This document shows positions 1 through 64,000 of a stretch of DNA of 64,000 nt, one piece after another. The translations under genes were made by a program, and so were the position numbers. This stretch comes from Modestobacter sp. VKM Ac-2985. Lineage in GTDB: Bacteria; Actinomycetota; Actinomycetes; Mycobacteriales; Geodermatophilaceae. The notes under the pieces are model-generated. The model saw nothing but the letters and a program-made list of their open reading frames with translations. It was not told the origin of the DNA and did not search any database. The stretch covers positions 1,697,894 through 1,761,893 of the forward strand of contig NZ_JAPVBI010000001.1 in the NCBI RefSeq assembly GCF_026967925.1, in the 5' to 3' direction. The first letter of the stretch is position 1, and every line of letters begins with the position of its first letter.

Positions 1-704
1 AGCCGTTCGTCGGGTACGTGCTGCACCGGCGCTTCGAGGGGCGACTGCGCACCGACCCGGCGGCGCGTCGGTCCTTCTACCGCCGGTTGCTGGTGCTCGA
101 GTGGGGTCTGGCGGCGGTCACCGTCGTGGTCTGGCTCGCCGCCACCGGGGTGAGCGCGGCCGAGGTGGGGCTGCGCTGGCCGACCGGCTGGCCCGGGCCG
201 GCGACCTGGTTGGCGGTCGTGGTGCTCATGGCGCTGGTCGTGCTGACCACCCGGGCGCTGCGCAGTGGTGCGGTCGCCGGGCCGCCGCCGGAGACGCTGC
301 GCCGCACCCGGCCCGGCGAGGCCCGGCACGCCGAGGCCCCCGGGCACTCGGCGCTCGCGCTGCTCCCGCGCAGCCGGTCCGAGCGCCGGCTGTTCGCCCT
401 GGTCGGGGTCACCGCAGGGGTCTGCGAGGAGTGGCTGTACCGCGGCTTCTTCCTCGCCGTGGTCGCCGCGCTGGCCCCCGGGCTGCCCGCCCTGGGGCTG
501 GTGCTGGTCGCCGCGCTCGCGTTCGGGCTGGCGCACGCGTACCAGGGGCCGGCGGGGGTGGTGACCACCGGCGTCCTCGGGGGTGTGCTGGCCGGGGTCT
601 ACCTGGACACCGGGTCGCTCCTGCTGCCGGTGCTGCTGCACGCCGCGATCGACCTGCGGTTCCTGTTCGTGCCGGCCTCCGCGCTGCCGGCCGCCCTCCG
701 GTGA
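1..704 (+). CDS. CPBP family intramembrane metalloprotease, 5' partial
   Basis: The frame is open to the left edge, so the N-terminus lies outside the window. An in-frame GTG at 18 exists, but the preceding codons (Pro-Phe-Val-Gly-Tyr) read as membrane protein and there is no ribosome binding site, so I treat the gene as truncated. The visible part has several hydrophobic segments and the three CPBP (Abi/Rce1-like) motifs in order: EEWLYR in CEEWLYRGFF, the FxxxH-type FGLAH, and the final HAAID. These Glu and His residues form the predicted metal site of intramembrane proteases of this family. The substrate cannot be told. The gene ends 221 bases before dnaE. Confidence 0.85.
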   Translation, partial: PFVGYVLHRRFEGRLRTDPAARRSFYRRLLVLEWGLAAVTVVVWLAATGVSAAEVGLRWPTGWPGPATWLAVVVLMALVVLTTRALRSGAVAGPPPETLRRTRPGEARHAEAPGHSALALLPRSRSERRLFALVGVTAGVCEEWLYRGFFLAVVAALAPGLPALGLVLVAALAFGLAHAYQGPAGVVTTGVLGGVLAGVYLDTGSLLLPVLLHAAIDLRFLFVPASALPAALR

Positions 705-925
705 GGCGCCGGGGCGGGCGTGACGGAGTGGTCCGGATCGCCGAGACACGTTCTGTCGGACCCTCGGCGTAGGACTCCGGAGGTGCGAGGATCGGTGGAC
801 CGACACCCCCGCACGGCAGCACCCCTGAACGGCCTTCCCCGCCGGTCACCCCAGAACGACCCGCCGCCCCTGTCCACCGCTGGTGGTCAGGCGGTGAGCA
901 CGACCCGTGAGGAGCACCACGCACC

Positions 926-3900
926 GTGAGCAGCCCGTCCGCAGAGAACTTCGTGCACCTGCACGTGCACACCGAGTACTCGATGCTCGACGGGGCGGCC
1001 AAGCTCGGTGAGGTCACCAAGGCCGCGGCCGACGAGGGCATGCCGGCGCTGGCGATGACCGACCACGGCAACGTCTTCGGGGCCTACGACTTCTACAAGA
1101 CCGCCAAGGCCGCCGGCGTGAAGCCGATCATCGGCATGGAGGGCTACTACACGCCCGGCTCCCGGTTCGACCGCGCCCCGTTCGAGTTCGGCGACAAGCT
1201 GATCGACGAGGAGGGTGACGGCGGGAACAACCGCGGCAAGGCCGCCTACACGCACATGACCCTGCTGGCGAAGACCACCGAGGGGATGCACAACCTCTTC
1301 CGGATCTCCTCGCTGGCCAGCCTGGAGGGCCAGTACCGCAAGCCGCGCTTCGACCGTGACCTGCTGGAGCGGTACGGCACGGGCCTGATCGCCACCACCG
1401 GGTGCCCCTCCGGCGAGGTCAACATGTGGCTGCGGGCCGGCAAGGTGGACAGGGCCCGGCAGGCGGCGGCGGACTTCCAGGACATCTTCGGGCGTGAGAA
1501 CTTCTACGCCGAGATCATGGACCACGGGCTGTCCATCGAGAAGAAGACCAAGCCGGCCCTGCTGGAGATCGCCAAGGAGCTCGGCATCCCGCTGCTGGGC
1601 ACCAACGACCTGCACTACACCCACCGCGAGGACGCCCAGGCGCACGACGCCCTGCTGTGCATCCAGACCGGCTCCCGGCTCAACGAGCCCAACCGCTTCA
1701 AGTTCAACGGCGACGGCTACTACCTGAAGTCCGCCGCGGAGATGCGCGCGCTGTTCCGCGAGCACCCCGAGGCCTGCGACAACACCCTGCTGATCGCCGA
1801 GCAGTGCGAGGTGCAGTTCACCGAGGGCGCCGACCTGATGCCCCGGTTCCCGCTGCCCGAGGGCGAGGACGAGACCTCCTGGTTCATCAAGGAGGTCGAG
1901 GTCGGGCTGCACAAGCGCTACCCGGCCGGCATCCCCGACCACGTGCGCAAGCAGGCCGACTACGAGGTCGGGATCATCACCCAGATGGGCTTCCCGGGGT
2001 ACTTCCTCGTGGTCGCCGACTTCATCAACTGGGCCAAGGACAACGGCATCCGGGTCGGCCCGGGCCGCGGCTCGGCCGCCGGCTCGATGGCCGCCTTCGC
2101 GATGGGCATCACCGACCTCGACCCGCTGCAGCACGGGCTGATCTTCGAGCGGTTCCTCAACCCCGAGCGCGTCTCCATGCCCGACGTCGACATCGACTTC
2201 GACGACCGCCGCCGGGGCGAGGTGATCCGCTACGTCTCGGAGAAGTACGGCGAGGAGCGGGTCAGCCAGATCGTCACCTACGGCACGATCAAGGCCAAGG
2301 CCGCGATCAAGGACGCCGCCCGGGTGCTCGACCGGCCGTACTCGGTGGGCGACGAGCTGACCAAGCTGATGCCCCCCGGCGTCATGGGCAAGGACATCCC
2401 GCTGTCGGGGATCTTCGACCCCAAGCACGAGCGCTACAAGGAGGCCGGGGAGTTCCGGGCCCGCTACGAGTCCGACCCGGGCGCGGCCGAGGTCGTCGAC
2501 CAGGCCCGCAAGCTCGAGGGGCTGAAGCGGCAGTGGGGCGTGCACGCCGCCGGGGTCATCATCGGCCGGTACCCGCTGATCGACAGCATCCCGATCATGC
2601 GGCGCGAGGCCGACGGCGCGGTGATCACGCAGTTCGACTACCCGACCTGCGAGACCCTCGGCCTGCTGAAGATGGACTTCCTGGGCCTGCGCAACCTGAC
2701 CGTGATCGACGACGCGCTGCGCAACATCGTCATCAACGGCAAGGACCCGGTCGACCTCGACGAGATCAGCAAGGACCTCACCGACCCGGCCACGTACGCA
2801 CTGCTGTCCCGCGGGGAGACCCTGGGCGTCTTCCAGTTCGACGGTGGCCCGATGCGGTCGCTGCTGCGGCTGATGCGCCCGGACAACTTCGAGGACATCT
2901 CCGCCGTCGGCGCGCTGTACCGCCCCGGTCCGATGGGCGCGAACTCGCACACCAACTACGCGCTGCGCAAGAACGGCCAGCAGGAGATCACCCCGATCCA
3001 CCCGGAGCTGGCGGAGCCGCTCGCGGAGATCCTGGGGCAGACCTACGGGCTGATCGTGTACCAGGAGCAGGTCATGGCGATCGCGCAGAAGGTCGCCGGG
3101 TACTCCCTCGGCAAGGCCGACCTGCTGCGCCGCGCGATGGGCAAGAAGAAGAAGTCGGTCCTGGACGCCGAGTACGTCGGCTTCGAGGCCGGGATGAAGG
3201 ACAACGGCTACTCCGCCGCGGCGGTCAAGACGCTCTGGGACATCCTGGTCCCCTTCGCCGACTACGCCTTCAACAAGGCGCACTCGGCGGCCTACGGGCT
3301 GGTCTCCTACTGGACCGCCTACCTCAAGGCCAACTACCCGGCCGAGTACATGGCCGGGCTGCTCACCAGCGTCGGCGACGACAAGGACCGCCGGCCGGTG
3401 TACCTGGCCGAGTGCCGCCGGATGGGCATCAAGGTGCTCCCGCCGGACGTCAACGAGTCCTCCTGGGACTTCACCGCCGTCGGCACCGACATCCGGTTCG
3501 GCATGGCCTCGGTGCGCAACGTCGGGCACAACGTCGTCGACTCGATCGTGCGGGCGCGCGAGGAGAAGGGCGCGTTCAAGGACTTCGCCGACTTCATGCG
3601 CAAGATCGACACGGTGGCCTGCAACAAGAAGGTCATCGAGTCCCTGGCCAAGGCCGGCGCGTTCGACTCGATGGGCCACTCCCGGCAGGGCATCGCCGCG
3701 ATCCACGCCAACGCCGTGGACCAGGCGATGGGGGTCAAGCGCAAGGAGGCCGAGGGCCAGTTCGACCTGTTCGGCAGCTTCGGCGAGACCGCCGAGGACC
3801 CGTTCGGCTCGTCGCTGGACATCGCCATCCCCACCGCCGACTGGTCGAAGTCGGAGAAGCTGGTGTTCGAGCGGGACATGCTCGGCCTCTACGTCTCCGA

Positions 3901-4480
3901 CCACCCGCTGCACGGGGTGGAGCACGTGCTCACCTCGCACGCCGACACCGCCCTGGCCGAGATCATCGCCGGTGGCGTCGAGGACGGCGCCAACGTCACG
4001 ATCGCCGGCATCCTGACCGCCGTCGGGCCGCGCACCAACAAGCAGGGCGCGCCGTGGGCGATCGCCACCATCGAGGACCTCGAGGCCGGGCTGGAGGTGC
4101 TGTTCTTCCCCAAGACCTGGGCGCAGGTCTCGGACAAGGTGGTCCGGGACCAGATCGTGGTGGTCAAGGGGCGGATCAGCCGCCGGGACGACACGCCCTC
4201 GCTGTTCGCCTCCGAGGTGTACATCCCCGAGGTGACCGACGGGCCCCGCGGGCCGGTGCTGGTCTCCATGCCGGCGGCTCGCTGCACGCCGCCGGTGGTG
4301 GAGCGGCTGCGCGAGGTGCTCGGCAGCCACCCGGGCACCACCGAGGTCCAGCTGAAGCTGCTCAACGGCGGCCGCGAGACGGTGCTGCGCCTGGACCAGG
4401 GGCTGCGGGTCCAGCCCAGCACCGCGCTGATGGGCGACATCAAGGCGCTGCTGGGCCCCACCAGCGTCGCCCTCCTGTGA
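926..4480 (+). CDS. dnaE: DNA polymerase III subunit alpha (DnaE1 type)
   Basis: Replicative DNA polymerase catalytic subunit, 1184 residues, full family length. The N-terminal PHP domain starts with FVHLHVHTEYSMLDGA (about residues 9-24) and keeps further metal-site-like histidines (TDHGNVFG, NDLHYTH). The polymerase active site shows MPDVDIDFDDR, with the paired aspartates at D420, D422 and D424. The GPGRGSAAGS loop precedes it and a helix-hairpin-helix/OB region follows toward the C-terminus. The GTG start is supported by a GAGGAG Shine-Dalgarno sequence at 909-914. An intact HxH PHP motif fits DnaE1 enzymes that carry PHP-based proofreading in Actinobacteria (established knowledge). A strong hairpin follows the stop codon. 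Confidence 0.97.
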   Translation: MSSPSAENFVHLHVHTEYSMLDGAAKLGEVTKAAADEGMPALAMTDHGNVFGAYDFYKTAKAAGVKPIIGMEGYYTPGSRFDRAPFEFGDKLIDEEGDGGNNRGKAAYTHMTLLAKTTEGMHNLFRISSLASLEGQYRKPRFDRDLLERYGTGLIATTGCPSGEVNMWLRAGKVDRARQAAADFQDIFGRENFYAEIMDHGLSIEKKTKPALLEIAKELGIPLLGTNDLHYTHREDAQAHDALLCIQTGSRLNEPNRFKFNGDGYYLKSAAEMRALFREHPEACDNTLLIAEQCEVQFTEGADLMPRFPLPEGEDETSWFIKEVEVGLHKRYPAGIPDHVRKQADYEVGIITQMGFPGYFLVVADFINWAKDNGIRVGPGRGSAAGSMAAFAMGITDLDPLQHGLIFERFLNPERVSMPDVDIDFDDRRRGEVIRYVSEKYGEERVSQIVTYGTIKAKAAIKDAARVLDRPYSVGDELTKLMPPGVMGKDIPLSGIFDPKHERYKEAGEFRARYESDPGAAEVVDQARKLEGLKRQWGVHAAGVIIGRYPLIDSIPIMRREADGAVITQFDYPTCETLGLLKMDFLGLRNLTVIDDALRNIVINGKDPVDLDEISKDLTDPATYALLSRGETLGVFQFDGGPMRSLLRLMRPDNFEDISAVGALYRPGPMGANSHTNYALRKNGQQEITPIHPELAEPLAEILGQTYGLIVYQEQVMAIAQKVAGYSLGKADLLRRAMGKKKKSVLDAEYVGFEAGMKDNGYSAAAVKTLWDILVPFADYAFNKAHSAAYGLVSYWTAYLKANYPAEYMAGLLTSVGDDKDRRPVYLAECRRMGIKVLPPDVNESSWDFTAVGTDIRFGMASVRNVGHNVVDSIVRAREEKGAFKDFADFMRKIDTVACNKKVIESLAKAGAFDSMGHSRQGIAAIHANAVDQAMGVKRKEAEGQFDLFGSFGETAEDPFGSSLDIAIPTADWSKSEKLVFERDMLGLYVSDHPLHGVEHVLTSHADTALAEIIAGGVEDGANVTIAGILTAVGPRTNKQGAPWAIATIEDLEAGLEVLFFPKTWAQVSDKVVRDQIVVVKGRISRRDDTPSLFASEVYIPEVTDGPRGPVLVSMPAARCTPPVVERLREVLGSHPGTTEVQLKLLNGGRETVLRLDQGLRVQPSTALMGDIKALLGPTSVALL

Positions 4481-4483
4481 CGG

Positions 4484-4540
4484 CGGCCCCCGCCGCCTCC
4501 CGCCGCCCGCACCCGAGCCGCGGACCCTCGGCGGGGGCCG
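4484..4540 (+). terminator. Inverted repeat after dnaE
   Basis: A perfect 12-bp dyad begins three bases after the dnaE stop (arms 4484-4495 and 4529-4540, core GGCCCCCGCCG with CGGCGGGGGCC) with a 33-nt loop. No T-tract follows, as is common for actinobacterial terminators. Confidence 0.5.
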
Positions 4541-4589
4541 GGGATCAGCCTGAGTCGAGGCACACAGCCGGGCCAGCGACACTGGACCG

Positions 4590-5336
4590 GTGACCGATCC
4601 CCGTACCGCTGGGCCGGCGCCGGGCGCACCGGCCGGCACCGGCGCGCCGCCGGCGTCCCGGCCCGCGACGCCGCCACCGGGCTGGGTGCCCCAGCAGCCG
4701 GCGACCCGCGCCGGTCGGGTGACCGGCCTGCGGGGCAGCCGCGAGGACGTGCGGGCCGGGCTGATCACCGTGCTGGCCCTGACGGTCGCCGGCCTGGGGG
4801 CCGGCGCGCTGTGGGCCTGGCTGGCCCCGCGGGCCGACTACCGGGTCACCGAGACCCAGGTGGTGCCGGTGGTCGGGGTACCGAGCGCTGAGGTCCTCTT
4901 CGCCGACGACGGCGTGTACGTCCTGGTGCTGGCCGGGCTGGGGGTGCTGGCCGGTCTCCTGGTGTGGCTGATCCGCCGCCGCCGCGGTGTGCCTGCGCTG
5001 GTCGGCCTGGCCGGCGGGATGGTCGGCGCCGGGGTCGTCGCCTGGCAGCTGGGCGAGCTGCTGGGGCCGGGGCCCTCCGAGGCGGAGCTCACCGAGGTGG
5101 GCAGGACGATCACGACCGGCGTGGACCTGGCCGCCACCGCGGCGCTGGCCATCGGGCCCTTCGCCGCCGTGCTCACCTACCTGGTCGCCGCCGCGCTCAC
5201 CCCCGACGACGACCTCGGCCGCCCCGACGACGCCCCGCGGGCGCAGCAGCAGCTGCCACCCCGCCCGCCGCTGCCGCCGGTCCCACCGTCAGCCCCCCGC
5301 CGTCAGGCCCCCTCGCAGGGGCCCACCGCGAGCTAG
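4590..5336 (+). CDS. Conserved hypothetical membrane protein (DUF2567-like)
   Basis: A 248-residue protein with a Pro/Ala-rich cytoplasmic N-terminus of about 50 residues, then about four hydrophobic segments (roughly residues 57-75, 107-128, 136-154 and 178-202) and a Pro/Gln-rich C-terminal tail. The arrangement and the segment ADDGVYVLVLAGLGVLAG resemble the actinobacterial DUF2567 family; this assignment is from memory and tentative. The GTG start has no Shine-Dalgarno sequence, but a GACACT box (4578-4583) lies 6 nt upstream, compatible with leaderless expression. It converges on the LON-domain gene. No function can be given. Confidence 0.7.
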   Translation: MTDPRTAGPAPGAPAGTGAPPASRPATPPPGWVPQQPATRAGRVTGLRGSREDVRAGLITVLALTVAGLGAGALWAWLAPRADYRVTETQVVPVVGVPSAEVLFADDGVYVLVLAGLGVLAGLLVWLIRRRRGVPALVGLAGGMVGAGVVAWQLGELLGPGPSEAELTEVGRTITTGVDLAATAALAIGPFAAVLTYLVAAALTPDDDLGRPDDAPRAQQQLPPRPPLPPVPPSAPRRQAPSQGPTAS

Positions 5337-5347
5337 CGAGCGGTGGG
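5322..5347. terminator. Bidirectional terminator between convergent genes
   Basis: A perfect 8-bp stem (CCCACCGC 5322-5329, GCGGTGGG 5340-5347) spans the stop codon of the plus-strand membrane protein gene and lies 18 nt before the end of the minus-strand LON gene. Confidence 0.45.
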
Positions 5348-5365
5348 GGTGGGGGGGGTCCTTCC

Positions 5366-6289
5366 TCAGTTCGGGGTCATCGGGGTGGCGAACTGGCGCA
5401 GCGGCACCGGCACCGCGCCGAGCGTCCGCAGCAGGGTCAGCTCCCGGCGCAGCATCCGGGACTCCATGGCCAGCCGGCGGCGGGTCGCGGACTCGGCCAG
5501 CAGCGCCTGCCGGTCCTCGGTGGTCAGCAGGGCCACCGAGGCGACCAGGTAGGACAGGCCGCGGGCGTCGTCGCTGACCTCGCGCAGCAGGGCCGCGGTG
5601 TCGGCGATCCCGGCCGGGGCGGCGTCGTCCTCGGGCACCAGGTCCTCCGACGTCAGGGCCTCCAGCACCTCGTCCGGCAGCCCGTCGCCGCCACCCTGGC
5701 GGACGGCGACGTCGGCCACGTACCGGGCGAAGAGGTCGCGGACGTTCCCGGCGAGCAGCTCCAGGGACCCGCGGGCCACGTCGGTCACGACCTCGTCGGT
5801 CTCGTGCCCGGGCGCGGTGTCCACGCCGACCAGCCCCTCGGCGTCACCGGCGGCCTCCTCGGCCGCCTCCTCCTCGTGCAGCCACTCGACGACCGCGCGC
5901 AGGTACGTCGGCGCAGCGCCGGCCTCGCCACCGTGCTCGCCCACGTCGGCCGGGGCCAGGACGTCGAGCAGCCGGAACCGCTCGCCACCGACGGTCACCA
6001 CCTGGTACCCGCCGTCGGACTGGGGGGCGACGACCCGCAGCACCGCGGTGCAGCCGACGTCGAAGAGCGCCTCGGCGGGCGCGACGCGCTCCACCTCCCA
6101 GCCCTGGCGGATCGCCACCACGCCGAACCGGCGCGGGGCGCCCTCGGGGAGGGCGGAGAGATCGGCGACGAGCTGGCGGTACCGGGGCTCGAAGATGTTC
6201 AGCGGCAGGACGACGCCGGGGAACAGTGGTGTCTCCAAGGGGAACAGCGGGATGACCTCGCGGTCCCCGGTTCCCTCCTCCTCGCGCAC
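5366..6289 (-). CDS. LON peptidase substrate-binding domain protein
   Basis: A 307-residue protein beginning with the LON-SB signature [20 protein letters not shown] followed by FEPRYRQLV, the fold found at the N-terminus of Lon protease. There is no AAA+ module, Walker A motif or Ser-Lys protease dyad, so this is a stand-alone LON domain protein of the kind widespread in Actinobacteria. The C-terminal half is acidic and helical with an Arg-rich end ([19 protein letters not shown]). It may bind peptides or unfolded proteins, but the cellular role is unknown. It is divergent from hisD, about 80 bases apart. Confidence 0.85.
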
Positions 6290-6369
6290 GCCGGGAGCCT
6301 ACGGGCAGCAGGGCCGGTGCACTCGCCGTCTACCGTGGGGTGTTCTCCCGTCGTACCCGGAGGTGCTCC

Positions 6370-7686
6370 GTGCTGTCCCGCATCGACCTGCGTGGTCCTG
6401 CTCTGCCCGGGCCGCGTGAGCTCGCCCAGCTGCTGCCGCGTGCCGGCGTCGACATCGACTCGGTGCTCGACGTCGTCCGGCCGATCTGCGAGGACGTGCG
6501 GCTGCGCGGCGCCGCCGCGGTCCGGGAGGTCACCGCGCGGCTGGACGGCGTGGACGTCCCGGAGATGGCCGTGCCGCAGGCCGCCCTCGACGAGGCGCTG
6601 GCCACCGTCGACCCTGCGGTGCGCGCCGCGCTGGAGGAGTCGATCCGCCGGGTGCGGATCGTGCACTCCGACCAGCGCCGCACCGACGTCACCACCGACG
6701 TGGTGCGCGGCGGCACCGTCACCGAGCGATGGGTGCCGGTGCGCCGGGTCGGCCTGTACGTGCCCGGCGGGCTGGCCCCGCTGCTGAGCTCGGTGGTCAT
6801 GAACGTCGTCCCGGCGCAGCTGGCCGGGGTCACCTCGATCGCGGTGGCCAGCCCGCCGCAGCGGGACAACGGCGGCCTGCCCGACCCCGGGGTGCTGGCG
6901 GCGTGCGCGCTGCTGGGCGTCACCGAGGTGTACGCGGTGGGCGGGGCCCAGGCGATCGCCGTCTTCGGCTACGGCGCGGGCTCCTGCGCACCGGTCGACC
7001 TGGTCACCGGGCCGGGCAACGTCTACACCACCGCGGCCAAGCGACTGCTGCGCGGCCTGATCGGCATCGACTCCGAGGCCGGCCCGACCGAGGTCGCCGT
7101 CCTGGCCGACGACACCGCCGACCCGGTGCACGTCGCCGCCGACCTGATCAGCCAGGCCGAGCACGACCCGCTGGCCGGTGCGGTGCTGGTCACCACCAGC
7201 GAGGAGCTCGCCGACGCCGTCGGTGAGCTGCTGCCTGCTCAGGTGGCCGCCACCAAGCACAGCGACCGGATCACCACCGCGCTCGGGGGCACCCAGTCGG
7301 GCATCGTGCTGGTCGACGACCTGGACGCCGGGCTGGCCGTGGTCGACGCCTACGCCGCCGAGCACCTGGAGATCCAGACCCGCGATGCCCGTGCGGTGGC
7401 GATGCGGGTGCGCAACGCCGGCGCGGTCTTCGTCGGCCCGTGGGCCCCGGTCTCCCTCGGTGACTACGCGGCCGGCTCCAACCACGTGCTGCCCACCGGC
7501 GGCTGCGCCCGGCACTCCAGCGGGCTCAGCGTCCAGACGTTCCTCCGTGGCATCCACGTGGTCGAGTACGACGAGCAGGCCCTCGCCGAGGTCGCCGGGC
7601 ACATCGACGCCCTGGCGAACGCCGAGGACCTGCCCGCGCACGCCGCCGCGGTCCGGGCCCGGCAGCAGTCGCCGTCCCGGTCGTGA
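6370..7686 (+). CDS. hisD: Histidinol dehydrogenase
   Basis: Catalyses the last two steps of histidine synthesis, the NAD-dependent four-electron oxidation of L-histidinol to L-histidine. 438 residues from the GTG at 6370, which has GGAGG at 6359-6363 six bases upstream; an in-frame GTG at 6340 lacks any such site. The family's conserved segments are visible: [29 protein letters not shown], and YAAEHLEI carrying the catalytic Glu331-His332 pair. First gene of hisD-hisC-hisB-(small ORF)-hisH; overlaps hisC by 4 bp. A TACCGT box at 6331-6336 could be the -10 element, giving a leader of about 27 nt. Confidence 0.97.
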
Positions 7687-8804
7687 CCGCGATGGAGGCG
7701 TTGCCGCTGCGGCCGGAGCTGCGGGGCCGGTCGCCGTACGGCGCGCCGCAGCCACCTGCCGAGCACCGGCTCAACACCAACGAGAACCCGCACCCGCTGC
7801 CCCCGGCGCTGCTGGCCGACCTCCAGGTTGCCCTGGCCGAGGCGGCCACCGGCCTCAACCGCTACCCCGACCGGGACGCCACGGCGTTGCGGGCCGACCT
7901 GGCCGCCTACCTGACCCGGACCAGCGGCGAGCAGGTCACCCCGGCGCAGGTGTGGGCGGCCAACGGCTCCAACGAGGTGCTGCAGCAGGTGCTGCAGACC
8001 TTCGGCGGCGCCGGCCGGACGGCGCTGGGCTTCACCCCGTCCTACTCGATGCACCCGATCCTCAGCGCGGGCACCGGAACCGCCTGGGTCGACGGGCACC
8101 GCCGCGCCGACTTCACCATCGACCCGGCGGCCGCCGCCGCCCAGGTGCGTGAGGTGCGGCCGGACGTCGTCTTCGTGACCAGCCCGAACAACCCGACGGG
8201 CACCGCGGTCGAGCTGGACACCATCGCCGCGCTCTACGAGGTCACCGACGGCGTCCTGGTCGTGGACGAGGCCTACACCGAGTTCGCCCGCACCGGCACG
8301 GTCTCGGCGCTCTCGCTGCTGCCCGGGCGCCCACGGCTGATCGTCAGCCGCACGATGAGCAAGGCGTTCGGGATGGCGGGGCTGCGGCTGGGCTACCTGG
8401 CCGCCGACCCGACCGTGGTCGACGCGCTGCAGCTCGTCCGGCTGCCGTACCACCTGAGCTCGCTGACCCAGGCGGCGGCGCGGGCCGCGTTGGCGCACAC
8501 CGAGCAGTTGCTGGCCACGGTCGACCTGGTCAAGGCCGAGCGGGACAGGATCGTCGCCGCGCTGCCGGGCATGGGGCTGACCAGCGTGCCCAGCGACGCG
8601 AACTTCGTGCTGTTCGGCCACTTCGCCGACTCCGCCGCGGCCTGGCAGGCGCTGCTGGACCGGGGGGTGCTCGTGCGCGACGTCGGCCTGCCCGGCTGGC
8701 TGCGGGTCACCGCCGGCACCACCGAGGAGACCGATGCGTTCCTCACCGCGCTGGGTGAGGTCGCACCGGCGCACCGCGGCTCTCTGGGAGGATCGACGGC
8801 ATGA
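7683..8804 (+). CDS. hisC: Histidinol-phosphate aminotransferase
   Basis: PLP-dependent class I/II aminotransferase converting imidazole acetol phosphate and glutamate to histidinol phosphate. 373 residues. Visible motifs: LNTNENP near the N-terminus (substrate contacts), SPNNPTG (PLP ring region), VVDEAYTEF, and the PLP lysine K227 in [17 protein letters not shown]. The GTG start overlaps the hisD stop (GTGA), implying translational coupling; the gene overlaps hisB by 4 bp. Glutamate for this step could come from gltBD further along. Confidence 0.96.
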
Positions 8805-9397
8805 ACCGCACTGCACGGGTCGAGCGAACGACCAAGGAGACCAAGCTCGTGGTCGAGGTCGACCTCGACGGCACCGGGACGGCCGACGTCGCCACCGGGG
8901 TCGGGTTCTACGACCACATGCTCACCGCGCTGTCCAAGCACAGCGGGATCGACCTGACGGTGCACGCCGACGGCGACCTGCACATCGACGCCCACCACAC
9001 GGTCGAGGACGTCGCCATCGCGCTCGGCCAGGCGTTCGCCGAGGCGCTCGGGGACAAGCGTGGGATCACCCGCTACGGTGACGCGACGATCCCGATGGAC
9101 GAGGTGCTGGTGCAGGCCGCCGTCGACCTCTCCGGCCGGCCGTACTTCGTGCACGCCGAGCCCGAGAACATGACGCCGATGATCGGGCCGGACTACCCGA
9201 CCTCGCTCACCAAGCACGTGCTGGAGTCCTTCGCGTTCAACGCCCGGATCAGCCTGCACGTGCGGGTGCTCTACGCCGGCCGGGACGCCCACCACATCGT
9301 CGAGGGCCAGTTCAAGGCCCTGGCCCGTGCGCTGCGCACCGCCGTCGCCCTGGACCCGCGGGTCACCGACGTGCCCTCGACCAAGGGCGCTCTGTGA
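8801..9397 (+). CDS. hisB: Imidazoleglycerol-phosphate dehydratase
   Basis: Dehydrates imidazole glycerol phosphate to imidazole acetol phosphate (histidine pathway). 198 residues, the monofunctional length; there is no fused histidinol-phosphatase domain. Characteristic Mn-binding segments are visible: [28 protein letters not shown], and the second-half [12 protein letters not shown] and [22 protein letters not shown] overlap with hisC. Confidence 0.97.
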
Positions 9398-9401
9398 CCT
9401 C

Positions 9402-9578
9402 GTGAACTTCGGCGTCGCGCTGATGGTCGTCGGCGGGTTCCTGCTCGGCGGCGCGTACAGCATCTTCAGGGCCGACTCCGACACCGACGGTCGCACCGGG
9501 GTGCAGGTGGCCTTTGCCGTCGTCCTGCTGGTGGCCGCCCTGCTGGCGACGGTGGCCGGCGTCCTGCGGCTGGTCTAG
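9402..9578 (+). CDS. Small two-helix membrane protein in the his operon
   Basis: A 58-residue protein starting at GTG 9402, four bases after the hisB stop. It consists almost entirely of two hydrophobic helices ([20 protein letters not shown] and [20 protein letters not shown]) joined by a short polar turn ([11 protein letters not shown]). A longer reading from GTG 9327 would overlap hisB and is less likely. Position between hisB and hisH suggests cotranscription, but no function is known to me. Confidence 0.65.
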
Positions 9579-9630
9579 GGCGGTCGCCCCGCAGCCCGGG
9601 AATGCCGGCGGGCCGCGAACGGCTGGTGGG

Positions 9631-9636
9631 TAGCGT
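9631..9636 (+). promoter_or_regulatory. -10 box of hisH, leaderless start
   Basis: TAGCGT lies 7 nt before the GTG start of hisH (9644), the spacing expected if transcription begins at the start codon. This suggests hisH can be transcribed separately from hisDCB. Confidence 0.4.
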
Positions 9637-9643
9637 GGGAGAT

Positions 9644-10282
9644 GTGAAGAAGATCGTCGTCCTCGACTACGGGTCGGGCAACCTGCGCTCGGCCGAGCGT
9701 GCCCTGACCCGGGTGGGTGCCGACGTCACCGTGACCGCCGACCCGGAGGCCGCGCTGGAGGCCGACGGGCTCGTCGTCCCCGGGGTGGGCGCCTACGCCG
9801 CCTGCATGGACGGGCTGCGCGCCGTGGACGGGCCCAAGGTCATCGGTCGCCGGCTGGCCGGCGGACGTCCGGTGCTCGGCATCTGCGTGGGCATGCAGAT
9901 CCTGTTCGAGCGCGGCGTCGAGCACGGGCAGGACACCGAGGGCTGCGGGGAGTGGCCCGGCGTCGTCGAGCAGCTGCACGCGCCGGTGCTGCCGCACATG
10001 GGCTGGAACACCGTCTCCTCCCCGGAGGGGTCGACGCTGTTCGCCGGCCTCGAGGGGCAGCGCTTCTACTTCGTGCACTCCTACGGGGTGCGGGAGTTCC
10101 CGCTCGCCGAGCCGGGCGTCACCGGCCGGCTGACCCCGCCGGCGGTCACCTGGGCCGAGCACGGCGACCGGTTCGTGGCCGGGGTGGAGAACGGGCCGCT
10201 GTCGGCGACCCAGTTCCACCCGGAGAAGAGCGGCGATGCCGGCGCCCAGCTGCTCACCAACTGGCTCGACACCCTCGACTGA
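9644..10282 (+). CDS. hisH: Imidazole glycerol phosphate synthase, glutaminase subunit
   Basis: Class I glutamine amidotransferase that supplies ammonia to HisF. 212 residues from the GTG at 9644 ([12 protein letters not shown]). Nucleophile C81 sits in [10 protein letters not shown], and the His192/Glu194 pair of the triad in [16 protein letters not shown] is the oxyanion-loop region. A longer start at 9602 would add residues absent from the family and would overlap the likely -10 box. Unlike in many actinobacteria, it is separated from hisA/hisF by about 2.2 kb of unrelated genes. Confidence 0.96.
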
Positions 10283-10348
10283 GCGATCCCCCGAGGTCGA
10301 GCCGGCCCGCCGTCAGCTGGACCTCGACGTGCTCGGCTCAGCCGGCCT

Positions 10349-10404
10349 GGGGGTTGAGCCGCATGAGCCGGGGCGGAGCCGCGTCCTGACGCGGCTCAAC
10401 CCCC
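10349..10404. terminator. Inverted repeat between hisH and an SDR gene
   Basis: A perfect 14-bp dyad (arms 10349-10362 and 10391-10404, GGGGGTTGAGCCGC) with a 28-nt GC-rich loop in the 205-bp gap between convergent genes; probably a bidirectional terminator. Confidence 0.5.
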
Positions 10405-10487
10405 GCTGGGCCGGGTTGACCCGGGCCGGCGCCGCTGGCTGGCAGGGCCGGGTCCAACCGGGCCGGCGTCGGCGGACGGTGACGTGG

Positions 10488-11255
10488 TCAGCTGCGCAGG
10501 TAGGACGCCCCGTTCACGTCGATGATCGTGCCGGTGGAGAACCGGGCTCCGGGCGAGGCCAGCCACAGCACCGCCGAGGCGACCTCCTCCGGGTGGGCGA
10601 CCCGGCCGTAGGGCGACTGGGCCCGGACGGCGTCCCCGCCCGGGCCGTCGAGCACCTCGCGGGCCATCTCGGTCTGCACGAACCCCGGCGCCACGGTGCC
10701 GACGGAGATGCCGTGCGGCGCCAGCGCCAGGGCCATCGACTGGCCGAAGGCGTTCAGCCCGGCCTTGGACGCCCCGTATGCGGGGTTGGCCGGCTCGCCG
10801 CGGAAGGCGCCCCGGCTGGAGACGTTGACCACCGCGCCGCCACCGGCGGCGATCAGGTGCGGCAGTGCGCGGAACGTCGCGTTGGCCGGGCCGACCAGGT
10901 TGACCGCCAGGGTGTGCTGCCAGGCCGCCTGCCACTCGTCGTAGCCGGTCTCCAGCGGCGGGTGGGCGGTGAAGACGCCGGCGTTGTTGACCAGCACGTG
11001 CAGCCCGCCCAGCGCCGCAGCGGCCTCGTCGACCATCCGCCCGACGGCGTCGGGGTCGGTGAGGTCGGCCTGCACCAGCACGTGGCCGGTGCCGGGCAGC
11101 TCGGCCAGCACCTGCTCGGCGCGCTCGCGGGAGCCGCCCCAGTGCACGGCGACCCGGTCGCCCTGGCCGGCGAACGCCAGGGCGATCGCCCGGCCGATGC
11201 CGCGGGAGGCGCCGGTCACCAGGACGGCGCGGGAACTCGGGGTCTGCGTGGCCAC
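10488..11255 (-). CDS. SDR family oxidoreductase (FabG-like)
   Basis: Classical short-chain dehydrogenase of 255 residues from GTG 11255; TTG 11267 is the alternative start. Motifs: the cofactor loop VTGASRGIGRAIA near residue 15, NNAG in LHVLVNNAG, a serine after VVNVSS, and the YxxxK pair in NPAYGASKAG. It closely resembles 3-oxoacyl-ACP reductase FabG, but as a lone gene it could reduce another carbonyl. It lies 16 bp after the nitroreductase gene on the same strand and is probably cotranscribed with it. Confidence 0.85.
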   Translation of the reverse strand: MATQTPSSRAVLVTGASRGIGRAIALAFAGQGDRVAVHWGGSRERAEQVLAELPGTGHVLVQADLTDPDAVGRMVDEAAAALGGLHVLVNNAGVFTAHPPLETGYDEWQAAWQHTLAVNLVGPANATFRALPHLIAAGGGAVVNVSSRGAFRGEPANPAYGASKAGLNAFGQSMALALAPHGISVGTVAPGFVQTEMAREVLDGPGGDAVRAQSPYGRVAHPEEVASAVLWLASPGARFSTGTIIDVNGASYLRS

Positions 11256-11271
11256 GGACGGAGTCAACCAG

Positions 11272-11871
11272 TCACCAGCTGCCCCGGTGCACGACCTCGT
11301 CCAGGCCCCGCCGGCCGCGCTTGAGCGACGGCGACCGCTTGTCCTCGGTGCCGGGCCAGCCCACCGAGACGCAGCCGATCGGCGTGTAGGCGGCCGGCAC
11401 CCCGAAGGCGGTGCGGAAGGCGTCGACGCGCTCGGCCGGGACGCCGAAGAAGCAGGCGCCCAGCCCCTCGTCGACCGCGGTGAGCAGCATCAGCAGCGAG
11501 GCCATCCCGGTGTCGACGTCCCAGTAGGGCACCGGCCAGCGGGCCTCGTCACGGTCGGTCCAGCCCTTGTCGGACTCCGCGTAGCGCTCCAGGTAGGCGG
11601 CCTTGTGCGACAGCGGCACCACCAGCAGCGGTGCCCGGCGCATCCGGGTCAGCCAGCCGTCGGCCGGGCCGGCGTCGGTGGTCGCCGTCCAGAAGCGCTC
11701 CCGTTCGTCCGGCGTCTCCAGCACCAGGAACGCCCAGCCCTGGCTGAACCCGGCCGAGGGCGCGCGGATCGCGTGCTCGAGCAGCCGGTCCCGTACCTCG
11801 GGCGGCACCGGCCGGTCGGGGTCGTAGTCCCGCACCATGCGGCGGCGGCGGACGACGTCAGCGAACTGCAC
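11272..11871 (-). CDS. Nitroreductase family protein
   Basis: FMN-dependent nitroreductase-fold protein of about 199 residues. Visible features: FADVVRRRRMVRDYDPDRP at the start (the usual Arg-Arg-Ser/Met-Val-Arg FMN phosphate contact), IRAPSAGFSQGWAFLVLE, and a C-terminal PIGCVSVGWPG segment. The GTG at 11871 is preferred because GGAG lies 7 nt upstream; a longer in-frame reading to 11979 looks non-coding. Substrate unknown; members reduce nitro groups, quinones or flavins. It sits in the cluster that divides the his genes. Confidence 0.85.
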   Translation of the reverse strand: MQFADVVRRRRMVRDYDPDRPVPPEVRDRLLEHAIRAPSAGFSQGWAFLVLETPDERERFWTATTDAGPADGWLTRMRRAPLLVVPLSHKAAYLERYAESDKGWTDRDEARWPVPYWDVDTGMASLLMLLTAVDEGLGACFFGVPAERVDAFRTAFGVPAAYTPIGCVSVGWPGTEDKRSPSLKRGRRGLDEVVHRGSW

Positions 11872-11999
11872 GGCACGACTCCATGCCGAGCACCCTGCCG
11901 CACGCCCCCGACAGGTTGTCGGTGCCCCGGTCGGGTAGGAGCGCACCGCGGCCGCCGGGGACCTCCCGGCCGTCGCCACCGCCGGACCGAGGGGCAGCC

Positions 12000-12419
12000 A
12001 TGACGACGAGCGGACGGGGGACGCCGACCGGCGGCCTCGTGCAGAGCCTGCAGGGGAACGCGGCGTCGCTGGTGCGCCTGGAGCTCGACCGGCTGCGGCA
12101 GGAGCTGAGCGACAGCGCGCGCCAGGCCGGCCGGGCCTCGGCGCTGCTGGGCGGGGCCGGGCTGCTCGGCATGGTGACGGTGGGGACCTCGGTCGCCCTG
12201 GTGCTGCGGTCGCTGGACACCGTGCTGCCCCGCCCCGCCTCCGCCGCGCTGCTCAGCGGCGTCTGCGGCGCCGGCGCCGGGGTGCTCGCCGCGCTGGGCG
12301 TCGCCGAGCTGCGCCGGGCGAGGCCCTTCGTGCCGGAGGAGACCGTGCAGGGCGTGACGGACGACGTGCGGGCGGCACGTCCCGGGACGTCCGGGGGCAC
12401 CGCGAGGCCGGCCGGCTGA
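12000..12419 (+). CDS. Phage holin-superfamily-like membrane protein (DUF1469-like)
   Basis: A 139-residue protein: an amphipathic helix VRLELDRLRQELSDSARQAG, then two hydrophobic segments (SALLGGAGLLGMVTVGTSVAL and SAALLSGVCGAGAGVLAALG), and a polar tail with FVPEETV. This is the layout of the actinobacterial phage-holin 3_6/DUF1469 family of housekeeping membrane proteins; no phage genes are nearby. ATG 12000 is preceded by GAGGGGC, an acceptable ribosome binding site. Function unknown. Confidence 0.7.
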   Translation: MTTSGRGTPTGGLVQSLQGNAASLVRLELDRLRQELSDSARQAGRASALLGGAGLLGMVTVGTSVALVLRSLDTVLPRPASAALLSGVCGAGAGVLAALGVAELRRARPFVPEETVQGVTDDVRAARPGTSGGTARPAG

Positions 12420-12474
12420 TCCGTTCGCCCACCGGCAGCCGGGTGGGCCGGACCCGACTGTCGGCGGGCTTCCC

Positions 12475-12480
12475 TAGGCT
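12475..12480 (+). promoter_or_regulatory. -10 box of priA, leaderless start
   Basis: TAGGCT ends 6 nt before GTG 12487, which would then be the first codon of a leaderless transcript of the second his block. Confidence 0.45.
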
Positions 12481-12486
12481 GTGCAC

Positions 12487-13218
12487 GTGTCGAAGCTCCA
12501 GCTGCTCCCCGCCGTCGACGTCGCCGACGGCCTCGCCGTCCGCCTGGTCCAGGGGGAGGCCGGCAGCGAGACCTCCTACGGCGACCCGCTCGAGGCGGCG
12601 CTGGCCTGGCAGCGCGACGGCGCCGAGTGGGTGCACCTGGTCGACCTGGACGCCGCCTTCGGGCGTGGCTCCAACCGGGCGCTGCTGGCCCGGGTGGTCG
12701 GCTCGCTCGACGTCGACGTCGAGCTCTCCGGTGGCATCCGGGACGACGAGTCCCTGGCGGCCGCGCTGGCCACCGGCTGCCGCCGGGTGAACCTGGGCAC
12801 GGCCGCCCTGGAGTCCCCGGAGTGGTGTGCGCGGGCGATCGCCGAGCACGGCGACCGGGTCGCCGTCGGCCTGGACGTCCGGGGCACCCGGCTGGCCGCC
12901 CGCGGGTGGACCAAGGAGGGCGGGGAGCTGTACGAGACCCTCGCCCGGCTGGACGCCGAGGGGTGCGCTCGCTACGTCGTCACCGACATCACCAAGGACG
13001 GCACGCTGCGCGGCCCGAACCTGGAGCTGCTCCGCGAGGTCTGCGCGGCCACCTCACGCCCGGTCGTCGCCTCCGGTGGGGTCAGTTCGCTGGACGACAT
13101 CCGTGCGCTGGCCGCGCTGACCGAGGTGGGCGTCGAGGGCTCGATCGTCGGCAAGGCGCTGTACGCCGGGCAGTTCACCCTGCCCGAGGCGCTGGCGCTG
13201 ACCGAAGAACTGGCATGA
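12487..13218 (+). CDS. priA: Bifunctional HisA/TrpF isomerase (PriA)
   Basis: A (beta-alpha)8 barrel that isomerises ProFAR in histidine synthesis and, in Actinobacteria, also phosphoribosylanthranilate in tryptophan synthesis. 243 residues. D11 in [10 protein letters not shown] and D171 in [11 protein letters not shown] are the catalytic acid/base pair, and [11 protein letters not shown] is typical of PriA. With the start at 12487 the first catalytic aspartate is residue 11, as I recall for mycobacterial PriA; GTG 12481 would add two residues. No trpF is present beside trpC, trpB or trpA in this window, supporting dual use. ATGA overlap with the next gene. Confidence 0.92.
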
Positions 13219-13604
13219 CCGCGCTGCGGCTGGGCTCCGGGGCTCCCTGGGAGGACGTCGTCGGCTACAGCCGGGTCGTCGTGCACGGTGACACTGCCTG
13301 GGTGAGCGGGACGACGGCGACAGTCGACGGCGCGGTGGCCCACCCGGGGGACGCCGCCGGGCAGACCCGCGTGGCCCTCTCCGGGGTCCGGCGGGCGCTG
13401 GACGAGGTCGGGTTCGCGCTCGGCGACGTGGTCCGCACCCGCATGTACGTCACCGACATCAGCCGCTGGGAGGAGGTCGGGCGGGTGCACGGGGAGTTCT
13501 TCCGCGACGCCCGGCCCGCGACGTCGATGGTGCAGGTGGCCGCCCTGATCGACCCGGCGATGCTGGTGGAGATCGAGGCCGACGCGGTCCGGGGTGCGGC
13601 GTGA
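13215..13604 (+). CDS. RidA family protein
   Basis: A 129-residue protein of the YjgF/YER057c/UK114 fold. Visible: [10 protein letters not shown] in the first strand pair, [39 protein letters not shown] carrying the Arg often involved in imine binding, and the terminal [16 protein letters not shown]. Archetypal RidA hydrolyses reactive enamine/imine intermediates released by PLP enzymes. It sits between priA and hisF with 4-bp overlaps on both sides, so it is surely cotranscribed with them. A role in clearing imines from HisC or other PLP enzymes is inference. Confidence 0.85.
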
Positions 13605-14395
13605 GCCTGGCCGTCCGGGTGATCCCGTGCCTGGACGTCGACGCCGGCCGGGTGGTCAAGGGCGTGAACTTCGTCGACCTGGTCGACGCCGGTGACCCGG
13701 TGGAGATGGCCCGGGTCTACGACGCCGAGGGCGCCGACGAGCTGACCTTCCTGGACATCACCGCCAGCTCCGGTGACCGGGAGACGACCTACGACGTCGT
13801 CCGGCGCACCGCGGAGAGCGTGTTCATCCCGCTCACCGTCGGGGGAGGGGTGCGCAGCGTCGCCGACGTCGACCGGCTGCTGCGCAACGGAGCGGACAAG
13901 ATCGCGGTCAACACCGCTGCGGTGACCCGGCCGGAGCTGATCGCCGAGATCGCCGACCGGTTCGGCAACCAGGTCCTCGTGCTGTCCCTGGACGCGCGCC
14001 GGGTGCGGGACGGCGTGCAGACCGACTCCGGCTTCGAGGTCACCACCCACGGTGGCCGGCGCGGCACCGGCCGGGACGCCGTCGAGTGGGTGGTGCAGGC
14101 CGCCCGGCTGGGCGTCGGCGAGGTGCTGCTGAACTCGATGGACGCGGACGGCACGCGCACCGGCTTCGACACCGACCTGATCGCCGCGGTGCGGCGCGAG
14201 GTCTCCGTGCCGCTGATCGCCAGCGGGGGAGCGGGCGCGGTCGACCACTTCCCGCCGGCGGTGGCCGCCGGTGCCGACGCGGTCCTCGCGGCCAGCGTCT
14301 TCCACTTCGGTCAGCTGCGGGTCGGCGACGTCAAGCAGGGGCTGGCCGCCGCCGGCGTGCAGGTGCGGCAGGAGACCGACCACCCACTGCGCTGA
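13601..14395 (+). CDS. hisF: Imidazole glycerol phosphate synthase, cyclase subunit
   Basis: A (beta-alpha)8 barrel partner of HisH; uses ammonia from HisH to turn PRFAR into imidazole glycerol phosphate and AICAR. 264 residues. Catalytic Asp12 is in [16 protein letters not shown] and the second Asp in VLSLDARRV; phosphate loops TVGGGVRS and [12 protein letters not shown] are clear. GTGA overlap with ridA. Last gene of the second his block; ends 15 bp from a convergent gene. Confidence 0.97.
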
Positions 14396-14410
14396 GCGGC
14401 GGCTCCGGGG

Positions 14411-15040
14411 TCAGTCGACGGTGAGGTCCACGCAGGCGACCTCGCGGCGGCCGCTCACCCAGAGCAGCACCTCCAGCGGGGCGCCGGTCACCGTGGTCGT
14501 CGGCTCGCCGTCGTGAAGCCGGCGCTCGCTGCCCGCCGAGCCGTCGGGCACGTCGCTGCGCTGCACCAGCAGGCCGGCCGTCGGCCGCGGCGCGGCCCCG
14601 CCGCGGGCCAGCAACGGCACGCTCTTCCAGAGCTGGTCCTGCACCTGGCGCGGCAGCTCGCGCGGCGCCCAGCCGGGCTGCGCCCGCCGGACGTCCTCGT
14701 GGTGGATCACCATCTCCGCGGTGTTGACCAGCCGGTCCAGCACCGGCCAGGCGGTGGGCACCCAGGCCGGCGGCCCCGACCGGACATCGGCGACCAGCCG
14801 GGCGAAGTCCTGCCGCTCCCGGGCCCGGCCGTGCACCCGGTCCGTCCACCGCGCGAACGGCCCACCCAGCACGAACCCCGGCATGGCGTCGGGGCGGCGG
14901 TCGCGCACGACGAGGTGGGCGGCCATGTCCTGGGTGGCCCAGCCCTCGCAGCAGGTGGGCTGGTCGGGCCCCAACCGGTCCAGCAGGTCGGCCAGCGCGG
15001 CCCGCTCCGACTGCGACACGGGCACGGCGGAGGTCGGCAC
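14411..15040 (-). CDS. TIGR03085-type metal-binding protein (DinB/MDMPI fold)
   Basis: A 209-residue protein with the N-terminal helix-bundle pattern of the mycothiol-dependent maleylpyruvate isomerase/DinB group: LLDRLGPDQPTCCEGW then TQDMAAHLVVRDRR, and a second His pair in MVIHHEDVRRAQPGW. The spaced histidines (AAHL and IHHED) are the expected metal ligands. The C-terminal half contains LEVLLWVSGR. It matches what I recall of the actinobacterial TIGR03085 family; substrate unknown. Ends close to hisF in convergent orientation. Confidence 0.75.
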   Translation of the reverse strand: MPTSAVPVSQSERAALADLLDRLGPDQPTCCEGWATQDMAAHLVVRDRRPDAMPGFVLGGPFARWTDRVHGRARERQDFARLVADVRSGPPAWVPTAWPVLDRLVNTAEMVIHHEDVRRAQPGWAPRELPRQVQDQLWKSVPLLARGGAAPRPTAGLLVQRSDVPDGSAGSERRLHDGEPTTTVTGAPLEVLLWVSGRREVACVDLTVD

Positions 15041-15160
15041 GAGCCGAGGCTATCTCCGTTCCGCCGTCCGGGGCCCGTCGGCGAGACCGGTACGTGACCC
15101 GTGCGGTGCCCCCGGCGTCCCGGGCACCGCCCGACCCGTCGCGGGCGCCCGCCGATTCCG

Positions 15161-15189
15161 TTAGGGGGCCTAAGGAGTGCGCGTAGGCT
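15161..15189 (+). promoter_or_regulatory. Promoter of the ABC exporter operon
   Basis: TTAGGG (15161-15166) and TAGGCT (15184-15189) are separated by 17 nt. Transcription would start near 15196, leaving a leader of about 28 nt with a GGAGGA Shine-Dalgarno at 15214-15219. Confidence 0.5.
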
Positions 15190-15224
15190 GGTGGCACCGA
15201 CCGATCGATCTCTGGAGGACCCCT

Positions 15225-17030
15225 GTGCCGCGCCGCAGAGACGCCGTCGTCCGGCGCGGACTCCGTCACGTGCGCCGCGCCGTGCGCGAGCAACCGGGCA
15301 TCTTCGCGCTGGCCTTCCTGGGCAGCAGCCTCTACGGCGGGATGACGGTCGCCAGCGCCTACGTCATCGGTGGGATCACCACCCGGGTGCTGCTGCCGGC
15401 CTTCGACGAGGGGGCCACCACCACGGCCGCGCTGACCCTGGCCGCCCTGGCGATCCTCGTCGTCGCCGTCCTGAAGATCGTCGGCATCATCGGTCGGCGG
15501 CTGTTCGCCGGGATGATGGCCTACCGGCTGCAGGCCGACTACCGCCGCCGGGTCACCGGCCAGTACCTCCGGCTGCCGCTGTCCTGGCACCAGCGGCACC
15601 CCACCGGGCAGCTGCTGTCCAACGCCAACTCCGACGTCGAGTCGGCCTGGTTCTTCGTCCAGCCGCTGCCCTTCGCCTGCGGTGCGCTGGTGATGGTGGC
15701 CATCACCAGCGTCGCGCTGGTGCTCACCGACCCCCTGCTCGCGCTGGTCGGGCTGGTCGTCTTCCCCCTGGTGTTCGTGATGAACGCCGTCTACAGCCAG
15801 GTCATGTCGCCCCGGATGGCCCGCGCCCAGCAGCTGCGCGCCGAGGTCAGCGAGATCGCCCACGAGAGCTTCGACGCCGCACTCGTCGTCAAGACGCTGG
15901 GCCGGGAGACCACCGAGACCACCCGGTTCGCGGTGAAGGCCGACGAGCTGCGCGACGGGCTGATCTCCGTCGGCCGGGTCCGGGGCCTGTTCGACCCGCT
16001 GATGGAGGCGCTGCCGAACCTGGGCACGCTGGCGGTGCTGTTCATCGGGGCCCAGCGGGTCGTCGCCGGCGCCGCCGACGCCGGCGACCTGGTCTCCATC
16101 GCCTACCTGTTCACCCTGCTGGCGCTGCCGATCCGGGCCATCGGCTGGGTGCTGGCCGACCTGCCCCGGGCGATGGCCGGGTTCGACCGGGTCACCCCCG
16201 TGCTCGAGGCCACCGGGGAGATCCCGCACGGGCCCGACACGGCCCCTGCCGGCGACCAGGGCGCCGTGCTCGCGTTGCACGACGTGTCGTTCCGCTACGG
16301 CGGTGCCGTCCGCCCGACCCTGGACGGCGTCACCTTCGACGTCGCCGCCGGGCGCACGCTCGCCGTCGTCGGCCCGACCGGCGCCGGCAAGTCCACCCTC
16401 GCCGGCCTGCTGGTGCGGCTGACCGACCCGGACTCCGGGGCGGTGCTGCTCGACGGGGTCGACCTGCGCACCCTCCGCGAGGGCCAGGTCAGCGACCACG
16501 TGGCGTTCGTCGCCCAGACGACCTTCCTCTTCGACGACACCGTCCGCGACAACGTGACCCTGGGCGGGCCGTACACCGACGAGGAGGTGCACGAGGCGTT
16601 GCGGATCGCCGCCGCCGACGACTTCGTCGGCCGCCTCCCCGACGGGCTGGACACCCGGGTCGGCGAGCGTGGCGCCAGCCTCTCCGGCGGCCAGCGGCAG
16701 CGGCTGGCGCTGGCCCGCGCCATCGTCCGCCGTCCCCGGCTGCTGGTGCTGGACGACGCGACCAGTGCGGTCGACCCGTCGGTGGAGGCCCGGATCCTGG
16801 ACGCGCTGCGCGCGACCGACCGGCCGGCCACCGTCGTCGTGGTCGCCTACCGGCAGGCGACCATCGCGCTGGCCGACGAGGTGCTCTGGCTGGAGGCCGG
16901 CCGGCTCGTCGCCCGCGGCACGCACGCCGAGCTGCTCGCCCAGGTGCCCGGCTACGCCCGCCTGGTGCACGCCTACCAGCCGCCCGAGCCAGGCCTGGCC
17001 GAGCGCGCCCCCGCGGAGGTGCCGGCGTGA
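15225..17030 (+). CDS. ABC exporter half-transporter with degenerate ATP site
   Basis: Type IV ABC half-transporter, 601 residues: about six membrane helices (residues 25-330) and a C-terminal ATPase. Walker A GPTGAGKST is residues 383-391 and the signature LSGGQ 486-490. The Walker B segment reads LLVLDDATSAVD, so D511 replaces the catalytic glutamate, and the H-loop reads VVAYRQ, with Y542 in place of histidine. This identifies it as the non-catalytic partner of a heterodimer with the next gene, which has both residues. Start GTG 15225 has GGAGGA upstream. GTGA overlap with its partner. Substrate unknown; homologues export drugs, lipids or peptides. Confidence 0.9.
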   Translation: MPRRRDAVVRRGLRHVRRAVREQPGIFALAFLGSSLYGGMTVASAYVIGGITTRVLLPAFDEGATTTAALTLAALAILVVAVLKIVGIIGRRLFAGMMAYRLQADYRRRVTGQYLRLPLSWHQRHPTGQLLSNANSDVESAWFFVQPLPFACGALVMVAITSVALVLTDPLLALVGLVVFPLVFVMNAVYSQVMSPRMARAQQLRAEVSEIAHESFDAALVVKTLGRETTETTRFAVKADELRDGLISVGRVRGLFDPLMEALPNLGTLAVLFIGAQRVVAGAADAGDLVSIAYLFTLLALPIRAIGWVLADLPRAMAGFDRVTPVLEATGEIPHGPDTAPAGDQGAVLALHDVSFRYGGAVRPTLDGVTFDVAAGRTLAVVGPTGAGKSTLAGLLVRLTDPDSGAVLLDGVDLRTLREGQVSDHVAFVAQTTFLFDDTVRDNVTLGGPYTDEEVHEALRIAAADDFVGRLPDGLDTRVGERGASLSGGQRQRLALARAIVRRPRLLVLDDATSAVDPSVEARILDALRATDRPATVVVVAYRQATIALADEVLWLEAGRLVARGTHAELLAQVPGYARLVHAYQPPEPGLAERAPAEVPA

Positions 17031-18835
17031 GCGACGAGCCGGTGCTGGCCACCGACCGCCGGTCGGAGAGCGCCACCGCGACCCTGCGCCGGGGCCTGCG
17101 GATGATGCCGGAGTTCCGCCAGGGGCTGCCCGCCACCTTCGCGCTGGCCCTGATCGCCACCGCCGGCCGGGTGGTCGTCCCGATCGCGGTGCAGCAGACC
17201 CTGGACCGGGGGCTCGGCGCACCCGACGGCCCGGACATCGACCTGGTCCGCGACCTGGTAGCGGTCTGCGCGGTCGTCGTGCTGATCACCAGCTTCGCCG
17301 TCTACCGGATGAACGTGCGGCTGTTCCGCACGACCGAGACGGCGCTGGCCGGGCTCCGGGTGCGGGCGTTCCGGCACGTGCACGACCTGTCGGTGCTGCA
17401 CCAGCAGGGCCAGCGGCGGGGGTCGCTGGTCTCCCGGGTGACCAGCGACGTCGACCAGCTGTCGGTGTTCATGCAGTGGGGCGGGGTGCTGGGGCTGGTC
17501 AGCCTCGGCCAGCTCGTGGTGGCCACCGTCGTCATGGCGGTCTACTCCTGGCAGCTCACCCTGCTGGTGCTGGTCTGCTTCATCCCGCTGGCCGTGGCGG
17601 TCAAGTTCTTCGCCCGCCGCCTGGCCGAGGTCTACGGCGTCGTGCGCGAGCGGGTCGGCGACGTGCTGGCCGCGGTGGGGGAGTCGGTCGTCGGTGCGCC
17701 GACGGTGCGGGCCTACGGCGTCCGCGCCCGGACGGCGGCCCGCCTCGACGGCGCCATCGACCGGCACTACCGCGCCTCGGTGCACGCGCAGAAGGTGACC
17801 GCCGGCGTCTACGTCAGCGGCGAGTTCATCGCCGCCGTCGCCAACGCAGCGGTCGTCGTGGTCGGCGTGCTGCTCGGCATCGCCGGGGACATCAGCGCCG
17901 GCACCCTGGTCGCCTTCCTCTTCCTGGTCACGCTGTTCGTCGCGCCGGTGCAGACCGCCAGCGAGGTGCTGAACGAGGCGCAGAACGCCGTCGCCGGGTT
18001 CCGCCGGGTGCTCGACGTGCTGGACACCGAGCCCGACGTCCAGGACCCCGCCGACGGCCGGCCGCTGCCCGACGGGCCGCTGGACGTGCGCTTCGACGCC
18101 GTCTCCTTCGCCTACGCCGCGGGCGGCGCCAAGGCCCTGGACGGTGTCGACCTCACCATCGCCGCCCGGACCCGCATCGCGATCGTCGGGGAGACCGGGT
18201 CGGGCAAGACGACGTTCGCCAAGCTCGTCACCCGGCTGATGGACCCCACCGGGGGCCGGGTGCTGGTCGGCGGCGTGCCGCTGGACGAGGTGGCCTTCGC
18301 CTCGCTGCGCGAACGGGTCGTCATGGTCCCCCAGGACGGGTTCCTGTTCGACGCCTCGGTGGCCGACAACGTGCGCTACGGCCGGCCGGGCCTGACCGAC
18401 GCGCAGATCGTCGCCGCCTTCGACGAGCTCGGCCTGCGCGACTGGCTGGACGGGCTGCCCGACGGCGTCACCACCCCGGTGGGCCAGCGCGGGGAGTCGC
18501 TGTCGGCGGGGGAGCGGCAGCTGGTCGCGGTGGCCCGTGCCTACGTGGCCGACCCCGACCTGCTGGTGCTGGACGAGGCGACCAGCGCCGTCGACCCGGC
18601 CACCGAGATGCGGCTGACCCGGGCGCTGGACGCGCTCACCGACGGGCGCACCACGCTGACCATCGCGCACCGGCTGTCCACCGCGGAGCGGGCCGACGAG
18701 ATCCTCGTCGTCGACGCCGGCCGGGTGGCCCAGCGCGGCACCCACGCCCAGCTCGTGGACGCCGACGGACCCTACGCGCGGCTGCACGCGTCCTGGCGGC
18801 GGAGCTCCGGGCGGCAGCCCGAACCCGCCGCCTGA
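17027..18835 (+). CDS. ABC exporter half-transporter with canonical catalytic residues
   Basis: 602 residues with six predicted membrane helices (about residues 40-310) and a C-terminal ATPase. Walker A GETGSGKTT (388-396), Walker B LLVLDEATSAVD with the catalytic glutamate E517, and the H-loop IAHRLST with H548 are intact. The signature is LSAGERQ (492-498), a drift from LSGGQ that would fall in the degenerate composite site together with Walker A/B of the preceding protein. The complementary defects of the two proteins match heterodimeric exporters such as TM287/288 or BmrCD (established knowledge). Translationally coupled to the upstream half. Confidence 0.9.
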   Translation: MSDEPVLATDRRSESATATLRRGLRMMPEFRQGLPATFALALIATAGRVVVPIAVQQTLDRGLGAPDGPDIDLVRDLVAVCAVVVLITSFAVYRMNVRLFRTTETALAGLRVRAFRHVHDLSVLHQQGQRRGSLVSRVTSDVDQLSVFMQWGGVLGLVSLGQLVVATVVMAVYSWQLTLLVLVCFIPLAVAVKFFARRLAEVYGVVRERVGDVLAAVGESVVGAPTVRAYGVRARTAARLDGAIDRHYRASVHAQKVTAGVYVSGEFIAAVANAAVVVVGVLLGIAGDISAGTLVAFLFLVTLFVAPVQTASEVLNEAQNAVAGFRRVLDVLDTEPDVQDPADGRPLPDGPLDVRFDAVSFAYAAGGAKALDGVDLTIAARTRIAIVGETGSGKTTFAKLVTRLMDPTGGRVLVGGVPLDEVAFASLRERVVMVPQDGFLFDASVADNVRYGRPGLTDAQIVAAFDELGLRDWLDGLPDGVTTPVGQRGESLSAGERQLVAVARAYVADPDLLVLDEATSAVDPATEMRLTRALDALTDGRTTLTIAHRLSTAERADEILVVDAGRVAQRGTHAQLVDADGPYARLHASWRRSSGRQPEPAA

Positions 18836-18857
18836 CCTGCGGGCCGCGGGGCTGCTG

Positions 18858-18883
18858 GGGCGGGTGGGCCGACGGTCCCGCCC
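18858..18883 (+). terminator. Possible terminator after the ABC exporter
   Basis: A 7-bp dyad GGGCGGG (18858-18864)/CCCGCCC (18877-18883) with a 12-nt loop, 22 bases after the stop. Weak evidence in such GC-rich DNA. Confidence 0.3.
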
Positions 18884-18922
18884 GCCCACCGCCCGGGCGG
18901 CTCCGGACGAGCGCGGAGGCCC

Positions 18923-18928
18923 TACCGT
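18923..18928 (+). promoter_or_regulatory. -10 box, leaderless start
   Basis: TACCGT lies 6 nt before the GTG at 18935, the spacing expected for leaderless transcription. Confidence 0.4.
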
Positions 18929-18934
18929 CCGGCC

Positions 18935-19360
18935 GTGCCCTCCGAGCCTGCCCGCCGCCGTCCCCCGCTGCCCGCCCTGCTCGCCGTGCTGGGAGCGGTG
19001 CTCACCGCACTGCTGAGCGCCTTCTTCAGCGTCATCGCCCTGGCCTTCTCCAACGGTCAGTTCGGCGACGGGGGCTGGCTGGTGATCGCCACGCCGGTCC
19101 TGCTCGCGGCCTGGCTGCTGACCGGCGCGCTGCTGCTGGTGATCGGCCGGTCCTGGCTGGCGCTGCTCGTGCCGGCCGCCGTGGTGTTCGCCCTGGTCGT
19201 CTGGGGGACCGTCGCGGCCGGGCTCGGCTCGGACACCGACGGCTTCGTCGTCCTGCTGTGGGTGCTGCCCGCCGGCACCGCGGTGCTGGCCGCGCTCCCG
19301 GGCGTGCGCCGCTGGGTCACCGCGCGCCGGGGGGCCCGGTCGTCCACAGCCCTCGGCTGA
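18935..19360 (+). CDS. Hypothetical four-helix membrane protein
   Basis: A 141-residue protein with four hydrophobic segments (LLAVLGAVLTALLSAFFSVI, LVIATPVLLAAWLLTGALLL, LALLVPAAVVFALVVWGTV and FVVLLWVLPAGTAVLAALPG) and an Arg-rich C-terminus. No family recognised. No Shine-Dalgarno; expressed probably from a leaderless transcript. It stands alone between the ABC exporter and the FAD dehydrogenase. Confidence 0.6.
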   Translation: MPSEPARRRPPLPALLAVLGAVLTALLSAFFSVIALAFSNGQFGDGGWLVIATPVLLAAWLLTGALLLVIGRSWLALLVPAAVVFALVVWGTVAAGLGSDTDGFVVLLWVLPAGTAVLAALPGVRRWVTARRGARSSTALG

Positions 19361-19470
19361 CCGGCCCCACCGGCGCGCCGACCCCCCTGGCGTCCCGGTG
19401 AGCGCACACCCGCCCCGGTCGGTGGGCGACTCGCACACGCCGGACCGCCCGGCCGGCGCCCCGGGCCAGC

Positions 19471-19476
19471 TAGCGT
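19471..19476 (+). promoter_or_regulatory. -10 box, leaderless start
   Basis: TAGCGT lies 7 nt before GTG 19484, the start of the FAD dehydrogenase gene. Confidence 0.45.
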
Positions 19477-19483
19477 CCCCGGC

Positions 19484-21139
19484 GTGGGCAACGACGCTGA
19501 CGTGATCGTGGTGGGGGCGGGGCTGGCCGGGCTGGTCGCCACCGCCGAGCTGGCCGACGCCGGGAAGCGGGTGCTGCTCCTGGACCAGGAACCGGCCGCC
19601 TCCCTCGGCGGGCAGGCGCACTGGTCCTTCGGCGGCCTGTTCCTCGTCGACAGCCCCGAGCAGCGGAGGCTGCGGGTCAAGGACTCCCTGGAGCTGGCCC
19701 GGCAGGACTGGCTGGGCACCGCCGGCTTCGACCGCGCGGAGGACCACTGGCCCCGCGAGTGGGCCGAGGCCTACCTGCAGTTCGCCGCGGGGGAGAAGCG
19801 CGCCTGGCTGCGCGAGCAGGGCGTCCGGTTCTTCCCGGTCGTGGGCTGGGCCGAGCGCGGCGGGTACACCGCCACCGGGCACGGCAACTCCGTCCCCCGG
19901 TTCCACATCACCTGGGGCACCGGGCCCGGTGTTCTCGCCCCGTTCCTGCGCCGGGTCGCCGACGCCGCTGCCCGCGGGCTGGTCGAGGTCCGGCACCGGC
20001 ACCGGGTCGACGGCCTGGTGGTCACCGGCGGCGCGGTCACCGGCGTGCGCGGCGCGGTGCTGGAGCCCAGTGACGTCGCGCGCGGCGTGGCCAGCTCCCG
20101 CACCGAGGTCGGCGAGTTCGAGTACGCGGCGCAGGCCGTCGTCGTCACCTCCGGCGGCATCGGCGGCAACCACGAGCTGGTGCGCAAGAACTGGCCGGCG
20201 CGGCTGGGCCCCGTGCCGAAGCGGTTGCTCTCCGGCGTCCCGGCGCACGTCGACGGCCGGATGCTGGAGATCGCCCAGGGCGCCGGCGGCCGGGTGGTCA
20301 ACCCCGACCGGATGTGGCACTACACCGAGGGCATCGCCAACCACTCACCGATCTGGGCGCACCACGGCATCCGGATCCTCCCCGGCCCCTCCTCTCTCTG
20401 GCTGGACGCGACCGGGTCCCGGCTGCCGGTGCCGCTGTTCCCCGGGTTCGACACCCTCGGCACGCTCGCGCACATCGGCACGACGGGGTACGAGCACACC
20501 TGGTTCCTGCTCACCCGGAAGATCGTGGAGAAGGAGTTCACCCTCTCCGGCTCCGAGCAGAACCCCGACCTGACGGGCAAGGACCTCAAGCTGCTGCTCA
20601 CCCGGGTGCGCTCGGGTGCGGCGGCGCCGGTGCAGGCGTTCCTGGACAAGGGGGAGGACTTCGTCGTCGAGCGCACCCTGCCCGAGCTGGTGGCCGGGAT
20701 GAACCGGCTCACCGGCGGCTCCCCGCACGTCGACCTGGCCACCGTGGAGCGGGAGGTCGTCTCCCGCGACCGGGAGATCGCCAACACCTTCACCAAGGAC
20801 CTGCAGGTGACCGCGATGCGCCAGGCCCGCACGTTCCTCGGCGACAAGCTGATCCGGGTGGCTGCCCCGCACCGGCTGCTGGACCCCGATGCGGGGCCGC
20901 TGATCGCCGTCCGGCTCTCCGTGCTCACCCGCAAGTCCCTCGGCGGGCTGGAGACCGACCTGTCGGGCCGGGTGCTGCGGGCCGGCGGTGAGCCGTTCCC
21001 GGGCCTGTACGCGGCCGGGGAGGTCGCCGGCTTCGGTGGCGGGGGCATGCACGGCTACCGCTCGCTGGAGGGCACGTTCCTCGGCGGCTGCCTGTTCTCC
21101 GGCCGGGTGGCCGGACGGGCGCTGGCGGCCGCGCTGTGA
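19484..21139 (+). CDS. FAD-binding dehydrogenase (3-ketosteroid dehydrogenase/fumarate reductase-like)
   Basis: A 551-residue flavoprotein. The Rossmann motif VIVVGAGLAGLVATAELAD is residues 6-24, followed by a dinucleotide-binding acidic residue in VLLLDQEPAASLGG. A second FAD region near the C-terminus reads FPGLYAAGEVAGFGGGGMHG followed by SLEGTFLGGCLFSGRVAGR. Length and these segments fit the COG3573 predicted oxidoreductases, related to KstD and the fumarate reductase flavoprotein subunit. Substrate is not evident, and no steroid catabolism genes are nearby. GTGA overlap with the next gene. Confidence 0.85.
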   Translation: MGNDADVIVVGAGLAGLVATAELADAGKRVLLLDQEPAASLGGQAHWSFGGLFLVDSPEQRRLRVKDSLELARQDWLGTAGFDRAEDHWPREWAEAYLQFAAGEKRAWLREQGVRFFPVVGWAERGGYTATGHGNSVPRFHITWGTGPGVLAPFLRRVADAAARGLVEVRHRHRVDGLVVTGGAVTGVRGAVLEPSDVARGVASSRTEVGEFEYAAQAVVVTSGGIGGNHELVRKNWPARLGPVPKRLLSGVPAHVDGRMLEIAQGAGGRVVNPDRMWHYTEGIANHSPIWAHHGIRILPGPSSLWLDATGSRLPVPLFPGFDTLGTLAHIGTTGYEHTWFLLTRKIVEKEFTLSGSEQNPDLTGKDLKLLLTRVRSGAAAPVQAFLDKGEDFVVERTLPELVAGMNRLTGGSPHVDLATVEREVVSRDREIANTFTKDLQVTAMRQARTFLGDKLIRVAAPHRLLDPDAGPLIAVRLSVLTRKSLGGLETDLSGRVLRAGGEPFPGLYAAGEVAGFGGGGMHGYRSLEGTFLGGCLFSGRVAGRALAAAL

Positions 21140-21885
21140 GCACACCCGACTGGGACGCCGCACCCGACTGGGACGCCGTGCCCTACACGGGCCCGCCGTC
21201 CTACGGAGGTCCGCCGCCTCAGCAGGGGCAGGGCTCCCCGTCCCAGCCGGGGCTCCCACCGGGATGGGGGCCGTCGCAGGGGTGGGCGGCCCCGCAGGGC
21301 TGGCCACCGCCACAGGGCTGGGGCCCACCGGGCTGGGGCCCGCAGGCAGGGGGACCGCCGGCATGGGGTCCGCCGGCATGGGGTCCGCCGGGGGCCTGGG
21401 CCGGGCCCCGGCGCCCGGCCCGGCCGGGGTCGGTCGTCGCCGCCGCGGTCCTGGCGTTCGTCTCCGCGGTGCTCGTGGTCCTCGGCACGATCTACGGCCT
21501 GGCGTTCAGCGCGCTGCTCAGCCTGGCCCGGGGGCCCTCGGCCGGCGTCGGCAGCTGGACGGCGCTGACCCAGCTGGCCCTGGTGGCGCTGCTGGTCGTC
21601 GGGGGGCTGCGGCAGCTGAACGGCGACCGGCGGTGGCTGCTGGCTGCGGGCGCCGTCCAGGTCGCGCTCTGCCTGTACTGGGTGTTCGTGCTCGACGACC
21701 TCTCCTCGCGGACCGTCGGCGACGTCCTCGGCTTCGTGCCGCTGCTCTACCTCGCCCTGGCGGGGACGGCGGTCGGCCTCACCTTCCTGCCCGACGCCCG
21801 GGCGTGGGCCCGGCGGGCCGACCCGCCGGCACCTGCTCCGGGCCCGGAGCAGACGCCCGCAGGGGTGCACTGGCCCGACGCCTGA
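21136..21885 (+). CDS. Membrane protein with Pro/Gly/Trp-rich N-terminus
   Basis: 249 residues. The first 90 are low-complexity, with GWGPP, GPPAW and PQGW-type near-repeats and an imperfect duplication of PDWDA at the very start; then four hydrophobic segments (about residues 96-120, 136-155, 171-187 and 196-215) and a polar Pro-rich tail. This plan, a disordered cytoplasmic head and a small helical bundle, is common in actinobacterial proteins of unknown function. It is coupled to the FAD dehydrogenase by a GTGA overlap, which suggests but does not prove a shared role. Confidence 0.65.
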   Translation: MSTPDWDAAPDWDAVPYTGPPSYGGPPPQQGQGSPSQPGLPPGWGPSQGWAAPQGWPPPQGWGPPGWGPQAGGPPAWGPPAWGPPGAWAGPRRPARPGSVVAAAVLAFVSAVLVVLGTIYGLAFSALLSLARGPSAGVGSWTALTQLALVALLVVGGLRQLNGDRRWLLAAGAVQVALCLYWVFVLDDLSSRTVGDVLGFVPLLYLALAGTAVGLTFLPDARAWARRADPPAPAPGPEQTPAGVHWPDA

Positions 21886-21926
21886 CCGGCCGGTCCGCCA
21901 GGGCCTGACCGGCCCGTCCGCCAGGG
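21881..21926 (+). repeat. 23-bp tandem repeat
   Basis: Two copies of a 23-bp unit (21881-21903 and 21904-21926) differing at one base, followed by a partial third to about 21940. The first copy contains the stop codon of the upstream gene. Each unit holds a GGTCCGCC/GGCCCGTCCGCC core. It lies just before hisI. Confidence 0.75.
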
Positions 21927-21965
21927 CCTGATCGGCCGGGACCCGCCGGGTGGGACGATCCCTGC

Positions 21966-22340
21966 ATGTCCGCCCCTGCCCCCGACACCGCCCTGGACCC
22001 CGCCGTCGCCGCGCTGCTGCGCCGCGACCCCGCCGGCCTCGTCGCCGCCGTCGTGCAGCAGCACGGCACCGGCGAGGTGCTGATGGTCGCCTGGATGGAC
22101 GACGAGGCGCTGCACCGCACGCTCACCACCGGACGGGCCACCTACTGGTCCCGCAGCCGGGGCGAGTACTGGGTCAAGGGGGAGACCTCCGGGCACCGGC
22201 AGTGGGTGCGCGACGTGCGGCTGGACTGCGACGGCGACGCACTGCTGCTGCTGGTCGACCAGGAGGGCCCGGCCTGCCACACCGGCGAGCGCAGCTGCTT
22301 CCACCGCCCGCTGCCGGCCACGCCCGGGGCGCCGGCATGA
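21966..22340 (+). CDS. hisI: Phosphoribosyl-AMP cyclohydrolase
   Basis: Opens the adenine ring of phosphoribosyl-AMP in histidine synthesis. 124 residues, monofunctional (no HisE pyrophosphohydrolase domain). Motifs: [33 protein letters not shown], the Mg/Zn-binding [13 protein letters not shown] and the cysteine-containing [10 protein letters not shown]. It is the third, detached piece of the his pathway here and is coupled to trpE by an ATGA overlap. A GACGAT box 6 nt before the ATG could allow leaderless expression. Confidence 0.95.
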
Positions 22341-23842
22341 GCCTGCAGCTGGGGCGCACCAGCCCGACCCGCGCCGAGTTCGCCCACCTGGCCGCCCCCG
22401 TCGTCCCGGTCACCCGCCGGCTGCTGGCCGACAGCGAGACCGCGGTGGGCATCTACCGCAAGCTGGCCGGCAACCGCCCGGGCACCGTGCTCCTGGAGTC
22501 CGCCGAGCAGGGCAAGCAGTGGTCCCGGTACAGCTTCGTCGGCGTGCGCAGCGCCGGGGTGCTGACCGAGGTCGACGGGACGACGGCCTGGCTCGGGGAC
22601 CCGCTGCCCGGGCTCACCGACGACCTGCCGGCCGACCCGCTGGCCGCCGCCCGGACCCTGGCCCGCCGGCTCCGCTCGCCGCGCACCCCCGGCCTGCCGC
22701 CGCTGACCGGCGGTCTGGTCGGCTACCTGGGCTACGACGTCGTCCGGCGGCTCGAGCGGCTGCCGCAGACCGCGGTCGACGACCTCGGCATGCCGGAGCT
22801 CGCGCTGATGCTCGTCACCGACCTGGCGGTGCTGGACCACACCGACGGCACCGTGCTGCTCATCGCGAACGTGCTGGGCGGCGCGCCGGGCGGCTACGAC
22901 GACGCGGTCGCCCGGCTGGACGCGATGGCCGCGGACCTGGCCGAGGCGGCGCCCCCGGGCGTGGCGATGGTCGAGACCGCCGACGCGCCGCCGGTGACCA
23001 GCAACATGGGGCCGGGGGAGTACGAGGCCGGCGTCGAGCGGGTGCGCGAGCACGTCCGCGCCGGCGACGTCTTCCAGACCGTGCTGGCCCAGCGCTTCGA
23101 GCTGGCCACCGCCGTCGACGCCCTGGACCTCTACCGGGTGCTGCGGGCCACCAACCCCTCGCCGTACATGTACCTGCTGCGCTTCGCCGGCCGGCAGTCG
23201 CCCTTCGACGTGGTCGGCTCCTCCCCGGAGGCGCTGGTCACCGTCACCGGGAGCAGGGCCGTGGTGCACCCCCCGGCCGGCACCCGTCCCCGCGGCGCGA
23301 CCCCGGAGGACGACGTCCGGCTCACCGAGGAGCTGCTGGCCGACCCCAAGGAGCGGGCCGAGCACGTCATGCTCGTCGACCTGGCCCGCAACGACCTGGG
23401 CCGGGTGTGCGAGCCGGGCACCGTCGAGGTCGCCGACTTCATGCGGGTGGAGCGGTACAGCCACGTCATGCACCTGGTCTCCACCGTCGCCGGCCAGGTG
23501 ACCGCGGACCGGGACGCCCTGGACGTGTTCGACGCGACGTTCCCGGCCGGCACCGTCTCCGGTGCGCCCAAGCCGCGGGCGATGGAGGTCATCGAGTCCC
23601 TGGAGCCCACCCGCCGGGCGCTCTACGCCGGCACGGTCGGCTACGTCGACGCCAGCGGTGACATGGACATGGCGATCGCCATCCGCACCGCGGTGCTGCA
23701 CGACGGGCGGGCGTACGTGCAGGCGGGTGCCGGCGTCGTGGCCGACAGCGACCCGGCCACCGAGGAGGCCGAGACCCGGCACAAGGCCCGCGCCGTGCTG
23801 TCGGCGATCGCCACCGCGGAGGGGCTGCGGGAGCTGCCGTGA
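22337..23842 (+). CDS. trpE: Anthranilate synthase component I
   Basis: Converts chorismate to anthranilate with ammonia from a TrpG subunit not in this window. 501 residues from ATG 22337. The N-terminal domain keeps the tryptophan feedback element LLES (in [19 protein letters not shown]). The catalytic half shows [34 protein letters not shown] and [18 protein letters not shown], ending in [14 protein letters not shown]. No Trp-rich leader peptide precedes the hisI-trpE unit. GTGA overlap with the next gene. Confidence 0.96.
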
Positions 23843-24498
23843 GCCACCCCGCGCCGTCGACGCCGGCCCCGGCCACCGGCCGGGGCCGGCGGGAGCTCAC
23901 CGTGGCGGTCCTGCTCTGCGCGCTGTCCGGGGGGCTGGCGCTGTCGGCGTCGGGAGAGCCGTGGGCCGACGTCACGATCATGCGCGAACCGCCCTTGCCG
24001 CCGACGGCGGAGGTGCTGACCGGCAGCCAGGCCGCCCCGCTGGTCGCCGCCTGCGGGTTGCTGCTGCTCGCCGCCGCGCTCGCGGTCATCGCCGTCCGCG
24101 GCGCCGGCCGCGTCGTGGTCGGCCTGCTCGTCGCGGTGTCCGGGGGTGTGCTCGGCTGGTCCGGCCTGCGGGCGGTCACCGGCTCGCTGGACCTCGGCAG
24201 CTCCGTCGCCACGTCGGGGATCGGCCTGGGGCAGGCGCAGGTGACCGTCGACCCCGTGGCCACCTGGCCCGCGGTGGCCGTCGTCGCCGGCCTGCTCGGC
24301 GTGCTGGCCGGGGCCCTGGTGGTGCTCCGCGGCCGGGAGTGGCCCGGCATGGGGCGTCGTTACGAGCGCACCGGGCGGCCGGCGGACGCGGCGCCGGCGC
24401 CGGCCCGCCCGACCCGTCCCGCCCGTCCGGAGACCGACGAGGACCGGCACCAGGCCGCCTGGAAGGCGCTGGACCGGGGAGACGACCCGACAGTGTGA
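23839..24498 (+). CDS. Trp-operon-associated membrane protein (TIGR02234)
   Basis: 219 residues: a short polar head, about four hydrophobic segments (near residues 24-38, 69-87, 92-109 and 136-157) and a basic Ala/Pro-rich tail. Placement directly after trpE and before trpC with a 4-bp overlap is the hallmark of the TIGR02234 family, found only in actinobacterial trp regions (Rv1610 in M. tuberculosis, from memory). Biochemical role unknown. Confidence 0.85.
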   Translation: MSHPAPSTPAPATGRGRRELTVAVLLCALSGGLALSASGEPWADVTIMREPPLPPTAEVLTGSQAAPLVAACGLLLLAAALAVIAVRGAGRVVVGLLVAVSGGVLGWSGLRAVTGSLDLGSSVATSGIGLGQAQVTVDPVATWPAVAVVAGLLGVLAGALVVLRGREWPGMGRRYERTGRPADAAPAPARPTRPARPETDEDRHQAAWKALDRGDDPTV

Positions 24499-24559
24499 AC
24501 AGGGACCGCCCGGGTGCGGTGCACCGGCCCCCCGGACGGAACCGGACCCGACCCGTCTC

Positions 24560-24565
24560 TAGAGT
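24560..24565 (+). promoter_or_regulatory. Possible -10 box for trpC
   Basis: TAGAGT 66 nt upstream of the trpC ATG. I see no good -35 box. The leader (about 24572-24631) has no run of Trp codons, so no classical attenuator. Confidence 0.35.
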
Positions 24566-24631
24566 GATCCGCGCGGTCCGAGTGGTGGGGGCCGGTCCGG
24601 TGCCACATCCTGAGAGGTCCGAGGAGGGGTC

Positions 24632-25441
24632 ATGAGCGTCCTCGACGAGATCGTCGCCGGCGTCCGCGAGGACGTCGCCGCCCGTCAGGCCACCACCCCG
24701 CTGACCGAGGTGCAGGCCGCGGCCCGCGACGCCCGGCCCGCACTGGACGCCCTGGCCGCGCTGCGCGCGCCGGGCGTCGGTGTGATCGCCGAGGTCAAGC
24801 GGCGCAGTCCGAGCAAGGGCGACCTCGCCGCGATCGCCGACCCGGCTGCGCTCGCCGCGCAGTACGCCGCCGGCGGGGCCCGGGCGATCAGCGTGCTCAC
24901 CGAGGGGCGCCGGTTCGGCGGGTCGCACGCCGACCTGGCCGCCGTCCGCGCCGCCGTCGAGGTCCCGGTGCTGAACAAGGACTTCGTGGTCAGCAGCTAC
25001 CAGGTGCACGAGGCCCGGGCGCACGGCGCGGACCTCGTGCTGCTCATCGTGGCCGCGCTCGAGCAGCCGGTGCTGATCGGCCTGCTCGAGCGCATCGAGT
25101 CCCTGGGCATGACCGCCCTGGTCGAGGTGCACAGCGAGGGCGAGGCCGACCGCGCGCTCGCCGCGGGCGCGTCGGTGATCGGCGTGAACGCCCGGGACCT
25201 GACCACCCTGTCGGTCGACCGCTCCACCTTCGAGCGGATCGCCCCGGGCCTGCCCAGCGAGGTCGTCAAGATCGCCGAGTCCGGCGTACGGGGCCCGCAC
25301 GACCTGATCAGCTACGCCGGCGCGGGCGCCGACGCGGTGCTGGTCGGCGAGGGCCTGGTCACCTCGGGCGACCCGCGGCAGGCCGTCGCCGACCTGGTCA
25401 CCGCAGGCTCCCACCCGGCCACCCCGCGCACCACCCGCTAG
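24632..25441 (+). CDS. trpC: Indole-3-glycerol phosphate synthase
   Basis: (beta-alpha)8 enzyme that closes the indole ring from CdRP. 269 residues. Catalytic lysine segment [16 protein letters not shown], then [46 protein letters not shown] and the phosphate-binding [10 protein letters not shown] are all in place. Monofunctional: there is no TrpF domain. An AGGAGGGG Shine-Dalgarno directly precedes the ATG. It follows the TIGR02234 gene by 133 bases and probably has its own promoter. Confidence 0.97.
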
Positions 25442-25501
25442 TACGGCCTCCGTGCAGGGGCCCGACGCCAGCCTGCGAGCGGTCGGGGGCAACGAGGTCC
25501 T

Positions 25502-25507
25502 TACGCT
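25502..25507 (+). promoter_or_regulatory. -10 box for trpBA-lgt
   Basis: TACGCT lies 7 nt before ATG 25515. A GGAGGG sequence in the same interval (25508-25513) could instead serve as ribosome binding site if transcription starts further upstream. Confidence 0.4.
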
Positions 25508-25514
25508 GGAGGGC

Positions 25515-26905
<1,391 letters not shown>

Positions 26906-26909
<4 letters not shown>

Positions 26910-27709
26910 GCAGCGCCCTCGCCGAGGTGATCGGCGCCGCCCGTGCCGAGGGACGAGCAGCGCTCATCGCCTACCTCCCGGTCGGCTACCCCGACGTCGA
27001 CAGCTCGATCGCGGCCATGGTCGCGGCGGTGGAGGGCGGCGCCGACGTCGTGGAGATCGGGGTCCCGTACTCCGACCCCGGGATGGACGGGCCGGTCATC
27101 CAGGAGGCCGTGGACGTCGCTGTCCGGGCCGGGGTCGGCATGGCCGAGGTGCTCCGCGCCGTCACGGCGGTCGCCGACGCCGGTGCGGTGCCGGTGGTGA
27201 TGAGCTACTGGAACCCCATCGAACGCTACGGGGTCGACCGGTTCGCCGACGACCTGGCCGCCGCCGGTGGCGCCGGTGCCATCACCCCCGACCTCATCCC
27301 GGACGAGGCCGGTGCCTGGCTCGCCGCCAGCGACCGGGTCGGCCTGGACCGGGTCTTCCTGGTCGCCCCGTCGTCCACCGACGCGCGGCTGGCCGCCACC
27401 GTCGCCGCCTGCCGCGGTTTCGTCTACGCGGCCTCCACGATGGGCGTCACCGGCAGCCGGGCCTCCGTCGGGGACGCCGCGGAACGGCTGGTGGCCCGCA
27501 CCCGCGCCGCCGCCGGCGAGCCGCCGGTCTGCGTCGGCCTGGGGGTCTCCACCGGCGATCAGGCGGCCGAGGTCGCCGGGTTCGCCGACGGTGTGATCGT
27601 CGGCTCGGCGTACGTGCGGCGGCTGCTCGACGGCCACGGCGCCGACGGCGTGCGTTCGCTGTCCGTCGAGCTCGCCGAGGGCGTCCGGCGTGCGAAGGTG
27701 CAGGCATGA
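26906..27709 (+). CDS. trpA: Tryptophan synthase alpha chain
   Basis: Retro-aldol cleavage of indole-3-glycerol phosphate to indole, which is channelled to TrpB. 267 residues. Catalytic E50 and D57 lie in [19 protein letters not shown]; the family loop [27 protein letters not shown] and [13 protein letters not shown] follow. ATGA overlaps with both trpB and lgt. Confidence 0.96.
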
Positions 27710-28794
27710 CCGTGCTGGCGGACGCCGCCGTCCTCGCCGCGATCCCCAGCCCCACCCAGGGGGTCTGGGAGATCGGGCCGTTCCCGCTGCGCGCCTACGC
27801 GCTCTGCATCATCGCCGGCATCGTGCTGGCCGCCTGGCTGGGGGAACGCCGCTGGGTGGCCCGCGGTGGTGCCCCCGGCGACGTCCTGGACATCTCCGTC
27901 TGGGCGGTGCCCTTCGGCATCGTCGGCGGCCGGATCTACCACGTGATCACCACCCCGCAGCCCTACTTCGGAGAGGACGGCGACCCGCTCCGGGCCTTCG
28001 CCATCTGGGAGGGCGGCCTCGGGATCTGGGGCGCCATCGCCCTCGGCGGGGTCGGTGCGTGGATCGGCTGTCGCCGGCGGGGCATCCCGCTGCCGGCCTG
28101 GGCCGACGCCATCGCCCCGGGCATCGTGCTCGCCCAGGCCGTGGGGCGACTGGGCAACTGGTTCAACAACGAGCTCTACGGCAGCGCCACCGACCTGCCG
28201 TGGGCGCTGACCATCTACCGCTGGAACGCCTCCGCCGGTCAGGCGCTCACCGGTCCCGACGGCGAGCCACTGGTGCTGGGCACCTTCCACCCCACGTTCC
28301 TCTACGAGCTGCTGTGGAACGTCGGCGTCGCCGCGCTGGTGATCTGGGCCGACCGCCGCTTCCAGCTCTCCCACGGGCGGGCCTTCGCGCTGTACGTGGC
28401 CGCCTACTGCGCCGGCCGGGTGTGGATCGAGATGCTCCGCATCGACACCGCCGAGCAGTTCCTCGGGCTCCGGCTGAACGTGTTCACCTCGGTCGTCGTC
28501 GGCCTGCTGGCCGTCGCCTACCTGATCGTCAACCGCGGCCGGCCGCGCGAGGTGATCACCCGCGGGGCGGAGGTGGCCCGCGAGGGAGCCCCGGGCGAGG
28601 CGTCGTCACCCACGGCGGACACCACGGCCACGGCTGCGGGCACGCCGGCCTCGGGCGCCACGGCCTCGGGCGGCACGGCCGCCGGGCGGACGTCGGCAGG
28701 CGGCACGGTCGCGGGGGAGACGGTCACCGACCGCGCAGGTCAGGACCGGACCGGTGCGCGCACCGACGAGGGCGGCGCACCCGGAGAGGGCTGA
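27706..28794 (+). CDS. lgt: Phosphatidylglycerol-prolipoprotein diacylglyceryl transferase
   Basis: Membrane enzyme that transfers diacylglycerol to the lipobox cysteine of prolipoproteins such as the binding protein and CapA lipoproteins predicted here. 362 residues with about seven hydrophobic segments. The Lgt signature GRLGNWFNNELYG is near residue 147; RAYALCIIAGI, GGRIYHVITTP and HPTFLYELLWN are further conserved parts. The last 80 residues are a polar Thr/Ala/Gly-rich tail (SPTADTTATAAGTPASGATA and onward) without similarity to the catalytic core. Translationally coupled to trpA, as I recall in mycobacteria. Confidence 0.96.
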   Translation: MTVLADAAVLAAIPSPTQGVWEIGPFPLRAYALCIIAGIVLAAWLGERRWVARGGAPGDVLDISVWAVPFGIVGGRIYHVITTPQPYFGEDGDPLRAFAIWEGGLGIWGAIALGGVGAWIGCRRRGIPLPAWADAIAPGIVLAQAVGRLGNWFNNELYGSATDLPWALTIYRWNASAGQALTGPDGEPLVLGTFHPTFLYELLWNVGVAALVIWADRRFQLSHGRAFALYVAAYCAGRVWIEMLRIDTAEQFLGLRLNVFTSVVVGLLAVAYLIVNRGRPREVITRGAEVAREGAPGEASSPTADTTATAAGTPASGATASGGTAAGRTSAGGTVAGETVTDRAGQDRTGARTDEGGAPGEG

Positions 28795-28799
28795 CCCCG

Positions 28800-28823
28800 G
28801 GACGGCGAATCGGGGCGCCGTCC
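28800..28823 (+). terminator. Hairpin after lgt
   Basis: 8-bp stem GGACGGCG (28800-28807)/CGCCGTCC (28816-28823) with an 8-nt loop, six bases after the stop codon; likely ends the trpBA-lgt transcript. Confidence 0.45.
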
Positions 28824-28846
28824 GCGCTGCTGGACGAGATGTTCCC

Positions 28847-28891
28847 GACACCTGGTCGACATGTCGCGCAGGTGTCCCCGCTGTGTACGCT
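28847..28891 (+). promoter_or_regulatory. Dyad and possible -10 box upstream of gltB
   Basis: In the 397-bp gap before gltB, the arms GACACCTG (28847-28854) and CAGGTGTC (28869-28876) form a perfect 8-bp dyad with a 14-nt spacer; TACGCT (28886-28891) follows as a candidate -10 box. A second TACCGT box is at 29019-29024. The rest of the gap (about 28900-29170) contains nothing else I can identify. The dyad may be an operator, but no regulator can be named. Confidence 0.35.
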
Positions 28892-29191
28892 CGAACTCGG
28901 CCGACCAGTGATCCTGGGCCGGTCGGCGACGTCGGACCGGGCCAGCGCTGCCCCGTGCACGACCGTCCCGCGGCCACCCGCCCCCGCGGGTGTGCGGGTC
29001 CGTGATACCGGCTCGACGTACCGTGTCCGCCGGCCTCCGCTGCCCCACCCGTCGGACCCTCCCCGGTCCTCCGTGCTCCACCCACCCGCTCTGACCACCC
29101 GGCGGGGTCTGCGACCCCCCGCACCAGCGCCACCCGCCGACCGGACCCCGGGCGGAGAGCGGCGCCGCGGCCAGCCGACGACGGGAGTGAC

Positions 29192-32100
29192 ATGTCTGAC
29201 CTCGCCGCCCCCTCTGCGGGATCGCCGTCCCCGGCCGCATCTGCGCCGGCCGTGCCGTTCTCCGCGCTCCCGGCCGCCTCCGGGCTCTACGACCCGGCCA
29301 ACGAACACGACGCGTGTGGCGTCGCGTTCGTCGCCGACGCCCGGGGCCGCCGCTCCCGGACGATCGTCGCCGCCGGGCTCACCGCCCTGCACAACCTCGA
29401 CCACCGTGGCGCCGCGGGGTCCGAACCCAACTCCGGTGACGGTGCGGGGATCCTGACCCAGGTACCGGACGGGCTGCTGCGGGAGAGCGTCGAGTTCGAC
29501 CTGCCGCCGCTGGGCGAGTACGCGGTCGGCATCGCCTTCCTGCCGGCCGCCGAGACCGAGCGGGCCTCGGTCGTCGACGCCGTCGCCGGGCTCGCCGCCG
29601 AGGAGGGGCTGACCGTCCTGGGCTGGCGCGAGCTGCCGGTCGACCCGGACGGCGCCGACCTCGGGCCCACCGCCCGGCGGGTCATGCCGTACTTCGCCCA
29701 GCTCTTCGTCGCCGAGACCATCGGTGCTCGCGCCGACTCCCGCGCCTTCGGCGGCACCGCCGCCCCGCACGGGGTCACCCGGCTGGAGCGTCGCGCCTTC
29801 GTGCTGCGCAAGCGGGTCGAGCGCGCCGCCCGGGACGCCGGCACCAGCTGCTACATCGCCTCGCTGTCCTCCCGGACGATCACCTACAAGGGCATGCTCA
29901 CCACCGACCAGCTGCCGGCGTTCTTCCCGGACCTGCAGGACGAGCGGTACGAGTCGGCGATCGCGCTGGTGCACAGCCGGTTCTCCACCAACACCTTCCC
30001 CAGCTGGCCGCTGGCCCACCCGTTCCGGTTCATCGCCCACAACGGCGAGATCAACACCATCAAGGGCAACCGGAACCGGATGCGGGCTCGCGAGGCCAAG
30101 CTGGAGACCGAGCTGTTCGACGGCCCGGCCGGTCCGGCCAGCGAGCTCGGCCTGGAGCGGATCTTCCCGGTCACCGCCAGCGACTTCAGCGACTCGGCGA
30201 CCTTCGACGAGGTGCTCGAGCTGCTGCACCTGTCGGGCCGCTCGCTGCCGCACGCGGTCCTGATGATGATCCCGGAGGCGTGGGAGAACCACGACGAGAT
30301 GGACGCGGCCCGCCGCGCCTTCTACCGGTTCCACTCCTCGATCATGGAGCCCTGGGACGGGCCCGCCTGCGTGGCGTTCACCGACGGCAGCCTGATCGGC
30401 GCCGTCCTGGACCGCAACGGCCTGCGCCCGGGCCGCTGGTGGCGCACCAAGGACGACCTGGTCGTGCTGGCCAGCGAGGCCGGCGTGCTCGACATCCCGG
30501 CCGCTGACGTGGTCGCCAAGGGCCGGCTCCAGCCGGGCCGGATGTTCCTCGTGGACACCGCCGCCGGGCGGATCGTCTCCGACGAGGAGGTCAAGGGCTC
30601 CCTGGCCGACGCCGAGCCCTACGACGACTGGCTGCACGCCGGTCAGGTGCACCTGCCCCAGCTGCCCGAGCGGCGTCGCTCGCGGCCCAGCCACGAGTCC
30701 GTCGTCCGCCGCCAGCTGCTCTTCGGCTACACCGAGGAGGAGCTGCGCATCCTGGTGCAGCCGATGGCCGCCAGCGGCGCCGAGTCGATCGGCTCGATGG
30801 GCACCGACACCCCGATCGCGGCGCTGTCGGACCGGTCGCGGCAGCTGTACGACTACTTCACCCAGCTGTTCGCCCAGGTCACCAACCCCCCGCTGGACGC
30901 CATCCGCGAGGAGCTGGTCACCAGCCTCGGACGCACGTTCGGCCCCGAGCAGAACCTGCTCGACGCCACCCCGGCCTCCTGCCGGCAGCTGTTCCTGCCC
31001 TACCCGGTCATCGACAACGACGAGCTGGCCAAGATCCTGCACATCGACGACGACGGCGACCTGCCCGGTTTCGCCGCCGTGAGGATCACCGGCCACTTCG
31101 ACGTCGCCGGCGGCGGTGCGGCCCTGGCCCAGGCGGTCCAGGACCTGCGCACCAAGGTCAGCAAGGCGATCGCGGCCGGCGCCCGGGTCATCGTGCTGTC
31201 CGACCGGGACTGCGACGAGAAGCGCGCCCCCATCCCGTCGCTGCTGATGACCGCCGCCGTCCACCACCACCTGGTGCGCGAGCGCACCCGGATGCAGGTC
31301 GGCCTGGTCGTGGAGTCCGGCGACTGCCGCGAGGTGCACCACGTCGCCCTGCTGCTGGGCTACGGCGCGGCCGCGGTGAACCCCTACCTGGCGTTCGAGA
31401 GCGTCGAGGACCTCATCCGCACCGGCACGCTCACCGGTGTCCAGCCGGCCCAGGCCGTCCGCAACGTGGTCAAGGCCATGGGCAAGGGCGTGCTCAAGGT
31501 GATGAGCAAGATGGGCATCAGCACCGTCGGCTCCTACACGATGGCGCAGATCTTCGAGACGGTCGGGCTGTCCAAGGCCGTCGTCGACGAGTACTTCACC
31601 GGGACGGCGGCCACCCTCGACGGCGTCGGGCTCGACGTGCTCGCCGAGGAGGTGGTGATGCGGCACCGCCGCGCCTACCCGAGCAACCCGACCGAGACGG
31701 CGCACCGGCGGCTGGAGACCGGCGGGGAGTACCAGTGGCGCCGCGAGGGCGAGGTGCACCTGTTCAACCCCGAGACGGTGTTCCTGCTCCAGCACGCCAC
31801 CCGGTCCCGGCAGTACGACGTCTTCCAGCGCTACACCGACACCGTCGACGGGCTGTCGGCCGAGGCGGCGACGCTGCGCGGCCTGTTCACCCTCAAGACC
31901 GGTGCCCGGCCCGCCGTCCCGCTGGAGGAGGTCGAGAGCGTCAGCGAGATCGTCAAGCGGTTCCAGACCGGCGCGATGAGCTACGGCTCCATCTCGGCCG
32001 AGGCGCACGAGACGCTGGCGATCGCCATGAACCGGCTGGGCGGCAGGTCCAACACCGGCGAGGGCGGTGAGGACCCCGACCGGTTCACCGCCGACCCCAA

Positions 32101-33868
32101 CGGGGACCTGCGCCGCAGCTCGATCAAGCAGGTCGCCAGCGGCCGGTTCGGCGTGACCAGCGAGTACCTGGTCAACGCCGACGACATCCAGATCAAGATG
32201 GCCCAGGGCGCCAAGCCCGGCGAGGGCGGTCAGCTGCCGGGGAGCAAGGTCTACCCGTGGGTCGCCCGCACCCGGCACTCCACGCCCGGCGTCGGCCTGA
32301 TCAGCCCGCCGCCGCACCACGACATCTACTCGATCGAGGACCTCAAGCAGCTGATCCACGACCTCAAGAACGCGAACAACGAGGCGCGGGTGCACGTCAA
32401 GCTGGTCGCGGAGACCGGGATCGGCACCGTCGCGGCGGGGGTCAGCAAGGCCAAGGCCGACGTCGTGCTGGTCTCCGGCTTCGACGGCGGCACCGGTGCG
32501 GCGCCGCTGACCTCCCTCAAGCACGCCGGCATCCCGTGGGAGATCGGCCTGGCCGAGACCCAGCAGACGCTGCTGGCCAACGGCCTGCGCGACCGGATCG
32601 TGGTGCAGGTCGACGGCCAGATGAAGACCGGCCGGGACGTCATCGTCGCCGCGCTGCTGGGCGCCGAGGAGTTCGGCTTCGCCACCGCACCGCTGGTGGT
32701 CGAGGGCTGCGTGATGATGCGGGTCTGTCACCTCGACACCTGCCCGGTCGGCATCGCCACCCAGAACCCGGAGCTGCGCAAGCGGTTCACCGGCAAGCCC
32801 GAGTTCGTGGTGACCTACTTCGAGTTCCTGGCCGAGCAGGTGCGCGGGTACCTCGCCGAGCTGGGCTTCCGCTCGATCGACGAGGCGGTCGGCCACGCCG
32901 AGCTGCTCGACGTCGCACCGGCGATCGACCACTGGAAGGCCTCCGGGCTCGACCTGCGGCCGATCCTGGCCGTGCCGGAGCTGCCCGAGGGCACGCCGCG
33001 GCGCAAGGTCCGCGACCAGGACCACGGGCTGGACGTCGCGCTGGACCAGACGCTGATCCAGCTGTGCGAGGGTGCGCTGCTCGATGCCCGCCCGGTCCAC
33101 CTCGAGCTCCCCGTCCGCAACGTCAACCGCACCGTCGGCACGATGCTGGGCTCGATGGTCACCCGCCGCTTCGGTGGCGAGGGCCTGCCCGACGGCACCA
33201 TCGACCTGACCTTCACCGGTTCGGCGGGCCAGTCCTTCGGGGCGTTCCTGCCCCGCGGGATCACGATGACCCTGGTCGGCGACGCCAACGACTACGTCGG
33301 CAAGGGCCTGTCGGGTGGACGGATCGTCGTCCGCCCCGCACCGGAGGCGAGCTTCGCCGCGGAGGACAACGTCATCGCCGGCAACGTGATCGGCTACGGC
33401 GCGACCGCGGGTGAGCTGTTCCTGCGCGGCCGGGTGGGGGAGCGGTTCTGCGTCCGCAACTCCGGGGCGCTGGCCGTCGTCGAGGGCGTCGGTGACCATG
33501 CGCTGGAGTACATGACCGGCGGCACCGCGGTGATCCTGGGACCGACCGGGCGCAACATCGCCGCCGGCATGTCCGGCGGGATCGGGTACGTGCTCGACCT
33601 CGCCCGGCACCGGGTCAACACCGAGATGGTGGACGTCGAGGCGCTGGACGGGCAGGGCTCGGCCTGGCTGCGCGACGTCCTCGAGCGCTACTGCGCGGCG
33701 ACCGACTCGGCGGTCGCGACCAGCCTGCTGGCCGACTGGGGCCGCTGGGCGGGCCGTTTCAGCGTGATCATGCCGCGTGACTACCGGCGTGCCATGGAGG
33801 CCCGGCGGGCCGCCGAGGCCGCCGGGTACGACGTGGACCGAGCCGTGATGGAGGCAGCTCGTGGTTGA
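29192..33868 (+). CDS. gltB: Glutamate synthase large subunit
   Basis: GOGAT alpha subunit: transfers the amide of glutamine to 2-oxoglutarate. 1558 residues. A 41-residue Ala/Pro/Ser-rich leader precedes C42 in [10 protein letters not shown], the Ntn nucleophile exposed by propeptide removal. The glutaminase domain includes [11 protein letters not shown]. The synthase barrel contains [15 protein letters not shown] and the 3Fe-4S site [12 protein letters not shown] (C-x5-C-x4-C). The GXGXG-type beta-helix at the end includes [12 protein letters not shown] and [15 protein letters not shown] precedes the ATG. It overlaps gltD by 8 bp. Confidence 0.97.
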
Positions 33869-35345
33869 CAGCACCGGGTTCCTGAGGTTCGACCGTGAGC
33901 TGCCGCCCCGGCGGCCGGTCGACCTGCGCCTGCTGGACTGGAAGGAGGTGTACCTGACCCGCGACACGGGTGAGGACGCCGTCTTCCCGGTGCAGGCCGT
34001 CCGGGAGCAGGCGGCGCGCTGCATGGACTGCGGCATCCCGTTCTGCCACCACGGTTGCCCGCTGGGCAACCTCATCCCGGAGTGGAACGACCTCGCCCGC
34101 CGGGACGACTGGCAGGAGGCGATCGAGCGGCTGCACGCGACGAACAACTTCCCGGAGTTCACCGGGAAGCTGTGCCCCGCGCCGTGCGAGTCGGCCTGCG
34201 TGCTCAACCTGGAGAACGCACCGGTCACGATCAAGCAGATCGAGTGGGAGATCATCGACCAGGCGTTCGTCAACGGCTGGGTCACCCCACAGCCGCCGGC
34301 GGAGCTGACCGGCAAGAAGGTCGCCGTCATCGGGTCCGGGCCGGCCGGCCTGGCCGCCGCCCAGCAGCTCACCCGGGCCGGGCACCAGGTGACCGTCTAC
34401 GAGCGGGACGACCGGATCGGTGGGCTGATCCGCTACGGCATCCCCGAGTTCAAGATGGAGAAGCGCCACCTGGACCGGCGGCTGGACCAGATGCGCGCCG
34501 AGGGCACCCGCTTCGTCACCGACGTCACCGTCGGCGGCAGCGCGGGCAGCCTGAGCACCGAACAGCTGCGGGCCGAGCACGACGCGGTCGTGCTGGCGAT
34601 CGGGACGCCGGTGGCGCGGGACCTGCCGCTGCCGGGCCGGGAGCTCGACGGCGTGCACTTCGCCATGGAGTACCTGCCGCACGGCAACCGCGAGGCGCTC
34701 GGCGAGCTCGACGACCCGCCGTTGTCGGCCAAGGGCAAGCACGTGGTCATCATCGGTGGCGGCGACACCGGGGCCGACTGCCTGGGCACCGCGCACCGCC
34801 AGGGCGCGGCCTCGGTGTCCCAGCTGGACTACAAGCCGGCGCCGTCGGGCACCCGGCCCGAGGACAACCCCTGGCCGACCTACGAGATGATCCTGCGGGT
34901 CTCCCCGGCGCACGAGGAGGGCGGCGAGCGGCTGTTCGCCGTCAACACCGAGGCCTTCCTCGGCGGCGAGCAGGGCCGGGTCCGGGCGATCGAGGTCGTC
35001 GAGGTCGAGGTCGTCGACGGGAAGCGCCAGCCCAAGCCCGGGAGCACCCAGGAGCTGCCGGCCGACCTGGTGCTCCTGGCGCTGGGCTACACCGGGCCGG
35101 AGACCACCGGGCTCGTCGAGGAGCTGGGCTGCGGCGTCGACGAGCGGGGCCGGGTGGCGCGGGACGACGAGTACATGTCCAGCGTCCCCGGGGTGTTCGT
35201 GGCCGGGGACATGGGCCGCGGGCAGTCGCTGATCGTCTGGGCGATCGCCGAGGGGCGCGCCGCGGCCGCCGCCGTCGACACCTGGCTGACCGGCAACTCG
35301 ATGCTGCCCCGTCCGGTCACCCCGTCCGCCGTCCCACTGCGCTGA
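33861..35345 (+). CDS. gltD: Glutamate synthase small subunit
   Basis: NAD(P)H:acceptor subunit feeding electrons to GltB. 494 residues. The N-terminal Fe-S region has [17 protein letters not shown] and [12 protein letters not shown], ligands of two 4Fe-4S clusters. FAD motif [15 protein letters not shown] is near residue 155 and the NAD(P) motif [15 protein letters not shown] near residue 297; the terminal FAD element reads [21 protein letters not shown] start with GGAGG upstream. A terminator-like hairpin follows. Confidence 0.97.
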
Positions 35346-35347
35346 GG

Positions 35348-35409
35348 AACGGCCCCTCCGCCCCGCACGACGCGCTGCGCATGGCGCGGGCCCCGGCGGA
35401 GGGACCGTT
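35348..35409 (+). terminator. Hairpin after gltD
   Basis: A 15-bp dyad with one mismatch (35348-35362 and 35395-35409; AACGGCCCCTCCGCC with GGCGGAGGGACCGTT), with a smaller CGCGC/GCGCG hairpin in the loop. It starts two bases after the gltD stop codon. Confidence 0.6.
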
Positions 35410-35486
35410 CTAGGACGTCTGGAACGACTACCGCCCCTCGGGGGGACACGACGGACCCGGTCCGCCGTGCCCGCCCGGGGGGCGAC

Positions 35487-35492
35487 TAGTTT
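35487..35492 (+). promoter_or_regulatory. -10 box of pyk, leaderless start
   Basis: TAGTTT lies 6 nt before ATG 35499, in a locally AT-richer patch. Confidence 0.5.
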
Positions 35493-35498
35493 TGCCTC

Positions 35499-36914
35499 AT
35501 GTCTCGTCGCGCGAAGATCGTCTGCACCCTTGGCCCGGCGACCGGTTCCCTGGACCAGATCACCGCCCTCGTCGAGGCGGGGATGGACGTCGCCCGCCTC
35601 AACTTCAGCCACGGGAAGCACGCGGACCACGAGACGGCCTACCGGCACGTGCGGGAGGCCTCCGACAAGGTGGGCCGCGCCGTCGCCATCCTGGCCGACC
35701 TGCAGGGCCCGAAGATCCGGCTCGGCACCTTCGCCGACGGCCCGGTCGTCTGGGCCGCCGGCAGCCGGGTGTGCGTGACCGTCGAGGACGTCCCGGGCAC
35801 CGCCGAGCGGGTCTCCACCACCTACAAGGACCTCGCCAACGACGTGCGGGTCGGTGATCGCCTGCTGATCGACGACGGCAAGCTCGCCCTCACCGTGGTA
35901 GAGGTCGACGGCCCCGACGTGTGGTGCCTGGTGCTCGAGGGCGGCCCCGTCTCCAACAACAAGGGCCTGTCCCTGCCCGGCGTCGCCGTCAGCGTCCCGG
36001 CGCTGTCGGAGAAGGACGCCGAGGATCTGCGCTTCGCGCTCTCCCTGGGCGTCGACTTCATCGCACTGTCGTTCGTGCGGCACGCCAAGGACGTCGAGCT
36101 GGTGCGCGAGATCATGCGCCAGGAGGACGTCGAGGTGCCGGTGATCGCCAAGCTGGAGAAGCCGGAGGCGGTGGAGAACCTCGAGGCGATCGTCGAGGCG
36201 TTCGACGGCGTCATGGTGGCCCGCGGCGACCTGGGCGTGGAGCTGCCGCTGGAGCAGGTCCCGCTGGTGCAGAAGCGTGCGGTCCAGGTGGCCCGGGAGC
36301 GGAACAAGCCGGTCATCGTCGCCACCCAGATGCTCGAGTCCATGATCAGCGCCTCCCGGCCCACCCGGGCCGAGGCCTCCGACGTCGCCAACGCCGTCCT
36401 GGACGGCGCGGACGCGGTCATGCTGTCGGGGGAGACCTCGGTGGGCAAGTACCCCGTCGTCGCGGTCAAGACGATGGAGCGGATCATCGACGCCGTCGAG
36501 TCCGACGCCGTGCGGGTGCCCGAGCTGCTGGTGCCGCCGCGGCAGCGCTCCGGTGCCATCGTGCGGGCCGCCAAGGACATCGGCGAGGCCCTCGACGTCG
36601 CCGCGCTGGCCGCCTTCACGCTGACCGGCAAGACCGCCCAGCTGCTCGCCGCGCTGCACACCCGGCTGCCGATCCTCGCCTTCACCACCGACCCGGCGGT
36701 CCGCAGCCGGCTGGCGCTGTCCTGGGGCGTGGAGACCTTCCTCGTCCCCGAGGTGACCCACACCGACGACATGGTCGGCCAGGTCGACTTCTCGCTGCTG
36801 TCCATCGGCCGGCTCAAGGAGGGCGACAAGGTCGTCATCGTGGCCGGCAGCCCGCCGAACACCGCCGGCTCCACGAACCTGGTGCGGGTGCACGAGGTGG
36901 GGACCGAGGCGTGA
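35499..36914 (+). CDS. pyk: Pyruvate kinase
   Basis: Transfers phosphate from phosphoenolpyruvate to ADP in glycolysis. 471 residues. RRAKIVCTLGPATGS opens the barrel; ARLNFSHGKH, ADLQGPKIRLG, IAKLEKPEAVENL (catalytic Lys, metal Glu), MVARGDLGVELP and the active-site loop IVATQMLESMI are complete. The C-terminal allosteric domain has LTGKTAQLLAALHTRLPILAF-type sequence. No Shine-Dalgarno; leaderless start likely. GTGA overlap with tesB. Confidence 0.97.
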   Translation: MSRRAKIVCTLGPATGSLDQITALVEAGMDVARLNFSHGKHADHETAYRHVREASDKVGRAVAILADLQGPKIRLGTFADGPVVWAAGSRVCVTVEDVPGTAERVSTTYKDLANDVRVGDRLLIDDGKLALTVVEVDGPDVWCLVLEGGPVSNNKGLSLPGVAVSVPALSEKDAEDLRFALSLGVDFIALSFVRHAKDVELVREIMRQEDVEVPVIAKLEKPEAVENLEAIVEAFDGVMVARGDLGVELPLEQVPLVQKRAVQVARERNKPVIVATQMLESMISASRPTRAEASDVANAVLDGADAVMLSGETSVGKYPVVAVKTMERIIDAVESDAVRVPELLVPPRQRSGAIVRAAKDIGEALDVAALAAFTLTGKTAQLLAALHTRLPILAFTTDPAVRSRLALSWGVETFLVPEVTHTDDMVGQVDFSLLSIGRLKEGDKVVIVAGSPPNTAGSTNLVRVHEVGTEA

Positions 36915-37798
36915 CGGCCGGGGTCGCGCAGCCGGGGGAGACCCCGGCCGCGGAGCTGATGGGCGTGCTGGACCTGGAGGAGCGAGGTCCGGACGTCTAC
37001 GTCGGCCAGACCCCCAGCACGCCGTTGCAGCGGATCTTCGGCGGTCAGGTCGCCGCCCAGGCCCTGACCGCCGCGAACGCGACGGTCGGGCCGGGGCGGG
37101 TGGTGCACTCGCTGCACTCGTACTTCCTGCGCCCCGGTGACCCGCACGAGGAGATCCGCTACGAGGTCGACCGCATCCGGGAGGGTCGCTCGTTCAGCAC
37201 CCGTCGGGTGGTGGCCCGGCAGACCCGCAAGGGTGAGGACGTGGCGATCTTCGCGCTGACCGCGGACTTCACCGCGGGGGAGCGCGCTGTGGTCGAGCAC
37301 TCCCTGCCGATGCCCGACGTGCCCGGGCCCGAGGGGCTGCCCGGGCTCGCCGAGGTGACCGCGGCGCACCCCGACCAGGGCGCCGCGTCCGCGGCGATCG
37401 GGCGGGCGGTGGAGCAGCGGTACCTCGCCGACCCGTTCGACCCGCAGCCGCGGCTGCCCCCGGACACCGCCTTCCGGGTGTGGTTCCGGGTGGCCGGCCG
37501 GCTCCCGGACGACGACCACGTGCACGCTGCCGCGCTGACCTTCGTCAGCGACCTGACGCTGCTGTCGGCCGGGCTGGCCCGCAACGGTGGCGGCTGGGGC
37601 GGGTCGATCGTGGGCGCCAGCCTCGACCACGCCGTCTGGTTCCACCGCCCGGTGCGCGCCGACGAGTGGTTCCTCTACGAGACCGACAGCCCCGCGGCCG
37701 CCAGCGGGCGGGCGCTGTGCTTCGGCCAGATCTGGGCCGCCGACGGCACGCACGTGGCCACCGTGGCCCAGGAGGGCCTGATCCGCTCCCTGGGCTGA
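36911..37798 (+). CDS. tesB: Acyl-CoA thioesterase II
   Basis: Double-hotdog thioesterase that hydrolyses medium/long-chain acyl-CoA. 295 residues. Typical TesB segments: RIFGGQVAAQALTAA, VHSLHSYFLRPGDP, GRSFSTRRVVARQ in the first hotdog, and the second-half ALTFVSDLTLLSA carrying the catalytic Asp, then ASLDHAVWFHRPVRADEW. GTG start within the pyk stop (GTGA), so coupled to pyruvate kinase, an order I recall from mycobacteria. Confidence 0.94.
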   Translation: MTAGVAQPGETPAAELMGVLDLEERGPDVYVGQTPSTPLQRIFGGQVAAQALTAANATVGPGRVVHSLHSYFLRPGDPHEEIRYEVDRIREGRSFSTRRVVARQTRKGEDVAIFALTADFTAGERAVVEHSLPMPDVPGPEGLPGLAEVTAAHPDQGAASAAIGRAVEQRYLADPFDPQPRLPPDTAFRVWFRVAGRLPDDDHVHAAALTFVSDLTLLSAGLARNGGGWGGSIVGASLDHAVWFHRPVRADEWFLYETDSPAAASGRALCFGQIWAADGTHVATVAQEGLIRSLG

Positions 37799-37827
37799 CG
37801 CCGCAGCTCCGGCCGCCCGGTCGTGCG

Positions 37828-37864
37828 CTCAGCGGGGTGACCGGTCTCCGGCCACCCCGCTGGG
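37828..37864. terminator. Bidirectional terminator between tesB and the decarboxylase gene
   Basis: CAGCGGGGTG (37830-37839) pairs with CACCCCGCTG (37853-37862); the stem continues inward through CCGG/CCGG with one mismatch, leaving a 3-nt loop, and outward by about two pairs. Confidence 0.65.
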
Positions 37865-37881
37865 TCCGCACCGCCGCCGGG

Positions 37882-39699
37882 TCAGCGGGGCGGGCTCTCC
37901 GGGTCCGCGGCGTGCAGGTCGGTCTGTGCCTCCGCCTGGGTGGCCGTCTCGTCGCCCGCGGCGGGGGTCTCCACGGTGGGGGTCCCGGCGTCCGGGGTCG
38001 CCGCGGTCGGCGTCTCGGCGTCCGAGGGCTCCGCGGTCGGGGTCTCGACGTCGGGCGCCTCGGTGGTCGGGGTCTCGGTGTCCGGGGTGCCGGACGTCCC
38101 CTCTGCCGCCAGTTCGGTGCTCGGCTCGGTCTCCGAGGCCACCGGGTCCGCTCCGGCAGCTGCGTGAGCCTGCTCGGCGGCGGCCGCGTCGGCAGCAGCC
38201 CGCTCGGCGGCGGCCTGGCGTTCGGCCTGCTCGCGGGCCCGCTGCTCGGCCTGCTGCTCGGCGAAGTCGTTGGCCAGCCAGTCGTGGCCCTCGCGGAGCA
38301 ACGTCCACAGCTGTTCCACGTGCGCGCGGGTGGTCGCCGGGGCGCCGATCGCCACCCGCAGCACCGCCCGGCCGGCCACGGTGGTGTGCGTCAGGAAGAC
38401 CTCGCCACCGTCGTTGAGCCGGTCCAGCAGGGTCATGGTGGCGACGTCGGCGTCGACGCCGCGGGCCCAGCGCGGCTGCAGGCAGACCAGCGACAGCGGG
38501 TGAGGGGCGACGACGTCGAACCGCTCGTCGGCCTCGGCCCAGCCGGCCAGCTCCTGGGTGAGCGCGACGTGGCCGCGGACGTGCTCCCGGAGCCCCTCGG
38601 CGCCGTACCACCGGACCACGAACCACAGCTTGAGGGCCCGGAAGCGGCGACCCAGCTCGATCTGCCAGTCGCGGTAGTCGACGACCGCGCCGGTGTCGGT
38701 GGCCGCGTTGCGCAGGTACTCGGGGAGGATCGACAGGGCCCCGGTCAGCGCAGCCCGGTCGGCGACCCAGAACAGCGTCGCGTCGAAGCCGGTCAGCAGC
38801 CACTTGTGTGCGTCGGTGGTGTAGCTGTCGGCCCACTCGACGCCGGCCTGCAGCGGACGGAGCTCCGGCGCGACAGCGGCGACCCCGGCGTAGGCGGCGT
38901 CGACGTGCAGCCACACCCCGAAGCGCTGGCAGATCGGGCCGATCTCGGCCAGCGGGTCGATCGCGGTGGTCGACGTCGTCCCGACCGTCGCGCAGACGAG
39001 CACCGGGACGAACCCGCGAGCCACGTCCCGTTCCAGCCGCTGCTGGAGCGCCCGGGGGCTCATCGCCAGCTCGGAGTCGACCTCGACCACGCGGATCGAG
39101 TCGGTGCCCAGCCCGGCGATCCGGGCTGCCTTCTCCATCGAGCTGTGCGTCTCGGCGGAGACGTAGACGGTGAACTCCTCCGGGCGGACCCCCTGCCGCA
39201 GCGTCGCGCCCTTGCTCACCCGGTGCAGGGCGGCCAGCAGGGCCACCAGGTTGGCCCCGGAGCTGGAGTCCTGCACCACGCCGCCGCCGGTGCCGGTGGA
39301 CCGGAAGGACCCCGGCAGGCCGAGCAGGTCGGCGAACCAGTCCATCACGTGCTGCTCGAGCTCGGTGGCGGCCGGGCTGGTCACCCAGGACATGCCCTGG
39401 ACGCCGAGGCCGGCGGACAGCAGGTCGCCGAGGACGGACGGACCGGAGGTGTTGGCCGGGAAGTAGCCGAAGAAGCCGGGGTGCTGCCAGTGCGTGAGCC
39501 CGGGCAGCACGATCCGCTCCAGGTCGGCCAGGACGGCGGAGACCGGCTCGCCCTGCTCGGGGGCCGTCGCCGGCAGCATGGCCCGGACGTCGCCGGGGGA
39601 GACCCGCGAGCGGACCGGGTGGGCGGCGATGCCCTGCCAGTAGTCGGCGATCCAGTCGACGACCTCGTGGCCGTGCTGGCGGAACTCCTCAGGGGTCAT
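37882..39699 (-). CDS. PLP-dependent aromatic-L-amino-acid decarboxylase-like protein with repetitive tail
   Basis: Group II PLP decarboxylase, 605 residues from ATG 39699. The N-terminus (MTPEEFRQHGHEVVDWIADY) matches aromatic amino acid decarboxylases. QDSSSGANLVALLAA binds the cofactor phosphate, HVDAAYAG carries the PLP-contacting Asp, and K299 in DAHKWLLTGFD is the Schiff-base lysine. Substrates of the family include tyrosine, tryptophan, DOPA and phenylalanine; which applies is unknown. From about residue 480 a 126-residue extension follows: an Ala/Glu/Gln/Arg helix-like stretch, then an acidic Thr/Pro-rich part with four 10-residue repeats. The catalytic domain is complete without it. 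Confidence 0.88.
   Translation of the reverse strand: MTPEEFRQHGHEVVDWIADYWQGIAAHPVRSRVSPGDVRAMLPATAPEQGEPVSAVLADLERIVLPGLTHWQHPGFFGYFPANTSGPSVLGDLLSAGLGVQGMSWVTSPAATELEQHVMDWFADLLGLPGSFRSTGTGGGVVQDSSSGANLVALLAALHRVSKGATLRQGVRPEEFTVYVSAETHSSMEKAARIAGLGTDSIRVVEVDSELAMSPRALQQRLERDVARGFVPVLVCATVGTTSTTAIDPLAEIGPICQRFGVWLHVDAAYAGVAAVAPELRPLQAGVEWADSYTTDAHKWLLTGFDATLFWVADRAALTGALSILPEYLRNAATDTGAVVDYRDWQIELGRRFRALKLWFVVRWYGAEGLREHVRGHVALTQELAGWAEADERFDVVAPHPLSLVCLQPRWARGVDADVATMTLLDRLNDGGEVFLTHTTVAGRAVLRVAIGAPATTRAHVEQLWTLLREGHDWLANDFAEQQAEQRAREQAERQAAAERAAADAAAAEQAHAAAGADPVASETEPSTELAAEGTSGTPDTETPTTEAPDVETPTAEPSDAETPTAATPDAGTPTVETPAAGDETATQAEAQTDLHAADPESPPR
37963..38082 (-). repeat. Four tandem 30-bp repeats encoding 10-residue units
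   Basis: They encode residues 540-579 of the decarboxylase tail: DTETPTTEAP, DVETPTAEPS, DAETPTAATP and DAGTPTVETP. The consensus is D-x-E-T-P-T followed by four variable residues. The DNA units are imperfect copies. Confidence 0.8.
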
Positions 39700-39820
39700 G
39701 TGGCCGGTCACGGGGCCACGGTATTGGCCGCTGACGCCCATCGCGGCGGTGGGTCGTCCAGCTCACGTTCCTGCTCGTCCTCAGGTGCCGCCGGTGCGAC
39801 AGTTCGTGCTGGTGTCTCGG

Positions 39821-39894
39821 TGCCCCCGGTGCGACTCGAACGCACACTGCGCGGGTTTTGAATCCGCTCCCTCTGCCGATTGGGGTACGGGGGC
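39821..39894 (-). tRNA. tRNA-Leu(CAA), short variable arm
   Basis: 74 nt. Acceptor stem GCCCCCG/CGGGGGC is perfect, discriminator A73, T arm GTGCG-TTCGAGT-CGCAC. The anticodon loop TTCAAAA gives anticodon CAA (plus-strand 39858-39860), and the variable region is only five bases. No CCA is encoded. The 31-39 pair in the anticodon stem is A-C. Leucine tRNAs normally carry a long variable arm, so the isotype rests on the anticodon alone. Confidence 0.8.
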
Positions 39895-39950
39895 CAGCTC
39901 AACCGGGTGAGCAGCAGGGTAGCTGGCGCGGTCAGCCCGCCTGTGGCCGA

Positions 39951-39956
39951 TAGGAT
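39951..39956 (+). promoter_or_regulatory. -10 box of pdtaR, leaderless start
   Basis: TAGGAT lies 6 nt before GTG 39963; no Shine-Dalgarno is present. Confidence 0.5.
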
Positions 39957-39962
39957 CACCCG

Positions 39963-40583
39963 GTGACCAACGCACCGACCCGGGTCCTCATCGCTGAGGA
40001 CGAGGCCCTCATCCGCCTGGACCTCAAGGAGATGCTGGAGGAGGAGGGCTACGTCGTCGTCGCTGAAGTCGGCGACGGCCAGGCTGCCGTGGAGCAGGCG
40101 CAGCTGCTGCGCCCGGACCTCGTCGTCCTCGACGTCCAGATGCCCGTCCTCGACGGCATCGCCGCGGCCGAGCAGATCGCTGCCGCCCGCATCGCGCCGG
40201 TGATCGTGCTGACGGCCTTCAGCCAGCGGGAGCTCGTCGAGCGCGCCCGGGACGCCGGTGCGATGGCCTACCTGGTCAAGCCGTTCTCCAAGAACGACCT
40301 GGTGCCCGCGATCGAGGTGGCGGTGGGCCGGTTCCAGGAGATGCACGCCCTGGACGCCGAGGTGAGCGACCTCAAGGAGCGGCTGGAGACCCGCAAGGTC
40401 GTCGAGCAGGCCAAGGGCCGGCTCATGTCCGAGCGCGGCATGACCGAGGCCGAGGCCTTCCGCTGGATCCAGCGGACGGCGATGAACGAGCGCACGTCGA
40501 TGAAGGCCCTGGCTCAGGCGATCCTGGCCACCGACGCGCAGCCGACCGGAGACGCCAGCCCGACCGCTCCCGCCGACTCCTGA
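39963..40583 (+). CDS. pdtaR: ANTAR-domain response regulator (PdtaR-like)
   Basis: 206 residues. The receiver domain starts RVLIAEDEALIRLDL, with phospho-acceptor D57 in LVVLDVQMP, the switch Thr in VIVLTAFSQ and the Lys in YLVKPFSK. The ANTAR RNA-binding domain spans roughly 138-195 (ETRKVVEQAKGRLM, then MTEAEAFRWIQRTAMNERT). PdtaR acts by transcription antitermination, binding twin hairpins in target RNAs after phosphorylation by PdtaS. No histidine kinase gene is adjacent. It sits between tRNA-Leu and the branched-chain binding protein. Confidence 0.95.
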   Translation: MTNAPTRVLIAEDEALIRLDLKEMLEEEGYVVVAEVGDGQAAVEQAQLLRPDLVVLDVQMPVLDGIAAAEQIAAARIAPVIVLTAFSQRELVERARDAGAMAYLVKPFSKNDLVPAIEVAVGRFQEMHALDAEVSDLKERLETRKVVEQAKGRLMSERGMTEAEAFRWIQRTAMNERTSMKALAQAILATDAQPTGDASPTAPADS

Positions 40584-40589
40584 GCGCCT

Positions 40590-40611
40590 CGCCGGGGCAG
40601 AGTCCCCGGCG
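40590..40611 (+). terminator. Hairpin after pdtaR
   Basis: 8-bp stem CGCCGGGG/CCCCGGCG with a 6-nt loop, seven bases after the stop codon. Confidence 0.55.
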
Positions 40612-40720
40612 CGTTGCGCCGGTGTGTCGCACCCGTCGACGGTGTGGCGACTGCGCAACGTGCAGGTCACAACCCCATCACGGTGCGGTCGAGGGTGGTC
40701 CGGCCCGCCCGACCGGCAGT

Positions 40721-40726
40721 TAGGTT
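40721..40726 (+). promoter_or_regulatory. Possible -10 box for the binding-protein gene
   Basis: TAGGTT about 80 nt before the ATG at 40806; this would give a leader of about 73 nt ending in a GGGAG Shine-Dalgarno at 40792-40796. Confidence 0.35.
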
Positions 40727-40805
40727 CTCCGCACTGATCGGCTCCCCGACAGGCCATGGGGCCTGCCGAGGAGCGTGGAGCACACACCTCACTGGGAGTT
40801 CCTTG

Positions 40806-42134
40806 ATGCGCACAGGCACGTTCGCCCGCGCGACCGCCCTCTCCGGCGCTGCCCTCCTCGCGCTGACCGCCTGTGGCGGCAGCGACGAGGACGGCGGTAC
40901 CGCTGCTGAGGGTGCGAGCGGCGAGAAGCAGGTCAACGTCTACGGCACCGACGGCAACATGGGCAACGCCCTCGGCGAGGACTTCTCGGACGAGGGTGCG
41001 CTGGTCGGGATGAGCGGCACGACGCCGCTGACCGAGCTGGCCGGCGACTTCACCGACCGGCTGCTCGCGGTCGACCCGGACCTGCAGGACTACAACTACG
41101 CCGGGGAGACCTACGACGCCGTCATCCTGACGGCGCTCGCGGCCCAGGCAGCCGGCAGCAGCGACGCCACGGTGTTCGCGCCCTACATCAACGGGCTCAC
41201 CTTCGGTGGCGAGACCTGCGACAGCTACACCTCCTGCCTGGAGATCATCAACGCCGGCGGCAACGTCGACTACGACGGCGTCAGTGGCCCGCTGAGCTTC
41301 GCCGAGCCCGGTGAGCCGGCCCAGGCCAGCTTCGGGATCCTGCAGTTCGGTGAGGACAACGCGCTCGACGACTCGGCGACGGAGTTCGTCATCGCCGGCG
41401 ACGAGGCCAACGCCGCCACCGACGAGGGCCCGGCCTACGCGCCGGCGGGCGCCACGGGTGACCCCCTGGTGATCGGCACCCTGCTGCCGCTGACCGGGAA
41501 CCTGGCCTTCCTCGGCCCGCCCGAGGTCGCCGCGGCTCAGCTCGCGGTCAACGAGGTCAACGAGGCCGGTGGCGCGCTCGGTGCCCCGGTGCAGCTCGTC
41601 GAGGGTGACTCCGGTGACGCCTCGACCGACACCGCGACCCAGACGGTCGACCGGCTGCTGCAGTCCGGCGTCGACGCCATCGTCGGTGCCGCGTCGTCCG
41701 GTGTGAGCCTCACCGTCATCGACACCATCACCGGTGCCGGTGTCCTGCAGATCTCGCCGGCGAACACCTCCGACCAGTTCACCGACTACGACGACTCCGG
41801 GCTGTACTTCCGCACCGCGCCCCCGGACACGCTGCAGGCCCGCGCGCTGGCCGACCTGATCGCCGAGGACGGCAACAACACCGTCGGCATCCTGGCGATC
41901 AACGACCCGTACGGCACTGGTCTGGCCGAGAACACCCGGGACAACCTGGTCGCCGGTGGTCTGTCCGAGGACAGCATCGAGTACCTCACCTACGACCCGC
42001 AGGCGGCGAACTTCGACTCCGAGGTCCAGCGGATGGTGGACTTCAACCCCGACGCCGTCGTGGTCATCGGCTTCGAGGAGTCCTCGCGGATCATCCAGGG
42101 TCTCAACGCCCAGGGCATCGGGCCGCAGCGCTGA
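40806..42134 (+). CDS. Branched-chain amino acid ABC transporter binding lipoprotein, circularly permuted
   Basis: 442 residues. A lipoprotein signal ends at lipobox LTAC with C23. The mature part is a type I periplasmic-binding fold (LivJ/Peripla_BP_6) in permuted order. Residues 43-195 (VNVYGTDGNMGNALGEDF to FGILQFGEDNAL) correspond to the C-terminal third of LivJ; residues 219-442 (DPLVIGTLLPLTGNLAFLGP to SRIIQGLNAQGIGPQ) correspond to its N-terminal two thirds. A 24-residue Ala/Gly/Asp-rich linker joins them. The protein ends where the normal chain would run on into VNVYGTDGN, so nothing seems missing. Likely substrate is a branched-chain amino acid or similar ligand delivered to LivHMGF, encoded convergently downstream. 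Confidence 0.85.
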   Translation: MRTGTFARATALSGAALLALTACGGSDEDGGTAAEGASGEKQVNVYGTDGNMGNALGEDFSDEGALVGMSGTTPLTELAGDFTDRLLAVDPDLQDYNYAGETYDAVILTALAAQAAGSSDATVFAPYINGLTFGGETCDSYTSCLEIINAGGNVDYDGVSGPLSFAEPGEPAQASFGILQFGEDNALDDSATEFVIAGDEANAATDEGPAYAPAGATGDPLVIGTLLPLTGNLAFLGPPEVAAAQLAVNEVNEAGGALGAPVQLVEGDSGDASTDTATQTVDRLLQSGVDAIVGAASSGVSLTVIDTITGAGVLQISPANTSDQFTDYDDSGLYFRTAPPDTLQARALADLIAEDGNNTVGILAINDPYGTGLAENTRDNLVAGGLSEDSIEYLTYDPQAANFDSEVQRMVDFNPDAVVVIGFEESSRIIQGLNAQGIGPQR

Positions 42135-42171
42135 GCTGAGGCGCCGCGCGCTGCGACCCCGCAGCGTTGAA

Positions 42172-42235
42172 GCACAGCACCACCGTTCCAGGCTGCGGCC
42201 CGGCACCCTCGAGGTGCCGGGCCGCAGTGCTGTGC
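42172..42235. terminator. Composite bidirectional terminator
   Basis: A perfect 15-bp stem (CTGCGGCCCGGCACC 42193-42207 and 42213-42227) with loop CTCGA, plus outer 9-bp arms GCACAGCAC (42172-42180)/GTGCTGTGC (42227-42235). A smaller CGCTGCG/CGCAGCG hairpin (42149-42166) precedes it. It separates the plus-strand binding-protein gene from minus-strand genes. Confidence 0.75.
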
Positions 42236-42254
42236 GGGCACGGCCGGAGGACCG

Positions 42255-42671
42255 TCAGTCGACCAGGAGGAGGGCGAGGACGACGCCGGCGGTCGCCAGG
42301 CCCACCCGTACGGCGTCCACCCGGAGCAACCGGCGGTGGGCGGCGGCGTCCCAGCCGGCGTCCAGGCGGCGGTGCAGCGGCACGGCGCCGAGGGCGGTCA
42401 CCAGGAGGACGAGGGCAGTGACCGTGGCGGCCGCGACGACCAGGCCCCATGGCGTCCCGGCCGGCCGGTCGAGGAGCAGCCAGCCGCTGGTCACCGCCTG
42501 CGCGGCGAAGAGCGGCCCCACCACCCGGGCCACCCGGCGCTGGTGCGCCCGCTCGTAGGCGGGGAACGCACCCGGGGGCACCTGGTCGAACTGGGGGTAG
42601 ACGAGCACCCGCACGGTCCACTGGAAGCCGGCGTACGCGCTGACCGCGATCAGGTGGACGAGGAGGAGCAC
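42255..42671 (-). CDS. Hypothetical four-helix membrane protein
   Basis: 138 residues, nearly all within four hydrophobic segments: LLLVHLIAVSAYAGFQWTV, ARVVGPLFAAQAVTSGWLLL, WGLVVAAATVTALVLLVTAL and VGLATAGVVLALLLVD. Conserved-looking polar positions are the first-helix His6, PQFDQVP and RAHQRR. GTG start. Family not recognised. It follows livF on the same strand but is separated from it by a terminator hairpin. Confidence 0.65.
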   Translation of the reverse strand: MLLLVHLIAVSAYAGFQWTVRVLVYPQFDQVPPGAFPAYERAHQRRVARVVGPLFAAQAVTSGWLLLDRPAGTPWGLVVAAATVTALVLLVTALGAVPLHRRLDAGWDAAAHRRLLRVDAVRVGLATAGVVLALLLVD

Positions 42672-42689
42672 CCGGTGAGTCTGCCGGGG

Positions 42690-42731
42690 ACGACGACGGC
42701 CGGCCTCCCAGGGGAGACCGGCCGTCGTCGT
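42690..42731 (-). terminator. Terminator of the livHMGF operon
   Basis: A perfect 14-bp stem (ACGACGACGGCCGG 42690-42703 and its complement 42718-42731), with a small CTCCC/GGGAG hairpin in the loop, five bases beyond the livF stop. Confidence 0.75.
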
Positions 42732-42735
42732 GGTG

Positions 42736-43623
42736 TCACTGGGCCTTGGCGAGGGTCCCCAGGTAGAGCTCGATCACCTTCGGGTCGTTCATCAGCGACT
42801 TGCCGGTGTCGGTGTAGGCGTTGCGGCCCTGGTCGAGCACGTAGCCACGGTGACAGATCTGCAGGCACCGCCGGGCGTTCTGCTCGACCATGATGATCGA
42901 GACGCCGGTGGCGTTGATCCGCCGGCAGCGGATGAACACCTCGTCCTGCAGCACCGGGGAGAGACCCGCGGAGGGCTCGTCCAGCAGCAGCACGGAGGGG
43001 TCCATCATCAGCGCGCGGCCCATCGCGACCATCTGCCGTTCGCCGCCGGAGAGGGCGCCGGCCTTGCCCTTCCGCCGGTCACCGAGCAGGGGGAACAGCT
43101 CGGCGACGTAGTCGAAGCGCTCCTTGAAGGACTTCGGACGGAGGTAGACGCCCATCTGCATGTTCTCCTCGATGGTGAGCGAGGGGAACACGTTGTTGTT
43201 CTGCGGGACGTAGCCGACACCCAGGGAGACCAGCCGGTGGGCCGGGGCCGAGGTGATGTCCTCCCCGCGCAGCGTGACCCCGCCGGACCGGACCGGGATC
43301 AGCCCGAACAGCGCCTTGAGCAGCGTGGACTTGCCGGCGCCGTTGGGGCCGATGATCCCCACCAGCTCGCCGTCGGCGAGGTAGAAGTCGCAGCCGTTGA
43401 GGATGTTGACCCCGGGCACGTAGCCCGCGACCAGGTCGTCGGCGCGGACCAGCGCCCCCTCGGCGAGCCGCAGGTGCTCTTCCCGGGTGGCCGCCTTCTC
43501 CGCGGGCGACATGGTCGTCGCGGTGGCGGCCCCGGGCTCCTCGGCGACCGGCCGGTCCTGCTCGGACTCCGGGACCGAGAACCGGCGGTCCTCCGGCGGA
43601 CCTGGTACGTCGGCGGTGCTCAT
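42736..43623 (-). CDS. livF: Branched-chain amino acid ABC transporter ATP-binding protein LivF
   Basis: 295 residues. Walker A IIGPNGAGKSTLL, the Q-loop in VGYVPQNNNVFPSLT (typical of LivF), signature LSGGERQ, Walker B SVLLLDEPSAGLSP and H-loop-region IIMVEQNARR; LivF proteins often have Gln-Asn here. A polar N-terminal extension of about 60 residues precedes the ATPase core. ATGA overlap with livG. Pairs with LivG below the LivHM channel to drive import. Confidence 0.95.
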   Translation of the reverse strand: MSTADVPGPPEDRRFSVPESEQDRPVAEEPGAATATTMSPAEKAATREEHLRLAEGALVRADDLVAGYVPGVNILNGCDFYLADGELVGIIGPNGAGKSTLLKALFGLIPVRSGGVTLRGEDITSAPAHRLVSLGVGYVPQNNNVFPSLTIEENMQMGVYLRPKSFKERFDYVAELFPLLGDRRKGKAGALSGGERQMVAMGRALMMDPSVLLLDEPSAGLSPVLQDEVFIRCRRINATGVSIIMVEQNARRCLQICHRGYVLDQGRNAYTDTGKSLMNDPKVIELYLGTLAKAQ

Positions 43624-44663
43624 CGTCGTGTCCTCCTCTTGCGGCCCCGGTCGGAGCTGATGACGTCCTCGCGCCGGGCACGTTCGGCCGCCTGGTCCTC
43701 GGCGAGGAAGCGGTCCTCCTCCTCCTCGGACAGCGGGGCGTCGTGGTGCGCGCCGAGGTAGGCGTCGACGACGGCCTTGTTCTGGCTGATGGAGTCCGGC
43801 GCGCCCTCGGCGATGACCTTGCCCGCGGCCATGACGACGACCCAGTCGCTGATGTCCCGGACGACGTCCATGTCGTGCTCGACGAAGATGACCGTCATGC
43901 CCTCCTCGCGGAGGTCCTTGACGTGGCCCAGCAGGCTCTGGGTCAGCGCCGGGTTCACCCCGGCCATCGGCTCGTCGAGCATGACCACCTGCGGCTCGCT
44001 CATGAGCGCGCGGGCCATCTCGAGCAGCTTGCGCTGGCCGCCGGACAGGCTGCCGGCGAAGTCGTCCTTCTTGGCGTCGAGCTTGAACCGTCGGAGGAGG
44101 TCCATCGCCCGCTCGGTGTTGGCCTTCTCCTGTGCCTTCCAGGTGCCGGGCACGAGGGCACGGAGAAAGCTCTCCCCGCTCTGTCCCTGGGCACCGAGCA
44201 GCATGTTCTGCAGGACGGTGAGCCGGGACAGCGCCTTGGTCAGCTGGAAGGTGCGGACGACGCCGAGCCGGGCGACCTGGTGCGGGCTCAGCTTGCCCAG
44301 GTCGCGGCCGTTGAACGACCAGGTGCCGGTGTTGGGCTGGTCGAACCCGGTGAGCAGGTTGAACAGCGTCGTCTTGCCGGCACCGTTGGGGCCGATCAGC
44401 CCGGTGATACCGCCACGTTGGATCTCCAGGTGGTCGACCGACACCGCGGTCAGGCCACCGAACGTGCGGGTGACGTGGTCGACGACGATCGCCGGGTCGG
44501 GCTTGGCGACGCCGACCTCCCAGGGGACGTCCCGGAGGGCTGCCTGGGCCACCCGCTGGGGTGCCGCTCGCGTGGCCCCGGCCGGGGCAGCAGCGCCGGC
44601 CGGGACCGTTGCCTCGTCGGACCGTGCGGCGTGCGCGCCGTGGGGAGCGGGGTCAGCGGGCAT
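43620..44663 (-). CDS. livG: Branched-chain amino acid ABC transporter ATP-binding protein LivG
   Basis: 347 residues, longer than the usual roughly 255. The core has Walker A LIGPNGAGKTTLFNLL, VVRTFQLTKALSRLTVLQN (Q-loop), LSGGQRKLLEMARAL, VVMLDEPMAGVNP and the H-loop VIFVEHDMDVV. An Ala/Pro-rich N-terminal extension of about 55 residues and a charged tail (SEEEEDRFLAEDQAAERARR, then a basic end) flank it. Overlaps livM by 11 bp and livF by 4 bp. Confidence 0.95.
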   Translation of the reverse strand: MPADPAPHGAHAARSDEATVPAGAAAPAGATRAAPQRVAQAALRDVPWEVGVAKPDPAIVVDHVTRTFGGLTAVSVDHLEIQRGGITGLIGPNGAGKTTLFNLLTGFDQPNTGTWSFNGRDLGKLSPHQVARLGVVRTFQLTKALSRLTVLQNMLLGAQGQSGESFLRALVPGTWKAQEKANTERAMDLLRRFKLDAKKDDFAGSLSGGQRKLLEMARALMSEPQVVMLDEPMAGVNPALTQSLLGHVKDLREEGMTVIFVEHDMDVVRDISDWVVVMAAGKVIAEGAPDSISQNKAVVDAYLGAHHDAPLSEEEEDRFLAEDQAAERARREDVISSDRGRKRRTRR

Positions 44664-45651
44664 CGAGCATCACCTCTCGTCGGTCACCGAAGATGCCCTG
44701 GGGCCGGAACACCAACAACAGCATGAGCCCGATCCCGACCAGCACGTAGCGCAGCTGCGCCACGTCGGTCGAGGAGAGCAGCTCCGAGGGGATGACCCCG
44801 TTGGCGATCAGGGAGCGCAACCCCGTGTCGGCGAACTGCAGGATGAACAGCAGCAGCATGGACCCGATGACGGGGCCCAGCACCCGGGCCGCACCACCGA
44901 GGATCAGCGCCGCGTACGCCAGGAAGGTGTTGGCGTTCTGGTACTGGTCGGGGATCGCGGAACCGGTGCCGACGGCGTACACCATGCCGCCGAAGGCGCC
45001 GAAGATCCCGCCGAGGACCAGGGCCTGCATCTTGTAGGCGTAGACGTTCTTGCCCAGCGAGCGGACGGCGTCCTCGTCCTCCCGGATGGCCTTCACCACG
45101 CGGCCCCACGGAGAGCGCATGAGCGCCCAGACCAGCAGCGAGCACAGCGCCACCAGGATCCACCCGATCGTGCAGACCCAGAGCTCGGTGCCGCTCCAGG
45201 TGGTGCCCAGCAGGTCGTACCGGCGCCCGGTGTCCCAGGGGGCCAGTGCGATGAAGTCCCGGTTGAACGCCGAGAGGCCCCGGGTGCCGCCGGTGACCGG
45301 GGTGGCGGAGACCGATCGGAAGACCAGTCTCAGCCCCTCGGCCGTGGCGATCGTGACGATCGCGAGGTAGTCGGCACGCAGGCGCAGCGTGGGCAGGCCC
45401 AGCAGCAGGGCGAGCACGACGGCGGCGAGCACCCCGACGATGACGCCGACCCAGAACGGCAGCCCCCACTGGCTCACCGAGATGGCGATGCCGAACCCGC
45501 CGAGCATGGCGAAGGCGATCTGGCCGAAGTTGAGCAGGCCCGTGTACCCGAAGTGCACGTTGATGCCGATGGCGAGCAGGGCGAAGAAGATCGCCTGGAA
45601 CCCGAAGAACGCCTTGCCCGCGATCGCGAACGCGTTGAGGAGGTCGGCCAT
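44653..45651 (-). CDS. livM: Branched-chain amino acid ABC transporter permease LivM
   Basis: 332 residues with about eight to ten hydrophobic segments. INVHFGYTGLLNFGQIAFAMLG is the LivM signature region, and WGRVVKAIREDEDAVRSLGK is the coupling helix that docks on the ATPases. Starts three bases after the livH stop. Forms the channel with LivH. Confidence 0.95.
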   Translation of the reverse strand: MADLLNAFAIAGKAFFGFQAIFFALLAIGINVHFGYTGLLNFGQIAFAMLGGFGIAISVSQWGLPFWVGVIVGVLAAVVLALLLGLPTLRLRADYLAIVTIATAEGLRLVFRSVSATPVTGGTRGLSAFNRDFIALAPWDTGRRYDLLGTTWSGTELWVCTIGWILVALCSLLVWALMRSPWGRVVKAIREDEDAVRSLGKNVYAYKMQALVLGGIFGAFGGMVYAVGTGSAIPDQYQNANTFLAYAALILGGAARVLGPVIGSMLLLFILQFADTGLRSLIANGVIPSELLSSTDVAQLRYVLVGIGLMLLLVFRPQGIFGDRREVMLDAR

Positions 45652-45654
45652 CGG

Positions 45655-47022
45655 TCAGCCGATCCTGGCTCGGCTGCCCAGGATGCCCTGGGGACGGACG
45701 ACGAGGATGACGATCAAGAGGAGCAGCCCTCCGACGTACTTCATGTCATTCGGGATGACGAGGGTGGACATCTGCACGAAGACGCCGACGATGAGGCTGC
45801 CGAGCAGGGCGCCGTAGGCGGTCCCGAGCCCACCGAGGGTGACCCCGGCGAACATCAGCAGCAGCAGCCGGAAGCCCATGTCCCACTGGACCTGGTCGGA
45901 GAGGCCGAGGAGCACGCCGCCGAGTGCGGCGAGCGCGCCGCCGAGCACCCACACGAAGAGGACCACGCGGTTGACGTCGATCCCGGAGGACGCGGCCAGG
46001 TCCCGGTTGTCCGAGACCGCCCGCATCGCCTTGCCGATCTTGGTGCGCTGCAGCATCAGCGCGACCAGCACCAGCACGACGACCGCGATGACGATCGAGG
46101 CGATGTCCCGGTCCTGCAGGGTGAACACGCCGTAGTCCCTGGCCCGCTGGCCCTGGTAGTCGGCGTAGGGGTTGGAGAACCCGCCGTAGAAGATCTGGTA
46201 GCCGTAGCGCAGCGCCAGGGAGAGGCCGATCGAGACCACCAGCGCCGCGATGAGCCCGGTGCCGCGTCGCCGGAGCGGCCGCCAGATGACCAGCTCGTTG
46301 AGGGCACCGACGACCCCGCCGACCACCATCGCCAACAGGGCCGCCGGGATGAGCGGCACCCCGCCCTGGACGTTGATGTACCAGGCGGCGATCGCGCCGA
46401 TGGTGACCAGCTCGCCGTGGGCGAAGTTGGTCAGCCCGGTGGTGCCGTAGATCAGGGACAGGCCGACCGCGGCCATGGCGATCAGCAGCCCGAACCGCAG
46501 GCCGTCGACGAACAGCTGGACGGCCCGGATGGTGCCGCCCCCGTCGTTGCGGCTGCCGTCGTTCAAGCCGATGTTCACCGGCTGCGCCCGTCCGCTGTCG
46601 ACGGTCACCGTGCGGCTGGGCTCGCCGTTGACCTCGACCCCCTCGGGCAGGTCGTCGGGGTCGACGCTCACGACGTACTGGCCGGGACCCGGCAGGTCGA
46701 CCTCCCAGCGGCCGTCCTCCCCGGTCTGGACGGTGTCCACGGTCTCGCCGTCGGGGGTGGCCACCTCGACGGTGACCCCTTCGATCGGGCCGCTCAGGCT
46801 GGTCTGCAAGGTGCCGCGCACCTGCTCGCCTGCCTCCGCTGCGGCGGCGACGCCGGGCACCAGGGTGGCGAAGGCCATCCCGAGGGCGGCGAGGAGCAGG
46901 ACCAGCACCAGTGGACGGTGGGCGCTGCGCCACCGGCGTGGGGTGCGCCGGTGTCCGGGAGGATCCTCCCGGGTGGAGCTGCGTTCCCCGCACCTCGCGG
47001 CACGGTGGGGCGCGTGCGTCAC
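45655..47022 (-). CDS. livH: LivH permease fused to an N-terminal extracytoplasmic domain
   Basis: 455 residues, about 160 more than typical LivH. A basic N-terminus and signal-like hydrophobic stretch (PLVLVLLLAALGMAFATLVPG) lead into a module at about residues 68-150 with carboxypeptidase-regulatory/Ig-like pattern: VRGTLQTSLSGPIEGVTVEV, DGRWEVDLPGPGQYVVSVD. The permease follows from about 165, with LIYGTTGLTNFAHGELVTIG and coupling helix TKIGKAMRAVSDNRDLAASS. GTG start with GGAGG 5 nt upstream supports the long form. First gene of livHMGF. Confidence 0.92.
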   Translation of the reverse strand: MTHAPHRAARCGERSSTREDPPGHRRTPRRWRSAHRPLVLVLLLAALGMAFATLVPGVAAAAEAGEQVRGTLQTSLSGPIEGVTVEVATPDGETVDTVQTGEDGRWEVDLPGPGQYVVSVDPDDLPEGVEVNGEPSRTVTVDSGRAQPVNIGLNDGSRNDGGGTIRAVQLFVDGLRFGLLIAMAAVGLSLIYGTTGLTNFAHGELVTIGAIAAWYINVQGGVPLIPAALLAMVVGGVVGALNELVIWRPLRRRGTGLIAALVVSIGLSLALRYGYQIFYGGFSNPYADYQGQRARDYGVFTLQDRDIASIVIAVVVLVLVALMLQRTKIGKAMRAVSDNRDLAASSGIDVNRVVLFVWVLGGALAALGGVLLGLSDQVQWDMGFRLLLLMFAGVTLGGLGTAYGALLGSLIVGVFVQMSTLVIPNDMKYVGGLLLLIVILVVRPQGILGSRARIG

Positions 47023-47215
47023 TCGACCTCCCAGCCGTTGGATGTGAGCCGGGACAGTAACCCACCGCTGTTACGGGGATCGACCTGCTGGGACACACTG
47101 TGACCCTTCTGCGACACGCCGATGTGCTACTCGCCGGTAGTCCGGGGGCCGACGTGTCGCCCGGGTGCACGGCCCGGCGCCCCGTGCGGCGGGGCGGTGC
47201 AGTCCCGCGCCGGGT

Positions 47216-47623
47216 TCAGCGCGCGGGGCGGATCAGGCAGGTGAGCCGTGCGCTGGCGGTCGGCCGGCCGGCCTCGTCGCTCACCGCGATCAGGAAGGTC
47301 GCCAGGGTGCGGCCCCGCCGGACGGGCGTGCAGACCGCGGTGACCAGGCCGGAGGTGGCCGCCCGCAGGTAACTGGCGTTCAGCTCGATGCCGACCACCG
47401 TCCCGCCGGGCCCGGCGTGCAGCATCGCCGCCCAGGACCCGATGCTCTCGGCCAGCGCGCAGGTGGCGCCGCCGTGCAGCAGGCCGAAGGGCTGTTCGTT
47501 GCCGGCCACCGGCATGGTGGCGACCAGCCGGTCGGGGGAGAAGTCGGTGACCTGGATCCCGAGCTTGTCGTCCAGCGGGCCCTGGGTGTCGGACGGGAGC
47601 CAGTCCGGACGCTCGGTGCTCAT
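47216..47623 (-). CDS. PaaI-like hotdog thioesterase
   Basis: 135 residues from ATG 47623. The hotdog signature FGLLHGGATCALAESIGSWAA has the catalytic-site Gly-Gly and Glu/Asp positions of the 4HBT PaaI/YbgC group; VVGIELNASYLRAATSGLV is the second strand region. Substrate unknown; probably an aryl- or acyl-CoA. Divergent from polA with only 83 bases between starts; a TACGGT box gives a leaderless start. Confidence 0.85.
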   Translation of the reverse strand: MSTERPDWLPSDTQGPLDDKLGIQVTDFSPDRLVATMPVAGNEQPFGLLHGGATCALAESIGSWAAMLHAGPGGTVVGIELNASYLRAATSGLVTAVCTPVRRGRTLATFLIAVSDEAGRPTASARLTCLIRPAR

Positions 47624-47630
47624 CTGCGCA

Positions 47631-47636
47631 CCGTAG
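47631..47636 (-). promoter_or_regulatory. -10 box of the thioesterase gene
   Basis: TACGGT on the minus strand, 7 nt before ATG 47623. Confidence 0.4.
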
Positions 47637-47692
47637 TCACCGGCAGCGCCCGGTCGACTCGTCCGCCCGCCCGGGACGTCGGTGGGCGCCCT

Positions 47693-47698
47693 TAAGCT
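47693..47698 (+). promoter_or_regulatory. -10 box of polA, leaderless start
   Basis: TAAGCT on the plus strand, 8 nt before ATG 47707; no Shine-Dalgarno. Confidence 0.4.
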
Positions 47699-47706
47699 CG
47701 CGGTCG

Positions 47707-50457
47707 ATGTCCGCACCGGTGAGCACCTCAGCCAGCAACCCAGCGTCCGCCTCAGACCCGGCCTCCGGGGTCCGTCCGCGGCTGCTGCTGCTCGACGGCC
47801 ACTCGCTGGCGTACCGGGCCTTCTTCGCCCTGCCGGTGGAGAACTTCTCGACCACCACCGGGCAGCCGACGAACGCCGTCTACGGCTTCACGTCGATGCT
47901 GATCAACGTGCTGCGCGACGAGCAGCCCAGCCACCTCGCCGTCGCCTTCGACGTCAGCCGGAAGACCTTCCGCAGCGAGATCTACGCCGACTACAAGGCC
48001 AACCGCGCCGAGAGCCCGACCGACTTCCGCGGCCAGGTGAGCCTGGTGCAGGAGGTCCTGGGCGCGCTGCACGTCCCGGTGATCACCGCGGAGAACTACG
48101 AGGCCGACGACGTCATCGCCACCCTCACCGTGCAGGCGGTCGAGCAGGGCATGGACGTGCTGATCTGCACCGGCGACCGGGACGCGCTGCAGCTGGTCAA
48201 CTCCCACGTCACGGTGCTGTACCCGCGCAAGGGCGTCTCCGACCTCACCCGGTTCACCCCGGAGGAGGTGGAGGCCAAGTACGGCCTCACCCCCACCCAG
48301 TACCCCGACTTCGCCGCACTTCGTGGCGACCCCAGCGACAACCTCCCCAACATCCCGAGCGTGGGGGAGAAGACCGCCGCCAAGTGGGTGCGCGAGTACG
48401 GGTCGCTGGACGCGCTGGTCGACCAGGTCGACACGGTGAAGGGCAAGGTCGGGGAGAAGCTGCGGGAGCACCTCTCCTCGGTGCTGCAGAACCGCCGGCT
48501 CACCGAGCTGGACCGCGCCGTCCCGCTGGAGGTCGGGCCGCAGGACCTGGCCGTCCAGCCCTGGGACCGCAACGAGGTGCACACCCTCTTCGACAACCTG
48601 CAGTTCCGGGTGCTGCGGGACCGGCTCTTCGCCACGCTCGCCACCCCGGAGCCCGAGGTCGACGGTGGGTTCGAGGTGACTGCCGACCGGCTGGCCCCGG
48701 GTGACCTGGCCGGGTGGCTCGCCGCGCACGCACGCACCGGGCACACCGGGGTCGTCTTCCGGGGCACCTGGGGCCGCGGTGTCGGCGAGCTCACCGGGAT
48801 CGCGCTGGCCGCCGCCGACGACCACGCCACCTTCGTCGACCTGGGTCCCGACCTCGACACCGCCGACGAGCAGGCACTGGCCGGCTGGCTGGCCGACCCG
48901 GCGACCCCCAAGGTCGTGCACGAGGTCAAGGGCCCGCTGCTGGCGATCTGGAGCCGCGGCTGGGACCTGCAGGGCATGGTCAGCGACACCGCCCTCGCGG
49001 CCTACCTGGTCAACCCCGGGCAGCGGTCGTTCGACCTCGGCGACCTGGCGGTTCGCTACCTGCGTCGCGAGCTCAAGGACGCCGCGGAGCCGGAGGGCCA
49101 GTTGACCCTCGACGGGCTCGGGCCCTCGGAGGAGGACGTCGCCGCGGCCGCCGCGCACGCCGACGTCCTCAAGGCGGTGGCGGTCAACGACCTGTCCGAC
49201 GCGCTGGAGCAGGTGCTCGGGCAGAAGGGCGGCGACCAGCTGCTCGGGGACATCGAGCTGCCGCTGACCCGGGTGCTCGCGGCCATGGAGCACCGGGGCA
49301 TCGCCGCGGACCTGGACTCCCTGCGCGAACTGCAGCGCGAGTTCGCCGCCGCGGTGACCGAGGCGGCGGACGAGGCCTACGCGGTCATCGGCAAGGAGAT
49401 CAACCTCGGCTCGCCCAAGCAGCTGCAGGCGGTCCTCTTCGACGAGCTCGGCCTGCCCAAGACGAAGAAGAACAAGACCGGCTACACCACCGACGCCGAG
49501 GCCCTGACCTCGCTGTTGGCCTCCACCGGGCACCCGTTCCTGGAGCACCTGCTGCGGCACCGGGACGTCACCCGGCTGCGCACCGTCATCGACGGGCTGA
49601 TCCCGATGGTCGACGAGATGGGGCGGGTGCACACGACCTACCAGCAGACGATCGCGGCGACCGGCCGGCTCTCCTCGACCGACCCGAACCTGCAGAACAT
49701 CCCGATCCGCAGCGCCGAGGGCCGCCGGATCCGGCAGGCCTTCGTCGTCGGCGCCGGCTACGAGTCGCTGATGACCGCCGACTACAGCCAGATCGAGATG
49801 CGGATCATGGCCCACCTGTCCGAGGACGCCGGCCTCATCGAGGCGTTCACCTCGGGGGAGGACCTGCACTCCTTCGTCGCGTCGCGGGCGTTCGACATCC
49901 CGATCGAGCAGGTCGACCCGGAGATGCGCCGGCGGATCAAGGCGATGAGCTACGGCCTGGCCTACGGGTTGAGCGCCTACGGGCTGTCCCAGCAGCTGCG
50001 GATCACCCCGGAGGAGGCGCGCGGCCAGATGCACGCGTACTTCGAGCGGTTCGGTGGCATCCGGGACTACCTGGACGGGGTCGTGGACGACGCCCGGCAG
50101 ACCGGCTACACCGAGACGACGCTGGGCCGCCGCCGCTACCTGCCCGACCTGACCAGCGACAACCGGCAGCGCCGGGAGATGGCCGAGCGGATGGCGCTCA
50201 ACGCCCCGATCCAGGGGTCGGCCGCCGACGTGATCAAGGTGGCGATGCTGAACGTGGAGCGGGCCATCGCAGCCGAGGGGCTGAGCTCACGGATGCTGCT
50301 GCAGGTCCATGACGAGCTGGTGCTCGAGGTGGCGCCGGGGGAGCGGGAGACCCTGGAGGCGCTGGTGCGGCGGGAGATGGCCGGCGCGGCCCGGCTGTCG
50401 GTGCCGCTGGAGGTCTCGGTCGGCTTCGGCACCAGCTGGGACGACGCCGCCCACTGA
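47707..50457 (+). CDS. polA: DNA polymerase I
   Basis: 916 residues. The N-terminal 5'-3' exonuclease has LLLDGHSLAYRAFFAL, YKANRAESP, YEADDVIATL and ICTGDRDALQL. The middle domain lacks 3'-5' proofreading residues: where E. coli has DTE the sequence reads VVFRGTWGRG, and the second motif reads VVHEVKGPLLAI. The polymerase domain is intact: motif A DYSQIEMR with D692, motif B RRRIKAMSYGLAYGLS, motif C QVHDELVLEV with D869-E870. Functions in Okazaki fragment maturation and repair. Likely leaderless. Ends at a terminator facing the RNA ligase-like gene. Confidence 0.97.
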   Translation: MSAPVSTSASNPASASDPASGVRPRLLLLDGHSLAYRAFFALPVENFSTTTGQPTNAVYGFTSMLINVLRDEQPSHLAVAFDVSRKTFRSEIYADYKANRAESPTDFRGQVSLVQEVLGALHVPVITAENYEADDVIATLTVQAVEQGMDVLICTGDRDALQLVNSHVTVLYPRKGVSDLTRFTPEEVEAKYGLTPTQYPDFAALRGDPSDNLPNIPSVGEKTAAKWVREYGSLDALVDQVDTVKGKVGEKLREHLSSVLQNRRLTELDRAVPLEVGPQDLAVQPWDRNEVHTLFDNLQFRVLRDRLFATLATPEPEVDGGFEVTADRLAPGDLAGWLAAHARTGHTGVVFRGTWGRGVGELTGIALAAADDHATFVDLGPDLDTADEQALAGWLADPATPKVVHEVKGPLLAIWSRGWDLQGMVSDTALAAYLVNPGQRSFDLGDLAVRYLRRELKDAAEPEGQLTLDGLGPSEEDVAAAAAHADVLKAVAVNDLSDALEQVLGQKGGDQLLGDIELPLTRVLAAMEHRGIAADLDSLRELQREFAAAVTEAADEAYAVIGKEINLGSPKQLQAVLFDELGLPKTKKNKTGYTTDAEALTSLLASTGHPFLEHLLRHRDVTRLRTVIDGLIPMVDEMGRVHTTYQQTIAATGRLSSTDPNLQNIPIRSAEGRRIRQAFVVGAGYESLMTADYSQIEMRIMAHLSEDAGLIEAFTSGEDLHSFVASRAFDIPIEQVDPEMRRRIKAMSYGLAYGLSAYGLSQQLRITPEEARGQMHAYFERFGGIRDYLDGVVDDARQTGYTETTLGRRRYLPDLTSDNRQRREMAERMALNAPIQGSAADVIKVAMLNVERAIAAEGLSSRMLLQVHDELVLEVAPGERETLEALVRREMAGAARLSVPLEVSVGFGTSWDDAAH

Positions 50458-50460
50458 CGG

Positions 50461-50509
50461 CCTCGTCCGGAGGCTCGCCCCGAGCATGCGAGGGGGGAGG
50501 GGGACGAGG
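50461..50509. terminator. Bidirectional terminator between polA and the ligT-like gene
   Basis: CCTCGTCC (50461-50468) pairs with GGACGAGG (50502-50509); a CTCG/CGAG-type hairpin occupies the loop. Confidence 0.5.
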
Positions 50510-50516
50510 TCCTTCC

Positions 50517-51083
50517 TCAGCGGGTGGGGCGGCCCAGGGGGAAGGTGCGGACCTGCTGCCAGGAGCCGGCCTCCCGGGTGCCGGCGTAGAGCGCGGCGGT
50601 GTCGATGCGGGTGTGCAGCGGCATCGCCGCGCACAGCACCTCCTGGGCCTGCTCGAGTCCGGCCAGGTCGCCCCGCCGGCGCTGGCCGATGCTCAGGTGC
50701 GGCACCGGATCGCCGTGCGCGCCCCGGTAGGGCGGGTGGTCGGGGAACGCCTCGGCGACGATGCGGGTCAGCCGGCGGAACGGCTCGTCCGGTTCGGGGA
50801 CGAGGTAGAGCATCTCGTCGCCGAACCACGCCGTCTTGGTGAACGTGCAGTCGAACGGGGACTCGGCGGCGAGGAGGTCGGCCAGACCGGTCAGCACGGC
50901 GTCGTCCACCTGGCGTGGGGTGACGAAGGGGTAGATGACCGACAGGTGTGCCGGGACCCCCCACGACGCGGAGACGTCGAACTGCTGGCGGTGCGCGTCG
51001 ACCAGCGGGTCCGCCTCCGGGACCAGCACCACCAGGGCGGTCTCGGTCGCATCGCCCAGGACGGCCTGTGCACTCTGCTCCAC
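50517..51083 (-). CDS. 2'-5' RNA ligase family protein
   Basis: 188 residues of the 2H phosphoesterase superfamily. Two H-x-S motifs, HLSVIYPF (about residue 46) and HLSIGQRRRG (about residue 129), supply the paired catalytic histidines. Members hydrolyse or form 2'-5' phosphodiester or cyclic phosphate bonds; the substrate here is unknown. GTG start with GAGGGAG about 9 nt upstream. Confidence 0.85.
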   Translation of the reverse strand: MEQSAQAVLGDATETALVVLVPEADPLVDAHRQQFDVSASWGVPAHLSVIYPFVTPRQVDDAVLTGLADLLAAESPFDCTFTKTAWFGDEMLYLVPEPDEPFRRLTRIVAEAFPDHPPYRGAHGDPVPHLSIGQRRRGDLAGLEQAQEVLCAAMPLHTRIDTAALYAGTREAGSWQQVRTFPLGRPTR

Positions 51084-51180
51084 CGCGCGGCTCCCTCGCT
51101 CGGTCCGGTGTCACCGGGCGGGCCCGGCGTCGCTGGACAGCGTGGCAGGTCCGTGCCCCGATCGGCAGGTCGACGGCGGC

Positions 51181-52041
51181 TCAGCCGGGCAGGTCGCAGA
51201 CCAGGACGAGCGTCCCGGGCATCAGCGCACCGCGCTCCGGGGACCACTGCCCCCAGGTCTCGGTCCGCCCGGGCGTCCACTCCGGTTCGAGGAGGTCGCG
51301 CAGCACGAACCCGGCGCCGACGACGGCCCGCACCCAGTCGCCGATCGTGCGGTGGTGCTCGACGTAGACCGTGGTCCCGGCCTCGTCGGTCTCCACGTAG
51401 GGCGAGCGGTCGAAGTAGGAGGAGACGACGCGCAGGTCCGCCGGGTCGGGGGAGTCGGGCATCGGCCACCGCATCGGGTGGTTCACCGAGGCGACCAGCC
51501 GCCCGCCCGGGCGCAGCACGCGGGCGACCTCGGTGAGCACTGCCTGCGCGTCGGCGACGAAGGGGAGGCCGCCGAAGGCCGAGCAGGCCAGGTCCACGCT
51601 GGCGTCCGCCAGGGGCAGTGCCCCCGCGTCGGCCTGCAGCAGCGGGACGTCGATGCCGGTGGACCGGTTCAGCTCCGCGGCGCGCGCGAGCATGCCCCCG
51701 GAGACGTCGAACGCCACGGGGGACGCGCCGGCCGTGCGCAGCCAGCGGGCGCACGGAGCCGACCCGCAGCCGATCTCCAGCACCCGCCGCCCGGCGACCT
51801 CACCCAGCAGGTGTGCGTCGGCCTCCCGCAGCCCCTCGGGGCACCACAGGAAGTCCGCGTCGCCGAGGTCGCTGCCGTGCTCGGCCAGATAGGCCGGTGC
51901 GGCGGCGTCCCACCAGCCCCGGTTGGCCCGGGCGGACTCGGCCGGGCCGGCCGCGCGGCGGGTCACCCCACCGGCCGCCGGGTAGCCGTCCTCGGCGAGC
52001 GGGAGCGGGGCGGCGGAGGGGCGCGCGGGGGTGCTGTCCAT
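51181..52041 (-). CDS. Class I SAM-dependent methyltransferase
   Basis: 286 residues from ATG 52041. Motif I VLEIGCGSAPCARWL, motif II-like PVAFDVSGGMLARA, LLQADAGALPLADASVDLA and post-motif VLRPGGRLVASVNHPMRW define a class I methyltransferase fold; the region ESARANRGWWDAAAPAYL is typical of the actinobacterial group. Acceptor unknown. Lies in divergent orientation to rpsA; an earlier in-frame start at 52140 would enter the rpsA promoter region and looks unlikely. Confidence 0.88.
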   Translation of the reverse strand: MDSTPARPSAAPLPLAEDGYPAAGGVTRRAAGPAESARANRGWWDAAAPAYLAEHGSDLGDADFLWCPEGLREADAHLLGEVAGRRVLEIGCGSAPCARWLRTAGASPVAFDVSGGMLARAAELNRSTGIDVPLLQADAGALPLADASVDLACSAFGGLPFVADAQAVLTEVARVLRPGGRLVASVNHPMRWPMPDSPDPADLRVVSSYFDRSPYVETDEAGTTVYVEHHRTIGDWVRAVVGAGFVLRDLLEPEWTPGRTETWGQWSPERGALMPGTLVLVCDLPG

Positions 52042-52102
52042 GACGCGCCGATGGTGACACGCCGCCGGGTGGGTGACCGTCCCGACCGGACCACACCCCT
52101 GG

Positions 52103-52131
52103 TGGACCGGCCCTCGCCGGGTCCGTACGAT
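52103..52131 (+). promoter_or_regulatory. rpsA promoter
   Basis: TGGACC (52103-52108) and TACGAT (52126-52131) with a 17-nt spacer. Transcription near 52138 gives a leader of about 134 nt. Confidence 0.6.
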
Positions 52132-52158
52132 GGAGAGCACGCCAGAGGTCTGTGGCGT

Positions 52159-52180
52159 CGACCCCCCTGTACGGGGGTCG
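52159..52180 (+). promoter_or_regulatory. Hairpin in the rpsA leader
   Basis: CGACCCCC (52159-52166) and GGGGGTCG (52173-52180), 8 perfect pairs with a 6-nt loop, about 20 nt into the predicted leader. Placement suggests mRNA stability or feedback control by S1; this is inference. Confidence 0.4.
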
Positions 52181-52271
52181 GCATCGCCGTCTCCCGTGAA
52201 CCTCCCCGCGGTCGTCCTCGGCCGCGGGTGATCCTGTCCCTACGCATCCCCCGTCCGGAGCACTCGACCAC

Positions 52272-53738
52272 ATGACCTCCACTCAGGTCCGTCCCGACAG
52301 CACCCCCCAGATCGCGGTGAACGACATCGGCACCGCCGAGGACTTCCTCGCCGCGATCGACCAGACGATCAAGTACTTCAACGACGGCGACATCGTCGAA
52401 GGCATCATCGTCAAGGTCGACCGGGACGAGGTGCTGCTGGACATCGGCTACAAGACCGAGGGCGTCATCCCCTCGCGTGAGCTGTCCATCAAGCACGACG
52501 TCGACCCGACCGAGGTCGTCAAGGTCGGCGACGAGGTGGAAGCCCTCGTCCTCCAGAAGGAGGACAAGGAAGGCCGGCTCATCCTGTCCAAGAAGCGGGC
52601 TCAGTACGAGCGCGCCTGGGGCACGATCGAGGCCAAGAAGGAAGCCGACGAGGTCGTCACCGGCACCGTCATCGAGGTCGTCAAGGGCGGTCTCATCCTC
52701 GACATCGGCCTGCGCGGGTTCCTCCCCGCCTCGCTGGTCGAGATGCGTCGCGTCCGCGACCTGCAGCCCTACGTGGGCCGCGAGCTCGAGGCGAAGATCA
52801 TCGAGCTCGACAAGAACCGCAACAACGTCGTCCTCTCCCGTCGTCAGTGGCTGGAGCAGACCCAGTCCGAGGTCCGCAGCGAGTTCCTCAACAAGCTCGC
52901 CAAGGGCCAGGTCCGCACGGGCGTCGTCTCCTCGATCGTCAACTTCGGTGCCTTCGTGGACCTGGGTGGCGTCGACGGCCTGGTGCACGTCTCCGAGCTG
53001 TCCTGGAAGCACATCGACCACCCGTCCGAGGTCGTCGAGGTGGGCCAGGAGGTCACCGTCGAGGTCCTCGACGTCGACCTGGACCGTGAGCGGGTCTCCC
53101 TGTCGCTGAAGGCGACGCAGGAGGACCCGTGGCGTCAGTTCGCCCGCACGCACCAGATCGGGCAGGTCGTCCCCGGCAAGGTCACCAAGCTGGTCCCCTT
53201 CGGTGCGTTCGTGCGCGTCGACGAGGGCATCGAGGGTCTGGTGCACATCTCCGAGCTGGCCGAGCGCCACGTGGAGATCCCGGAGCAGGTCGTGCAGGTC
53301 GGCGACGAGATCCTGGTCAAGGTCATCGACATCGACCTGGACCGCCGCCGCATCTCGCTGTCCCTCAAGCAGGCCAACGAGGGCGTCGTCGGCGACGAGG
53401 AGCAGTTCGACCCGGCCGCCTACGGCATGGCCGCGCAGTACGACGAGCAGGGCAACTACGTCTACCCCGAGGGCTTCGACGCCTCCACCGGCGAGTGGCT
53501 CGAGGGCTACGACGAGGCCCGCGAGACGTGGGAGCGGCAGTACGCCGAGGCGCAGACCCGGTTCGAGGCGCACCGCAAGCAGATCGCGGCTGCCAAGGAG
53601 GCCGACGCCGAGGCTGCGGCAGGCGGCAGCTACTCCAGCGAGCCGGTCGACACCCCGGACGCCCCCTCGACCGGTGGCACCCTCGCCTCCGACGAGGCAC
53701 TGGCGGCCCTGCGGGCCAAGCTCGCCGGCGGCGAGTGA
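52272..53738 (+). CDS. rpsA: 30S ribosomal protein S1
   Basis: 488 residues with four S1 RNA-binding repeats, beginning at about residues 33 ([20 protein letters not shown]), 118 ([20 protein letters not shown]), 206 ([20 protein letters not shown]) and 292 ([20 protein letters not shown]). The last two have the classical FGAFV pattern. The four-domain form with an acidic, low-complexity C-terminus is the actinobacterial type. Recruits mRNA to the ribosome. ATG with a distant GGAG. Two strong hairpins follow. Confidence 0.97.
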
Positions 53739-53765
53739 CCCAGCAGTTCTGCTGAGCAGCACCTG

Positions 53766-53803
53766 ACCGTGCGCCGTCCACCTCCGGGTGGGCGGCGCAC
53801 GGT
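53766..53803 (+). terminator. rpsA terminator
   Basis: 17-bp stem ACCGTGCGCCGTCCACC/GGTGGGCGGCGCACGGT with a single G-T wobble and a 4-nt TCCG loop, extendable by about two outer pairs, 27 bases after the stop codon. Confidence 0.8.
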
Positions 53804-53843
53804 CGTCTGTACAGGAGGTGGGCCGACCTGCCGGTCGGTCACC

Positions 53844-53896
53844 CGTACTGCGACGACCCCGTCGACCGTGGAGGTCGACGGGGTCGTCGCAGTACG
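53844..53896. repeat. Perfect 24-bp inverted repeat
   Basis: Arms 53844-53867 and 53873-53896 are exact complements (CGTACTGCGACGACCCCGTC, then GACC), with a 5-nt loop GTGGA. It lies 40 bases past the rpsA terminator, and it could be a second, bidirectional terminator for the minus-strand gene that ends at 54048. The adjoining stretch to 54047 holds nothing else recognisable. Confidence 0.85.
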
Positions 53897-54047
53897 TGGC
53901 TCAGCTCTGAGCCGTCGGACGGTGGCGCGGCCCTGGCTCGTACGCGCGCCGTCGGCGGGCGGGCTGCCGGAGCCGCTCAGCCGTGGATCGCGCGCGCCTG
54001 CAGGGGCCCGCCGCGCGCTCGCCGCCGATGCAGCCCGGCGCCCTGCG

Positions 54048-54305
54048 TCAGAGGCTGAGGATGATGGCGAACGCGGTCCGCGGACGGCCGCCGGCGTTGG
54101 CCAGGAAGTCCCAGGTGTGCCGGCCGGAGCGGACGCTGGGCATGAGGGCGCGGAAGAACGCGGCTCCCCGGCGGCTCTGCGGCAGGCGCTCACGCACGCC
54201 CGGCAGGTCCGAGCAGCGCACCCCGGCGGGGTTGTCGAGCCGGTGCCGACCACGGCGGGGAGTGCCAGCGGCCGACAGTGCGCCATCGAGCGTGGAACGG
54301 GACAT
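54048..54305 (-). CDS. Small hypothetical protein
   Basis: 85 residues, basic and rich in Arg (GTPRRGRHRLDN, RERLPQSRRGAAFFRA, HTWDFLANAGGRPRTAF). By my count about 88% of third codon positions are G or C, as expected for a real gene here, and AGGAGAGAGG lies 13-20 nt upstream of the ATG. No family recognised and no membrane segment. It fills part of the 720-bp gap between rpsA and coaE and would read into the perfect inverted repeat. Confidence 0.4.
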   Translation of the reverse strand: MSRSTLDGALSAAGTPRRGRHRLDNPAGVRCSDLPGVRERLPQSRRGAAFFRALMPSVRSGRHTWDFLANAGGRPRTAFAIILSL

Positions 54306-54445
54306 GGTCGGTTCTGCCTCTCTCCTGTGGCGGGGGAAGTCCACCGGGACGAAAGGTAGGTCCTGTGACTGGTGTGACTGGTGCGACGCGCCGAGGGTGG
54401 CGTCGCCGTGACCTCCCCGAGACCTGCGGGTGGGGTGCGCCCTCC

Positions 54446-54451
54446 TAAGGT
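54446..54451 (+). promoter_or_regulatory. -10 box of coaE, leaderless start
   Basis: TAAGGT lies 6 nt before GTG 54458. Confidence 0.45.
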
Positions 54452-54457
54452 CGGCCC

Positions 54458-55054
54458 GTGCTGAAGATCGGGTTGACCGGGGGCATCGGCTCGGGGAAGA
54501 GCACCGTGGCGGCGCTGCTGGCCGAACGCGGTGCGGTCGTCGTGGACGCCGACCGACTCGCCCGGGAGGTCGTGGCTCCCGGCACGCCGGGGCTGGCCGC
54601 GATCGTCGAGGAGTTCGGGCCCGACGTGCTCGCCGAGGACGGTGCGCTGGACCGGGCCGCGCTCGCCGCGGTCGTCTTCGCCGACCCCGCCGCCCGGGCC
54701 CGGCTGGACGCGATCGTCCACCCCAGGGTCCGCGCCCGTGCCGCTGAGCTGGCCGCTGCCGCGCCGCCGGGGTCGGTCGTGGTGCAGGACGTCCCCCTGC
54801 TGGTCGAGACCGGCCAGGCGGGCTCCTTCGACCTCGTGCTCGTCGTGGAGACCGATCCGGAGACGCGGGTGGCCCGGCTGGTGGACCGGGGGCTCTCCGC
54901 CGCCGACGCGCGGGCGCGGATCGCCAGCCAGGCCACCGACGACCAGCGCCGTGCGGTCGCCGACGTCGTCCTGCGCAACGACGGTGCGCCAGAGGCGCTC
55001 GCGGAGCAGGTGCAGCGGTTCTGGACCGAGCGGGTGGAGCCGGCGACGCGCTGA
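54458..55054 (+). CDS. coaE: Dephospho-CoA kinase
   Basis: Last enzyme of coenzyme A synthesis, phosphorylating the 3'-OH of dephospho-CoA. 198 residues. P-loop IGLTGGIGSGKSTVA (residues 4-18), DADRLAREVV substrate site, HPRVRAR, VQDVPLLVET and the lid/adenine region VVETDPETRVARL are present. The C-terminal extension of mycobacterial CoaE is absent. Follows rpsA as in mycobacteria. Confidence 0.96.
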   Translation: MLKIGLTGGIGSGKSTVAALLAERGAVVVDADRLAREVVAPGTPGLAAIVEEFGPDVLAEDGALDRAALAAVVFADPAARARLDAIVHPRVRARAAELAAAAPPGSVVVQDVPLLVETGQAGSFDLVLVVETDPETRVARLVDRGLSAADARARIASQATDDQRRAVADVVLRNDGAPEALAEQVQRFWTERVEPATR

Positions 55055-55129
55055 CCGCGGCGATGAGTTCCGCCGGCCGGTCCAGTCCTCCCTGCAGGCC
55101 CCGGTGCGGGGTGCCGGTCGAGGAGCGGA

Positions 55130-55627
55130 GTGGAGATGGCCCAGCAGAAGATCGTCCCGAACCTGTGGTTCGACACCCAGGCCGAGGAGGCGGCGCAGTA
55201 CTACATCGACGTCTTCGGCGCGGGGCGGGTGATCGACGTCACCCGGTACCCGGAGGGGGCACCCGGCCGGACCGGGTCGGTGATGACCGTGGAGTTCGAG
55301 CTCGCCGGCCAGCGGTTCGTCGGGATCAACGGTGGCCCCCAGTTCCCCTTCACCGAGGCCGTCTCCTTCCAGATCGACTGCGCCGACCAGGCCGAGGTCG
55401 ACCGGTACTGGGACCGGCTCGTCGGCGACGGGGGAGAGGAGAGCCAGTGCGGGTGGCTGAAGGACCGGTACGGACTGTCCTGGCAGGTGGTCCCGGCCGG
55501 CATGGCCGAGATCTTCGCCGACCCGGACCCGGCGCGGGCGCAGCGTGCCGTGCAGGCGATGCTCGGCATGCGGAAGCTGGACGTGGCGGCGCTCCGCGCG
55601 GCTGCTGACGGTGTGCCGGTCAGTTGA
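55130..55627 (+). CDS. VOC family protein (PhnB-like)
   Basis: 165 residues of the glyoxalase/3-demethylubiquinone-9 methyltransferase-like (PhnB) group: KIVPNLWFDTQAEEAAQYYI at the start, MTVEFELAGQRFVGINGG, and CGWLKDRYGLSWQVVP near the end, followed by RAVQAMLGMRKLD. GTG 55130 has AGGAG 4 nt upstream and ATG 55136 has it 10 nt upstream; either could be used. Function unknown; such proteins are common and often uncharacterised. Confidence 0.88.
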   Translation: MEMAQQKIVPNLWFDTQAEEAAQYYIDVFGAGRVIDVTRYPEGAPGRTGSVMTVEFELAGQRFVGINGGPQFPFTEAVSFQIDCADQAEVDRYWDRLVGDGGEESQCGWLKDRYGLSWQVVPAGMAEIFADPDPARAQRAVQAMLGMRKLDVAALRAAADGVPVS

Positions 55628-55679
55628 GTGGTGGTCGTCACAGTCGTCCCGGATCGCCCGCGGAGCTGCCGCACATACG

Positions 55680-55717
55680 ACAGCAGGCCCCAGGTCCGTG
55701 GACCTGGGGCCTGCTGT
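55680..55717. terminator. Strong bidirectional terminator of the tRNA unit
   Basis: ACAGCAGGCCCCAGGTCC and its exact complement form an almost loop-less perfect hairpin of about 17 pairs. It lies immediately 3' of tRNA-Val(GAC) on the minus strand and 52 bases after the VOC gene on the plus strand. Confidence 0.85.
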
Positions 55718-55723
55718 GACTGG

Positions 55724-55795
55724 TGGGCGATACTGGGATCGAACCAGTGACCTCTTCCGTGTCAGGGAAGCGCGCTACCGCTGCGCCAATCGCCC
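55724..55795 (-). tRNA. tRNA-Val(GAC)
   Basis: 72 nt. Acceptor GGGCGAT/ATCGCCC, D stem GCGC/GCGC, anticodon arm CTTCC-CTGACAC-GGAAG, T arm ACTGG-TTCGATC-CCAGT, discriminator A. The CCA end is encoded (55721-55723). Last of three tRNAs in one minus-strand unit. Confidence 0.97.
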
Positions 55796-55848
55796 GTACC
55801 GGTCTGCCGACCGGCCTGCCTCCACACCCGTGCTCCGTGGAGGAGACG

Positions 55849-55919
55849 AGGTGGAGACGGGATTTGAACCCGTGTAGACGGCTTTGCAGGCCGTTGCCTC
55901 GCCTCTCGGCCACTCCACC
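55849..55919 (-). tRNA. tRNA-Cys(GCA)
   Basis: 71 nt. Acceptor GGTGGAG/CTCCACC, anticodon arm ACGGC-CTGCAAA-GCCGT, T arm ACGGG-TTCAAAT-CCCGT and discriminator U73, as required for cysteinyl-tRNA. CCA is not encoded. Confidence 0.97.
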
Positions 55920-55961
55920 GCACACCGGGCGCCGGTCCAGAGACCAACGCGCGGGGTTCCG

Positions 55962-56033
55962 AGCGGACGACGGGATTCGAACCCGCGACCCTCACCTTGG
56001 CAAGGTGATGCTCTACCACTGAGCCACGTCCGC
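55962..56033 (-). tRNA. tRNA-Gly(GCC)
   Basis: 72 nt. Acceptor GCGGACG/CGTCCGC, D arm GCTC-AGTGGTA-GAGC, anticodon arm TCACC-TTGCCAA-GGTGA, T arm GCGGG-TTCGAAT-CCCGT, discriminator U73. CCA is not encoded. First gene of the tRNA unit. Confidence 0.97.
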
Positions 56034-56063
56034 GTTGCGGAGCAAGTCCGCGTTACGTGGAGA

Positions 56064-56092
56064 ACTCTAACCGACCCGGTTCGGGCCTCCAA
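56064..56092 (-). promoter_or_regulatory. Promoter of the tRNA-Gly-Cys-Val unit
   Basis: On the minus strand TTGGAG (56092-56087) and TAGAGT (56069-56064) are 17 nt apart, placing the start near 56057, about 24 bases before tRNA-Gly. Confidence 0.65.
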
Positions 56093-56152
56093 ACCGGGGG
56101 GGTCCGGAGGGTGTCGAGACGGGGATCCCCGCAGGTCAGGGGTGCGTGGCGG

Positions 56153-56668
56153 TCAGTGTGACGTGGGGTTGTCGGTGCCGCCGCGGAGCAGCGCGGTGAG
56201 CTCGTCGTCGACCTGGAGCAGCTCGCTCTCCGCGCCGACCGGCACGAGGGCGTCGGTCTCGCGCAGGAACTGGCCGACCGCTGCGCCGGACACCTCGAAC
56301 AGGGCCTCGCCCGAGGGGGCGCGCAGCTGCAGGAAGAGGACGTCGAGCCCGTTGCGTGCCGGCCACAGCCGGACGTCCCCCTCGCCGACCGGTCCGATCA
56401 GGCCGGCCCGCAGGAGGTCGCGGCTGAGCAGCCACTCGACACTGCCCTCGTCGTCCGGGTCCGTGTCGTCGAGGTCCGTCGCCTGCGTCGCCGCCTCCTC
56501 GGCGGGGACGTCGACCTCCGCCGCGCTGTCGTCGCCGAAACGGACGCGCACCGCGAACGGGTCGGTGGAGTCGTAGACCAGGGCGGCCGGGACGGCCGTC
56601 CAGGACTGGGGGCCGATGAGGTGGAACGTCGTCCGAGCGGTGCAGCCGGACATCGAGTGGCGAGGCAT
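56153..56668 (-). CDS. SsgA-like sporulation/cell division regulator
   Basis: 171 residues of the SsgA/SsgB family, which in Streptomyces localises FtsZ at sporulation septa. Matches: ALVYDSTDPFAVRVRF, VEWLLSRDLLRAGLIGP, VGEGDVRLWPARNG, LFEVSGAAVGQFL and ALVPVGAESE. An acidic insertion of about 20 residues (VDVPAEEAATQATDLDDTDP) lies between the first beta hairpin and the WLLSRDLL helix. ATG 56668 has GAGGG very close; ATG 56653 is an alternative. It supports a sporulating or morphologically complex actinobacterium. Confidence 0.88.
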   Translation of the reverse strand: MPRHSMSGCTARTTFHLIGPQSWTAVPAALVYDSTDPFAVRVRFGDDSAAEVDVPAEEAATQATDLDDTDPDDEGSVEWLLSRDLLRAGLIGPVGEGDVRLWPARNGLDVLFLQLRAPSGEALFEVSGAAVGQFLRETDALVPVGAESELLQVDDELTALLRGGTDNPTSH

Positions 56669-56840
56669 GCCCTCTTAACGACCCAGAACTGCCCTTGGTC
56701 ACGCATGGTCTCGGCGTGTCGCGTCACACCGGTCACATGCGCCCCAGGAGTGGACACCCGACACGGCGTGACGCCGTCGCCGAGCCCGGTACGAGGTGGT
56801 GAACCGATCAGCACCGACGTGCCGAACGCCGCGTGTGACC

Positions 56841-57467
56841 ATGGGCCTCGTGAGCCGACCAGTGCGCAGTCCCGAGGACGGCGCAGCCGACCTCGAACTG
56901 GTCCGCCGGATGGCGGCCGGTGACCGCACGGCGGTCGACGACCTCTACCTGCGCTTCCGGCGCCCGGCCTTCGCCCTGGCCCGCCGGGTGCTGGCCGACG
57001 AGGTGCTGGCGGAGGACGTGCTCCAGGACGTCTTCCTGGGCATCTGGCGCAACCCGGGTGCCTTCGACGGCAGCCGGGGCAGCGTCGCCTCCTGGGTGCT
57101 GACGATGGTCCACCACAAGGCCGTGGACGCCGTCCGCCGTGAGGAGTCGCACCGCCGCCGCACGGCACGGGCGGAGGAGGACATGGCGCTCGCGGCACCG
57201 ACCGAGACCCATGACGTCGAGGACGAGGCCTGGGAGCGGATGGAGGCCGGCCGCGTGCGGACGGCGCTGCACTCCCTGCCCGATCCGCAGCGGGAGGCGC
57301 TGACCTTGGCCTACTACGGCGGGTACACCCAGCGCGAGGTGGCCGCCCTGACCGGCACCCCGCTGGGGACGGTCAAGACCCGGATGCTGGCCGGCATGCG
57401 CCGGCTCAAGGAGACGCTCGGCACCGGGCTGCCCGGGGTCTCGCCGGCCGACGGGGGCCCCCGATGA
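56841..57467 (+). CDS. ECF RNA polymerase sigma factor (SigK-like)
   Basis: About 208 residues. Region 2: DLYLRFRRPAFALARRVL, AEDVLQDVFLGIWRNPGAF and SWVLTMVHHKAVDAVRREES. Region 4: LHSLPDPQREALTLAYYGGY then TQREVAALTGTPLGTVKTRM. The spacing and the downstream partner resemble the SigK/RskA pair of mycobacteria. The start is uncertain: ATG 56841 or GTG 56850, which lies 7 nt after GACCAT and could be leaderless. GTG/ATG overlap couples it to the anti-sigma gene. Confidence 0.9.
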   Translation: MGLVSRPVRSPEDGAADLELVRRMAAGDRTAVDDLYLRFRRPAFALARRVLADEVLAEDVLQDVFLGIWRNPGAFDGSRGSVASWVLTMVHHKAVDAVRREESHRRRTARAEEDMALAAPTETHDVEDEAWERMEAGRVRTALHSLPDPQREALTLAYYGGYTQREVAALTGTPLGTVKTRMLAGMRRLKETLGTGLPGVSPADGGPR

Positions 57468-58366
57468 CCGCGCCGACGAGCGGCCGGGACGACGAGCACC
57501 GCCGCTGGGAGGAGCTCGCCGTCGGCTGGGCGCTGCACGCCCTCGAGCCCGAGGACGAGGACCTCTTCGCCGCCCACCTCGCCGACTGCGACCGCTGTGC
57601 GGACACGGTCGCCGAGACCGCCGAGGTGATGACGGCGATGTCCAGCGACCTGCCGCAGGCGGAGCCGTCGGACGCGCTGCGTGACCGGCTGCGCGCAGCG
57701 GTCGAGGAGACCGAGCAGCTGCCGCAGAACACCGGCCCCGAGCGCCGGCGTGAGCAGTCCCCGGCTGCGCCGGCCCGTCCCGCTGCCCGGTCGACCCCCG
57801 TCCGCGCCGGGACGGGCAGCACCTCCGCGCGGGAGCTGCAGCTCCCCCTGCCCACCCGGTTCGCCGACCCGCGCCCGGCCTGGAAGCGGGTGCTGCCGAC
57901 CGCACTGGTGGCCGCCGGGGTGGCCGCGGTGCTGGCCCTGGGCGCCTGGAACGTCGCGCTCACCAGCGCCCGCGACGAGGCGGTGGCCGCAGCGGCCGAG
58001 CAGGCGCAGGTGCTGGACGCGCTCCTGGAGCCGGGGCAGGCCACCATCGCCCCGCTCGCCGGGGACGAGGACGGGCCGGACCTGGCCACCGTCGTCGCCC
58101 GGGACGGTCAGGTGCAGGTCCTGGCCGACGGACTGCCGGTCAACGACCCCAGCGAGACCACCTACGTCGTCTGGGGGTTGCCCGATGGTCCCCCGGTGGC
58201 CATCGGCACGTTCGACGTGGTCACTTCAGAGATGGACCTGCGAACCGTAGGCTCAGCGGCGACCGGGCTGGACGAGTACCCCGCCTACGGCGTCAGCATC
58301 GAGCCCGGTCGACAGGCTCCGTCGGAACCGACGGACATCGTCGCGACCGGGCAGGTGACCAGCTGA
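57464..58366 (+). CDS. Anti-sigma factor, RskA-like
   Basis: 300 residues. The cytoplasmic anti-sigma domain carries a zinc motif H-x3-C-x2-C (H38, C42, C45 in HLADCDRCADTV). A linker rich in Ala/Pro leads to one transmembrane helix (VLPTALVAAGVAAVLALGAW, about residues 143-162). The extracytoplasmic part has the RskA C-terminal pattern VNDPSETTYVVWGLPDGPPV. It would hold the coupled sigma factor inactive until regulated proteolysis; the signal is unknown. Confidence 0.9.
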   Translation: MTAPTSGRDDEHRRWEELAVGWALHALEPEDEDLFAAHLADCDRCADTVAETAEVMTAMSSDLPQAEPSDALRDRLRAAVEETEQLPQNTGPERRREQSPAAPARPAARSTPVRAGTGSTSARELQLPLPTRFADPRPAWKRVLPTALVAAGVAAVLALGAWNVALTSARDEAVAAAAEQAQVLDALLEPGQATIAPLAGDEDGPDLATVVARDGQVQVLADGLPVNDPSETTYVVWGLPDGPPVAIGTFDVVTSEMDLRTVGSAATGLDEYPAYGVSIEPGRQAPSEPTDIVATGQVTS

Positions 58367-58380
58367 GCGGACAGGACACG

Positions 58381-58872
58381 ATGGCAGCGCCGGGTGAGCA
58401 GGTGCCGGGCCCGCCGGACCCGGACCTGCCCGAGACCGCCGAGCAGCGGCGCGCCCGCTACGACGCCGACGAGGTGCACAGCCTGCGGGAGCGGATCGCC
58501 GAGGCGAGCTGGCGCCGGTGGATCGCCGCCCGCCGCAGCATGGACACGCCGTACCGGGGCGCGGTCGGGCTGGTGGGCGGCCTGGTCGTGACCTTCGGCA
58601 TCGTCACCATCCCGCTGCCGGGACCCGGCTGGCTCACCGTGATCGCGGGGTTGTTCCTGCTCGCCACGGAGTTCACCTGGGCGGAACGGGTGCTGGAGTT
58701 CACCCGGCTGCACGTCGCCCGGTGGTCGGCCTGGCTGAACCGCCAACTGCTGGTCGTCCGCCTGGCCATCGCCGCCCTGACCGCGGCGTTCGTGGTGGCC
58801 GTGCTGCTCGTGACGCTGCACATGACAGGCGTCCCGGGCTGGGTGCCGGGGTGGGTGCCACTCTGGCGTTGA
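58381..58872 (+). CDS. PGPGW/TIGR02611 family membrane protein
   Basis: 163 residues. The diagnostic PGPGW element is in TIPLPGPGWLTVIAGLFLLA, preceded by a helix GAVGLVGGLVVTFGIV; a third hydrophobic segment (LTAAFVVAVLLVTLHMTGV) is near the end. The basic, Arg-rich cytoplasmic N-terminus contains WRRWIAARRSMDTPYR. Function unknown. Starts 15 bases after the anti-sigma gene and could be in that operon. Confidence 0.85.
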   Translation: MAAPGEQVPGPPDPDLPETAEQRRARYDADEVHSLRERIAEASWRRWIAARRSMDTPYRGAVGLVGGLVVTFGIVTIPLPGPGWLTVIAGLFLLATEFTWAERVLEFTRLHVARWSAWLNRQLLVVRLAIAALTAAFVVAVLLVTLHMTGVPGWVPGWVPLWR

Positions 58873-58899
58873 GCATCTGGCAAGATGTTCGACGCACCC

Positions 58900-58971
58900 G
58901 GGCGATTGGCTCAGCGGTAGAGCGCTTCGTTCACACCGAAGAGGTCACTGGTTCGATCCCAGTATCGCCCA
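58900..58971 (+). tRNA. tRNA-Val(CAC)
   Basis: 72 nt. Acceptor GGGCGAT/ATCGCCC, D stem GCTC/GAGC, anticodon arm CTTCG-TTCACAC-CGAAG, T arm identical to that of tRNA-Val(GAC), discriminator A. CCA is not encoded. A weak CAAGAT box (58881-58886) could be its -10 element. Confidence 0.97.
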
Positions 58972-59056
58972 CCGGATGCAAGGGCCAGGTGAACCCGGAG
59001 ACGGGGGAGCCTGGCCCTTCGTCGTCCCGGCGCACCCGTTCCCGGACGGGCGCACC

Positions 59057-59474
59057 ATGGACGTGATGGCACTGGACCGGGCCGCCCGACTGCGGGTCGC
59101 CGTGGAGCGCGACGGGCCCACCTGTGTGTGGTGCGGCCGGACGTTCGGCGGGCAGGTGGTCCCCGACCACCGAGCACGTGGTGCCCCGGGTCAAGGGCGG
59201 GCCGTCCTGGCTGGAGAACGAGGTGGCCGCCTGCAGCCGCTGCAACTCCGAGCGCGGGCACACCGCACCGGTCCCGTGGCTGGAGGAGTGCGAGCGGCGG
59301 GGCTGGCAGCCCGACGAGCTCCGGCTGACCCGGGTGCTCACCGCGCTGGACGACGCCATCGCCGAGCGCGGTGGGCAGCGCCGGGCCCGGCCGCACGTGG
59401 AGGCACAGCTGCGGCGGCTGCGGCGTCGGGGGAGCCCGCCCGCCGAGCAGGCCGCCCGGTCGCGCCCCGCGTAG
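59057..59474 (+). pseudogene. HNH endonuclease-like gene with a frameshift
   Basis: The reading MDVMALDRAARLRVAVERDG then CVWCGRTFGGQVVP runs in one frame to about 59164; the natural continuation TTEHVVPRVKGGPSWLENEV, AACSRCNSERGH and the helical tail follow in another frame to the TAG at 59474. Dropping one base near 59165 (the G of CCCCGACCACC) restores a continuous HNH protein of about 139 residues with two CxxC zinc pairs. The gene is either broken or carries a sequencing error. It lies between tRNA-Val and a MOSC gene. Confidence 0.75.
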
Positions 59475-59477
59475 CGT
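59472..59477 (+). promoter_or_regulatory. -10 box, leaderless start
   Basis: TAGCGT lies 7 nt before GTG 59485 and includes the stop codon of the HNH reading frame. Confidence 0.4.
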
Positions 59478-59484
59478 CGGTGAC

Positions 59485-60042
59485 GTGAGCGATGCGGTGG
59501 GCACGGTCGGCCAGATCTCGGTGTACCCGGTGAAGTCCCTGGCCGGGCGGGTGGTCCCGGCCGTGGAGGTCGAGGACGCCGGCCTGCACGGGGACCGGGC
59601 GTGGTCGGTGGTCGAGGTCGACACCGGCGAGCGGGTCACCGTGAAGACCACCCCCCGGCTGCGCGAGGTCGTGCCCACCGGCGACACGGAGGCCGACACC
59701 CTCACCCTCACCGAGGTGCTGGGGCGACCGGTCCGGCTGGCTGCCGCTGCGGGGGGCCCACAGGTCGACGCCGCCGCCGTCCACCTGGTGTCCCGCGGGG
59801 CCGTCGAGCGGGCCGCGGAGGGCGACGTGCCCGAGGGCTGCTCCGCCGACGACCCGCGCGCGAACCTGCTGCTGCACCTGCCCGACGGGCAGGACGAGCG
59901 GTCCTGGGTCGGCCGGCGGCTGCGGATCGGCACCGCGGAGCTCGACGTGGTCCGCACCCCCAGGCACTGCCTCGGCGTGTACGCCGAGGTCCGCACCCCG
60001 GGCCTGGTCGCCGAGGGGGACGAGGTCCAACTCTTCGACTGA
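59485..60042 (+). CDS. MOSC domain protein with MOSC N-terminal-like start
   Basis: 185 residues. It begins with GQISVYPVKSLAGRVVPAVE and GLHGDRAWSVVE, the beta-barrel segment of MOSC-N proteins, and ends with DPRANLLLHLP, WVGRRLRIG and TPRHCLGVYAEV, which includes the conserved Cys of the molybdenum cofactor sulfurase C-terminal domain family. The protein is shorter than mARC-type enzymes (about 270-300). May bind molybdenum cofactor; reaction unknown. Confidence 0.85.
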   Translation: MSDAVGTVGQISVYPVKSLAGRVVPAVEVEDAGLHGDRAWSVVEVDTGERVTVKTTPRLREVVPTGDTEADTLTLTEVLGRPVRLAAAAGGPQVDAAAVHLVSRGAVERAAEGDVPEGCSADDPRANLLLHLPDGQDERSWVGRRLRIGTAELDVVRTPRHCLGVYAEVRTPGLVAEGDEVQLFD

Positions 60043-60075
60043 CGAGTGCCCACCCGTCCCGGCCACCGCGGTCGC

Positions 60076-60081
60076 TAACCT
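60076..60081 (+). promoter_or_regulatory. -10 box, leaderless start
   Basis: TAACCT lies 7 nt before GTG 60089. Confidence 0.4.
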
Positions 60082-60088
60082 CCGGACC

Positions 60089-61213
60089 GTGACCCGGAGA
60101 GCTGCGGTGGCCGTGTGCGTGGCGCTGCTGGCCGGCTGTGGCGCCGAGGCGGAGTCCCCGGTCGCGCAGACGCCGGCCCCCTCGTCGGCGGCCCCGTCGG
60201 CCGCGTCGTCGTCCACGCCCCCACCGGCGCCCGACTCGTTCACCCTGGTCGCCACCGGGGACGTGCTGGTGCACCAGGGGCGCGCGCTGACCGCCGGCGC
60301 CCAACAGCCCGACGGCAGCTGGGACTTCTCCGCCGTCTTCGCCGGGGTGGCCCCGGTGCTGCAGGCCGCCGACCTGGCGATCTGCCACCTGGAGACGCCG
60401 GTCGCACCGGTCGGCGGGCCGTACTCGGGCTACCCGTCCTTCGCCGCCCAGCCGGAGATCGTCGACGCTCTCGCCGGCGCCGGCTACGACCTGTGCTCGA
60501 CCGCCTCCAACCACTCCCTGGACGACGGCTTCGACGGGTTGGTGCGCACCCTGGACGCCCTCGACGCCGCGGGGATCGCGCACACCGGCACCCACCGCAC
60601 CGCGGACGAGCCGCCGACGGTGGTGGACGTCGGGGGAGTGCGGGTCGGGCACGTGGCCACGACGTTCTCGCTCAACGGGGTCCCGCTGCCGGCCGACGCG
60701 CCCTGGGCGGTGGACACCTTCGCTGCGCCCGACGTCAGCGGGGTGCTGGCCGATGCTGCCGCGGCCCGGGCAGCCGGCGCAGAGGTGGTGGTGGCCAGCG
60801 TGCACTGCTGTGCCGAGTACGACCACGCGCCGACGGCGGCGCAGGAGGAGGCGGTGCGCACGCTGCTCGCCTCACCGGACGTCGACCTGGTGCTCGGGCA
60901 CCACGCGCACGTCGTCCAGCCGTTCGAGCAGATCGGCGGGGAGTGGGTGGCCTACGGGCTGGGGAACCACCTCGCCGAGCACGCCACCCGCGGGTACGCC
61001 ACCGAGGACTCGGTGATCGCCCGGTTCACCTTCACCCGGGGCCAGGACGGCCGGTTCACCGTGTCGCAGGCCGAGGCGGTGCCGGTGCGGATCGACGTGG
61101 GCGCGGAGGAGGTCCGGCTGGTGCCCGCCGACCCGGAGAGCGCAGCGCGGATCGGTGCGGTGCTCGACGACCGCGGCGCCGTGGCCGCGGGGCTGGCGAT
61201 CGTCCCCGGCTGA
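60089..61213 (+). CDS. CapA family lipoprotein (metallophosphatase fold)
   Basis: 374 residues. The signal peptide ends in a lipobox (LLAGC, C18), so the protein is probably anchored outside the membrane. After a Ser/Ala/Pro linker the CapA/PgsA domain starts at FTLVATGDVLVHQGR, with LAICHLETPVAP, CSTASNHSLDDGFDG, VHCCAEYDHAPTAAQ and VLGHHAHVVQPFE, the metal-ligand segments. Named for poly-gamma-glutamate synthesis, but no capB or capC is nearby, so its substrate is open. Confidence 0.88.
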   Translation: MTRRAAVAVCVALLAGCGAEAESPVAQTPAPSSAAPSAASSSTPPPAPDSFTLVATGDVLVHQGRALTAGAQQPDGSWDFSAVFAGVAPVLQAADLAICHLETPVAPVGGPYSGYPSFAAQPEIVDALAGAGYDLCSTASNHSLDDGFDGLVRTLDALDAAGIAHTGTHRTADEPPTVVDVGGVRVGHVATTFSLNGVPLPADAPWAVDTFAAPDVSGVLADAAAARAAGAEVVVASVHCCAEYDHAPTAAQEEAVRTLLASPDVDLVLGHHAHVVQPFEQIGGEWVAYGLGNHLAEHATRGYATEDSVIARFTFTRGQDGRFTVSQAEAVPVRIDVGAEEVRLVPADPESAARIGAVLDDRGAVAAGLAIVPG

Positions 61214-61294
61214 CCGGGACCGTCGTCCCGGCGCACTAGTCTCGACTGCGCCCGGCCGACCGGCCGGCACCGTGTCCGACCCCCGGGAGCTCTC

Positions 61295-63340
61295 GTGTCC
61301 ACCCCGCCTTCGCCCACCGCCGTCACCGCGATCCTGGTGCCGGCCGGGACGACGGCCCTGCAGGCGCTCAAGGACGCCGGGGTGCCGCTGAAGGGCCCGG
61401 ACGGCGCGGTCGTCGTCCGGGACGTGGCCTCCGGCGACCTCAAGGACCTCGGCTGGGCCCCGGCCGCCGACGCCGAGGTCGAGCCGGTGCCCGCCGCCAG
61501 CCCCGACGGTCGCGCGGTGATCCGGCACTCCACCGCCCACGTGCTGGCCCAGGCCGCGCAGGACCTGTTCCCGGGCACCCGGCTGGGCATCGGCCCGCCG
61601 GTGGAGAACGGCTTCTACTACGACTTCGACCCCGAGCGGCCGTTCACCCCGGAAGACCTGCAGGCGCTGGAGAAGCGCATGCAGGCGATCGTGAAGCAGG
61701 GGCAGAACTTCAGCCGCCGCGAGATCGGCGACGACGAGGCCCGGGCCGAGCTGGCGCACGAGCCGTACAAGCTGGAGCTGATCGGCCTCAAGGGCGGTGC
61801 CGACCAGGACGGGGCCGGCGAGGAGGCCGCGGAGGGCGCCGACGTCGAGGTGGGCGGTGCGCAGCTGACCATGTACGACAACCTCGACCCGCGCACCGGC
61901 GACCGGCTGTGGACCGACCTGTGCCGTGGTCCGCACCTGCCGCGCACCAGCACCATCCCGGCGTTCTCCCTCACCCGCAGCGCCGCCGCCTACTGGCGGG
62001 GGAGCGAGAAGAACCCGCAGCTGCAGCGGGTCTACGGCACCGCGTGGGAGAGCAAGGACGCGCACAAGGCGTACCTGGAGCAGATCGCCGAGGCCGAGCG
62101 CCGCGACCACCGCAAGCTCGGTGTCGAGCTCGACCTGTTCAGCTTCCCCGACGAGATCGGCTCGGGCCTCGCCGTCTTCCACCCCAAGGGCGGGGTCGTG
62201 AAGCGGGAGATGGAGGACTACGTCCGGCGCCGGCACCTGGAGGAGGGGTTCGACTACGTCGGCACCCCGCACATCAGCAAGCGCGGGCTCTTCGAGACCT
62301 CCGGGCACCTGCCGTACTACGAGGAGACGATGTTCCCGGCCATGGAGCTGGAGAACAGCGAGTACTTCCTCAAGGCCATGAACTGCCCGATGCACAACCT
62401 GATCTTCCGGTCGCGCGGGCGGTCCTACCGCGAGCTGCCGCTGCGGTTCTTCGAGTTCGGCTCGGTGTACCGGTACGAGAAGTCCGGCGTCGTGCACGGC
62501 CTGACCCGGGTCCGCGGGCTGACCCAGGACGACTCGCACAGCTACGTCACCCCGGAGCAGGCACCCGGGGAGGTCCGGCACCTGCTGGCCTTCGTCCTCG
62601 GGCTGCTGCGCGACTTCGGCCTGGACGACTACCACCTCGAGCTCTCCACCCGGGACGACGGCCCGAAGTTCATCGGCTCCGACGAGGAGTGGGCCACCGC
62701 CACCGCGGTGCTGGAGGAGGCGGCCAGGGAGACCGGTCTGGAGCTCGTCCCCGACCCCGGTGGCGCGGCCTACTACGGCCCGAAGATCTCCGTCCAGGCC
62801 CGCGACGCGATCGGGCGCACCTGGCAGATGTCGACCATCCAGTACGACTTCAACCAGCCGGCCCGCTTCGGCCTGGAGTTCAGCGCCGCCGACGGCACCC
62901 GGCAGCAGCCGGTGATGATCCACTCGGCGAAGTTCGGCTCGATCGAGCGGTTCTTCGGCGTGCTGACCGAGCACTACGCCGGCGCCTTCCCGGCCTGGCT
63001 CGCCCCGGTCCAGGTGGTCGGCATCCCGATCACCGACGAGCAGGTGCCCTACCTGACCGACGTCGCCCTGCAGCTGCGCCGGCGTGGCATCCGGGTGGAG
63101 ATCGACGACTCCGACGACCGGATGCAGAAGAAGATCCGCACCGCCAGCAAGCAGAAGGTGCCGTTCGTGCTGATCGCCGGTGCCACCGACGCCGAGGCGG
63201 GGGCGGTCTCCTTCCGCTACCGCGACGGCTCGCAGCGCAACGGCGTCCCGGTGGCCGAGGCGGTGGCCCAGGTGGCCGCCTGGGTCGAGGGCCGGCACAA
63301 CAGCGACCCGACCGCGGAGACCCCGATGGTGGCCGGATGA
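61295..63340 (+). CDS. thrS: Threonine--tRNA ligase
   Basis: Class II synthetase, 681 residues. A TGS-like N-terminal domain (about 10-60) precedes the editing domain with [18 protein letters not shown] and [11 protein letters not shown]. The catalytic core has motif 1 ([17 protein letters not shown]), [20 protein letters not shown], motif 2 FRYEK-like [18 protein letters not shown] and motif 3 near the anticodon domain ([17 protein letters not shown]). GTG start with GGGAG 7 nt upstream. A TAGTCT box (61237-61242) is a possible -10. No T-box leader. Confidence 0.97.
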
Positions 63341-63951
63341 CCGGGGGCACGGACATGGGCGAGGGGCCGGCCGCCTACCGGGTGCCGCTGCGCAACGACG
63401 ACGACGGGCCGACCTCGGGGTTCGAGCACCTGTGGACGCCCTACCGGATGGCCTACATCCGCGGGGAGAACAAGCCGACCGGCGACCACGACTGCCCGTT
63501 CTGCCTGATCCCGGCGATGTCGGACGAGGACGGGCTGATCGTGGCCCGGGGCGAGACGGTGTTCGCCGTCCTCAACCTCTACCCGTACAACGCCGGTCAC
63601 CTGATGGTCGTGCCGTACCGGCACGTGCCCGACTACACCGACCTCACCATCGCCGAGGTCGCCGAGCTCGGCGCCTTCACCCAGACGGCGATGCGCGTGG
63701 TCCGGTCGGTCAGCGGTGCGCACGGGTTCAACATCGGGATGAACCAGGGCTCGGTCGCCGGCGCCGGCATCGCCGACCACCTGCACCAGCACGCCGTGCC
63801 GCGCTGGGGTGGGGACACCAACTTCATGCCGGTGGTCGGGCTGACCCGCGTGCTGCCGCAGGTGCTCGCCGAGACCAGGGCCCTGCTGTCCGGCGCCTGG
63901 CCGGCTGCCGGCCAGGGGACCGGGTCCGCCCCGCACCCCACGGTGGCCTGA
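63337..63951 (+). CDS. HIT family protein (AP4A phosphorylase-like)
   Basis: 204 residues. The histidine triad is [20 protein letters not shown] and [19 protein letters not shown] are typical HIT positions. A longer protein of this type directly after thrS resembles mycobacterial Rv2613c, characterised as an Ap4A phosphorylase (from memory). ATGA overlap with thrS. Coupling of an Ap4A-degrading enzyme to an Ap4A-forming synthetase is attractive but inferred. Confidence 0.9.
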
Positions 63952-64000
63952 GTGCTCGGCGTCAACCTCCGGCCGGCCGTCGGCCGTTTCTGGGCGCCCG
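63952..64000 (+). CDS. pgsA: Probable phosphatidylinositol phosphate synthase start, 3' partial
   Basis: GTG one base after the stop of the HIT gene opens a frame reading MLGVNLRPAVGRFWAP to the window edge. The thrS-HIT-pgsA order in mycobacteria and the similarity to CDP-alcohol phosphatidyltransferase N-termini suggest pgsA. Only 16 codons are visible, so the call rests mainly on context. Confidence 0.45.
   Translation, partial: MLGVNLRPAVGRFWAP

Follow-up and report, generated by a model that had tools for sequence, protein, structure and literature searches.

A circularly permuted LivJ-type binding lipoprotein at a Liv transporter locus of Modestobacter, and recurrence of its swapped order in Actinomycetota

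Natural circular permutations are known mostly from pairs of proteins with deep and unclear histories. Among type I solute-binding proteins (SBPs), one case has been described in Treponema: Tp0684 (TpMglB-2) is a glucose-binding lipoprotein with a circularly permuted fold, designated 'type Ic / cluster Bc', with relatives in other treponemes and in Gram-positives (PMC4990184). In the portion of that report available to us, Brautigam et al. suggest that the topology may be an adaptation to anchoring, note no obvious advantage, and do not mention repeated origins (PMC4990184). Tp0684 and the protein analyzed here are both natural circularly permuted type I binding lipoproteins. However, Tp0684 belongs to a sugar family, and its cut differs from the one described below: roughly 100 residues from the start of MglB stand at its end (PMC4990184); the two proteins are alike in working but are not of the same family. 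Permutation by duplication has also been described in other folds, namely in saposin and swaposin and in DNA methyltransferases (PMC3320104). In contrast to those cases, the normal and permuted SBPs considered here are orthologues at one syntenic locus. In the open-licence PMC literature, no report of a permuted branched-chain amino acid SBP, or of repeated SBP permutation, was among the matches listed, and Tp0684 with its relatives was the only natural type I SBP permutation found in print. We regard the permuted LivJ-type SBP as a new variant whose main interest lies in its recurrence.

The protein is encoded in the window, a stretch of 64,000 nucleotides from Modestobacter sp. VKM Ac-2985. 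Its counterparts in normal order are the LivJ/LivK, or HAAT, type I SBPs (PF13458; PDB entries 4gnr, 1z15, and 3ipc), with which it has in common a lipobox and an adjacent LivFGMH-type transporter. Both halves of such a protein are present, and half A matches the first ~220 residues of the known proteins. The normal N-to-C order, however, is absent: the last ~150 residues (half B) precede the first ~220, so that the chain reads B-A instead of A-B. The features of the gene are as follows.

40806..42134, + strand: permuted LivJ/HAAT-type solute-binding lipoprotein, 442 aa, signal-B-linker-A (ORF, Pfam, blastp of halves)
40806..40874, + strand: signal peptide and lipobox LTAC with Cys23, residues 1-23 (read directly)
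40875..40928, + strand: N-terminal spacer, residues 24-41 (read directly)
40929..41390, + strand: half B, C-terminal in the normal order, residues 42-195 (blastp/HMM of halves)
40929..40994, + strand: ~22-residue segment QVNVYGTDGNMGNALGEDFSDE at the N-end of half B, site I (HMM classes and pattern)
41391..41459, + strand: linker, residues 196-218 (read directly, spacer lengths, dN/dS)
41460..42131, + strand: half A, N-terminal in the normal order, residues 219-442, ending at the cut GIGPQR (Pfam, blastp, PDB profile)

An earlier note on this DNA, made from the letters alone, had read the gene as a circularly permuted LivJ-type lipoprotein with an open frame and a lipobox before the new N-terminus. 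That reading, including its coordinates and the swap of the halves, is borne out by Pfam, PDB profiles, and blastp of the halves, and by the same B-A order in many independent assemblies. The ORF is a single uninterrupted frame of 442 residues with the signal of a bacterial lipoprotein (LTAC at residues 20 to 23), and lipidation is predicted. The Pfam match to PF13458 (Peripla_BP_6) is limited to residues 221 to 440, which correspond to profile positions 2 to 217 of 343; the second half of that profile was left unmatched by the window SBP, and the score of 121.9 bits (family cut-off, 31.7) comes from the first part only. The NCBIfam LivJ-type model PRK15404 matched residues 218 to 387 with 66.5 bits, far below its cut-off of 477. 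A PDB search with a profile of 47 permuted relatives aligned residues 220 to 439 with residues 6 to 221 of 4gnr and ended at the cut, whereas a profile of 25 normal-order relatives crossed the seam (e.g., 4gnr 4-307 and 1z15 4-306). Order-blind annotation with Pfam or NCBIfam returns such permuted proteins as a partial domain.

As a blastp query, residues 42 to 196 were homologous to the C-terminal part of normal-order relatives. In one of these (L033), blastp placed half A at 92 to 313 and half B at 313 to 459, without a gap. (Here and below, L numbers denote loci, G numbers genomes, and f-codes genome families; f1 is the family of the window genome.) Identity of the window halves to normal-order orthologues reached 66% for A and 52% for B. 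Normal-order orthologues at the conserved locus (e.g., L184, L192, L208, and L259, with L100 to L102 of Arthrobacter and L104 to L110 of Microbacterium as named relatives) have the same halves, the same pair of cysteines, and, where checked, the same neighbors, and differ from the window SBP in their A-B order. In half B of the window SBP the pair is Cys138 and Cys144, which is invariant in A1. Searched by itself, half B had no significant match in Pfam or in the PDB, where the best E was 0.88. The fold assigned to it therefore rests on homology to the normal-order proteins. No tandem repeats were found within the window SBP gene. Halves B and A add up to one domain's worth of sequence, with no part doubled.

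The genes around the SBP that are relevant to its function, or that mark the locus, are listed below.

35499..36914, + strand: pyruvate kinase, conserved locus marker (presumed identity, from its sequence; synteny)
39963..40583, + strand: response regulator with ANTAR domain, upstream neighbor (PF00072 and PF03861; synteny)
42255..42671, - strand: small ORF between the SBP gene and livF (sub-threshold Anthrone_oxy match only)
42736..43623, - strand: LivF-type ATPase, convergent neighbor (family search; synteny)
43620..44663, - strand: LivG-type ATPase (family search)
44653..45651, - strand: LivM-type permease (family search)
45655..47022, - strand: LivH-type permease with N-terminal CarboxypepD_reg domain (PF02653 at 172-439, PF13620 at 67-153)

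The usual neighborhood consists of what we take to be pyruvate kinase and, in some loci, a presumed thioesterase, followed by the ANTAR regulator, the SBP gene, and, in the opposite orientation, livF-livG-livM-livH. Two or more convergent liv genes lay within 6 kb of 71 of 76 A-B genes, 55 of 56 B-A genes of f1, all 5 of clade 2 and all 12 of clade 3 (clades defined below), 11 of 17 site II B-A genes, and none of the 12 B-A genes of f16; these counts cover SBP genes with at least 5 kb of downstream sequence, some of them counted in two loci. The site II exceptions are L290 (two copies), L291, and L292, without liv genes in the stretch examined; L265, whose liv genes lie on the other side of the SBP gene; and L264, which has only a LivH match at the upstream edge and a weak (30%) LivF-like match. 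Because both orders occupy one conserved liv locus, the permuted and normal forms are mostly orthologues in place. The exception is the permuted gene of f16, which is an orphan. In the window genome no other member of this SBP family was found; two other matches were 30% identical and covered half A only.

Several observations concern the neighbors themselves. The ANTAR response regulator adjoins the SBP gene in loci of both orders; the product of 39963 to 40583 is presumably of the PdtaR type, which would suggest RNA-level control nearby. The small ORF at 42255 to 42671 (- strand) is 63 to 72% identical in the f1 loci where it was found. LivH carries an N-terminal extension of ~150 residues, with PF13620 at 67 to 153 just above the cut-off (33.9 versus 32.3 bits). 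Similar extensions precede LivH in loci of either order: blastp detected one in 72 of 87 LivH ORFs from B-A loci and in 38 of 75 from A-B loci, and among the eight non-hits listed, a like stretch could be seen by eye in seven and not in L213. The binding protein might dock on this extension. In genome G025 a second, diverged permuted copy (L041:6990-8558, - strand) has no liv genes in the stretch examined.

We consider it very probable that the permuted protein serves the adjacent Liv-type importer as its lipid-anchored substrate-binding protein, in an order that has recurred. It is most likely the lipid-tethered amino acid receptor of the LivFGMH importer that faces it. The two halves would fold into an ordinary two-lobed 'Venus flytrap', with the linker joining the old termini, and the protein would bind a branched-chain or related amino acid and hand it to LivHM. 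In the normal order the N-terminus begins the N-lobe; the swap would place it in a loop of the C-lobe. The lipid anchor would thereby move with it, and the protein would be leashed by the other lobe than in LivJ/LivK proteins, with the lobes assigned as in LivJ.

It is also conceivable that the permuted protein has left transport and serves as a sensor or a decoy. The ANTAR response regulator next to the window gene would suit such a function, and the permuted gene of f16 never lies beside liv genes, whereas the four A-B copies of f16 examined (L214 to L217) do; it is possible, therefore, that the permuted protein has another job in f16. However, the liv locus of f1 and of clades 2 and 3 has the permuted protein as its binding protein, and no second family member was found in the window genome. 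We rate loss of the transport function as improbable. The receptor function remains our preferred reading of the window SBP.

Permuted orthologues occur in nine families, f1 included. Genomes were searched one by one within Actinomycetota, the phylum of the window, and other phyla were covered by one pattern scan. Collinear permuted matches were found in 56 of 81 genomes of f16 (any match in 63), 13 of 197 of f41 (any match in 124), 35 of 101 of f81 (any match in 63), and 2 of 35 of f68 (any match in 25). Two genomes of f49 and four of f39 were permuted in a scan of 394 at class level, one of f13 in a scan of 397 at the level of the taxonomic order, and one of f122 in a scan of 396 at phylum level. 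Permuted genomes known by search only, as are many in f16, f81, and the wider draw of f1 given below, were called permuted when a single collinear match spanned most of the query. A tenth family, f11, is likely permuted because L042, cut by the start of its contig, shows the end of half A and then the end of the frame at the cut GIGPKR of site I.

With HMMs of the halves, 308 ORFs were matched: 206 B-A, 93 A-B, 8 A only, and 1 B only. This is a count of ORFs in loci, and some genes sit in more than one locus. Of the 8 A-only ORFs, two are pieces at contig ends (L042 and L103); the other six are full-length, match only weakly (45 to 94 bits), and look like other SBPs. The B-A ORFs fall into two classes. 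At site I (186 ORFs), the chain ends 0 to 8 residues past half A, and half B is matched from profile position 1 to 4. At site II (20 ORFs, from f68, f81, and f122), the chain continues for 21 to 23 residues past half A, and half B is matched from position 14 to 24. The two sites differ by one segment of ~21 residues, which in the window SBP is QVNVYGTDGNMGNALGEDF and whose Asp we take to be a ligand contact in solved relatives. A sequence pattern placed this segment N-terminally in 185 of the 186 site I ORFs and C-terminally in 19 of the 20 site II ORFs; the two exceptions, one per class, agreed with their class when read by eye and have one copy each. None of the 206 B-A ORFs had both copies by pattern or, for those two, by eye.

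The cut falls after about residue 217 to 221 of LivJ-type chains. From the lipobox Cys to the start of B, the median in B-A clade 1 is 20 residues. Site I clades 1, 2, and 3 have a median spacer of 32, 30.5, and 25 residues, respectively, between the halves, whereas A-B proteins have a median of 28.5 residues from Cys to A and a 6-residue tail after B. These lengths fit a linker made of the old tail and most of the old N-terminal spacer. Two site II copies are adjacent at L290 (5935-7305 and 7309-9540, - strand); their N-terminal spacers are very short, and the stretch examined contains no liv genes.

For the trees both halves were set in one order, and de-duplicated subsets of 105, 115, 118, 117, and 84 rows were used. 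The FastTree set, another alignment, and the spacer medians each omit one row in which the match to a half was short; L112, which has a very long branch, was left out of the site II constraint tests, and L112 and L034 were left out of the 84-row tree. FastTree (105 rows) gave three site I groups: clade 1 (f1, f16, and f13), clade 2 (f39 and f49), and clade 3 (f41). Quick IQ-TREE runs (115 and 118 rows) and a careful one (84 rows) each required three changes of order for site I, with a bootstrap 5 to 95% range of 3 to 3 in the careful tree. All B-A genes together required 3, 5, and 5 changes in the 115-, 118-, and 84-row trees, and site II adds one or two. Forcing all B-A genes into one clade cost 245 lnL units (AU p, 2.9e-5), or 225 with site II included (AU p, 3.9e-5). 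Holding clades 2 and 3 together cost 113 (p, 6.8e-6), and clades 1 and 2 together cost 87 (p, 0.003); both groupings were chosen with the first tree already in view.

The trees support the conclusion that the B-A order arose at least three times, and four or five origins are possible. The count above three is unsure because neither site II as one clade (p, 0.85, quick tree) nor clade 1 with site II (p, 0.56) was rejected; the careful tree (84 rows) splits site II, with 2 to 2 changes over the bootstraps. Clade 3 lies among A-B genes of its own family, f41, at the same locus. In separate trees of the halves, both halves of the permuted f41 gene L170 group with the A-B genes of f41, and they are 73% and 66% identical to the A-B gene L207, in comparison with 56% and 52% to the best B-A row. 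Conversion of one half would therefore be insufficient to explain the placement of L170.

Alternatively, the order may have changed only once, long ago, so that every B-A gene descends from that event and the mixed tree is a product of horizontal transfer, gene conversion, or long branches. The site I cut medians of the three clades are within two residues of each other, as a common origin would suggest, and clade 1 with site II was not rejected. The f16 genes sit on a long branch (0.56 in the 115-row tree and 0.52 in the 84-row tree). Further, the trees of single halves resolve clades 1 and 2 less well: in the tree of half A, L132 falls apart from L133 and the other clade 2 genes, and f1 does not group with f16 (supports of 0.67 to 0.92). 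However, one clade of all B-A genes was rejected in two data sets, and clade 3 sits among A-B genes of its own family and locus with each half taken separately. Transfer can account for common sequence, but not for B-A genes that are closest to local A-B genes, as L170 is to L207. We give a single origin a slim chance only.

Under the preferred reading of repeated origins, the opening of the chain at one loop in all three cases suggests that the choice of sites is constrained. The chances seem to us about even that one orthologous SBP gene, staying in place next to its transporter, has been permuted at least four times in Actinomycetota, always by opening either end of the ~21-residue segment of the C-lobe. 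If so, this would be a case of convergent protein topology, driven either by a benefit of the C-lobe leash or by the small number of openings that are tolerated. Orthologues of both orders share one locus inside a single family and even inside a single genus. With plausible tandem intermediates, two neighboring cut sites, and at least three origins, this makes the gene an unusually good natural test of protein topology change. Experiments could ask whether permutation is neutral or selected, how the anchor point affects an ABC importer, and which openings the Venus flytrap fold allows.

Permutation by duplication predicts tandem copies (PMC3320104). Tandem A-B A-B genes were found at the locus in L198 and L261 (both f31) and in L244 (f41); L244 belongs to genus g183, as do three permuted f41 genomes. 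L290 is a tandem permuted pair, B-A B-A. The tandem normal-order copies could represent the duplication intermediate. The swap probably began with a duplication in place, giving two successive signal-A-B genes as in L198, L244, and L261, and probably continued with an in-frame fusion of the duplicates and loss of the first A and the last B. No fused A-B-A-B or overlapping intermediate was found in the loci examined. Comparison by tblastn of each locus of at least 6 kb with itself recognized no remnant of A or B outside the main ORFs, where the filter excluded stretches overlapping the frame of the main ORF; the matches there were weak, and the best, E 9e-9, was to a second, distant SBP in L257. 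The HMM search revealed a shortened tandem copy, with its own lipobox, directly 5' of the normal-order SBP gene of L223 (4926-5696, + strand). This copy, the lone B-only ORF, is missing the C-lobe part of half A; it may be a binding protein with a single lobe or a duplicate in decay.

Fission and fusion, in which A and B were once separate polypeptides that were rejoined in the other order, is a known route to permutation (PMC3320104). In its favor, the draft contig C231 of G1438 has A and B matches in two different frames, which may reflect either a frameshift or a split gene. However, among the 308 ORFs the 8 with A only are contig-cut or resemble other SBPs, the 1 with B only is the short tandem copy, and tandem whole copies exist instead. 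We rate this route as very improbable and prefer duplication in place.

The order is well conserved within f1. A single collinear match over the whole or nearly the whole permuted query was present in 33 of 59 related genomes, which comprise 32 of the 34 other f1 genomes and one f16 genome; the two f1 genomes without a permuted match are only 79 to 80% complete. In a wider draw from the taxonomic order, 66 of 74 other f1 genomes had a collinear permuted relative, and the remaining 8, which are 97 to 100% complete, had no match at E 1e-28. The gene can therefore be absent and is dispensable in those eight. Residues 1 to 42 of the window SBP matched at 41 to 100% in permuted f1 relatives where blastp detected them, and blastp found no match to them in L039 and L040 or in L037 of f16. 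In comparison with seven relatives, dN/dS was 0.18 to 0.35 for the gene, 0.14 to 0.47 for B, 0.13 to 0.32 for A, and 0 to 0.36 for the linker, which demonstrates purifying selection on both halves and on the linker. The search of relatives that the earlier note had proposed thus found the B-A order widely. The alternative that assembly or scaffolding put two parts of the gene in the wrong order has nothing in its favor beyond the unusual arrangement and is vanishingly improbable, being refuted by the independent assemblies with the same order in f1 and in f16, some of them single-contig genomes (e.g., G007, G020, and G024), and by the dN/dS values well below 1.

Another point in the earlier note fared differently. 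It had taken the bases GCAG, common to both new ends, as a trace of short-homology recombination. Of 75 f1 genes, 30 carry GCAG at the two ends. The longest word common to both ends averaged 3.87 nucleotides, no longer than the 4.06 in random windows of the same genes; the short homology is no better than chance, and we do not count it as evidence. The permuted order stands, but it is not private to one genome; it is a widespread and recurrent trait of this gene in the phylum.

A pattern scan of named records turned up both orders. Its 68 loci held 54 B-A ORFs, 11 A-B ORFs, and 4 with A only. The A-B ORFs were from three Arthrobacter, seven Microbacterium, and one distant Bosea protein. The B-A ORFs came from Modestobacter, Blastococcus, Geodermatophilus, Klenkia, and an unclassified Geodermatophilaceae bacterium, and one B-A record is titled as an unverified Bacillus.
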